DNA of 64,000 nt from Salvelinus alpinus (Eukaryota > Chordata > Actinopteri > Salmoniformes > Salmonidae): contig NC_092094.1 in NCBI RefSeq assembly GCF_045679555.1, positions 34,054,430 through 34,118,429 of the forward strand. The letters run 5' to 3'. Positions 1 to 64,000 of this stretch are shown here, piece after piece; within the stretch, counting starts at the first letter, position 1, and each line of letters opens with the position of its first letter. A program made the translations under genes and the position numbers. A model generated the notes under the pieces. That model saw nothing but the letters and a program-made list of their open reading frames with translations. It did no database searches and had not been told where the DNA came from.

Positions 1-2610
1 ATTTTTAATTCACAATCTGTAGAAGCTATGAAAATAGAAAGGTTCAGTACTTTTGTGAAGCATCACAGCACAGTTGAAAAATATATGGCAAATAGAAATC
101 CAAAATGGATGATGTTGAGAGATCGATGGGAGGGGTTGACTGGAGCTCAAGGGTGTGACTAATAACAAGATAACCAATGTAAAACATACAGGGTCTGTAA
201 AATGTATATAGGTACAGAAATGTTGTGAAATAGCACAGTTACAAATATAAATCAAACTGGATGGACATCAGAAACAGAGGAAGGACTAAAAACAAACAAA
301 ATGTAACTATTGGAAAATAGATTGTGTCTGTAAAATGTGCATATAAGATGTATAAACTGAAGGTAGAAGCCTAAGTGTTATTGTTTATTAGTTTACTCCA
401 ATTGGGGGAAGGGTGGTAGGGTTTGCGGGGAATAATAAAGGTATATTCTAAAAATAATATGTATATCTATATAGGTATCGCAATATTAAGCTGATCCACC
501 ACTAAATAAACATATATATTTTTAAATGTGTTAAACTGTGCACTCGTGAATAAGCATTATAACTCCACCTGGAAAACACCCACCATTCACCTTTTATGGT
601 GACAAGAATGCTGTATAATTTGGAGCTATTGGAATGAATACCCCTTTTATCTAATGTTTTTGGAGGTGTTGGCAGAATCTTTTAATCTTTTGCACTAACT
701 TATTCTGTATTATGCAAAGGACTGTGACAGTTTCTGAAAGAAAATACAATTGTTGTTAACTTGTCAGAAGAACGTTTTGAATTCAACATTGTTTTGCATC
801 AACTTTCTCCCCCAACCTGAATATGCTGGACGGAATTCTGAAACATTGACTAGGCTAGTGTATATATATTTTTTTACAGTACTTACAGTAGTAGCATACA
901 TGTATACTTCAGTGTAAAAGATCAACTGTCTGTTCACCTGTTAAATTTGACTGTGCATTATAAACCACGCTGTCTATGGGATTGCATACAGCAAAACTTG
1001 AAATACATAGCCTTTTTACAAGGCTACTAGGCCCAAATGAGAGATGTGCATGGTAATTCGTTGTATGGCTACTTCGGTAATATGAACCCATCACGGCCAG
1101 AAAAGGTGAGGAATTTATTCTGCAATGGTTATGAAAATAAAATAAATAGGAAATACATTCCTATGTCTAAGTAGTTTAGATTCCAAAAATAAACACACAT
1201 AGATTTTCTCTCTACTCACTAATGGCAAATGGCTGCAACTTGTTATTATGTTTTCCTTTTTTAATGTTTTATGAATAAGTGTCTCATCCTATGCCCCATT
1301 CGCACAAAATACTTACTTGCCTGCCTGCAATACAATTCTTAAACCACAAGAAAAATGTGCATACGCATGGTCTAAAGTCTGCATGGAGGCAAGGACATTC
1401 TCCCAGCAAGTTTAGTTTTTATAAATTCCAACGCATGTTTTGTGGTATATTTTGTACATGCGCAACGTTTAGAAATGACGCTCCTGGACTCCACTGAGTC
1501 TTGGTCTGTGGGGTCAATCCACCATATAGGTCACTAAGAGGGCATCACTCTCACAGATTCACCTTAATGCAGCTTCACATCTCTACCAAAAGACCATACA
1601 TAATCCGGATCCACTCACAAACTGCTAAATAGCCTATAACAACCAGACTGTAAGTGTGTAGTACAATTTGACCAACGACAGGCTGGGATCTGCCTTTCTA
1701 TGGTCTAAGGTTTGAAAGTCACAACCCTGTGATGATGATTTTCAGAAGCTGAATGTCCTAACATGACAAAAGCATACGACAGGTTAATCAGAAGAGTTAA
1801 ATAAGGTGATGGGAGAGGAAAGCAGCAGGCCACATCACCGTAGTCTCTAGCATGTTCTGGGCAAGAAGGTAGCTCCATCCAGGAGTCTATTAATAAATCC
1901 AGAGCTCACCACTGCTCTGAATCTGCTAGTACTGCATGTGCCCCCTGTAGTCCGCAAGAACATCCACCTCCTACATAGTCGCCCACGTCTGCTGATAGAA
2001 AGCCATGTGCAGCAGCTAGATACAATGCAAAACTTACCACATGCACTCCAAGACTCTATCTTTTCCGTTTCACTGATATACAGAGCACAACAAAGCCAAG
2101 CACTCTTTAAGGGCTCGATTTAGTGTCAATCAACCTGATTTCAGAAACCTAAAAACCTAAAAACCATAATGTATATCAACATTACCAAAATCTTCCCAGT
2201 GCTGATGGTAAACAATGTTATAGCATGTGATTGATAACTAAATCACACATAAAGAAACGTGTTGATGAAGACCCACATTTGATCATGTGGACCAAAAGTA
2301 GTCTGTTTGTGTTCATACTTGGTATTGGGATAGGAAATGTGTTCTGTCAGGTTTAAAACAACGTTTATTCATTGTCTGGAATGTCAGTCTGGTTTAGTAG
2401 AACTGTGAAGATAATCTTATAAGGACATCTAAGAAAAAAAAACGAGGTAGTTTGAGGAAAAATGTTCAACTTTAGATAATCAGTCCCTGTGTATATGCCA
2501 AATATTGACTATGACATAAGACCCTACATTTAGAGAAAGCACTTTATTATTCTTTGGAGAACTTGCTTTTAAATCTATTAAGACAAGGTTGAAAAAATAT
2601 TAATGGTTAA
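1..2610. other. No gene recognised; probable tmem266 intron
   Basis: I see no convincing exon, RNA gene or transposon here. Sequence is AT-rich with stop codons in all frames. Because a tmem266 exon lies to the right at 4.2 kb on the minus strand and its later exons are not visible, this stretch is most likely part of the intron that follows that exon (inference). Confidence 0.5.
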
Positions 2611-2838
2611 GGAGTGGCGCAGCAGTCTAAGGCACTGCATCTCAGTGCAAGAGGCGTCACTACAGTCCCTGGTTCGAATACAGGCTGTATCACATCCGGC
2701 CGTGATTGGGAGTCCCATAGGGCGGCGCACAAATGGCCCAGCATCGTCCGGGTTTGGCCAGGGTAGGCCGTCATTGTAAATAAGAATTTGTTCTTGACTG
2801 ACTTGCCTAGTTAAATAAAGGTTACATTTAAAAAATAA
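2611..2838 (+). mobile_element. tRNA-derived SINE with the salmonid LINE-type 3' tail
   Basis: A complete short element reading left to right. The head is tRNA-like, with an A-box-like GTGGCGCAGCAGTCTAAGG and a B-box GGTTCGAATAC. A body follows, then the tail running from the GGCCGTCATTGTAAATAAG motif through TTAAATAAAGG to an A-rich end. The tail is shared with the HpaI SINEs at 26.5 and 52.8 kb and with the LINE at 60.7 kb, but the head differs, so this is another SINE family (SlmI-like by memory, name uncertain). Confidence 0.85.
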
Positions 2839-4174
2839 GTGTAGGGATAACAACGTACACTCATATTTCAATGACTGTAATGAATGACAATGTGCAATAC
2901 CAACCTAGCTCTCCGTCATTCCTCTAATGCTACAGACATGAGTCACAGAGTAAACAAGAAACCATGACGTGGCTGCATATTTCTCTGTTTCCACAAATGA
3001 TTCCAATGGAGGGAAACATGAGCCCACAGTGAAACTCTGGTGACGAGTAGGCGTTGGAATGCCTGTGGTTTGGAAATCTGGAATTCCAATCTAAAGAGTT
3101 CAATGAACATGCCATATCTCCAGCTTCACTGGTACCTCTGCCTTCTCTTATTAGTGTGATGGCGCTACAGGGATAGAAGGCTTGGAGGGAAATATAATTC
3201 CAACCCAGAAAATCATTCCTTTTCCTTTCATCAAAACAAATAGCTATTTAGCCAGGGACTGAACCATAAAAGCCTGACTTCTGAAATCCCTTAGAGATGC
3301 AACTTAATATCCCATGACTTCCACATCACTGTGTGCTCTATCATGGGATGATAGAGTGTCATATGGACATGTTCTCCTGAGATGCCCACAGTGATGCCAG
3401 TGCTGCCAGCTCCTGCACTCTGTGGCCTGGGTGTGTGGCGTGGGACTAGGACCCATCTGTCCCCCCTTGCGTCCCACAGAGCCCTGCGCCGGGCCAGGTC
3501 CAAGTCGGGCCTTGGATGGTGTGGAATGGCGGTCGGATGCTCTAATGAAGCTTGTCATGTTTGTCTACTTTCTCTGCCGAGATGAGAGCGCCGCGCTGCC
3601 GCGCGCAAATGGCCTGTGAGTCACGCTTCCTGAGAGGACAGGCAGAACGAGAGGGGGTGTGTCCTGTACACACTCAGCCTGCAGCGCAGTGATAGGGCCA
3701 TGTCCAGCCAGGACAAACAGGGCCCATGGGTATAGACAACACAGCCACCAGCGCCTGACATTTCAGGAACAATATGACGCTTACAAAACGCTTTGTTTTG
3801 AGCCAAAAGTGCACGTTGAAGGGAGGAATCTTTTTATAGCAAAGAGAAAGTATGTCACTGAGACAAATAGTGTAGGCTCACAGGCATATCAGTTAATGCC
3901 TTGACAATGTAAGGATGATACTGAAGTATTTACAGACACATATCCTCATAGGATCCCTCACCATCGGTATGATGAATTTGAATTTGAGTGATTCAGTATC
4001 ATGTCAGGTACCATTATGATGAGCTGTTACTAGCATGATAGAGAATGAAGGCAAACATTTTCTCTGTCAAGGTAGATTATGGATAGTGCTTAGTTCTGTG
4101 TCAGTTATGCTAATAGTACAATTATCAAACACACAGGGGAGATGTTTTCAGGTACAATCTCTGTGTCCACCTAC
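2839..4174. other. No gene recognised; GC-rich patch 3380-3620
   Basis: Nothing here could be assigned. The patch at about 3380-3620 is richer in G+C and CpG than its surroundings and is open in several frames on both strands, but no frame resembles a known protein and no pair of splice sites defines an exon. It may be an intronic CpG-rich segment of tmem266. Confidence 0.4.
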
Positions 4175-4409
4175 CCCTCTCTGTTGTCCTCTTCGTCCAG
4201 GTTGGAGATGAGCTGGGATCCGGCCAGGGAGATGTCCAGCGAGGCCTTTGTACAGAGGCAGGTCTCTGTATGCAAAGCTGACCACCTGGACCGGAGCGTG
4301 ACACTGGTTGTCCTCCTCCACCTGCTGGGAGATCACCTCCAGCTCTGAGGCTCTGGCCTGGGCCTGGGGAGGGGCCCTGGAGGACACAATGTACGGAACA
4401 CCATGGACA
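4175..4409 (-). pseudogene. tmem266: tmem266-like coding exon with a frame break
   Basis: This exon matches what I recall of the N-terminal cytoplasmic part of TMEM266, a membrane protein with a voltage-sensor domain. On the minus strand it encodes SELEVISQQVEEDNQ, then APVQVVSFAYRDLPL, and after a frame change ASLDISLAGSQLISNLDEE. The human protein reads EVEIISQQVDEET, APVQLVNFAYRDLPL and AGSQLLSNLDEDYQREG in the same order. The two matching parts are separated by seven extra bases (TACAAAG) after the DLPL codons, so an uninterrupted reading loses the second part. The donor is GG|GTAGGT; the acceptor is probably TTACAGAG|TG, which joins in frame to the start exon at 13480-13493. The break could be decay of one salmonid whole-genome duplicate, or a sequence error. 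Later exons with the voltage sensor lie off the left edge. Confidence 0.65.
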
Positions 4410-5330
4410 CTCTGTAAGTAGCACTCATATATGCAACTAAACAAATGAATATTTTCTCACAATCTCATCGTAACAGAACTTCAGAGTATTTCTCCTATTC
4501 AGTTAATTTTCAACACTAAAACCCAGGTGTGGGTAGGACCCCATCCTCTCTCCAGCTCAGCCAGTAAAGATGAGAACAGGAATCCCAACCTGCTTGGCAC
4601 TCTGCACAGAGTAGCCAATGTGAAGACATCAATAACCCCAGAGCTTAGCAAGGGAGGAGGCCATTGATTACAAGCCAGAGAGAACAAAATATATTGTGCT
4701 GGAGAGCCTGTAGATAGTTGGGGACTAACAGCCTGGTGATATGTGGAGGTAAATAGTGTACACAGGGAGGGAGAGAGGGAGAGAGAGACCTATGAAATGT
4801 TAATGTACTGTAGTCAGCCCTGGAGAGGAAAACATCCCCTGCTCTTCACTGACTTATGACTAATTCATACTTAACATACCTGCTTACTTCAAAGGTTGCT
4901 TTCTTATCTGCATAGGTACCCACAATCATTGCAGACACAGTGTCTGACAGGGTGGTGTAATAGTACTCTTATAAATCCTTACTACGTCTATGCATTTCAG
5001 TGTACTGATATGATGCTGTAACTAACAATTGGCTACTGGGATGTGTTTGCCTCAGGGAAGAATGCCCCCACATACCTCACATGCTTAACATTGAGAGCCA
5101 GTGCATTCCAACATTATCTGTACCCTTGGCACCTCTCCTTACTAGACGCAAAACAAAGATGCTATCAGTCATGACAGACACAAACTGTTCACTGCATCAA
5201 AATCACATTTCCAAACAATCACTGGCGAGACTAGGTTCCATTATGTGCAGGGGCCGCTTCAGTGGCTTGTTGCCATCCTGGGGAGGGGGTGGCTTGGTGC
5301 ACTTTGGTATACTGCTCCATTCCACCCAAC
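4410..5330. other. tmem266 intron, nothing recognised
   Basis: Between the tmem266 exon and the TIR element at 5.3 kb I see no gene or recognisable repeat apart from a short GA-rich run near 4770. Confidence 0.4.
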
Positions 5331-6022
5331 CTGGTCTCAGAGCATTTTGTATTATTCTGAATGTAAATCTGAGACACTCCATTTGGTATGATATGTTATG
5401 TTTCGTATGGTATGTATTCATTTGTGAATCTCCATCATGCATTTGTATGATATGTTACCAATTACAATTCGTATGATATGTAAGAAATTTGCTACATGTA
5501 CAACATGTACACATTTTTCACAATGTACAATTTGTCACGAATTTGATAAATGTATGATATGTTATGAATTACAATTTGTTGTGGCTAACGTTTGCTAACA
5601 CTAGCTAGGCTAGGGGTTAAGATTAGGGTGAGAGGCAGGGTTAAGGTTAGGAGTTAGGTTAAAAGGTTAAGGTTAGGGTTGGGGTTAGGGGGAGGGATAG
5701 CTAAAAGGGTTAAGGTTAGGGGAAGGGTTAGTTATCATGCTAAATAGTTACAAAGTAGCTAAAAAGTAGTAAGTAGTTAAACAGTTGCTAATTAGCTCAA
5801 ATGCTAAAGTTGTCCGTGATGACATTCGAATTCGTAACATTTGGATTGCTAGACGTTCACGTTATACGCCTACCCATTCACCCCGACAAACCACCCTCCA
5901 TTTGTTTTTTGCCTTAAATAACATTCTGTCTATATATAACCATACCAAATGCAACATATCATACTATTTTGAGTGTCCCGGATTTACTTTTACTATGTTA
6001 CGTCTACTCTATGAGACCAGGC
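5331..6022. mobile_element. Non-autonomous TIR element of about 690 bp
   Basis: The left end reads CCTGGTCTCAGAGCATTTTG and the right end is its approximate inverse, closing with TGAGACCAGG. The inner arms also mirror each other: GAGACACTCCATTTGGTATG on the left and a GTGTCCCGGATT-bearing arm on the right. The middle contains a telomere-like tract (separate entry). There is no transposase. Target duplications are not obvious, so the superfamily is left open. Confidence 0.65.
5606..5735 (+). repeat. Degenerate telomere-like GGTTAG tract
   Basis: Repeated variants of GGTTAAGGTTAGGG on the plus strand, including TAAGGTTAGG and AGGGTTGGGGTTAGGG, inside the TIR element. Many units are imperfect, so this is an interstitial tract and not a chromosome end. 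Confidence 0.8.
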
Positions 6023-6663
6023 TGTTCCACCTGGCAGGCAAGGCAAGGGCACCCAGCACACCAAAGGCTAGAAATCTTTTCAAAGACATGCAATATTAGC
6101 AAATGCAACAAGGAAGCTTAAACATAGATCTCCCTGAGCATTGAGTGTCCTACCTCCCATAGTCACACCATGTGAATAACACTGTACTAGTTTAAAGAAC
6201 ATGGTGCAATGCATATGCATATGCTCTAATGTAAGAAGTATCTCACGACAAATATAATGTAGGTAATATAGGAAAATATATATATATAAGGAAGACCATT
6301 TCTTTCTGGAATGTAATCATTGCCAAGAATTGACTCCCGTAGAATAAAAGGTATCCATGGCTCTGCCTCCAGTGTGTTTACACCACTGGGACATAAATCA
6401 CCACATGACAATCAATAGAAATATCAAAATAAAATACCCGGCTGAGACTTGAACCTTTCAAGTCCAACTCATTGAGTCTGAAGGAGGACATTTTAATGCA
6501 GCTTGTCAAAAAAGTAGAGTAAAAGCTTTTGAAATTATGGTTCAGAGTATGGATTCAGAGTATTGATGACGAACTTCACCCATCCGTTGGCTAATTCAAT
6601 GATTAATAAAGTTGATTACAATTGTCAGAATCTGGAGGTCTGAAAGCAAATGACAGATAGAAG
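6023..6663. other. tmem266 intron, nothing recognised
   Basis: No exon or named repeat could be supported. There is a short TA run near 6275. Confidence 0.4.
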
Positions 6664-6823
6664 AAAGGCTTTATATACTATACTGACTTACAGTATAACC
6701 ATTAAAGGCCTCATATACTATACTGACTTACAGTATAACCATGAAAGGCCTCATATACTATACTGACTTACAGTATAATCATGAAAGGCTTTATATACTA
6801 TACTGACTTACAGTATACCAATA
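6664..6823. repeat. Four 40-bp tandem units, each with a hairpin
   Basis: Units start at 6664, 6704, 6744 and 6784, each opening AAAGGC and differing by a few bases. Each unit contains the perfect inverted repeat TATACTG-ACTTA-CAGTATA (7-bp arms, 5-base loop). Confidence 0.92.
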
Positions 6824-6868
6824 AAAGGACTGGCCTGATAATGTTGATAAAATATGTAAAAGGACATA

Positions 6869-7393
6869 CACGGAGTGTACAAAACTTTAGACTGACCAGG
6901 TGAATCCAGGTGAAAGCCATGATCCCTTATTGATGTCACCTGTTAAATCCACTTCAATCAGTGTAGATAAAAGGGAGGAGACAGGTTAAAGAATGATTTT
7001 TAAGCCTTGAGACAGTTGAGACATTGATTGTGTACTGTATGTGTGCCATTCAGAGGGTAGATGGGTAAGACAAAAGATATAAGTGCCTTTGAACGAGGTA
7101 TGGTAGTAGGTGCCAGGCGCACCAGTTTGAGTGTGTCAAAAAGTGCAATTCTACTGGGGTTTTCACACTCAACAGTTTCCCATATGTATCAAGAATGGTC
7201 CACCACCAAAAGAACAACCAGCTAATTTGACACAACTGTGGGAAGCATTGGAGTCAACATGGGCCAGCATCCCAGTGGAACGCTGTCGACAACTTGTAGA
7301 GTCCACGCCCCGACGAATTGAGGCTGTTCTGAGGGCAAAAGGGGGTGCAACTCAATATTAGGAAGGTGTTCCTAATGTTTTGTAGACTCCAAG
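6869..7393 (+). mobile_element. Internally deleted Tc1-like element
   Basis: The 525-bp element is flanked by TA and has terminal inverted repeats (left CACGGAGTGTACAAAAC, right the inverse of CTTGGAGTCTACAAAAC). A transposase N-terminus starts at 7061 (MGKTKDISAFERG) with the helix-turn-helix part near [15 protein letters not shown]. The sequence then jumps to the C-terminal end ([18 protein letters not shown]) near 7296-7361. The catalytic centre is absent, so this copy is non-autonomous. It is a different Tc1 family from its neighbour at 7481. Confidence 0.85.
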
Positions 7394-7480
7394 TATATTA
7401 CAAGATAGCACACCAAAGACAAGATTACTGTAAACTATTAGGGGAAAAAATAGTACTCTCAATTTCTTGTTCTCTATATA

Positions 7481-9097
7481 CAGTTGAAGTTGAAAGTTTA
7501 CATACACCTTAGCCAAATACATTTAAACTCAGTTTTGCACAATTCCTGACATTTAATCCTAGTAAAAATTCCCTGTCTTAGGTCAGTTAGGATCACCACT
7601 TTATTTTAAGAATGTGAAATGCCAGAATAATAGTAGAGAGAATGATTTATTTCAGCTTTTATTTCTTTCATCACATTCCCAGTGGGGAATTTTACATACA
7701 CTCAAATAGTATTTGGGAGCATTGCCTTTAAATTGTTTAATTTGGGTCAAATGTTTCGGGTAGCCTTCCACAATAAGTTCCACAATAAGTTGGGTGAATT
7801 TTTGCCCGTTCCTCCTGACAGAGCTGGTGTAACTGAGTCAGGTGTGTAGGCCTACTTGCTCGCACACTCTTTTTCAGTTCTGCCCAAACATTTTCTTTTG
7901 TATTGAGGTCTTTGTGGGCTTTGTGATGGCCACTCCAATACCTTGACCTTGTTGTCCTTAAGCCATTTTGCCACAACTTTGGAAGTATGCTTGGGGTCAT
8001 TGTCCATTTGGAAGACCCATTTGCGACCAAGCTTTAACTTCCTGACTGATGTCTTGAGATGTTGCTTCAATATATCCACATAATTTTCCTTCCTCATGTG
8101 GCCATCTATTTTGTGAAGTGCACCAGTCCCTCCTGCAACAAAACACCCCCACAACATGATGGTGCCACCCCTGTGCTTCACAGTTGGGATGGTGTTCTTC
8201 GGCTTGCAAGCCTCCCCCTTTTTCCTCCAAACATAACAATGGTCATTATGGCCAAACAGTTCTATTTTTGTTTCATCAGACCAGAGGACATTTCTCCAAA
8301 AAGTACGATCTTCGTCCCCATGTGCAGTTGCAAACCGTAGTCTGGCTTTTTGATGGCGGTTTTGGAGCACTGGCTTCTTCCTTGCTGAGCGGCCTTTCAG
8401 GTTATGTCGATATAGGACTCGTTTTACTGTGGATATAGATACCTTTGCACCTGTTTCCTCCAGCATCTTCACAAGGTCCTTTGCTGTTGTTCTGGGATTG
8501 ATTTGCACTTTTCTCACCAAAGTACGTTCATCTCTAGGAGACAGAACGCGTCTCCTTCCTGAGCGGTATGACGGCTGCGTGGTCCCATGGTGTTAATTCT
8601 TGAATACTATTGTTTGTACAGATGAACATGGTACCTTCAGGCATTTGGAAATTGCTCCCAAGGATGAACCAGACTTGTGGAGATCTACAATCTTGGCTGA
8701 TTTCTTTTGATTTTCCCAAGATGTCAAGCAAAGAGGCACTGAGTTTGAAGGTAGGCCTTGAAATACATCCACAGGTACACCTCCAATTGACTCAAATGAT
8801 GTCAATTAGCCTATCAGAAGCTTCTAAAGCCATGACATCATTTTCTGGAATTTTCCAAGCTGTTTAAAGGCACAGTCAACTTAGTGTGTGTAAACTTCTG
8901 ACCCACTGGAATTGTGATGCAGTGAATTATAAGTGAAATAATCTGTCTGTTGGAAAAATTCCTTGTGTCATGCACAAAGTAGATGTCCTAAACGTCTTGA
9001 CAAAACTATTTTTTGTAAACAAGAAATTTGTGGAGTAGTTGAAAAACGAGTTTTAATGACTCCAACCTAAGTGTATGTAAACTTCCGACTTCAACTG
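7481..9097 (-). mobile_element. Sleeping Beauty-type Tc1 transposon, near full length, inactive
   Basis: The element is 1617 bp, flanked by TA, with ends close to CAGTTGAAGTCGGAAGTTTA and inner direct repeats typical of the salmonid IR/DR Tc1 elements. The minus strand encodes most of a Tc1 transposase. From 8520 it reads MVRKVQINPRTTAKDLVKML, the GRSARKKP region, the first catalytic Asp in WSDETKIELFG, the glycine-rich box and the second Asp in QMDNDPKHTSK. The frame is lost shortly after EWPSQSP, just before the third catalytic residue (normally in PIE), and the N-terminal DNA-binding part (GKSKEISQD near 8710) is in other frames. It is therefore a decayed autonomous copy, inside a tmem266 intron. 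Confidence 0.93.
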
Positions 9098-9099
9098 TA

Positions 9100-11187
9100 G
9101 GACCTTTTTCTTGGGAACAGATAGTTGGGTTAGTAGACAGCAGTGTGCTGTAGGAGAGGTGCTCAAAGTACAAACATCCTCGTCCTCTCAAATACTGCTG
9201 ACCTCAACAGAATATACAACTGAATTAAATCTAGCCCTGAATACAGTATTACATGCACATTAAAATGTGGTTTTGTAGAGGTTGTTCAATTTCCTGTAGA
9301 AATACACACTCTGACATTCAACAAGATAGAGCTATTTATTTGAAAGCATTAAAGAAATGCAGACTAATGCAACCTTGTGTAACAAGGGGCAAATAAAAAC
9401 TGCAATCCCAATTGAAACGTTTAAAAAAATAACTCCCATTTGCTCATACAGTGTTCTCATTATTTCCAGTGCTCTCTCTGTAAAATAAAGCCATCCATGT
9501 CTGTCATAGAATTACAAAGTGCTGCTTCAGCAAAGCCTCATGTTATGTAGAGGGCATCCGTATCATTGTCATTTTGAGTGCTTACCACCACACTGTTCCT
9601 GGCCCGCTGTCTAGGACTCTGTCACACTGTCTCACCCAATAAGCATGTCAGCCTGGTTGGCTGTTCCTCAATGGAAAGCAATTCAGTGCTCTGATACCAT
9701 CAGGAAAGCCGCAACAACGTGCCAAACTTAAGCCACATTTCCAGCCACCGCCCCTGACTCCATTGATGATGGCCATTGATACACCAGCACATTTGTAAAA
9801 TCAGATCTTTTAGGTAATAAGATAATGAAAATCAATATGCGCGTCTTCGCTTTACAAAGTGTGCATGTGTTGGGGGCACTTTCCCCATCTTCATCCTGAA
9901 TACTGTGAGCGTCAACTTGAGAAGACAGGACTTTGTGCCATTGAATGAGCTTGCTTTCATTATAAGGGTTAATATACGATACAGCTAATTCCTCCTGCTC
10001 CTGTACCATCCCAGCTATGGGCCACTCTATCAGCAGACAGAGAAGATGTGTGTATAGAGAGATGAGAAGATGTGTGTGTACATGGACGTGATGTCAGGCT
10101 CAGCAGAAACCTCTGCAACAACATTTGCCAGACCTCCAGCACCAGCTGCTACATAGAGCAGTCAAGCAACAAGCTATAAAAATTACAGCCAATAGTGAGC
10201 TATTATATTATTGATGATCATAGACAAATCTAATTTACTGCAATAGGCTTTATAACATACTATTCAATGGATAATACACAGCAAAGAATACTATAATGTG
10301 TAACTCAACGTTCTCGTAAACCAATGTTTTGAGGATCTGTGTGGATTCGAAGGGAATGGAACTCACTGAGCTATTAAACCACAATTAACTGGCTTTAAAT
10401 CAGAGTATTGACACTGGCACTGGTTTCTGACTAATGCTGTTGGTTGTAGTAGCCTTGTTGTCTCAGTAAATACCTCATGGGACCTACGGTTTGAAGTGCT
10501 GGATACATCTGCCCGCAAAACATATTATGTAATGTCATGTAACATGTAACATCATCTGTAGGAGATTTAAACATCCCATTTGTGAGCTAAATGTGGAAAT
10601 GGTGACCTGCTAGTTAGCACATCTTGTTGTAATGAGACAGGATCAAGACATTGTATGACAGAGAGACTAACTGCACTATGACAGGGGCTCACATGACCAC
10701 AGAAGTTAGTTACAGTAAATGTTAGCTGGCCTGTTTTAAACACATATGACTCCGCAGGGTGTGTAGTGTACTATATTTGTGTGCTGAATGGAACAAAATG
10801 TACAAATAACTCTGAATAGGGCCTGGAGAAAGAAAACAGCCTTACTACATAAAAAGCACACACCAACCACTACTGTTACAGAGTACTTGTCATCAAACTA
10901 GCATGGATCATCTGCAATGAGAAGAGCTTACAGCTAGTTTATTCAATATGATTTAATACAGAAAATTATATTATTGGATGACACTCGGAAAGGTAATACA
11001 GATCATTCTTCTTTTTGTCAGTAAATGTTTGCGTCAATCAATATAAAAACTGCCTTTGAATACAATTGGAAAAGAAAATGAATAAATAAAAGCGTCCATA
11101 ACTTTAACATGTTCAATGCTATACTGAATGTGAAATATATTATAAATCTGTTCACTCACAGGGGGGTTATATCTTGAGTCGTAACTA
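9100..11187. other. tmem266 intron, nothing recognised
   Basis: About 2 kb with no recognisable gene or transposon. An open frame at 9728-10009 (minus) has no features of a known protein and no good flanking splice sites. Confidence 0.4.
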
Positions 11188-12311
11188 CACTACATGACCA
11201 ATAGTATGTGGACACCTGCTCATTGTGCATCTCATTCCAAAATCATGGGAATTAATATGGAGTTGGACCCCCTTTGCTGCTATAACAGCCTCCACTCTTC
11301 TGGGAAGGCTTTCCACTGGATGTTGGAACATTGCTGCAGGGACTTGCTTCCATTCAGCTTCAAGAGCATTAGTGAGGTCGGGCACTGATGTTGGGCGATT
11401 AGGCCTGGCTTGCAATTCATCCCAAAGGTGTTCGATGGGGTCAGGGCTCTGTGCAGGCCAGTCAAGTTCTTCCACACCGATCCATTTCTGTATGGACCTC
11501 GCTTTGTGCACGGGGCCATTGTCATGCTGAAACAGGAAAGGGCTTCCCCAAACTGTTGCCACAAAGTTGGAAGCACAAAATCGTCTAGAATGTCATTGTA
11601 TGCTGTAGCGTTAAGATTTCCCTTTACTGGAACTAAGGGGCCTAGCCTGAACCATGAAAAACAGCCCCAGATCATTATTCTACCTCCACCAAACTTTACA
11701 GTTGGCACTATGCATTGGCGCAGGTAGCATTCTCCTCCGCCAACCCCATATTCGTCGGTTGGACTGCCAGATGGTGAAGCGTGATTTATCACTCCAGAGA
11801 ACGCGTTTCCACTGCTCCAGAGTCCAATGGACCTTTACACCACCCCAGCCGACGATTGGCATTGCGCATGGTGAGCTTAGGCTTGTGTGCGGCTGCTCGG
11901 CCATGAAAACCCATTTCATGAAGCTCTCGACGAACAGTTCTTGTGCTGACGTTTCTTCCAAAGGCAGTTTGGAATTTGGTAGTGAGTGTTGCAAGCTCTC
12001 GGCAGTCCCCTTCTGTGAGCTTGTGTGGCCTGCCACTTCGCGGCTGAGCTGTTGTTGCTTCTAGATGTTTCCACTTCACAATAACAGCACATACAGTTGA
12101 CTGGGGGAGCTCTAGCAGGGCAGGAATTTGACAAATTGACATGTTTGAAAGTTGGCATCCTCTTCAGTAAGGCCATTCTACTGCCAATATTTGTCTTTGG
12201 AGATTGCATGGCTGTGTGCTCAATGTTATACACCTGTCAGCAACGTGTGTGGCTGAAATAGACAAATCCACTAATTTGAAGGGGTGTCCACATACTTTTG
12301 TATATATAGTG
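11188..12311 (-). mobile_element. Tc1-like transposon (second family), decayed
   Basis: The element is 1124 bp with TA on both sides. Terminal inverted repeats share AGTATGTGGACACC (left) and its inverse GGTGTCCACATACT (right). The minus strand carries transposase pieces in order: a helix-turn-helix region (SICQIPALLELPQSTV, about 12140), GRPHKLTEGDCRELATL, VSTRTVRRELHEMGFHGRAA, then [20 protein letters not shown], then [14 protein letters not shown] and [20 protein letters not shown]. The pieces lie in several frames, so the gene is broken. The Asp of HDN and Glu of PIE are still readable. Confidence 0.92.
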
Positions 12312-12726
12312 TATTTCTCCATCTCTGACTCACTACAGTATGTCTCCTGTTACTCTTAGTATATGCAGAAATACATCATAGAGAGTGAGAGATGATTTAA
12401 AGGACTATTCTATAATTAAAAGAACAGTGGGGAAAATATCTCTGCAGACGTGATCACACCACACAAAGATTTCCCATCTGTCATTTCACGAGGGTGTCGT
12501 TGAGGACCGACATCATTAATTCACGTCTTCCTGTTAACCAGAAAACACATCACAATTCTGTTTGTCGCCCATTGGACAATATATTGTCCCACTGTGTTTT
12601 CTTTCAAACAGGCTCCATTTGGACACAATGCTGATAACCTCAAGGTCTGCATTGAGCTCAGACAGAGATCTCTGTAGGACTGGCTTTAAACAGAAGATGC
12701 AGCTGATTGAACCAATTCTGCATTCA
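12312..12726. other. tmem266 intron, nothing recognised
   Basis: Short spacer between a Tc1 element and a simple repeat; no feature seen. Confidence 0.4.
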
Positions 12727-13024
12727 ACCCCACCTCACCCCCATCTCTCTCCCACCTCTCCTTCATCTCCCACCTCACCCCCATCTCCCTCCCTCCCACC
12801 TCACCTGCATCTCCCATCTCACCCCCATCTCCCTCCCACCTCACCTTCATCTCCCACCTCACCCCCATCTCCCTCCCACCTCACCATCTCCCACCTTACC
12901 TTCATCTCCCTCTCACCTCAACTTAATTTCTCTCCCACCTCACCATCATTTCCCTCCCACCTCACCCTCATTTCTCTCACCCCCATCTTCCTCCCACCAC
13001 GCCATAATCTCCCTCCCCTTCCTT
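12727..13024 (+). repeat. Pyrimidine-rich tandem repeat
   Basis: About 300 bp built from imperfect CCACCTCACCCCCATCTCCC-like units. The plus strand is almost free of G. Frames across it give long proline/serine/histidine strings, which are artefacts of the repeat and not proteins. Confidence 0.92.
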
Positions 13025-13194
13025 GGCCATAACCAGGGATGTCATCAGGCTGCAGAGGCCGTCTTGGGGACCACATAGCGACTCATTATTTATAAGAGAA
13101 GATGACAAGTGAAAATCTCTCCTGCATGCTAAGAGATGGCAGCAGAGGCAGTCTGGTGACTGGTGGTAGTTCTCTTGGAATGCCCAGCACAGGA

Positions 13195-13266
13195 GTGCCT
13201 GCTCCCCTGTTGCTCCCCTGTTGCTCCCCTGCTGTTGCCCTGCTGCTCCCCTGCTGCTCCCCTGCT
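13195..13266 (+). repeat. 12-bp tandem repeat
   Basis: About six imperfect copies of GCTCCCCTGTTG/GCTCCCCTGCTG in tandem. Confidence 0.9.
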
Positions 13267-13479
13267 TCTCAGGCTCAAAGTCCTTGGCTGAAAGGGTATG
13301 AGGAAATAGACAGGAGCTGTTCTCATAATCAGGCCAGACCATGCTGGGGTTCCCATCACAAAACCTGTGCTAGTAATAGCGGGCAGTCGGGGTACAACGA
13401 GCAAAATGCATAAGAACAGGATGAGAGGTTTTGATGTGTTAAACAGATATAAATATCAGTAGTCATGTGTTTTACTTAC

Positions 13480-13579
13480 TGGGGGTTGCTCATGTTGCTG
13501 TGTTGTTTCTGTGAATGGACGTCGACACGATTGTTACTCTTGATTTAACCAGAGAATAGAGACTTGGCTCACACCACAC
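13480..13579 (-). CDS. tmem266: tmem266 start-codon exon
   Basis: On the minus strand a strong acceptor (TTTCTCCACAG) opens the exon at 13579 and a perfect donor (GTAAGT) closes it after 13480. The first ATG that stays open begins at 13493 and encodes Met-Ser-Asn-Pro, with two bases of the next codon. I recall human TMEM266 reading MTNPQP before its SEVEII motif, so the start fits. The codon phase also fits the exon at 4175-4409. Upstream bases in the exon are 5' UTR. If this is right the following intron is about 9 kb and holds all the transposons between 5 and 12.3 kb. The identification rests on a very short peptide plus context, so confidence is moderate. Confidence 0.5.
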
Positions 13580-15428
13580 CTGTGGAGAAAGGTTAGGAAA
13601 CAAGGAAGTTAATCACAGTCTCTCCATAACTCTTCACATTCTGACAACAATGCAGTATACACATCTCATGTATAACTTGTTCATTATACTTTTAACTATT
13701 TAACATTTGTTTTGAATGTCATGTTCATTAAATGTTTTATGAATTCACAGAATAGATCGAAAACAATCAATTGATATACATAAACATTCTCATGCAGTAT
13801 AGCTCTGCTATGGGAGTCCTCTGACATATTTAACTCTGCACCAGGGGCTCAGAAACATCACATCACTTGCATAACAAGTAAGGAAGGATGAGAACACTTT
13901 ATGCAATAGGAAATAGATACATTGAAGAGTTAATTTACAGTCCATTCCAGCAGCTTTCCACAGAGTAAACATGAGCGAAGAACAGCCAGGTACATAGGCT
14001 TTACCCAGACAGAATCACAAAACTCTGAGTCTTTGAAAAGGGGTATTACTGCACAGACAGCTGCATTCCCCACATTGCAGGTATAAACTGAAGCTCAATT
14101 TGCTAGTGTCTCACTTTCGAAAAGTCTGATGAAGTTGTCAGCAGCAATATAAACACATATCAGTAAGCAGCATGGGCTGTAGAGGTCGTTTAACCTGAGC
14201 TTCAATCATTTAAATGCCGGGGCGGAGAGGAGAGGTTAATTTGTATAGCGTTGTATGAAGTCAGTGTAGTGTCTGTCTTACAAACAAAGGCAAAGGGAAA
14301 ACCTTCAGACACACAAGTTGTGGTGTGGAGTCAGTATTCGGAGCTATAGCAGAACAGAGTAATGTAGTATAGCACAGCAGATTAGATGTCATTCTAGATA
14401 AATCAATTCAGGTCATTCAAGGACTAGACTGTAATATTGCATCACTGCAATGCCCAAGAAAAAAGACTGCACACAACTGGCACCTATAGAAAATCTGGCC
14501 ACAGCACAGGCAATAGTGTAGGCTATGCAGTGGAAAGGTTGTTCGACCAGTGCAGACAAGACAGTGAGTGAAATTAAAGCATTTGAGATACTGCAGGATT
14601 TCTTATTTTTAAAGAAACCTGTCAATCACAGTTCCTAATGGATGGATGTGGCCATAAGTCAAGGGCTGGACTTGACAACCTATCAAACAAGTTAGGTCTT
14701 TGAAACAAGCTCTCTGGGACCAGGTAGAATATTGCATAAAATATCTATCAATTCCAAGACTTGAGTAAATACTGTATACTCATCATCAAGATAAGAGATC
14801 CCTCTAGCAGGCTGTAGATGAACTGTTGCCATATATCCATGTTGTCTCCAACATAGCTCTTGCATTCCTCCATACAGACAATAATGACTTGATTTTCAAA
14901 CGGTTTCCCCTGGAAATTAAGACATACAACAATGCAACCATTTCATATTGTCCTAACCCTTCACTTCCCAATAGTCTACTGTCTACATTTTTGTATCCAC
15001 CTCCTCCGTCAGAACCCAACATGTATCCTACATTTGAAGTTCCCCCAACAAACACATGCTTTTACCTTAAAAACGTGTCAACACTGATCCCTGCTAAACT
15101 GATTAAGGCTACTATGTCTCAATTATTTTTCACAAGGCCCTGGACAGCTTTCTACAATGACTATTATTCTGGTTCAAAGCACGTGTAACAACAGATATAT
15201 AGGTTGCTACTACACAGTATATACTAAACATAGTACATTATATGTTTTCCTGATAATTTAGCAAAGCCATCAATAGTGCAACAACGATAAATTACGAATA
15301 CGACAATTATGGTGGTCATTAAGACGAAAGTAAAAGAAAAGGGGGACGGAATGGATGAAAGAGCAGAAGTCACAGGCGGGAAGTATCAAAATGATTTATC
15401 AATATGCTATTCTGACAAATAAACCTAC
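13580..15428. other. Probable tmem266 intron 1
   Basis: No gene or named repeat was recognised. Two open frames on opposite strands near 14.8-15.2 kb overlap and show no protein-like features. Confidence 0.4.
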
Positions 15429-16030
15429 CTTTTATGCTCTACATTGTTGAAAGTATGGTCGTGACTCATGCCCTCCTAATGATGATGGTAATGTCTCCCT
15501 TGCCGATGATCACTGTGAGCGAGGCTCGGTTGCTGTGTGTAGGCTGCTGCTATCCTCTTCAGATTTGGATTGGCTAACGACCCGTGCTGCTGCTTAGAAT
15601 ACAGGGCACAACGAAAAAGCCCGATCCTTATTGTAAGCATCATCATTCACGGAGATGCTTTTAAATGTCCACCACTATCCACATATTCAGTTAAACGTCA
15701 TCTTTCGGAAGGAGGGCATTTTAGTGCCCAAATCTCGCCTGCTCACAGGGTTTCCCTACAATCACGCTAGGGACTCCATGTGCCCAGTAATAGGTTAACC
15801 AGGAGCTGTCCAGGTGCTGAATTGTGATCCCGCATCATCCACAGAAGCGAGGCAACAAACTATCTCTCACAATGAAATGTGAGATGAAAATCCGAAATAA
15901 CTGACGTCTTTATGGCAGTCATAACGAGGTTTTTCAAGCCACCGCCCCCCCCCCCACCCCCAAAAGCGTCGATGTAAAAACACTCTCGCTTCACTTCACC
16001 TCTTCAGAGCTTCATCTGTGTTCCTCGCGA
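15429..16030 (-). promoter_or_regulatory. tmem266: Probable first (non-coding) exon and promoter of tmem266
   Basis: A G+C-richer stretch with CpGs ends on the minus strand in a good donor (AAAAG|GTAGGT, exon end 15429). Joining it to the acceptor at 13579 gives a short upstream frame (starts MSHDHTFNN) that stops within the next exon, leaving the ATG at 13493 as a likely start. The right part contains a C13 run (plus strand, about 15945) and a GACGTCA-like CRE. The transcription start was not determined; about 16.0 kb is a guess. This segment also lies 5.3 kb upstream of the divergent nrg4 gene. Confidence 0.4.
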
Positions 16031-16881
16031 TAACATCGCAGTGATCGCAGGACAGCATCCAGTTCCAGTCACCTTGCTAAATATTAACTGGATGGCAAAA
16101 GGCTTGCATTCTCAAAGTTTTTCGGATAAAATATCAAACGGATTTTGTCTGAGACAATTGGCTAAACCATGGTGTAAAGAAACAATCAATCACATAACTT
16201 TCATAGATCTAGTATGGGGGGATATAGGTTCCTCAAATGATGATACTTGACTGACATTGAGGCAATCTTGAATTTAAAAAAAGTAGTAGGCCTATTTAAA
16301 GCGCCATTCAGTAGTTGAAACAACAAATAAGTGTTCTCATCACCCCTGTTTTTGTAAAAAAGCTGATGGATGGGGCTGGAGAAATGTAACCCCTCTCAAA
16401 TTCATAGACAGAGCTATGGATGGAAGGACTGACCATCCATGATATCAACATTATAGTTTGAACCACTTTTACTTTGTTTATAAACACTGGAGTAAAACAA
16501 GCGTATATGTTGGGTTCTGATGGGGTAAGACAGTTGAACTAAGCTCATGAGGCATTTCTAAGTTACATTCTTGAAGAATCAATGGGTATATATCATTAAT
16601 TCAGAAGTCCAAAATTGGATGAAGCAACTGCAGATTTCCCCTTTAAACATTAGTGAGTATGATTACAAGTGGTAGCACTTATCCCTGACTTTTATCTTTG
16701 ACATACGTGTATTTTAACATTGAATGTTTGTGATTTTTAAACTGCACGATAACCAAATATTCTGAATAGCCAAATTTCCCAATTTACAATCTATAGTGTT
16801 GGACCTGACAGTTAAATTCTCAGCACTATGTGACAAGATGATCACTCCCTTATGGTGTTTTTCAACATAGCAAAAGGGTTA
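16031..16881. other. Intergenic, nothing recognised
   Basis: No gene or known repeat seen between the tmem266 promoter region and the LINE. Confidence 0.4.
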
Positions 16882-18572
16882 TTTGATCAAATCAAATCAA
16901 ATTCTATTGGTCACATACACATCTTTAGCAGATAATGGGAGTGTAGCAAAATTCTTGGGCTTCTAGTTCCGACAGTGCAGTAATATCTAACAAGTAATCT
17001 AACAATTCCCCAAACAACTACCTAATACACACAAATCTAAAGGGATGGAATAGGAATATGTACATAAATGTACATAAATATATGGATGAGCGATGGCCGA
17101 GCGGCATAGGCAAGATGCAATAGATAGTATAAGATACAGTATATACATATGAGATGAGTAATGTAAGATATGTAAACATTATTAAAGTGGCATTGTTTAA
17201 AGTGACTAGTGAGACTCTATGTAGGCAGCAGCCTCTCTGAGTTAGTGATCGCTGTTTAGCAGTCTGATGGCCTTGAGATAGAAGCTGTCTTTCAGCCTCT
17301 CGGTCCCAGCTTTGATACACCTGTACTGACCTTGCCTTCTGGATAGTAGCAGGGTGAACAGGCAGTGGCTCGGGTGGTTGATGTCCTTGATTATCTTTTT
17401 GGTCTTCCTGTGACATCAGGTGCTGTAGGTGTCCTGGAGGGTAGGTAGTTTGCCCCCGGTGATGCGTTGTGCCGACCGCACCACCCCCTAGAGAGCCTTG
17501 CGGTTGAGTGCGATGCAGTTGCCGTACCAGGCTCTCAATTTTGCATCTGTAAAAGTTTGTCAGGGTTTTAGGTGACAAGCCAAATTTCTTCAGCCTCCTG
17601 AGGTTGAAGAGGCCTTCTTCACCACACTGTCTGTGTGGGTGGACCATTTCAGTTTGTCTGTGATGTATATGCCGAGGAACTTAAAACTTTACACCTTCTC
17701 CACTACTGTCCCTTCGATGTGGATAGGGGGGTGCTCCTTCTGCTGTTTCCTGAAGTCCACGATCATCTCCTTAGTTTTGTTGATGTTGAGTGAGAGGTTG
17801 CTTTCCTGACACCACACTCTGAGTGCCCTCTCCTCTTCCCTGTAGGCTGTCTCATTGTTGTTGGTGATCAAGCCCACTACTGTTGTGTTGTCTGCAAACT
17901 TGATGATTGATTTGGAGTCGTGCATTGCCGCGCAGTCAGGGGTGAACAGGGAGTACAGGAGGGGGCTGAGCATGCACCCTTGTGGGGCGCCAGTGTTGAG
18001 GGTCAGCGAAGTGTAGATGTTGTTTCCTACCTTCACCACCTGGGGGCGACCCATCAGAAAGTCCAGGACCCAATTGCACAGGGCGGGGAAGAGACACAGG
18101 GCCTCCAGCTAAATGATGAGCTTGGATGGTACTGTGGTGTTGAATGCTGAGCTGTAGCCAATGAACAGCATTCTTACATAGGTATTCCTCTTGTCCAGAT
18201 GGGATAGGGCAGTTTGCAGTGAGATGGCAATTGCATCGTCTGTAGACCTGTTAGGGTGGTATGCAAACTGAAGTGGGTCTAGGGTGGCAGGTAAGGTGGA
18301 GGTGATATGATCCTTGACTAGTCTCTCAAAGCACTTCACAATGACAGAAGTGAGTGCTACGGAGCGACAGTCATTTAGTTCAGTTACCTTTGCCTTCTTG
18401 GGTACAGGAACAATGGTGGCCATCTTGAAGCATGTGGGGACAGCAAACTGGGATAGGGAGCGATTGAATATGTCCGTAAACACACCAGCCAGGTGGTCTG
18501 CGCATGCTCTCAGGACACGGCTAGAGATGCCGTCTGGGCCAGCAGCCTTGCTAGGGTTAACACGTTTAAATG
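16882..18572 (-). mobile_element. 5'-truncated LINE (CR1/L2/Rex1-like), reverse transcriptase remnant
   Basis: On the minus strand the element starts within the reverse transcriptase domain ([20 protein letters not shown]) and continues through [56 protein letters not shown] and the FADN box. It ends in a short 3' UTR and TTTGATTTGATTTGATC repeats at the left. The catalytic box reads FADN where active elements have FADD. Later parts (LRRLKKFGLSPKTL and beyond) are in shifted frames. It lacks its endonuclease half, as expected for a 5'-truncated insertion. I place it in the CR1/L2/Rex1 group from memory and cannot fix the clade. Confidence 0.85.
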
Positions 18573-20103
18573 TCAACGTCAACAGTAAAGAGGCGACTCC
18601 GGGATGCTGACCTTCTAGGCAGAGTTCGTCTGTCCAGTGTCTGTGTTCTTTTGCCAATCTTAATCTTTTCTTTTTACTGGCCAGTCTGAGACTGGTGTTT
18701 TGCGGGTACTATTTAATGAAGCTGCCAGTTGAGGACTTGTGAGGCGTCTGTTTCTCAAACTAGACACTCTAATGTACTTGTCCTCTTGCTCAGTTGTGCA
18801 CCGGGGCCTCCCACTCCTCTTTCTATTCTGGTTTACGCTGTTCTGTGAAGGGAGTAGTACACAGCATTGTACGAGATCTTCAGTTTCTTGGCAATTTCTC
18901 GCATGGAATAGCCTTAATTTCTCAGAACAAGAATAGACTGACGAGTTTCAGAAGAAAGGTCTTTGTTTCTGGCCATTTTTAGCCTGTAATCGAACCCACA
19001 AATGCTGATGCTCCAGATTCTCAACTAGTCTAAGAAGGCCCGTTTTATTGCTTCTTTAATCAGGACAACAATTTTCAGCTGTGCTAACATAATTGAAAAA
19101 GGGTTTTTAAATTTATTTATTTAAAAAAAAATATTTCACGTTTATTTTACCAGGTAGGCCAGTTGAGAACAAGTTCTCATTTACAACTGCGACCTGGCCA
19201 AGATAAAGCAAAGCAGTGCGACAAAAACAACAACACAGAGTTACACATAAACAAATGTACTGTCAATAACACAAAAGAAAAGAAAAATAGAAAAGTCTAT
19301 GTACAGTGTGTGCAAATGTAGAAGAGTAGGGAGAAAGGCAATAAATAGGCCCTAGAGGCGAAAATAATTACAATTTAGCATTAACACTGGAGTGATAGAT
19401 GTGCAGATGATGATGTGCAAGTAGAGATACTGGGGTGCAAAAGTGCAAGAAGATAAGTAATAATATGGGGATTAGGTAGTCGGGTGTGCTATTCACAGAT
19501 TGGCTGTACAGTGATCTGTAAACTGCTCTGACAGCTGATGCTTAAAGTTAGAGAGGGAGACATAAGACTCCAGCTTCAGAGATTTTTGCAATTTGTTCCA
19601 GTCATTGGCAGCAGAGAAGTGGAAGGATAGGCGGCCAAAGTAAGTGTTGGGTTTGGGGATGACCAGTGCAATATACCTGCTGAAGCACGTGCTACGGGTG
19701 GGTGTTGCTATGGTGACCAGTGAGCTGAGATAAGGCGGGGCTTTACCTAGCAAAGACTTATAGATAACCTGGAGCCAGTGGGTTTGGCGACGATTATGTA
19801 GTGAGGGCCAGCCAATGAGAGCATACATAATGATCAATTAGCCTTTTAAAATTATAAACTTGGATTAGCTAACACAACGTGCCATTGGAACACAGGAGTG
19901 ATGGTTGCTGATAATCGGCCTTTGTACGCCTATGTAGATATTCCATTAAAAATCTGATGTTTCCAGCTACAAATGTAATTTACAACATTAACAATGTCTA
20001 CACTGTATTTCTGATCAAGTTGATGTTATTTTAATAGACAAATTTGCTTTTCTATCAAAAACAAGGACATTTCTAATTGACCCCAAAATTTTGAACGGTA
20101 GTC
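18573..20103 (-). mobile_element. Tc1-type derivative, fold-back structure, interrupted by a LINE
   Basis: The right end is a Tc1-like terminus (TTTGAACGGTAGTC followed by TA). Reading inward on the minus strand, transposase N-terminal sequence is visible (MARNKDLSSETRQSILVLRN near 18975) with the paired helix-turn-helix region and RRPRCTTEQEDKYIRVSSL-like sequence near 18800. At about 18628 the orientation flips: 18573-18628 is the opposite strand of the same transposase region ([14 protein letters not shown]-like), so the unit folds back on itself. The copy is split by an L2-type LINE at 19112-19835 and ends abruptly at the neighbouring LINE. Non-functional. Confidence 0.75.
19112..19835 (-). 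mobile_element. L2-like LINE 3' fragment
   Basis: A 3'-terminal LINE piece inserted into the Tc1 derivative. The minus strand encodes the end of ORF2 (TRSTCFSRYIALVIPKPN, then LSFHFSAANDWNKLQKSLKL), stopping near 19493. The 3' UTR ends in a tail containing GAACAAGTTCTC and TTTATTTTACCAGGTAGGCC (plus strand). This tail is a diverged relative of the tail shared by the SINEs and the LINE at 60.7 kb (AAGAACAAATTCTTATTTAC). The encoded end is also similar to that LINE (NDWNKLQKSLK versus SDWNELQQALK). Confidence 0.8.
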
Positions 20104-20105
20104 TA

Positions 20106-20290
20106 TATGTATATATATTCTTAATCCATTCCTTACTTAGATGTCGTGCATTTTGGGGAAATGTTGTGAAACTGTTAAATATTACTTGTTAGATATTACT
20201 GCACTGTTGGAGCTAGAAGCACAAGCATTTCGCTACACCCGCAATCACATCTGCTAAACACGTGTATGTGTCCGATACATTTGATTTGAA
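20106..20290 (+). mobile_element. 3' tail fragment of a second CR1/Rex1-like LINE
   Basis: This matches, in inverted orientation, the 3' UTR of the LINE at 16.9-18.6 kb. Shared strings include TTAGATATTACTGCACTGT, and both end in TTTGATTTGA. It begins immediately after the Tc1 terminus and carries no coding sequence. Confidence 0.8.
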
Positions 20291-21331
20291 CTGCTAACGG
20301 TTTTGAAGAAGTCCACAGAACAATGTTTCCAAGAATGCTGGAAGTGTTGAGGCAGGAGAAATGTCATTAAGATGTCCAGAGCAAAGCAAAGTTCCCACGA
20401 TTCTAGCTATGCCTGTGCTGTTTGTTCCAATTCCCTCTCACCATACCAGTCATTCCATTGCCTCTCACCAAACCCACAGATTGTCTATTTAAAGCCAAGT
20501 TGAAGTCACACGGAAAACAAGTGATCCACCAGGTGATCCACGCCCCACCTGGATAGATTGTGTGATGCAATGATAATTACTTGGCTTTGACAAACTAATC
20601 CATTAATGTATCATTACAGTGAATGCAGACACCTATTGTCTGTTTGAAAGTAAACCACTACTGCACATTTTCTTAGTGAAATGGCAAAATTGGAAAATGA
20701 TCGTCATTTCCACAAGTGAGGAAGCCTTTGTTTACTTACTCTGTAGTGGGGATATTGTATTCTGAGGCAGTCATTGAAAACAACCCCATTTTACTATATC
20801 AGGCATCCTACCAAAATGAATCAGAATCAATAGAGAGAATCCTGACATTTAGCATGCCATTTACAATGTGGACAAACAGCTATCACAACATTTCTGGACT
20901 CAAAGGAACACGCCCACATTTGTGCTTTTGAAGGCCCAACAAAAAGCAGTTGGCAGAGTTATTTTCAACAGTCTGTCTCTGTGGATCACATTAGAAACCT
21001 GCACTAACCTTACCACAAACTGGGATTTCCTGAGGGGGTAAGGACAGATTCATAACAATACTATTTGTAAGAGAATAACAAACCTCTTTATTATTTTCAT
21101 ACAACGGTGATAAGTCCTTGATATGATTAAGGACGCATAACCAGTTTACTTCTCTTATACCTTGTTTTAGTGCAGAAAGAAAGTACAAAACATTAAGCCT
21201 TTTTTCTGATTATCTTGTTGTCTATGTAAATTCATAATTTTGTCTATGTAGATTAATAATGAGCTGTTACTTTTGTACATTGTACATCATTCTTAGGTGG
21301 GGATCTTAGAGAACCCTGTCACATTCTTCAG
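20291..21331. other. nrg4 upstream region, nothing recognised
   Basis: About 1 kb before the first coding exon of nrg4. Any 5' UTR exon or promoter of nrg4 should lie here or further left, but none could be identified with confidence. Confidence 0.35.
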
Positions 21332-21337
21332 GATCAA

Positions 21338-22129
21338 ATGATGGCAGGTAAAAGAGTTTGGCGAAATAATTTGATCAGGAATGCTATTGAGAATTTCCAT
21401 ATGATGTAACTGTATTTGTTTTATGTGTCTGTTAACCTGAAATGTTTATATTCTCTCTTTTGTAGACCATGGTGACCCATGCAACGAGTTAGAGGTTTCT
21501 TACTGTATGAATGGAGGAAAATGCTTTAAAATTTATTTTATGGATACGCTTACTTGTCTGTAAGTTACTCTCTCATCACTATTCTCTAATGTCTCTAACA
21601 GTTTGTCAGCCATGAGCAGGTGTACAGTGTTGCTTGGCAATGGGCTAAGGAAGTTCTGGGAACTTCTGCATGGTTTTAGCCTTTGTTTTACTTCAGCTCA
21701 GACCAGGCAGACCTACCCTGGCTCTTGGATCTCAACTGGTGACAGCTTTCTTGAGAATAATGCAGTTCCTTCTCCCTCAGCTGCAGTGAGAACTACAAAG
21801 GTAGTCGTTGTGAGCAGTATCAGCTGTTCACCACTGCACAAGATGCAGGGGAGACAGGACTGGTCGCTGCTGTGGTCATCATTGTCCTTTTTATTCTAGT
21901 TGTGTTGGTAGTAGTAATCTACTACACCTGCAAGTAAGTAACACATTAATTTAGCTTGATTCATGAATCCATAAGTATGCAGGAATAGTGTTGTCAGGTC
22001 TGATACAGTTTCTTCTACGTCTGTGTCATTCCTTGTATTTGTTTTATTGTTAGGGTATGGAAGGCCAAACCAAAGAACCAGCAGAAAAGCAGTGAACAAC
22101 AGTATTGGAGAGTAGAGCCCAGAGTATGA
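21338..22129 (+). CDS. nrg4: Neuregulin-4-like EGF-family growth factor, complete
   Basis: A membrane-anchored ligand of the ErbB receptors (ErbB4 in mammals), encoded by four short exons: 21338-21347, 21466-21559, 21781-21933 and 22054-22129. Every junction is GT-AG, and the spliced length is 333 nt (110 aa plus stop). Human NRG4 has 115 aa. The single EGF domain at residues 9-45 has cysteines at 9, 17, 23, 34, 36 and 45, the same spacing as human NRG4 (x7, x5, x10, x1, x8), with NGGKC and NYKGSRC. A transmembrane segment spans about 61-83 and a basic tail follows. There is no signal peptide, as in human NRG4. The start exon (Met-Met-Ala-Asp) follows a plausible acceptor (ATTCTTCAG), and the human protein starts Met-Pro-Thr-Asp-His. 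The third exon uses CCCTCAG|CTGCAG; the alternative acceptor six bases later would lose cysteine 36. Another EGF-family member is the alternative identity, but exon structure and context favour nrg4. Confidence 0.85.
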
Positions 22130-22971
22130 GGCCTGTTGTATATTGTTTTGGGGACATCGGATTGGATAACAAAATGTTTCATGGACGGTGGCATGATATA
22201 GTGTGGGTCTGGATGCTGCTGGAGATGTGGCTATGAAGGACCAGGAGGACAGAGGAGACTTATATCCACAAACATTCTGCAGCAAGCGTCAAATGTCAAG
22301 CTGCAGCCTGTTTGAGTGGCCATCAAAAGCTGAAGCTGCTGTAGACACAAAGACAGTCAGCCACAACACTTTTTCTCCATACTGTGTGACTGGGTGTAGG
22401 ACTGACTACGACCTGTTACAATGGCTGCGTTTAGGCAGCCCAATTCTGATAGTTTTTTCACAAACTGTTTTTTTGACCAATCAGAGACCTGAAAAATATA
22501 AAAAGACCAACTAGTGGAAAAAAAATCTGAATTTGGTTGCATGTGTAAACGCAGTCAATGTGTTTCATTCCAATGGCTATTTTCCACTTACACACACAAT
22601 ACATGCTTTTAAAGCTGGTGGATGGAATGGCATGGAGTGAAACCTGATGCCTTCACTCAAAGGAATACTATGACTGTAAAATGTTTGCTTAGTCTTTGCT
22701 TTAATTGACAGATAAGTCATTGAGTGTGTCGAAGTTCAATTGTGAATGTGCGCTTTCTCTAAGCCTGTGATACCATAGATTAGAGTACAATGGGGCAATA
22801 CTTTGAATATTTCATGTAGAATTCACATGCTTTTCTTAATGTATCAATAATGCATCTATTTGTTCAACTTTCATACAAGTCAAACATGAAGTGAGCATTA
22901 GTTACAGTAAGCATCTTTCTTGTATTATTGAATGAATGTTCATGTGTAATATCACAAATCACAATAATAAA
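22130..22971 (+). other. nrg4: nrg4 3' UTR
   Basis: Untranslated sequence from the stop codon to an AATAAA signal at 22966-22971, about 840 nt. It contains a small fold-back element at 22423-22555. The end is predicted from the signal alone. Confidence 0.55.
22423..22555. mobile_element. Small fold-back (hAT-like) element in the nrg4 3' UTR
   Basis: The left end GGCTGCGTTTAGGCAGCCCA and the right end (inverse of GACTGCGTTTACACATGCAA) form an imperfect inverted repeat. The inner part TTTTTTGACCAATCAGAGAC mirrors AAAAAGACCAACTAGTGG. The 133-bp element would fold into a long hairpin in the transcript. AATG occurs on both flanks. The type matches a salmonid MITE I recall. Confidence 0.65.
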
Positions 22972-23738
22972 TCGTACATTACTTATGATTGGGTATCAGG
23001 AAACAAGGTGTTGTCTTCAGTAATCAATGTCAATCAAGACTATTGAAGTGATGTAATTGAGCGATAAGTAAGGATGATAATTCCTGCTATAAATACAATC
23101 GTTTACATTGGGGTATTGGCATTCATAAGAGGTTCATCAATGGGTCTGGACCATAGAGAATTCAGACTTAGTGAGTGGTATATTGTAATCTCCATAGATA
23201 TACCCAGTTCCATTTCAGATGCATATTTGAGCCCCAACCAACAGATGGTGCTAAGAGTCCCTCATCTTTAAATGAACTACCAGAAGTAACGTCATCTATT
23301 CATGGCCAATTAAGACCACATCAATTCACCACTCTGCCCCTGAGGTGTTTCATATGGGATGGATAGTAATGAGGCAAACCAGGGTTGGGGTGAATTTCAT
23401 TAAAATTCAAGAGAGGACCCCAAACATTTGAACAGACAGTACACTTAAGACCTAATGCAAACTGCTGACTATGTGGGTAGTTTCAGGTCTCTCAATACCA
23501 TCATGCTCTTCCCACGCAGTATGACCTACAATTGGTTTGCTGAAGTAGATTAACCATTTAGGCACTTATCAGTATTGAACAGTGTGTGATTTCAGAAGTC
23601 ACTGGTTCCTATTTATAGCAAAGCAGTATACTACTGACACCTAGTGGTGAGATTAGTAGGCTCAGTTCAGCAAAGGTGAGAATGGTTGTCACTTATCTGC
23701 ATCAAGATTAACAACACTACCAAACTAATGACTTAATA
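22972..23738. other. nrg4-lactb intergenic, nothing recognised
   Basis: The two genes converge on this interval. No gene or named repeat was seen. Confidence 0.4.
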
Positions 23739-23744
23739 TTTATT
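23739..23744 (-). terminator. lactb: Candidate lactb polyadenylation signal
   Basis: AATAAA on the minus strand about 200 nt after the lactb stop codon. A second AATAAA lies roughly 30 nt upstream (about 23771-23777). Confidence 0.55.
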
Positions 23745-23942
23745 TAATGCACACCCATGTCAAACAATGTATTTTATTACTCAACAAAACAGGCCAAAAT
23801 TTATAAAAAGCAGTATCAAATTCAAATATACAAATGCGAGCTGTTGATAAATCATTCATCCACTGAAATTGGAAAATATATTGTAGTGCATTGATACTTT
23901 GCGGTGGTTTTAACCTATATTTGTAAACAATATAAACTCTCA

Positions 23943-26236
23943 TTAGCCTCTGGCTTTGTCAAACTCGTGGGCGATTTTCAGTGCTGTGCTGTTGAGTCCC
24001 ACAGACTGCATGTTAGTGATGATGGTCACCACTATTCCCTGAGGTAGGGCTGTAGTCAGTCCTTCGGGCTGCTGGACTGTCTCGCTGGGCAAAACCAGCA
24101 GGACACTGCTGGCCCCCACGGCACCCCCTGTGTGCGAGACATAATGCCTGCGGCTCCTGCACTGGCCATACTTCTGCTCCTTCTCCACCACCAGCCAGCC
24201 CTGTGCATACAGCCCATCCTTATCCCAGGAGGCCTCTGTCTTGTCCACAGGGGCCCACAGAGCCTGGGCTGTCTCTGGTTTAAGGAAGCCAGGCAGGAGG
24301 TCTGTGCAGTCCTTTAGGTTGGCCACTTGGTAGCTGAAGAGCAGAGCATTCCCAAACAGGAGCAGGTCTCCCACAGTGGAGAGAAAGCCACCTCCTGCCC
24401 ACTTATAGGAGTTATCCACGTAAGGGCAGTTTACTATGCGTCCTTTCTTATTGAAATGATAAAACCTGCAACAACAAAAAAATTGTTTGTTTGAAAAAAA
24501 AAACTAAAAATAACCAGAACACAATAACAAAGCTGATCTTAGACGAATCGACCACTGATATGCAGTGAAGCAAAAGGAGATTGGTCACTCATTACCTTGA
24601 GCGGTTATAGATAATGGGGTCATTCTCATCTGGCACAGTGTTGAGCATGCCCAGTTCCCTGAACATCTTCATCATGTGATCCAGGAAGCGCTGGCCAGCA
24701 GCTCTCTCCACCACGGCACTGAGAAGGGTGAAGGCGTGGGTTGAGTACAAGAAGGTGGTGCCTGCAGATGACAAACCTAGTTTACTTTCACGTAAATTAA
24801 TTTGAATACACATAAGACTAATTTGATTGACAGCGATAACTCTTTCATAGCTCCTACCAGGTTTGAAAACGAGAATGTCGTCTTTGAACAGGTCCAAGGC
24901 ATGAATGACACTTTCATAGCTGTCTTTCAGGTAGTACTCTTCTTGCTCAAACTCTTTTTTCTTCTGAGCCTGTTTGTTTTCCTTGCTCTTGGTGCTGCTG
25001 TCCTCGGTCTTGGGGTTGTTTTCAGACAAGCTCTTTTCCTCTTTACCAGGCAGTTTTAAAGGTCGTTTGGCCTTCTCCCTGTCCTCCCTCACTTTCTTGT
25101 CATCCTTCTCGTAGTGCCGTATGCCACTTAGATGAGAGAGAATCAACCGTGGAGTTATTGTCACCTACATGTCAAAGAGAAAAAACATCCTCAAGAACCA
25201 CACAAAAACAAATATCTGGAAAAATTTTGGGAAAAATAGTGCTTGAGGTGAGAGGATCATGCTCGTTTGGAATGCATCTTTATTCCAACTTCTCAGAAAC
25301 TCAATTTACATCTTCTCCCTCAAACTGTTTTTGGGGGAACTCAGGGACGTATTTCTGGACAGGGGCATCGAGGTCAAGCTTCCCCTCCTCCCACAGGCGG
25401 GCTGCTGCTGCTGTAGTTAGGGGTTTACTGATGCTGGCGATCCTCAGCACTGTCTCTGGTCCACAGGGCACACGGTTCTCCAAGTCAGCATAGCCAAGTC
25501 CTGCAACATGGACATCAGTTAATTAGGAGACTGTTTGACACAGCAGCATTATGCATTGCAATAATTTGTGAACATATGAGGAGTAAGTGTATTGTGTCTA
25601 CTACAGTGAACCTAAAGGTACTGCATGACACCAACCTTCGCACCAGACTTGAGAGCCATCCACAGATACACCGACCACCAGCCCTGGAGCCCCAACCTCA
25701 TCCTGTCACACCAAGCAAAAAAGAGGCGATGGACAGAGATACAGACAGAAAATGCATGAACATGTTCTGACATGAGGTTGAGCTGCATGCGTCAACAGAA
25801 TGTCATGTTAAACATTTAATTTCAGGAGAAAAACATTCTGCATGCAAAAAACGTCAAATACCTGTACCTTTATCCGCTGAACAAGGTCTCTACTAACTTG
25901 AATGGCAGCACCATATCTTCCAGTTTGTTGGAAGTCCTCTTCACATGTGAGCTCAGCTATGTCAGTATGATATTTCAATCCCAAAGCTAAAACAATGCCC
26001 GCACCTATTCCCCCAATCCAAAACTTTGACCTTGAGTAAAACCGAGAAGTTATTAGACGTGAACGTCCGAAACATTTTCTCTGCTGCTGTTGTAACACGA
26101 CAAATGTCTGTTGTTCTAACAGCTGGGGGCACCGAGTTGGAGTCAACAAAGAGGAATAGCAGCGCGCGGTCACCGCAGAACAATCTTTACACTTGACACA
26201 AAAACGCTTGAATGGCGAGTAAAATAACCGCGACAT
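23943..26236 (-). CDS. lactb: Serine beta-lactamase-like protein LACTB, mitochondrial, complete
   Basis: A mitochondrial intermembrane-space serine protease-like protein that forms filaments in mammals and is linked to lipid metabolism and tumour suppression. Six exons were read from splice sites: 26236-25868, 25702-25636, 25500-25310, 25164-24858, 24761-24596 and 24465-23943. All introns are GT-AG and the spliced length is 1623 nt (540 aa plus stop; human 547). Residues 1-71 are basic and resemble a mitochondrial targeting sequence, with a membrane segment at about 72-88. The penicillin-binding/beta-lactamase fold has the SxxK active-site motif Ser168-Ile-Ser-Lys171 (context RIASISKPLTT) and the HTG motif at 478-480 (SHTGGAVGASS). 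Between them, exon 4 carries a highly charged Lys/Glu insert, as in human LACTB. A read-through of intron 4 stays open but breaks the homology. No defect was seen. It lies downstream of tpm1 on the same strand, as in human. Confidence 0.96.
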
Positions 26237-26420
26237 ATTTACTTTATTGTAGCCTATCGACCGACTGACATTTGCTTTACTGTAGAAAATCGCTACAATC
26301 GAATCGAGTTTGAAACATTTCCTGAGTTCCCTGCTTGCGTCAGACAGAATTAATCAATCCCCGATCCAGACAGCACTAGCCAAATGACCAATTGGGAGCT
26401 CAGATCAACAATTTCAAACG
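26237..26420 (-). promoter_or_regulatory. lactb: lactb promoter-proximal region
   Basis: Only about 185 bp separate the lactb start codon from the 3' end of a LINE remnant, so this short interval probably contains the 5' UTR and core promoter. No TATA box is obvious. Confidence 0.35.
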
Positions 26421-28130
26421 CTTCTTTTTCTTCTTCGATGAGGTTTAACGGCGTTTGGCATCCACTAGATGTTGCATTACCGCTACGTACTATACTGGAG
26501 TACAACCCCCTTATCCTTTGCTTAAAACATTATTAACCTTTATTTAACTAGGCAAGTCAGTTAAGATCAAATTCTTATTTACATTGACGGCGAACAGTGG
26601 GTTAACTGCCTTGTTCAGGGGCAGAACGACAGATTTTTACCTTGTCAGCTCGAGGATTCAATCCAGCAACCTTTCGGTTACTGGCTCAACGCTCTAACCA
26701 CTAGACTACCTACCACCACAAATTTAAAAAATAAAATACCCTTCCACCTAACACTACACACGCAAACACATTTCTTTTTAAATAAAATTGAAAATAAAAT
26801 AATAAAACATGTAAATATTAAGAATACCACCCTACTCCACTATTTAAATCTATTTAGTCCTACCTCAGGCCAACAACTTGAAAGGATGGGACACCACCAC
26901 TTAACACACCCTGTAACTCTTCTGCTGTCAAGTATCGCACACCCAAATACCTCTCTGCAGCTGCCACCACATCCTCAATTTTCGGAGACTTACGTTCCAT
27001 CCCTGCAGTACAGTTGATAACCATTGTAATGAATGCTAAAAATCCAATTTTACTGAAACATATATCACTTGTTGGCCTATCCCTCTGTACTGGTACAGAT
27101 CTACTACTCACACCACTCCTCTCAGGATCCCTCCCTCTTGACCCATCTTCCTCTACTTTCTTCACTGCCTCAGTATATGTCTTCTGCACTACTCTAACCA
27201 TGGAAACCTCAACCTGCCTCTCACACAGGATATTTCTGATCCCCAGCCCCATGGGCACCCCTACAATTAACATATACCACTACTTTCCCCAATGTTAAAC
27301 ATTCCTTTGTCTCATGCCCTTCTGCACACCTAGGAACCTCCCTCCTACACACTGCTGCCACATGCCCATAAGCTTGACACCTGTAACAACATAATGTGTT
27401 TAGCACAAAAGCTTGTACAGGATAACTTATATATACTAACATAACTTTGTCGGGAAAAGACAACATAAAAACTCAAAAGAACAGACAATGACTTCTGTTT
27501 CACCACTCATGCCACCCTGTTTGCGTGGTACCAGACGACGAGCATCACAAACACTGGGAATTTTCCCCTTCAGTTGATCAACTTTGACATTTAATGCTAC
27601 CCCAGTAATCCCTCCTTTCAATAGCCCCCTTTTCTTGGGAGCAAAACAATTCACATTTCTTGCCCCCATTCGTTTAAAGTGGAAGCAGAAACAAACAATT
27701 ATCACAAGACCACTTCTGTTAACCTCACCGATTCCACAGCACCCAACTCTGTTTTCACCCACCATGAAACCACAAATGGATCCGCCAAAAGGCAAGGGTC
27801 CACTTTTCCCCAAAACTTCACTCCTACGGTCACGGACTCATCTTTATCCTGACCCTCGGTGATGTTCTCGGCGCCCGAGGCTTGCACCACACCTGCCTCT
27901 CCTTATGACAATACTGGACTTCTCCTGACATACATCTTGTTCTTGCCTTCAAGGGACGCCATTTAACCGGCTGTCACAATCTCAGTACAATCAGCACGAA
28001 CCCCTCAGGATGTAGCGCTCAACAGTGCTTCCCACTTATAAAACAGCTGCTTCGTCTTGATGTTCCTCTTTATCGAAAGCTACTGCAACGCTTTTCCATC
28101 TCAAACAAGTGCGCTCTTCCAACTACCATC
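26421..28130 (-). mobile_element. ORF1-only non-LTR retrotransposon remnant
   Basis: A recognisable ORF1 region runs on the minus strand, with a probable start at 27962 (MASLEGKNKMYVRRSP). Protein pieces in several frames follow: VKFWGKVDPCLLADPF, RGLLKGGITGVALNVKVDQL, then a zinc-knuckle zone (CYRCQAYGHVAAVC, fitting C-x2-C-x4-H-x4-C, and a partial second knuckle CAEGHETKEC) near 27390-27300. The C-terminal part is RPTSDICFSKIGFLAF and SGGVPSFQVVGLR, ending near 26860. The 3' UTR follows directly, with no reverse transcriptase ORF. The family looks like an I/Nimb-type LINE ORF1 (from memory). A SINE is inserted in the 3' UTR. The copy is not functional. Confidence 0.7.
26531..26718 (-). mobile_element. 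HpaI-type SINE inside the LINE 3' UTR
   Basis: A complete tRNA-derived SINE read on the minus strand: head with GGTAGTCTAGTGGTTAGAGC (A box) and a GGATTGAATCC B-box region, body with GACAAGGTAAAAATCTGTCG, and the shared tail ending TTAAATAAAGGTTAATAAT. It splits the 3' UTR of the ORF1-only LINE. Confidence 0.92.
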
Positions 28131-29264
28131 CACCATCCATACCCGACTGCCTTCACTCCAGTTCCCGAGTGAAAAAAAACAGTCTCCCCTATTTCAAATG
28201 CAACAAATGCACTTCATATGCCCAGCCTATGAATGACAAAATTTGTGTTATAGAATGGAATATTTCAATTGTATCAAATTCATACAAACATTTTGATTGA
28301 ATTGAGAATTTTTTTTCTCTTAGGGGCAATTACTTGGGCACTAAATCTGCAACAATATGACAGCATACCACAACCAAACCTCAATGACACACCACACAGC
28401 CATTCACATCAAATTCTCAATACAATACCGACATCATAACTAGGATTCAGGTCTACAAAATGGCATAACATTTTTTTTATGTCCATAAAAAAAGGACCAG
28501 TAAGACAGATGGCCCCATGATTGCTTTTTCATTAGTATCCTTCCTTATCCAGATTGTTATTCATACTGATGACCATCTCTCTGAGAGGTGATGCAACAGT
28601 AGTAGTTGGTCTATGTAATTTCTTTGGCCGACAGTCCCCTTACCTTACATTCAGTTTATCACCCAGTCCCCAGGGTGACAAAGTACTCTCTCAGAGGTTA
28701 CATGCCAGCACATGGCTCCTGTCGGCACCTAGAGAGTAACAATACCCTCTGTTCTGTATGAGCTTGTTTACATTTTCACTCTTTGCAATCTCACCTGTCA
28801 TACAACTAGTTGTATTATGATGGGTCATTTATAATCCAGTGACACAGCACGTGGCCTATTACAATGCATTTAAATTAAAACTATAAAACCAAGCTTAGTA
28901 CCAAAATATAGATGCCAAATTACATAGGTAGACTAGACTATATTCTTGCATGACCTCTCTCTGGAAGTCAAACCAACACCTAGATCAGAATGAGCAGTCA
29001 ATGTAACAAGGTTGGAAGATGAACAGATTACCATTTGTTCTGGAAACACACACGAAGCTGAGGTTGACAAGGTTGATAATGCAGCACTGTATTTAAGGGG
29101 TCCACTTAATTCCTCTCAAGATGCCTTTTAAGACATCCTACAAAACACAATCAATTGGAACTTTCTAAAAATAGTGAGGATACTTTACAATATATATAAA
29201 AAACTGATTAAGGACAATAACCAAATAAAAATACTCCACTTTAGAAAATCTCAAACTGTGCCGT
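28131..29264. other. lactb-tpm1 intergenic, nothing recognised
   Basis: Apart from the repeat at its left, no gene or named element was seen in this interval. Confidence 0.4.
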
Positions 29265-29270
29265 TTTATT
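29265..29270 (-). terminator. tpm1: Candidate polyadenylation signal of the 9d tpm1 transcripts
   Basis: AATAAA on the minus strand about 1.57 kb after the stop codon of exon 9d. Other signals may be used; this is the first clear one downstream. Confidence 0.4.
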
Positions 29271-30838
29271 TATATTCACTATTTTTTACATTTCAGATGA
29301 TATACATTTTTAAAAAATAGTAAAAAGAAGTGAGGCAGACCCACATGATTCAAATCATATTTCTAGACAAGACAAAAATGTTGTTTTCGAACCATGGTTT
29401 AAACAAAAAGGAAAACAAAAAAAAAACAGGAATGCATTTAGCAAGAATGTTGCCATAGAGATTTTGTAATGAGTTTAAGGATGAAAAGAAAAACAAATAT
29501 AATTCTGGAGTGTAAGTAGATCCCTTTCTAACCACGGATTGATATAGGCAACAAACAAAAAAAATCAGTATACAAACAAAATGAATTTTGGCCTTTCCTA
29601 AAATGTCCTAGGGTTGTTCCACGAAAAGAGTGCTTTTTGCATCCCTCTGATATGTTAAGTAGAAATTGTGCACCAATATTGAATTTAAAAAGCATGTTAT
29701 ATTAAAAGGAAGTGCTTTTTAATATAAACATGGAGAATTCAATAAATCAGATTTTTTTATAGAATAAATACTTGCTAAAGTGCCAAAATCCTCTAGGAAT
29801 ATTTTACCCCACTTAACCCTAAAATGTATTTACATTTCCACCATCATTGTAAAGACCTAGTTTTGTTTCTTTGAAACTATTCCTTTCAACAACAAAAAAA
29901 TTCAAAAGAAACATTGATCATAGTCAAATTGGAAAACCGAGTGGGTCGAGCATAACACGTCAACTCTGTTACCCATAGATACAGGCTAGAAATGTTTTAA
30001 TTGCATTCAATTACCACTCCCTGTTGCACACAACAAACGTCTATTTCCTATGTCACAAGGGGATTTATGGATGATTTAAGATGAAATCGCCAACCCTGTT
30101 ACGGTCTGACCAACCCTGTTACGGTCTGACCAACCCTGTTACTTTATTTGGTACTTACTATAGTATTTTTCCCCCTCTTGAGATGGGAAAACATTGAACA
30201 TGAATGTGCTCGTCATGACAGAATGTTTAAATTAGGTGAAATCAAGAAACACTTCTCAAAAAGGTACCGAATTGGTGAAACAACCCCCTAACACAGCACC
30301 AATATACATGTGGACAGGCTAATCCAATGTATACTTACTTGAGGAAACTAAGAAATACAGAAGTCTTCAAAAACTAAAATCATGTGTTCTCCTACACTAC
30401 TAATTCTGTGCGTACGTTGAAGTTGAATTAAGTGCAACATTTTTCCACTTTGTCTTTGATTGAAATGTAAGGTATGTGCATAACCAGGGTGAAATGGGTA
30501 TGTGCCAGATTCATCCCCTTCAATCTATCAAATACAGATAAAAATAACCTTTGTAGCAAATGGCACATAATTTCACCTGATAACTTGTCAAAAACAAACT
30601 AAACTCAATGATTACAAAATGCTGACATCATTATAAAATCAGCTGGCAAAAATAGAAGTGTTTCTCATTTTGGGTTTCATTAAGGAAATGTTGTACCTTC
30701 CTTGTTGAGTTCCACTGAAAGCAGAATGGTGCAAAAGGAAAAGCATCAGTTTGTGTGTTCCTCAACATGGGCATGGGAGGGTTCATGGCATGCGAGGTGC
30801 AAATACAGAAAGCCAAAACCAGTGGGTAAACCAGGCTT
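29271..30838 (-). other. tpm1: tpm1 3' UTR (exon 9d transcripts)
   Basis: AT-rich sequence between the 9d stop and the candidate poly(A) signal, with no other features except a 20-bp tandem repeat at 30091-30142. Its extent is predicted, not proven. Confidence 0.4.
30091..30142. repeat. 20-bp tandem repeat, about 2.6 copies
   Basis: Two identical full units of CAACCCTGTTACGGTCTGAC followed by a partial third (CAACCCTGTTAC). Confidence 0.95.
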
Positions 30839-42748
<11,910 letters not shown>

Positions 42749-43050
42749 GGCTGCTTATTTTTTGTTTGGCTCCACCAAATGTTTCGAAAGAGACCCGAGG
42801 AGAGAGACTGTGCGTCTGTGCTTAACTGACCGTTGCGCTGGAGTGCAAGCTCTTCTTGAATGTGCCTTGTCAAATATGTACTGTCAAGAAGGGGAGGGGA
42901 CTAAATTCCTTTAGACATCCAATACTTTTTTGGAGACGGCATCTCGGGGTCCCTTCCCCTTGCCCTATCTTTCTTTATGGATCTACTCGGTGATTCGCTG
43001 CTCTCAGACATTTGACCATTGATATGACTATATATGGGATTTGATAGTTT
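42749..43050 (-). promoter_or_regulatory. tpm1: tpm1 promoter upstream of exon 1a
   Basis: 5' UTR and upstream flank. CTATATATGG (43028-43037, plus strand) is a CArG-like element with one mismatch to CC(A/T)6GG, about 280 bp before the start codon, consistent with serum response factor control of muscle genes (inference). Confidence 0.35.
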
Positions 43051-43260
43051 TGTCTAGAAGGGATACAGCTTTTGTCAAAGTTGACTTTTCGTAGCAGGTT
43101 TAGCAGAACTTGCGCAGCAGGTTATGAGAATTCACTTAGGTAAAAGGGTTAGGGTTAGCTAAAATGCCCAAAAAACTACGTTTGACTTCAAATTTGACAA
43201 AATGCCCAAAAAACTAAGTTTGACTTCAAATTTGACAAACGCTGTATCCCATCTAGGCAA
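43051..43260. mobile_element. Short TIR element next to the tpm1 promoter
   Basis: About 205 bp. The left arm TCTAGAAGGGATACAGC-TTTTGTCAAA is inverted on the right as TTTGACAAAC-GCTGTATCCC-ATCTAG. The interior holds two near-identical 38-bp direct repeats beginning AAATGCCCAAAAAACTA (about 43162 and 43200). No coding capacity. Confidence 0.75.
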
Positions 43261-43904
43261 GACCGATTTGATGGGCAGGAGAGCAGCCCCTTCAAGATGT
43301 AGGTTCCTATTTCTAAGGTAGTAAATACTACTGTTTGCTAAATGTACTGTTTTATAATGCTATTCTACACATTTTGTCAGGATGCTAAGAGAACATGTTG
43401 CAGTTTTAAAGCCCATTTCCTGCAATTCTACAGTGTGCCAGCATGTTGGCAGTGGGCCATACTACAGTAAGTACAATGTATTGAGATTTTTTCCCCTTAT
43501 GTCATTCTGAGATGATTTAGTATTGAATACTGTTTAATGTTTTTTTTGTCCTTTTGTCTCAGGATACTGGACCATAACTGTGCCAGTGCCCAGTGCTATC
43601 CATGGAGCTGAAATTGTCCTCTTGGGAGGTGTTGTATTAACTCAGGTCAAGTGTGCAGTCAGTGAAGAGGTACTGCTGGTGAAAGACTCAGGTCAACCAG
43701 CCCCTCGAGGCATTGTTCACAATCTGAGAGGCGTAAGATAGGAAAGAGCTGCCAGATAATGTATCAAGTAGCCTCCCTGCTAACTCTTTAAGTATTAGTT
43801 GGCTGTAGCCAGACAGCCTCCATGGGATACTGAAGTGGGATGGTATTTCAACAACCCTTTGCTCCCTTTGACAATTTACAGTAGCCATACACTGTAGTTC
43901 TAAT
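43261..43904. other. tpm1 upstream flank, nothing recognised
   Basis: No gene or repeat recognised between the two small transposons. Confidence 0.4.
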
Positions 43905-44156
43905 CAGGGGTGCAACTTTGGTTTTAGAAGTTGGGGGGACATAACATAATTTAAATTATATTTTTTTAATCCAGTCTGATAAACACTCCAAACAGCCTAC
44001 CCGATCGCTCGGAGGCGTCCGCATGGTCCTAAAGCCCCCTCCCCCCATTTTGTATCACATTCCAATGATAAAACTGTGAGGGACAAAAATGCAATTTCAG
44101 AATGTGGGGGGGGGGGGGGGGCATGTCCCCCATCCATAGTGAAAGTTGCGCTGCTG
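43905..44156. mobile_element. hAT-type MITE with intact 8-bp target duplication
   Basis: 252 bp. The left end is CAGGGGTGCAACTTT and the right end inverts to CAGCAGCGCAACTTT. GTTCTAAT occurs immediately on both sides (43897-43904 and 44157-44164), an 8-bp duplication as expected for hAT elements. The interior includes a G18 run. No transposase. Confidence 0.9.
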
Positions 44157-44164
44157 GTTCTAAT

Positions 44165-46180
44165 GTTAGAGAACTGTCACTGCTGTTCAGACTGTTCAAG
44201 ATGGATATAAGAAGAGCAATCGTAAAACACAATCTACAGGGAACGAGTTACATAAACTGGACCTGCATGGCCATATAGTACATGACAGGTTTTTAGCAAT
44301 TGTTTAAGTTTGGAAATTAACCTAAAGAAATATTGATAAATCAATGGATTGATCCGTTTGACTATCTCTCATATCATCCATCGCATTGAAGTTTAACCAT
44401 ATCAATTGAACAGATAATAATTTGCCACAATTGACAAAAAGTAGAGGCAAGCCATTCGTGAAGCACCCGAACAGCTAAAGTTGACATTGGTAAAATTAAA
44501 TGTAATTCAATTGAGTAATCCCTAATTGTTATTAGTGTGTAAATATATAACTTCTTGTAATGTAGACAGGAAGCTGAAAGAAACATAGGCTTAGACTGAG
44601 GCCTTCTTGAGTCTCTCCTTCTTATGAGGATATTTTTAGGATTGCCTTCTTCAAGCACCTGCCTTGGTCTGTAAAGTTCAACTAAGTCACTATGCCAAGT
44701 GTTCGGGCCAAACCCTATGAGATAAGCCTCTAAAATAATCCAAGTCTTTCGTATGCTGTTCACTTTGAGTTTGGGCTGTTTTTATTATCACAGCAACTGA
44801 CATACGTAGGTTGATTGCCATTCATGGGTGTGTTGTGTGCGCTGTGGTTGCAGTCAGCTATTTACATGGAGGGAGAGAGCATGAATTTGCACATCCCATA
44901 TAATGTGGTAATGAGTCAAAATCCACTTAGCCTATTGTTTTCTGGCACATTAATTTATTTTCTTTCGCGTGCAGGGTCCGACATTAAAGATGGTACACCG
45001 GGTCGAGTAAAAACATGTGTCGGCCAGTGGATCTCGTCACTCACTGGCCATGAGGGCCAGTAAGTAACTTTTCAGCGCATTTTTGCATTCCAGTTCAACT
45101 TTTGCCTGCTCTGTCACAGTTTAACATAGAGCTCCACAGTGAACGCATCATAATACTCAAAACCTAGCGGTCAAACACAGATATTGTGTTTTTTTCACAG
45201 TTCATTTTTCACATGGGGGAATTTAGAACCACTTCAAACAAGGTCTGTGTTTCATGTAGGCTTTCCTTGGTGTGATGTTTTGATAACCATGTAAATGTCT
45301 CTCAGACAAGGTGAATTTTAGCAATATATTTGGCTTTATTTAATCTCAGATTAAAAAAAGGTAACTAGCATCTAAGTAGACATCATGCAAGACTACAAAG
45401 ACTACAAGACTACAAGACATCATGCAAGACTACAAGTTCCAGCACGCCATCTTTTCTGTCAGCTAGCTAGCAGGTAGCTACCCTGATCCAAAACTAAAGA
45501 TATATTGAACATTTCAATTGACTGTTCTATATTTTATCTAACAAAAATGTTTTGGTTTATTTATGCATTTGGTCTTGTGTCTTGTACAGAATACTACCCT
45601 AGTAGCAGTCAGATATTTACAATGTGCCATGAATACTAGGCTAGTTCTTTGCCTACATGATATTAGCAACATAGGCTACCTTTATTTTAGCAGATCCTCT
45701 TCTCCTTCAGCCAGTTGAGGTCTATATTTAATCCCTATAATTCCTGCCAACTATATGAAAGAGGTGAAATCTATTTAAATTCATGGTGACAGAATTCAGG
45801 GCATCAACTAACTTGCTGACATGTTCTGTTGCAGATTCAAAGCCAGATTAACTGTTGCAGAATTTATCCATAATCATGAATGAATAAGCATATTTATTTG
45901 AAAAGAATGCACCTAGTCACCCATCAATCACAAACACCTGAACTCCAACAATTTAATTGTTTTAAATACATCTAAAATAGTAGACAAATATAGTAGACAA
46001 TGCATACATATGCCTTTCAAACATAAAATAACAAACATCTGACTTGAAAGTAAAGATACAATTATTTATTAATCAATGCCACAAACCTGGGACATCGAAG
46101 AGCACCATATCTTTCATTATAGGAATTAGACCAACACAAATAAAATGTAAAACAGCATTTTGTGATTTTTGATGGATGTG
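44165..46180. other. Intergenic, nothing firm
   Basis: No gene was recognised. A small inverted repeat GGCCAGTG/CACTGGCC lies at about 45023-45050. Short repeats of AAGACTACA and CATCATGCAAGAC lie near 45382-45440. Confidence 0.4.
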
Positions 46181-46429
46181 TTACAAATGGAGAAACAACT
46201 GGATGCGTAAGGTAGGTTTAATATAAAATACTAGCTCCAGCAGGATGAGAAACACACTTAACAGACTCAAAATAAGGAATCCATGCCTAAACGCAGCTAT
46301 ATCAACACCCTTCTTGTCCATGTTGCTGCTGTCAATTGTGAGCAGCACATTTACCACTGCATTCAGTCTGAAACCCAGAATAAGCAGAAGGACAGCATTA
46401 CACAGGTGAAAAAAAGGTAGCAAAAACAT
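46181..46429 (-). CDS. Unidentified 82-aa hydrophobic reading frame (candidate membrane protein or last exon)
   Basis: I do not recognise this frame. It has two strongly hydrophobic stretches, residues 2-18 (FLLPFFHLCNAVLLLIL) and about 50-69 (GFLILSLLSVFLILLELVFY). The hydrophilic segment between them reads TIDSSNMDKKGVDIAAFRHG. An in-frame stop lies six codons upstream of the ATG. Alternatively TCTGGGTTTCAG just before the codons LNAVV is a good acceptor, making it a terminal exon of a gene to the right whose other exons I cannot find. The segment composition is more protein-like than neighbouring frames, but chance is possible. Confidence 0.3.
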   Translation of the reverse strand: MFLLPFFHLCNAVLLLILGFRLNAVVNVLLTIDSSNMDKKGVDIAAFRHGFLILSLLSVFLILLELVFYIKPTLRIQLFLHL

Positions 46430-47226
46430 TACACCACGACACTTTTAAATGTGTTACTGAGTCTAGATGTTATCAAATAGGAGAAGAATAAGTGAATAGG
46501 GAAAATTACTGACGGTAAGGTGGGTTTATAGCGATAAGATGGAGTTTCAAAGACAATGAGTGATCACAGCATTTTCAAAAATTGAGCCATACACAATACA
46601 ACTTAAGCATAGAGGACAGCATTTTGTTAACAACATGGTGGTTTACATTATGTCTACTATGTGTGAATGATGAAAGAATCTTTCCCCAGCTGTAGGTCCA
46701 TTTGAGTGTGTGCGGTCACTTAGACCAGCACATCAACCAGTACTGGGACCAACAGAGACTATAAAGGTTAAGTACAAAATGGAGGGAGTTAACAATCTGT
46801 GGCTTAGACTTCATTTAAAGTTGACACAAATGATAACTAAGCAATACGATTCCACAAACTACAACACATATGAAAGACTGTACCACACAGGCCAGTACAA
46901 TCACCTATAGATGGAAACAGTGGAGATTTGAGTATGTACATTTTGGTGGGGCAAACCCCCCAACATTGTTTTAAATACATGCCAGCAAAGCCACAACACA
47001 ACACTGAGCAATACATTAATTGCACTATAACAATGACAAAAGGTGCCCTCAAACTGTTAGGCCCTACATAAAGCTGTCCCAAAAAGCACCATGGAGTGAA
47101 TCCTTACCACTGCTACACCTGGCTATCAGCAGAGCCTTGTCTGGCAGCAAAACAGTTCATTCAGCCTCATTTACTGCCTTCTAAAAAAAACTAGCTGATA
47201 TGGCTGACTTGCTTAAACAAATGTGG
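46430..47226. other. Intergenic, nothing recognised
   Basis: No gene or named repeat seen. Confidence 0.4.
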
Positions 47227-47597
47227 TTTCTGTCACATCCTGATCTGTTTCACCTGTCTTTGTGTTTGTGTCCACCCCCCTCCAGGTGTCGCCAATCTTC
47301 CCCACCATCCCCAGTGTATTTATACCTGTGTTCTCTGTTTGTCTGTTGCAACTTCGTTTTGTTTTGTGAAACCAACCAGCGGTTTTTCCCCTTGTTCATG
47401 GCTGTTCTAGTTCCTGTTTTCTATTTTTTCCTGGTTTTGACCTTTCTGCCTGTCCTGAATCTGAGCCTGCATGCCATTCTGTACCTTGCCACACCATACT
47501 GGATTATTGACCCCTGCCTGCTCTGACCCTGAGACTGCCTGCCGTTCTGGACCTTTTGCACCCTATCTGGATTACTGACCTCTGCCTGCCCTTGACC
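47227..47597 (+). mobile_element. Solo-LTR-like fossil fragment
   Basis: The sequence starts TGTCACATCCTGATCTGTTT and is rich in CCTGCCTG/CCTGAACCTGAGCCTG-type motifs. It resembles LTR sequences of salmonid Gypsy-like elements that I recall. No internal coding region, primer site or partner LTR is present. The right end is lost against the Tc1 fragment. An old, broken remnant. Confidence 0.4.
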
Positions 47598-47598
47598 T

Positions 47599-48040
47599 GT
47601 CGTTGAAGTATGGTGGTGACAACATCATGCTGTGGGGATGTTTTTCAGCAGCAGGGACTGGGAGACCAGTCAGGATCGAGGGAAAGATTAGCGGAAACAG
47701 AGTACAGAGAGATCCTTGATGAAAACCTGCTGCAGACCTTCCAACAGGACAATGACCACTAAGCACACAGCCAAGACAATGCAGGAGTGGCTTCGGGACA
47801 AGTCTATGAATGTTCTTGAGTGGCCCAGCCAGAGCCCGGACTTGAACCCGATCAAACATCTCTGGAGAGACCTGAAAATAGCTGTGCAAAATATTTCTAA
47901 AAACCTGTGTTTGTTTTGTCATTATGAGTTATTGTTTGTAGATTAATGAGTAAAAACTATTTAGTCAATTTTAGAATAAGGTTGTAACGTAACAAAATGT
48001 GGAAAAAATCAAGTGGTCTGAATTCCTTCTGAATGCACTG
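47599..48040 (+). mobile_element. 3' half of a third Tc1-like family
   Basis: 5'-truncated copy. Transposase fragments include the [18 protein letters not shown]-like region, then QDNDH and [20 protein letters not shown] in shifted frames. The catalytic PIE motif reads PIK. The right terminus (AAATGTGGAAAAAATCAAGT to GAATGCACTG, then TA) is intact and matches the inverse of the terminus at 62680. Confidence 0.88.
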
Positions 48041-49140
48041 TAAAAGGTATTTTCAAAGATATTGATATACTAGGCTTACTGATTTAATCAAAGTGTTGAC
48101 AATGCTTTCTGTGTAACAAAGACCATGTTTAAAACCTGCTTCATTTTTCAATCATACCTGTATTGCAGATATCTGAGAAAAAGCATCAAAAGGAAAATTC
48201 CACCCCAAAACGATCTTTTGGCAGTTGTTTCATTAGTCCATGTCAGCAATCAAGTTTTCAAGATGTATAACTTTCAAAATACAGAAATACAGCCGGTATG
48301 ATGCATTTTGCATGTTGTGTCCATCACTGTCCAGAGTGCAGAGGACGTCATCTAGAAAAGTCACACAGATCAGTTACTGTTGAGTAAAGCCACACTGACA
48401 GAACCACCAGTCACGAGTGGTCCAGAACTGTTACTGGGTGACAGACACCCTGACCAAGCAGTCGTCACCTAGGGGCTCACAGTCACGTTGTCAGGACACT
48501 GACTCAGCCGCACCCACACGTGTATGACGAGACTGTGACATACAGTAGGCTACACACGTCTACACCTGTGTCAGTGCCACAGTCTCAAGATGTTGTCGAG
48601 AGTCAGGTTGACCGCCGTTACCCTTCGAGAGATAGGCGGACACCAAGATGCTAGGGACTTGTAAGGTTGTTCATAATTGGGACAATTTAAGAAAGTGGGG
48701 AGGAGACGTGTATTGACGTGTACAGTTGTAGAAACAGTTGTAGAAACATCTCAAGGATGGTCAATGGAAACAGGATGCACTTGATAAAAATATTATTAAA
48801 TAATAGCCAATTGGCGTTAAGCTCAACTGAGTGAGATCAGCTGTGAATGATCCTGGCGGACAAAAAAAAGTGTGAAGGGAAGCCAGTTTGGATTTGGCTT
48901 CAGACCAATCAAAACACATCAGAAGCCAAAAAATGTAATTATTCCATCTCGTTGTGCTGCAGAGCATCATGGGAGTTATGTGGAGATCATATAAATAGTT
49001 GAACTGATTCCTGCCTCCCATCTCATCATTACTGAATTGTTATAAAGACGTGGTTATGAAACCCATGTGACACAATACTCTCAGCCCCATTGTTGTAAGA
49101 GTAATTAATGAGTAAGCACAGTCTCCAGACAGACAGTGTA
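48041..49140. other. Intergenic, old repeat remnants
   Basis: No gene. The stretch 48170-48330 (around TTGGCAGTTGTTTCATTAGT) resembles a dispersed salmonid repeat I recall but cannot name. Confidence 0.3.
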
Positions 49141-50726
49141 CAGTCATTAAAACTCCTTTTTCAACCACTCCACAAATTTCTTGTTAACAAACTATAGTTT
49201 TGGCAAGTCGGTTAGGACATCTACTTGATGCATGACACAAGTAATTTTTCCAACAATTGTTTACAGACAGATTATTTCACTTACAATTCACTGTATCACA
49301 ATTCCAGTGGGTCAGAAGTTTACATACACTAAGTTGACTGTGCCTTTAAACAGCTTGGAAAATTCCAGAAAATGGTGTCATGGCTTTAGAAGCTTCTGAT
49401 AGGCTAATTGACATCATTTGAGTCAATTGGAGGTGTACCTGTGGATGTATTTCAAGGACTACCTTCAAACTCAGTGCCTCTTGTTTGACATCATGGGAAA
49501 ATCAAAAGAAATCAGCCAAGACCACAGAAAATAAATTGTAGACCTCCACAAGTCTGGTTCATCCTTGGGAGCAATTTCCAAATGCCTGAAGGTACCACGT
49601 TCATCTGTACAAACAATAGTATGCAAGTATTAACACCATGGGACCACGCAGCCATCATACCTCTCAGGAAGGAGACGCATTCTGTCTCCTAGAGATGAAC
49701 GTACTTTGGTGAGAAAAGTGCAAATCAATCCCAGAACAACAGCAAAGGACCTTGTGAAGATGCTGGAGGAAACAGGTACAAAAGTATCTATATCCACAGT
49801 AAAACAAGTCCTATATCGACATAACCTGAAAGGCCGCTCAGCAAGGAAGAAGCCACTGCTCCAAAACCGCCATAAAACCGCCAGACTACAGTTTGCAACT
49901 GCACATGGGGACAAATATCGTACTTTTTGAAGAAATGTCTTCTGGTCTGATGAAACAAAAATAGAACTGTTTGGCCATAATGACCATCATTATGTTTGGA
50001 GGAAAAAGGGGGATGCTTGCAAGCCGAAGAACACCATCCCAACCGTGAAGCACAGGGGGTGGCATCATCATGTTGTGGGGGTGCTTTGCTGCAGGAGGGA
50101 CTGGTGCACTTCACAAAATAGATGGCATCATGAGGGAGGGAAATTATGTGGATATATTGAAGCAACATCTCAAGACATCAGTCAGGAAGTTAAAGCTTGT
50201 TTGCAAATGGGTCTTCCAAATGGACAATCACCCCAAGCATACTTCCAAAGTTATGGCAACAAAGTCAAGGTATTGGAGTGGCCATCACAAAGCCCTGACC
50301 TCAATCCTATAGAACATTTTTGGGCAGAACTGAAAAAGCGTGTGCGAGCAAGGATGCCTAAACACCTGACTCAGTTATACAAGCTCTGTCAGGAGGAATG
50401 GGCCAAAATTCACCCAACTTATTGTGGGAAGCTTGTGGAAGGCTACCCGAACCGTTTGACCCAGGTTAAACGATTTAAAGGCAATGCTACCAAATACTAA
50501 TTGAGTGTATGTAAACTTCTGACCCACTGGGAATGTGATGAAAGAAATAAAAGCTGAAATAAATAATTCTCTACTATTATTCTGACATTTCACATTCTTA
50601 AAATAAAGTGGTGATCCTAACTGACCTAAGACAGGGAATTTTTACTAGGATTAAATGCCAGGAATTGTGCAAAACTGAGTTTAAATGTATTTGGCTAAGG
50701 TGTATGTAAACTTCCGACTTCGACTG
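49141..50726 (+). mobile_element. Sleeping Beauty-type Tc1 transposon, left terminus lost
   Basis: A second copy of the 7481 family, opposite orientation. The right terminus (ACTTCCGACTTCGACTG, then TA) is present. On the left the outermost 30 or so bases are missing, so the outer inverted/direct repeat is gone. The transposase start is at 49493 ([10 protein letters not shown]) with an early stop. A 74-codon open stretch from 49706 covers MVRKVQINPRTTAKDLVKML to DKYRTF, where a stop replaces Trp. Later pieces include VWRKKGDACKPKNTIPT and SPDLNPIEHFWAELKKRVRA. Non-functional. Confidence 0.95.
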
Positions 50727-51337
50727 TAGTTAGTCATTGTCGAGGTCAAAGTGTCATGGGCTGCCTTTGAGTGACAGGTAGTATTAAGATGTTATGATGT
50801 TCCTGCAGGGCCAAGCCAGCCCATGCTGTAGCAGAATTTTTTTTGCATAATAATAACTGGCAGAGGAAATATTAACTGCAGATTTGTCTACGACTTCCTT
50901 TTTTTCACTCTGACTCAGAATAGCGATCTTGGAAGACAAATATGGTTTAGAGGTCAGGGTTCAGTTCAACTTTCATCCTTTCAACTTTTCACCATGCTGG
51001 GAATATGCCACAATCGTTTGTATTCATTAAAATAACTCGTGCTCATAGATATACTGTACACTACAGCTGCAACATATACAACACATACCCCAATTCTTAC
51101 CAGACAGTGCAAGGCTGTCATAGCAACGTTTTGTTGAATTGTACTGTATAGATTAATTTTAATATTGCATGAGCTTGTTCTTCAGTTGTCCCTATAATAT
51201 TTTCTGTGTGGAGCAGCAAAAATAAGTTTGTGGTGGCATGCTGAATTTGCAACAATATTCTGGTAATGAAAATAAGCTCTATTATGAAGTTTTCTTTTCG
51301 AGTTTAGACAATATACCTCCAAATCATTACATTTACA
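50727..51337. other. Intergenic, nothing recognised
   Basis: No gene or repeat recognised. Confidence 0.4.
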
Positions 51338-51487
51338 TTTAAGTCATTTAGCAGACGCTCTTATCCAGAGCGACTTACAAATTGGAAAGTTCATACATAT
51401 TCATCCTGGTCCCCCCGTGGGGAATGAACCCACAACCCTGGCGTTGCAAGCGCCATGCTCTACCAACTGAGCCACACGGGACCACGT
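51338..51487 (-). mobile_element. tRNA-derived SINE with conserved teleost core
   Basis: Read on the minus strand, the head GTCCCGTGTGGCTCAGTTGG and TGGGTTCATTCCC are A- and B-box sequences of a tRNA-Ala-like promoter. The core GTAAGTCGCTCTGGATAAGA and GCGTCTGCTAAATGAC is widespread in teleost SINEs (V-SINE-like, by memory). It has no LINE tail of the HpaI type. Confidence 0.85.
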
Positions 51488-52767
51488 GTGGTCATCCATA
51501 TTTCCATATGGATATTATAGGTGCTTAAAACAATAGATTTGAAAGATGTAATTCTTAGAATGGTCAGAGTAGGAAAGGTCTTATTGTAGTTTTGGAAAAC
51601 AAAGGTTTCCCTTATCAAATCGACACAAGAATTTGAATATGATTTTGCAAGTTTCAGAATGTAGAGACTAGTCCGAGTTTTGTTTGGCTTAGTGTGTCAA
51701 CCATGTTTCAGTCCTGATAGCTCTTTACAGCTACAGAACCCAACATTTCCCTCACACTGAAAAAAAATCTTGAAGTGGTGTAATTATGCGTTTACTTGGA
51801 ATCCAATAATTAAAATACCTCTTGATAACTACTGTGTAATTCAATGCTTTTGTGAAGGATCAGAGCATCTTTTGAAAATTAATATGTTTGTGTAGGCAAA
51901 ACCTACAATTTTATTGAGAAACATAATCAACCTCATGCAAATTGTAACATTTGAAATAATAAAGTGTTTTCCATAAAAAAATGATTTTGAAATCATATAA
52001 ATCATCAAATGTTATTTCTAAATCATAAATGCACTATAAATAGTTTCAGACAGAGTGCATTGAGTTAACTTTCATGGTCATTTACCACCACTCTCTCCCC
52101 TGGCTCCCATCATGTCACCCTCTGTCAAACTAAGGTTGTGTTATTTCTATTATGTGAGAGAGTTGACACTTGGCTTTGTCTGAGCCCAGTACAACATAGC
52201 AGCATGCCTGGCATGCATGGAGATCACAGTGGATCAGCTGGGGATCCTCACACTTTACCAGTGCTTTAGGGAGTCTATACTACGGCTGTACTACTCCAAC
52301 CAAGTGATACCTGATGAAGAACTCATTCCTTTGGCTTGCCTTATATTGTGTCATGCAGCATGTAAGATAATTCACAATGACAGTTGCTCCAGAGATGAGT
52401 TTATACTACTCTGTTAGGTTGTGATTATGGACATGATCAGATCCAGACCAGTCAATGAGACACAAATCCGAAATGACATAGGAAGGGTTTAATCATGAGA
52501 ATAATGTCTGTTTGACTGGTACCACAGCCAGGTCTGTTTCAGTGTTAATAATGAAGATGGTAGTCAGGGTCTATCAGGTCTGCTGATCTCTTACAGTAAG
52601 GGTCCCCTGTGTGTATGAAATGTCCAGTTACTCTCCTTGGCTGCATAGGGAGGGGCTGAGCTGAGCTGCACTGGACTGTTGTATAAGAGCTTGTTAGCTA
52701 AACGTGAGAGCCCATGGGAGAGAAGCTATGGGACTTTGTCATGGCTGAAAATACTCTTGTGTCACAC
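51488..52767. other. Intergenic, nothing firm
   Basis: An open frame at 52217-52417 (plus) begins MEITVDQLGILTLYQCFRES but shows no family resemblance, promoter or splice context. No other feature. Confidence 0.35.
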
Positions 52768-52982
52768 GTGCGGCAGGTAGCCTAGTTGTTAGAGTGTTGG
52801 GCCAGTAACCAAAAGGTTGCTAGATTGAATCCCCGAGCTGACAAGGTAAAAAAAACTGTCGTTCTGACCCTGAACATGGCAGTTAACTCACTGTTCCTAG
52901 GCCGTCATTGTAAATAAGAATTTGTTCTTAACTGACTTGCTTAGTTAAATAAAGGTTACATTTAAAAATAATAAAATAAAAT
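52768..52982 (+). mobile_element. HpaI-type SINE
   Basis: Complete: head GGTAGCCTAGTTGTTAGAGT, CCAGTAACCAAAAGGTTGCT and GATTGAATCCCCGAGCTGAC, then the shared tail (GTCATTGTAAATAAGAATTT to TTAAATAAAGGTTACATTTA) and an A/T-rich end. Confidence 0.94.
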
Positions 52983-54379
52983 CACTCGGCCTCATAGCCT
53001 CACAGGAAGTGGACTCCAAACTTCACAGTGTGTCGGATTGACACCTCTCTTGGGAAAGTAAATATACTGTAGATACATTAAGTAGCATATCCCACACAAC
53101 TTTATATATGCATAGGAAGAAAATTGAATGAAATCGTTACGTGCCTGTCAAGCCTACAAACAATTAAGTTTACTCTTGTCGTGCTTGCATTGGTTTACAT
53201 CTGGGAAGCAGTCCTCCGGGCCAGAGGTTAAAGATACTGTACCAGCCAGAGCCAGTAGCTGAAAAGGCTAGGCAAGGACTTCATGAGTACAGTGTTACCT
53301 ATGAATATTACATAATTATTTCACCAGTGGTAAGGGGCTTGTTGTTTGGGCTTGCTTTTTTTGTAAGTCACTCTTTGTACACCTGTGCTGTCTCCTGTCT
53401 GGACAAAATCATCTACCATTTGACACACAAAAAAGTGGTCCCTCGTGTGAACCCAAGCCAGTCAGTCAGTCAGTCAAACAGACAAGAATGTTACTGAGAG
53501 CAAAGGCCTATTCTGGATGGTACTCTACATTTGGTTTAGAACCCACTATACACCCAGTCAGTCTGTGTCTCTGAGGAGTGCAGTGTTAGAAGGTTCCTTG
53601 TAAAATACTATTTGAGGATTCTACAGACATGGTCCAGATATATATAGAGCCCCTTGGATCCCTGTGGCCGCTCCCTAAGGATCACAGTGCCATGCATGGG
53701 CACACATTTAGCACAGCAAATATGGAGAGAGTATGTTGGGGAGGGGAGGGGGGGCAGGGCGGGGCGTAAACCTACCCTCCTGTAACCTAAGTGCCATGGT
53801 CTATTAATGCCCTGGTGTCACAGGGTACCGGGTCTCTCTGCACGTTATGTTCCACTGAGTTACAGATATCACACACTAAATTAGCGTAGACCGACATGTA
53901 GCCACAGCCAATGCCTTCACAACCAGGTACAGTACATTTTCACTTTCATAACTAAGAAATTAGAGACTCAGGGGTGGGGGAGGTCACCTTTCAGCTAGAG
54001 GTGCCCCAATAAAGCTGCACAGAATTCCACCTTTTGCTATATGAGGTTTATTTTGATAGAGAGGGACTTTCACTGCTCAAACTATGTGTCTTGCCTGGGT
54101 GAGTCTTGTATGGGCCAGGAATGGGGCACCCTCTTTGTCCTCACTGGAGTTCCTGTCTGCCACTGAAGAACATTTCCAAGTAGCACAAACCATCAAGGCT
54201 AACGTCAAAGTCAACAACATTATTTTTTGTCTTAGGTTGATCTGTGTACAAAACTCAGTCGACATATTTCAGCTTGTAAGGTTGAAGTTCATATCCTGTT
54301 TTAGGGCTGACTCTGTGCTGAGGTACAAATCAATCTGTCACAGTTGAAATAAAGAAACATGTATTTTTATTTTCTGTTT
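52983..54379. other. Intergenic, nothing recognised
   Basis: No gene seen. A short CAGT run (53460-53475) and a G-rich patch (53735-53765) are the only simple features. Confidence 0.4.
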
Positions 54380-54479
54380 TAATTCAAACTCATATGTTGT
54401 CTAGAGTAAGTAATGAGCCTACAACTAACCTCCAATACACTTCAAACAGACAGAGAGCCCAGCTAGCGCTTAAGGAACT

Positions 54480-54840
54480 AGACAACATTTTTTGGTATTT
54501 CATTACTTTAACAGAATTTTCCTAAAAGTTCAAACATGGTTACATTTAATTTCAATATCAGTAATGTTCTAGGAATGTTCTTCAACTGGTTTGACATTGG
54601 GAATGTTCTGGAATAGTTCAGAGAACGTAAAGAAATATCATTCTTCTGTGGGAATTTCAGTACTTCAGCATAACATTTCCTACAGATTTCCTCATGGTTC
54701 TATTTAAAGTCATGTTCTCAAATTGTTTTGAGAATGTTAAGAAAACCTTTCATAAAAACCACAAGAAAACTTTAGTAACGTTCAGAGAACGTTCTAAGAA
54801 TGTTATTTAAAATAAAATATACAATAGGTTCTCAGCATCA
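54480..54840. repeat. AGAACGTT-type dispersed repeat, left part
   Basis: Many variants of the self-complementary motif AGAACGTTCT and of GTTCTCAGAAC-like strings (for example CAGAGAACGTTCTAAGAATG near 54780). This resembles a common teleost repeat. The matching right part lies at 56950-57190, beyond later insertions. Confidence 0.65.
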
Positions 54841-55219
54841 TTTTTTTTTAAAACTCTCTCCTTTACCTCAGGAGTAGGTAACCCTGTTTTTGATTTGCCC
54901 AACCTGGAAGACCAGGTGTTTTGAATTTAGGCAATCACTGAACTGACAAATTAGCTGTTGGTCAAGTGTGGTGCCCTTCGGCACTCCAGGAACAGGGTTG
55001 CCTGCCTCTGCTCTATCTTGTTAAGTTTGTTCAGGTGTGTTGGCCGAGCCCACTAATTTGCCACACCTGATCTTAATGATTGCTTGTTTCCTTTGAAAAG
55101 GGGTTTCTTTGAATAGGCTAAACTGAACAGCTTTGTATGAGTAAAAAAACATTGCATGCTAGTTCCATCCAGGTGGCACAGTGGACTAATTCCATGGATG
55201 GAGAACAGAACATCACAAA

Positions 55220-56826
55220 CCCTTTTTCAGGACCCTGTCTTTCAAAGATAATTCGTAAAAATCCAAATAACTTCACAGATCTTCATTGTAAAGGGTTTAA
55301 ACACTGTTTCCCATGCTTGTTCAATGAACCATAAACAATTAATGAACATGTGTAACAGTATAGCTTTAGTACGTCCCCTCGCCCCGACCGCGAACCAGGG
55401 ACCCTCTGCACACATCAACAACAGTCACCCACGAAGCGTCGTTACCCATCGCTCCACAAAAGCCGCGGCCCTTGCAGAGCAAGGGGCAACACTACTTCTA
55501 GGTTTCAGAGCAAGTGACGTAACTGATTGAAACGCTATTAGCGCGTACCCGCTAACTAGCTAGCCATTTCACATCCGTTACACTCACCCCCCTTTCAACC
55601 TCCTCCTTTTCCGCAGCAACCAGTGATCCGGGTCAACAGCATCAATGTAACAGTATAACTTTACGTCGTCCCCTCGCCCCGACACGGGCGCGAACCAGGG
55701 ACCCTCTGCACACATCAACAACTGACACCCACGAAGCGTCGTTACCCATCGCTCCACAAAAGCCGCGGCCCTTGCAGAGCAAGGGGCAACACTACTTCTA
55801 GGTTTCAGAGCAAGTGACGTAACTGATTGAAACGCTATTAGCGCGTACCCGCTAACTAGCTAGCCATTTCATATCCGTTACACATGCACCTGTGGAACGG
55901 TAGGCAATTAAGGTCACAGTTATGAAAACCTAGGACACTAAAGAGACCTTTCTACTGACTCTGAAGAACACCAAAAGAAAGATGCCCAGGGTCCCTGCTC
56001 ATCTGCGTGAACGTGTCTTAGGCATGCTGTAAGGAGGCATGAGGACTGCAGATGTGGCCAGGGCAATAAATTGCAATGTCCGTACTGTGAGACACCTAAG
56101 ATGGCGCTACAGGGTGACAGGACGGACAGCTGATTGTCCTCAAAGTGGCAGACCACATGTAACAACACCTGCACAGGATCGGTACATCCGAACATCACAC
56201 CTGTGGGGCAGGTACAGGATGGCAACAACAACTGCCCAAGTTACACAATGAACACACAATCCCTCTATCAGTGCTCAGACTGTCCGCAATAGGGTGAGAG
56301 AGGCTGGACTGAGGACTTGTAGGCCTGTTGTAAGGCAGGTCCTCACCAGACATCACCGGCAACAACGTCGCCTACGTGCACAAACCCACTGTCGCTGGAC
56401 CAGACAGGACTGGCACAAAGTGCTTTTCACTGAAGAGTCGCGGTTTTGTCTCACCAGAGGTGATGGTCGGATTCGCGTTTATCGTCGAAGAAATGAGCGT
56501 TACACCGAGGCCTGTACTCTGGAGCGGTATCGATTTGGAGGTGGAGGGTCCGTCATGGTCTGGGGCGGTGTGTCACAGCATCATCGGACTGAGCTTGTGG
56601 TCATTGCAGGCAATCTCAACACTGTGCACCCCCACTTTTCTCAACACCCCCCCTTTGTTCAGGAACACATTATTCCATTTCTGTTAGTCACATGTCTGTG
56701 GAACTTGTTCAGTTTATGTCTCAGTTGTTGAATCTTGTTATGTTCATACAAATATTTACACATGTTACGTTTGCTGAAAATAAACGCAGTTGACAGTGAG
56801 AGGACGTTTATTTTTTTGCTGAGTTT
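55220..56826 (+). mobile_element. Tc1-like transposon (fourth family), broken and interrupted
   Basis: The left terminus is lost; family sequence is recognisable from CCTTTTTCAGGACCCTGTCT. The start codon is at 55982 (MPRVPAHLRERVLGML), then MRTADVARAINCNVRTVRHL, GRTADCPQSGRPHVTTPAQD, VRQVLTRHHRQQRRLRAQTH, the first catalytic region VLFTEESRFCLTRGDGRIRV (Asp to Glu) and GGGGSVMVWGGVSQHHRTEL. After AGNLNTV a deletion joins directly to the 3' end, removing the last two catalytic residues. The right terminus (GACAGTGAGAGGACGTTTAT to GCTGAGTTT) is present. A 532-bp terminal-repeat unit is inserted at 55351-55882. Confidence 0.93.
55351..55882 (-). mobile_element. Miniature terminal-repeat (TRIM-like) element with tRNA-like repeats
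   Basis: A non-coding LTR-kin fossil. Two direct terminal repeats (55351-55582 and 55646-55882, 232 and 237 bp, roughly 3% different plus one small length difference) each begin TGTAAC and end GTTACA. They enclose 63 bp. On the minus strand a polypurine stretch (GAAAAGGAGGAGGTTGAAAG then GGGGGTGAG) abuts the second repeat, as in an LTR element. CATG is duplicated at the insertion site (55347-55350 and 55883-55886), inside a Tc1 element. Within each repeat, read on the minus strand, a GTGGAGCGATGGG A-box-like string is followed 60 nt later by GGTTCGCGCCC, close to a tRNA B box. It looks structurally whole for a non-autonomous unit and relatively young. Confidence 0.75.
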
Positions 56827-56939
56827 AGGTTTGAATCTCACTGACACCGTGTCACAAAAAAATGTATGTGCTTGTGTGATTAATGCTTAAGCAAATTCAT
56901 TTCCATGTGTGCTATCTGTGTTTGGAGTTCAAAACAGTT

Positions 56940-57190
56940 AACTTAAACTAGCAGTGTTCTGAGAACGTTAATGAAACTTTCAGGGAACCATAGCAAAACA
57001 TTCTCAGAACCTCCCTGCAACCTACAAATGTATGTTTCCATAACAGGTGAAATGTTCACTTCCGTTCTCAGAACATTCAGTTTTACCGGTCAGGAAACTT
57101 ATGGCTTTGTTCCCAGGGTCAGTGGTAAACCAAAAACGTACATTCCCACAGCTTCCAAGGAACGAAATGTGCTAACTGGGAGTATATGTA
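56940..57190. repeat. AGAACGTT-type dispersed repeat, right part
   Basis: It continues the repeat at 54480-54840 with strings such as TTCTGAGAACGTTAATGAAA, TTCTCAGAACCTCC and GTTCTCAGAACATTC. It is separated from the left part by the Tc1 element and its nested insert. Confidence 0.6.
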
Positions 57191-59655
57191 AAGAAAACAT
57201 GAACTTGAGGTAAAGAAACCGATGTGAAGAATGTCCTTTTTTCTGCTCCAAAAAGACCACTGCGGGTGGTAGCCATAATGATGGAATATTTGTGGGCTAG
57301 CCAGGACTCCTCCCAAAGCGTTTGTTTGTGTTCCCCCTCCATATCTGGGAAGACACACAAGGAAGAATGTCAGGCATATCTGATGCAGCTCTGTCATGAA
57401 GAGGGGGAAATAAATGAGGGGTTGGCACCATGATTCATTTCTAAGTCATAGGGGGAGCTAATACCACAATTGAACCCAAATACAAAATAGAAGTTCTACA
57501 AGCCTAAAAGTTTTTAATATCAATATCAGCCCTATTAATAAATTTTAAAACACTAACTTGGGCTTGCTTATGGCAGATATTCATGTAGACCCGTTCAAAT
57601 TAGGGGAAAAAAGTGAACTTGGGGGTCATTGTATTTTGCACTTTGACTGTGCTTGTTTGCACATACCAATGGGGAAGCCAACAAGGGGGAGGAGAAAGTA
57701 AATGACTGTTTACTGGCAGCTTGAATTTCTCCAAGTTTCAGATAAGAGATTCCTTACCAGCATCATCAGGGCCGTGTCCTGGTCAGGAATTCTCCCTCCG
57801 TGGATCAGAGGATGTTGAAAGCTACTGATATGGGGGAGATCTTTACAAGTAGTTGAACTGAAAACCCACTGTTCTTTGAGTGGTCTTGTGTTGACAATTT
57901 CCCGTTCTGAGTGGTTGACCCCCGTACGAATATCTTCACACTCCAAGTTTAGCATTTCTTAGTTTGTAGCCTAGCATCTTATTGCCAAAATTATTTAGCC
58001 CCTAATGTCACAAGGTTAGAACTTTCCGTGTCTACACACACAGAGACACTTCCATACGTGTCCATATATGGAGTCTCTTGTGCTGTAGCCTCTGTGTGTG
58101 AAGTGGAGGGCTCGGTTGGAGAGCCTTTTTGTGAGGTCTAAGTCCTACTTGATATTTTTTTCCATTCCACAGAGCTATAAAACCCTTCGGTATGCACTTA
58201 CAAATGAGCCACTGTTCTTCTCCAATACTCTCCTCCTTGTGTAATAACTACTGGAACAGAGAGAGTCAGATGAAAAAGCAACGTTAAGGGGAAGCGAATT
58301 TTAGAATAGGAATAAGGGTTTGTTATGGAATACTTACTGAACCACTTTTCTGCCAGTATTTTATGCTGTACTTTGTCACAATTACATACATATATGATAC
58401 AAATGTATTATTGCATAGTTAACCTGGAATAATGGCAATCTATTGTCACATTGAGCAGTATGGCCAGTACATACTGTACATAGATTGGCATAGCCCATCT
58501 GATCAGCTCTCAAATTAAAATCTGGGCCAGTTTGTATTACTGTGTGCATCATCTCCCCAAAATTTGAAATTTCCTTTTTCATTATTAAATAACATTTCTA
58601 AAATTAAATTCACCAGTAGGGGTTTTAAACTAGATTTTGTGAATGAACTCCTAACACCAAAATTACTTTTAAAGTTAAAGTAAAACAGTAATTTGGAGCT
58701 TGCGTGGGAATCAATGGCAATGATACATTCCAGTGTGGTTTTGAGTGACTGGTGAAAGGCTGACAGTGTTCATACTACAACCTGACCCAGCAGTCTCCCT
58801 ACAGTAAGGAATTATGCAGGAACCCACAGCTCTATAGTAACTGTCTGCTGCTCATACCAAAGCATGGCTGTGACCCTGTCTGTGTTTGTTCAGATGCTGT
58901 GACTGTTTTCCCGTCACATTTAGACTTCCCCATCAGGTAGAGCAGATGGGAAAAGTAATGAAACAACTGTCTGAATGCATAGACGTGAGAATCAATAGAC
59001 ATCCAGTGGTGGTGGTGTGGTCTGAGTGATCCCTGCCCTGAGGCCACACTGTTAGAGATAACAGCATATAATTATTGTCATTATCTCCTGAGGATGCTGA
59101 GAGGAACATTCATATCACGAGTCACATTAAAGAAACTGGGAAAGGGCGTAAAACTCTTGAAGCTTGCTATCCCAGGATCCCACTCCCTCAACCAGCCCAG
59201 TCTCTGGGTCAGTCTCTGCAACCAGAGCTGCTGGGTGAACAGTACACCGGAAGAATGGACAGCCAAGCTCTCAGAGTAATAGAGAGTAGAGTTTAGCCAC
59301 ATCGATTAATCACTCTGGTTCAACACAGTTTAAACCCTCATGAAAAATGGCATCAGTCAAGAGAGTATCCAGAGTAACTGTTTATTCAGCTTTTATACAT
59401 GGAGGGGAACCCATGGAATTGAGAGAAAAAAGTAGCCCTGCCAGGACGTTTGTGTGCAGCCAATTTGGGCTCTCATCTAGTGTGCACTGCAAAGTTTCCA
59501 GAAGGGGAGGGACGGAGGAATGAGTGTTACATTTCATTTGAGACAGCTTAAATCCCTGGGGACACTGCGGCTCGGTTTCAGTCTGCAGCAGCACAGTTTG
59601 AGACAGAGCTCTCCGACTGCTCACCATCATGTGTCTGTATCAGATACCAGCTGAA
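57191..59655. other. Intergenic, nothing recognised
   Basis: About 2.5 kb without a recognisable gene, RNA or transposon. Overlapping open frames at 59075-59302 on both strands look fortuitous. Confidence 0.4.
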
Positions 59656-60776
59656 CTATCCCACCTCATGTTAGTGTCCAACACGCTTTCTATACCCTTA
59701 ACCTTGTTCTGAACACCTCCAACAAAAAGGGCATGTGGTTTGGTAAGAAGAATGCCTCTCCTCACAGGTGTGATTACTACCTCTTAGGGCTTAGAGTTTG
59801 AGGTAGTCACCTCATACAAGTACTTGGTAGTATGACTAGACGGTACACTGTCCTTCTCTCAGCACATATCAAAGCTGCAGGCTAAAGTTAAATCTAGACT
59901 TGGTTTCCTCTATCGTAATCGCTCCTCTTTCACCCCAGCTGCCAAACTAACCCTGATTCAGATGACCATCCTACCCATGCTAGATTACGGAGATGTAATT
60001 TATAGATCGGCAGGTAAGGGTGCTCTCGAGAGGCTAGATGTTCTTTACCATTCAGCCATCAGATTTGCCACCAATTCTCCTTATAGGACACATCACTGCA
60101 CTCTATACTCTTCTGTAAACTGGTCATCTCTGTAAACCCCTCTGTATAGGCCTCACTCCCCCCCTATCTGAGATATCTACTGCAGCCCTCATCCTCCACA
60201 TACAACACCCGTTCTGCCAGTCACATTCTGTTAATGGTCCCCAAAGCACACACATCCCTGGGTCGCTCCTCTTTTCAGTTCGCTGCAGCTAGCGACTGGA
60301 ATGAGCTGCAACAAGCACTCAAACACTCAAACTGGACAGTTTTATCTCAATCTCTTCATTCAAAGACTCAATCATCATCACTCAATCTCTTACTGACAGT
60401 TGTAGCTGCTTTGCGTGATGTATTGCTGTCTCTACCTTCTTGCCCTTTGTGCTGTTGTCCGTGCCCAATAATGTTTGTACCATGTTGTGCTCCTGCCATG
60501 TTGTGTTGCTACCATGTTGTTGTCATGTTATGTTGCTGTCATGCAGTGTTGTCATGTGTTGCTGCCATGCTATGTTGTTGTCTTAGGTCTCTCTTTATGT
60601 AGTGTTGTGCTGTCTCTCTGGTCGTGATGTGCGTTTTGTCCTATATTTTTATTAAACATTTTTCTTTTTTAAATCCCAGCCCCCGTCCCCGCAGGAGGCC
60701 TTTTGCCAGGCCGTCATTGTAAATAAGAATTTGTTCTTAACTGACTTGCCTAGTTAAATAAAGGGTAATTAAAATA
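59656..60776 (+). mobile_element. 5'-truncated LINE carrying the SINE tail (RSg-1/L2-like)
   Basis: The C-terminal part of a LINE reverse transcriptase is present. In order: VVTSYKYLVV, LDGTLSFSQHISKLQAKVKS, RLGFLYRNRSSFTPAAKLTL, MLDYGDVIYRSAGKGALERL, then RTHHCTLYSSVNW and, in other frames, KAHTSLGRSSFQFAAASDWN. The 3' UTR has imperfect TGTTGCTRCCATG repeats (about 60475-60575). It ends with GGCCGTCATTGTAAATAAGA, TTTGTTCTTAACTGACTTGC and TTAAATAAAGG, identical to the HpaI SINE tail. Frame changes and stops show it is dead. This is the partner LINE type of the SINEs in this window. Confidence 0.9.
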
Positions 60777-61129
60777 AAAAACGTTTAAAAAATCAGGTTT
60801 GGTATTAGGCTCAGTATGGGTTGGCTGTTATAGGCGCTATTATTTATTTGAGACCAGCTGCAGCAGATACATTTACATTACCTCCTTAGTTTCTAGAGGT
60901 GTCCAAAATTAGCCCCTGAAGGTTTGAGCTTCATAGCTTTGGCCCAATATAGCTCAGCTCTTACTGCCCTGCTGACTCAGAAATGCTGTCTCTTTCTTAC
61001 ACTCCTCCTCTAAAGGAGCTGCCGTGCCTAAGACGAAGAGAGGCATCCATTACCGTCACAGAGCATAGGACTGAGAGCTGCTAAAGGTGGCTACACGGTT
61101 TACGTGCGTAGATCTACGCGCAGGCCTGT
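60777..61129. other. Intergenic, nothing recognised
   Basis: Short spacer with no feature seen. Confidence 0.4.
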
Positions 61130-62640
61130 TAGTGGGTGGATTTTTTTTGAGCAGCCGACTCTTTTCGTTGCGTTCCAGCCAGAGAGGAAGTCCACCTTGT
61201 GTAGTGTTTATCCACTAGGGGGCTTGGGGAGCTAGAGTAGCTTACCAAGCAATAGGGGTCGAGGCACTCTATTTGACTAGCTAGCGACAACATTTGAACT
61301 TCCGGATCCGGTGCTATATGCCTGTTTACAAATACTAGCTAGCTAGCAAGCTACATGTTAGGCTAATCTGGTGTTCTATCTTTTACGACGCTACTTCTTA
61401 GCCACAGAAACAGAAGCAAACATGTCTGTCTATGAACTGCTCTTACTACTAAGGAGGAGAAGAAAAACACCCCAGAGAAAATTGCGAGTTCGACTACAGA
61501 GGGGACGATGGGGGAATACTCATCTCTTGTCCAACCTATGCGAAGCATTGACTAGGAAAGACATTTTAAATACTTTCTTCAGCGGCTTGCTCCGCACATC
61601 TCGCAGGAAAGAACTCACAGCTTGCCCGTAATTGCTACAGGAAGGCTGTCTGTGACCCTTTGGTTTTTGGCGAGTGGCAGCACACAGCAAAGTTATAAGC
61701 TAGGAATCTCAACAATTTGTGCCATCGTCATGAAATTGTGCCAAGCTATCTGGCATGTCCTGAAGAGGGATTTTGTTGCTTATCCCTCCGTGGAAAATGG
61801 GCTTCACCATGATTGACGTGGGCACATAGTCAGGAAGGAGATGCAGGAATCTTCTCATGAAGCAAGTTCTGCTCCCAATTCATAGCAGGCCAGCTGCCGC
61901 TACCAAGGCCAGAGTGCTTGCCCAAACACCGAGCCCACATGTCTTTGTGGGAGACGAGGCATTCCATCTGATGGTAAACCTGATGCGACCATATCCAGGT
62001 AAGATACGCTAAAAACATGTGACTATACATATGATGTGAAAATTATACCCATATAGACATTGTAGTTATATACTTCACATAAAAGTGATCTGGCATCCCA
62101 GTAAGAGGATGGGGGCCTATGTCCAAAGCTTAGGCTACATAGTTGTTACAGGACACATTTGATAGCCTTCATTTTCATGTTCAATACTAATGGAAACACT
62201 TCTTTTATTCTGGTCTTGACGACACCAAGAAGATCTACAACTACCACCACTCAAGAGCCAGAAGAATTTCAGAGCTCTGCTTTGGGATCCTTCCTGCAAG
62301 ATGGAGGATCCTGGGAGAAGCCCTTGAGGTTGCCCCAGAGAAACCTGAGACTTATGAAGGCCTGTGTGGCCATCTATAATTAAATTTCCACTACAAACAC
62401 TGACAACAGAGTCATCAACCCCACGTTTGTTGTCCACTCCACACCCACTGGGGACCTGCATCCAGGAGAGTGGAGACAGGTGGTACAAGTGGACACTAGT
62501 TTCCTGGACCCAAGAAACATGTCGGCAGACAGGGCAACCAGAGTTGCTATATACGTGCGCAACAACCTCAAGGACTACTTCCTCACACCAGCTGGTCAAG
62601 TGTCTTTCCAGGATGCTGCCATGACGCGTGGCACCTAACA
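61130..62640 (+). mobile_element. Decayed PIF/Harbinger transposon (HARBI1-like transposase)
   Basis: Plus-strand pieces resemble the HARBI1 transposase in order: MSVYELLLLLRRRRKTPQRK and LLSNLCEALTRKDILNTFFS (from 61422), IATGRLSVTLWFLASGSTQQ and SYKLGISTICAIVMKLCQAI (61625 on), PHVFVGDEAFHLMVNLMRPY (about 61938, around a catalytic Asp), then LGSFLQDGGSWEKPLRLPQR and RLMKACVAIYN (62282 on), and a C-terminal RATRVAIYVRNNLKDYFLTP (about 62525). The pieces are in several frames and part of the DDE core is missing between about 62000 and 62210. Termini were not defined, so the coordinates are approximate. Confidence 0.8.
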
Positions 62641-62679
62641 GTAAATTCTGGAGTGTGGTTTGGAAAACATGTATACATA

Positions 62680-62891
62680 CAGTGCATTCGGAAAGTATTC
62701 AGACCCCTAGACTTTTTTCACATTTTGTTATGTTACAGCCTTATTCTAAAACGGATTACATTTAAACAAATGTACAAATCCTCAATTCTCATCAATCTAC
62801 ACAATACCCCATAATGACAAAGTGAAAACATACTTTTAGAAATGTTTGCAAGTGTATAAAACTTTTAAAACAGAAATATCTTATTTACATA
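62680..62891 (-). mobile_element. Terminal piece of the third Tc1-like family
   Basis: Starts after TA with CAGTGCATTCGGAAAGTATT, the inverse of the terminus at 48040, and continues through AGACTTTTTTCACATTTTGT to TATTTACATA. It is cut there by a Sleeping Beauty-type element whose TA target is at 62890-62891. Confidence 0.9.
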
Positions 62892-64000
62892 CAGTTGAAG
62901 TCTGAAGTTTATATACACCTTAGCCAATTACATTTAAATTCAATTTTTCACAATTCCTGACATTTAATCCAAGTAAAAATTCCCTGTCTAAGGTCAGTTA
63001 GGATCACAACATTATTTTAAGAATGTGAAATATCAGAATAATAGTAGAGAATTATTTATTTCAGCTTTTATTTCTTTCATCACATTCTCAGTGGGTCAGA
63101 AGTTTACATACACTCAATTAGTATTTGGTAGCATTGCCTTTAAATCGTTTAACTTGGGCCAAACGTTTCAGGTAGCCTTCCACAAGCTTCCCACAATAAG
63201 TTGGGTGAATTTTGGCCCATTCCTCCTGACAGAGCTTGTGTAACTGAGTCAGGTGTGTAGGCTTCCTTGCTCGCACACGCTTTTTCAGTTCTGCCCACAC
63301 ATTTTCTATAGGATTGAGGTCAGGGCTTTGTGATGGCCACTCCAATACCTTGACTTTGTTGTCCTTAAGCCATTTTGCCACAACTTTGGAAGTATGCTTT
63401 GAGTCATTGTCCATTTGGAAGACCCATTTGCGAGCAAGCTTTAACTTCCTGACTGATGTCTTGAGATGTTGCTTCAATATATCCACATAATTTTCCTCCC
63501 TCATGATGCCATCTTTTTTGTGAAGTGCACCAGTCCCTCCTGCAGCAAAGCACCCCCCACAACATGATACTGCCACCCCCATGCTTCAAGGTTGGGATGG
63601 TGTTCTTCGGCTTGCAAGCATCCCCCTTTTTCGTCCAAACATAACGATGATCATTATGGCCAAACAGTTCTATTTTTGTACGATCTTGGTCCCCATGTGC
63701 AGTTGCAAACCGTAGTCTGGCTTTTTTTATGGCGGTTTTGGAGCTGTGGCTTCTTCCTTGCCTTTTAGGTCATGTCGATATAGGACTCGTTTTACTGTGG
63801 ATAAAGATACGTTTGTACCCTTTTCTTCCAGCATCTTCACAAGGTCCTTTGCTGTTGTTCTGGGATTGATTTGCACCTTCAGGCACCTTCAGGCATTTGG
63901 AAATTGCTCCCAAGGATGAACCAGACTTGTGGAGGTCTACAATTCTTTTTCTGAGGTCTTGGCTGATTTCATTTCCCCATGATGTCAAGCAAAGAGGCAC
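62892..64000 (-). mobile_element. Sleeping Beauty-type Tc1 transposon, cut by window edge
   Basis: A third copy of the 7481 family, same orientation. The left terminus is CAGTTGAAGTCTGAAGTTTA. The minus strand from 63582 keeps a long frame, including GGTGALHKKDGIMREENYVD, WVFQMDNDSKHTSKVVAKWL (second catalytic Asp) and SPDLNPIENVWAELKKRVRA (third catalytic residue), to the stop near 63118. About 35 bp are missing near 63680, which removes the WSDE segment with the first catalytic Asp. A second gap near 63880 removes sequence between the DNA-binding and central regions. The right end lies beyond the window. Confidence 0.95.

Follow-up and report, generated by a model that had tools for sequence, protein, structure and literature searches.

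A miniature LTR retrotransposon lies within a Tc1-like transposon

The window, that is the whole 64-kb stretch of Salvelinus alpinus DNA analysed here, contains a complete miniature LTR retrotransposon (TRIM) of 532 bp at positions 55351-55882 of the minus strand. The element carries no genes and is inserted in a Tc1-like transposon; no second copy was found in a search of the 64-kb window. Its parts are as follows, with the basis of each assignment in parentheses.

55347-55350, no strand: target site duplication CATG, left copy (direct sequence)
55883-55886, no strand: target site duplication CATG, right copy (direct sequence)
55351-55582, minus: 3' LTR in the element sense, 232 bp, with a 5-bp deletion in the T-arm region (repeat alignment)
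55583-55645, minus: internal region, 63 bp, non-coding (between the LTRs)
55583-55612, minus: polypurine tract region adjoining the 3' LTR, 27 purines in 30 positions (purine count)
55626-55645, minus: primer-binding site, altered tRNA-His form (comparison with a tRNA panel and with relatives)
55646-55882, minus: 5' LTR in the element sense, 237 bp (repeat alignment)
55675-55763, minus: 89-nt tRNA-like stretch in the 5' LTR (the homologous stretch of the relative L107 fits a full-length tRNA model)
55686-55696, minus: B-box-like GGTTCGCGCCC of the 5' LTR (box search)
55746-55756, minus: A-box-like TGGAGCGATGG of the 5' LTR (TGGCGCAATGG at the equivalent place in L107)
55758-55761, minus: TTTT, the sole sense T4 of the 5' LTR, 1 nt upstream of the A box, a candidate Pol III terminator (inference)
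55762-55790, minus: G+C-rich hairpin immediately preceding the T4 (-15.9 kcal/mol, equalled by 8 of 200 shuffles)
55380-55463, minus: corresponding tRNA-like stretch in the 3' LTR, which has lost 5 bp through the deletion (outer limits calculated from the 5' LTR)
55446-55456, 55386-55396 and 55458-55461, minus: A-like box, B-like box and T4 of the 3' LTR, respectively (homologous to the 5' LTR parts)

Both LTRs run TGTAAC...GTTACA and their mutual identity is 95%, with four substitutions over 231 aligned positions and seven gap columns, five of which are a single 5-bp deletion in the repeat at 55351. When indels are counted, the differences are concentrated in the final third of the two LTRs (Fisher p 0.007; 0.098 for substitutions only). 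The purine richness of the tract is reached by 89 of the 127,942 30-mers on both strands of the window. On the minus strand the polypurine end directly precedes the repeat at 55351, which sets the sense of the element to that strand and makes 55646-55882 the 5' LTR. The initial annotation, which had described near-identical TG...CA direct repeats around 63 bp, a polypurine stretch before one of them and a CATG duplication around the unit, was accurate in each of these respects. The CpG observed/expected ratio is 1.08 for the element and 0.35 for the window.

The Tc1 flank at 56252-56728 matches HTH_Tnp_Tc3_2 with an E-value of 7.7e-7 and a score of 29.7 bits, just below the curated cut-off of 31.5 bits. 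It had been proposed that the Tc1 sequence reads continuously once the unit and one CATG are removed, and this pre-insertion junction, with one CATG, does occur in the host genome, 5,519 times at up to one mismatch (reversed-pattern control, 0). The Tc1-like transposon itself (55887-56790, plus strand) is decayed, its frame being open only in pieces.

Several other repeats are present in the window. That at 51338-51481 (minus strand) is a LINE-tailed SINE, in which a tRNA-Ala-like SINE head, recognised by ARAGORN and by the Rfam tRNA family, precedes a UnaL2 LINE 3' element (Rfam, 73.6 bits). The tRNA-like heads at 26642-26715 (minus strand) and 52771-52841 (plus strand) have similar downstream sequence and are presumably HpaI-type salmonid SINEs. 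A further tRNA-like head is found at 2631-2692 (plus strand).

The element belongs to a large family with full copies, solo LTRs and arrays

A search of the 2.37-Gb host genome revealed a large family with many copies. Using the whole unit as query, the best 40 of 1,874 candidates were scored and at least 46 full-length matches at 95-100% identity were found, the window copy included. The 40 loci analysed (39 fetched and the window) are the copies nearest to the query and not a random sample. Two LTRs are present in 34 of these loci and three, in a tandem array, in the other six, while the outer ends are TGTAAC/GTTACA in all 40. The internal regions are 62-63 bp long in 46/46 cases, and 32 of them contain the same 30 polypurine-tract bases as the window copy.

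Target duplications flank 37 of the 40 loci and are exactly 4 bp long in 36; that of L029 is 8 bp long and lies inside a CAGA repeat. An exact duplication is absent from the remaining three loci (L010, L022 and L033), two of which, L022 and L033, agree at three of four bases. L025 and L045 share flanks and were counted as one insertion. The duplications fit the pattern YNNR in 40 of 47 cases (36 from full copies without L045, and 11 from solo LTRs). A symmetric target preference is typical of integrases, and the YNNR preference is thus as expected of an integrase.

The two LTRs are identical in four of the 34 two-LTR loci (L011, L013, L016 and L023), which, together with the high CpG observed/expected ratio, points to young copies. 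The 5-bp T-arm deletion of the window copy was found at the same place in one other LTR of the 40 loci, the middle LTR of L019, and may be a shared variant or may have been spread by conversion. The 232-bp LTRs of L017 and L042 are intact at this site and are shortened elsewhere.

The three-LTR loci (L010, L017, L019, L022, L026 and L042) have the arrangement LTR-internal-LTR-internal-LTR with a spacing of approximately 300 bp, and four of the six have kept the outer 4-bp duplication. Such arrays may grow by recombination after insertion. Five family LTRs were also observed in a single 1.5-kb array at genome position C4:83027181-83028662.

With the LTR as query, the best 40 of 1,354 candidates were scored, giving at least 60 LTRs, of which at least 21 are single; 20 of these 21 were fetched. 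Eleven of the 20 are solo LTRs with a 4-bp duplication, four (L070, L072, L075 and L084) have an internal part on one side, in one (L069) the internal part that follows differs slightly, and four (L071, L073, L079 and L086) have neither a duplication nor an internal part. A 200-kb sample of the genome contained one LTR, which is solo, has a CATG duplication and is 88.7% identical, a single match being too few for an estimate of copy number. The TRIM reading of the initial annotation is thus supported by the family, in which copies with 62-63-bp interiors and solo LTRs are both found with 4-bp duplications, the full copies at unrelated sites.

Two forms of the primer-binding site

The start of the internal region in the window resembles the complement of the 3' end of tRNA-His, which was the best of 26 tRNAs compared. 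Relative to human tRNA-His the site has one insertion and three substitutions. Scores as high were obtained for 105 of 2000 shuffles and for 22 of 3000 pieces of the window. At L069/L088, an LTR 98.3% identical to that of the window is followed by a canonical form of the site and then by a comparable internal part of 62 bp; a second LTR was not found within the 2 kb fetched. Of its 18 positions, the canonical site shares 17 with human tRNA-His (14 for the next-best tRNA in the panel of 26); compared with this form, the window site carries an insertion and two substitutions.

The canonical junction between LTR and primer site occurs exactly at 321 places in the genome, and the altered junction, as in the window, at 1,373 (control 0 for each). 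Together these are 1,694 exact occurrences, to which each array contributes more than one junction. The presence of the canonical junction in 321 places and its 17/18 match mean that priming by tRNA-His is well supported for the family.

The LTRs contain a stretch derived from a tRNA

Both repeats had been reported to carry A-box-like and B-box-like strings in tRNA order. The two boxes were indeed found in the element sense in each LTR; evidence of a tRNA in the window copy by itself is moderate. For the 5' LTR, 18 of 1000 shuffles scored as high on the A and B pair, compared with 483 of 1000 for the 3' LTR, and a window-wide control, made at the low 3' LTR score only and hence saying little on the 5' LTR, was reached by 243 of 1070 pieces. 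In local alignments against a panel of 26 vertebrate tRNAs, the score of the 5' LTR was reached by 7 of 300 shuffles and that of the 3' LTR by 110 of 300, so that the window alone is not decisive on tRNA origin. A sequence-only tRNA profile, built from 21 vertebrate tRNAs, matched 55676-55710 (minus strand) with 11.4 bits (window-wide E=0.016), ranking fourth after three SINE-looking tRNA-like heads; with the profile in HMM form, 2/2000 and 8/2000 shuffles reached the scores of the two LTRs. A tRNA structure (covariance) model gave 9.1 bits for the window LTR, ranked sixth and was not significant (window-wide E=2.2). Rfam and ARAGORN found no tRNA in the window LTR, and the 5S family was absent from the Rfam matches at E<=10 in 55300-55930. 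Another A-box candidate, GGGTGTCAGTTG at 55719-55730, was considered first and dropped, having more than one form in the family and being equalled or bettered in conservation by 214 of 227 11-mers.

The tRNA origin of the LTR stretch is clear because some relatives with the canonical primer site match the full-length tRNA model. LTR pieces with this site were taken from 20 older relatives, at plus-strand places among the first 100 of the 321 junctions, and the covariance model matched 16 of the 20 at E<=1. The best matches, each over the full length of 89 nt, were those of L107 (35.0 bits, E=6.8e-9), L090 (25.9 bits), L103 (24.0 bits) and L102 (23.7 bits); the search with such a model that had been suggested in the initial annotation therefore did recognise LTRs of this family. 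Applied to the 39 nearest loci, the model gave 21 matches at E<=1, of which 18 are in LTRs by their coordinates, the best of these scoring 16.1 bits. The 89 nt of L107 align without gaps to 55675-55763 of the window (minus strand), and contain the A box TGGCGCAATGG and the B box GGTTCGAGCCC; the A box of the window, TGGAGCGATGG, has two base differences from that of L107.

Rfam (E<=1) and ARAGORN identified no tRNA in the LTR pieces of the 20 relatives. The 89-nt stretch folds no better than shuffled sequences, with z-scores of +0.8 for the window and -0.4 for L107, and its minimum-energy fold is not a cloverleaf; parts of the stretch gave z-scores of +0.5 and +1.1. Given the lack of an Rfam or ARAGORN tRNA, of a better-than-shuffled fold and of a cloverleaf, the tRNA-derived stretch is probably not a working tRNA.

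The conservation data are mixed as to constraint on a promoter. GGTTC, the start of the B box, is kept in all 86 LTRs of the 40 nearest loci and in 16 of 20 LTRs of the older set. TGG[AC]GCGATGG is kept in 84 of the 86 near LTRs, and 14 of the 20 older ones retain the window's A box. In the analysis of the older relatives L091 was left out, as it gave no LTR alignment, and L106 and L108 are partial. The boxes are inside the repeat family and are not its best-conserved part: in a comparison of 80 LTRs, the A box was matched or bettered by 45 of 227 11-mers and the B box by 81 of 227, and in neither set, near or older, are the boxes the best-conserved 11-mers.

A proposed replication model and its alternatives

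The element is best read, with a probability of roughly 0.92, as a Helenus-type non-autonomous TRIM whose LTRs include a tRNA-derived stretch, with a 63-bp interior containing little beyond the primer site and polypurine tract, and a 4-bp target duplication. The data show directly the paired LTRs and priming sites, the target duplications, the solo LTRs and tandem arrays, the identical-LTR copies, the tRNA origin and the Tc1 insertion. In the model proposed, Pol III would make an RNA from the tRNA-like promoter of the LTR, and an autonomous LTR retrotransposon (following Kojima's reasoning, probably a Gypsy element) would supply the proteins that reverse-transcribe and integrate the element, with tRNA-His as the likely primer of reverse transcription. 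Each LTR of the window copy has a single sense T4, 1 nt upstream of the A box, and among the 40 nearest loci a T4 is present in 78 of 86 LTRs and in none of 46 internal regions. Transcription might, speculatively, stop at the hairpin and T4 of the 3' LTR. An RNA starting slightly upstream of the T4 in the 5' LTR and ending at that in the 3' LTR would carry a short repeat at its two ends, which could serve strand transfer. The model is weak in one respect, as the Pol III RNA must pass the first T4 close to its own start.

The model could be extended to the altered primer site, in that the abundant, young subfamily with this site would prime with a mismatched tRNA-His or another RNA, and near-identical LTRs with the canonical site, such as that of L088, would represent copies in which the primer site was rewritten from the primer tRNA; this would apply jointly with a Pol III RNA that has both ends inside the LTR, its start lying just before the tRNA-like stretch of the 5' LTR and its end at the hairpin and T4 of the 3' LTR, and an R region of approximately 10-20 nt. 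We regard this combination as improbable and put it forward only as a conjecture.

Alternatively, the element would be a conventional Pol II-transcribed TRIM, in which the tRNA-derived stretch is left over from an old SINE insertion in the LTR and has no promoter role at present. Much of the LTR is as well conserved as the A and B boxes, the window A box is two bases off the tRNA-like A box of L107, GGTTC is kept in 16 of the 20 older LTRs, T4 is missing from eight of the 86 near LTRs and the tRNA-like stretch folds no better than shuffled sequences, all of which would suit a relic. Against this, neither AATAAA nor ATTAAA was found in the 86 LTRs and 46 internal regions, TATAA in the sense orientation is present in only two of the 86 LTRs and is absent from the window element, and GGTTC is invariant in the LTRs of the 40 loci. 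The length of 532 bp is also within the range that Kojima links to Pol III processivity (PMC10886601). Pol II transcription with a relic tRNA stretch is possible but on the unlikely side.

Two further explanations would dispense with LTR retrotransposition altogether, and both are very improbable. Duplication of a SINE-like repeat, tandem or segmental, would account for the three-LTR arrays with their spacing of approximately 300 bp (6/40 loci) and for the place with five LTRs, but is refuted by the 4-bp duplications that 37 of 40 loci carry at unrelated sites, including four of the six arrays, by solo LTRs with duplications, by the tRNA-His primer site and by the empty Tc1 site. The tRNA-derived stretch with its A and B boxes, and the presence of real SINEs nearby in the window, could likewise suggest a tRNA-derived SINE mobilised by a LINE and flanked by its own duplicate. 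Insertions of that kind have long, variable target duplications, whereas those of the present family are fixed at 4 bp, and together with the solo LTRs this refutes LINE mobilisation; the TG...CA ends, with a primer site and polypurine tract where expected, are also against it.

Relationship to Helenus and other small LTR elements

TRIMs with tRNA-derived LTRs were named Helenus by Kojima (2024; Biology 13:119, PMC10886601) and are, according to that text, known from several fish; the suggestion in the initial annotation that a fish element with tRNA-like LTRs would be unusual was therefore overtaken by this description. Helenus elements are described there as 311-1263 bp long, with 4-bp duplications in animals, a box B that contains GGTTC, both solo LTRs and tandem arrays, vertebrate primer sites that fit tRNA-His, Leu or Lys, and probable mobilisation by Gypsy in animals (PMC10886601). 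An example of their abundance is LTR-11_DR of zebrafish, with 5,575 LTRs (PMC10886601). Among the TRIMp3 elements, Pol III transcription has, per Kojima, been validated only for Cassandra and not yet for Helenus (PMC10886601).

The present family resembles Helenus, compared by description, in its tRNA-derived LTR stretch (a full-length model match in L107 and a partial one in the window LTR), its 4-bp duplications (exact in 36 of 40 loci), its tRNA-His site (321 junctions, with an altered form in the window copy itself), GGTTC, solo LTRs and arrays. It differs in that box A of the window, TGGAGCGATGG, has TGG and not TRGCY, L107 having TGGCGCAATGG, and in that the altered form is the commoner of the two primer-site forms counted. 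The tested features fit Helenus apart from the diverged box A, an assignment made by anatomy. The salmonid host is a further difference, as the fish in Kojima's Table 1 are coelacanth, sturgeon, paddlefish, Cypriniformes, a catfish and milkfish, with no salmonid (PMC10886601), and words beginning with salmo or oncorhynchus do not occur in the main text of that paper (PMC10886601). In the literature searched from 2023 on, Helenus and retrotransposon were found together, besides Kojima 2024, only in a meeting report. Strings from the LTR family, the Tc1 site and the SINEs were not found printed in the literature searched.

By the general definition of a TRIM, the window element has two LTRs, a 63-bp non-coding interior, a polypurine tract and a length below about 1 kb, with the canonical primer site present in its relatives. 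It shares with the plant TRIM Cassandra the form of a miniature LTR element, an internal Pol III promoter in each LTR (predicted in the present case) and tandem arrays; Pol III terminators are also stated for Cassandra LTRs (PMC7215508). The LTRs of Cassandra are, however, derived from 5S rRNA and its hosts are plants, while those of the present family are tRNA-derived and the host is an animal. The tRNA-derived SINEs of fish, several of which are in the window, are similarly short and non-coding with a tRNA-derived promoter stretch, but the window element has LTRs, a primer site, a polypurine tract and fixed 4-bp duplications. PbTRIM of ants, the bivalve TRIMs and the Echinococcus TRIM are also small non-autonomous LTR elements; tRNA-derived LTRs do not feature in the parts of their descriptions considered here. 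No relatives of the element were found in viral contigs, bacterial genome contigs, plasmids or phages.

The young copies and the abundant subfamily with a non-canonical primer site are new, and the salmonid host, absent from Kojima's table, is probably so. With 1,694 exact junctions of two forms and copies with identical LTRs, the family offers a practical system in which to test the replication of an LTR element from a Pol III transcript. As its LTRs are dispersed tRNA-like sequences, they matter for the annotation of tRNAs and SINEs in the host genome. The finding probably extends the range of Helenus, as published in 2024, to a group of fish missing from Kojima's list.
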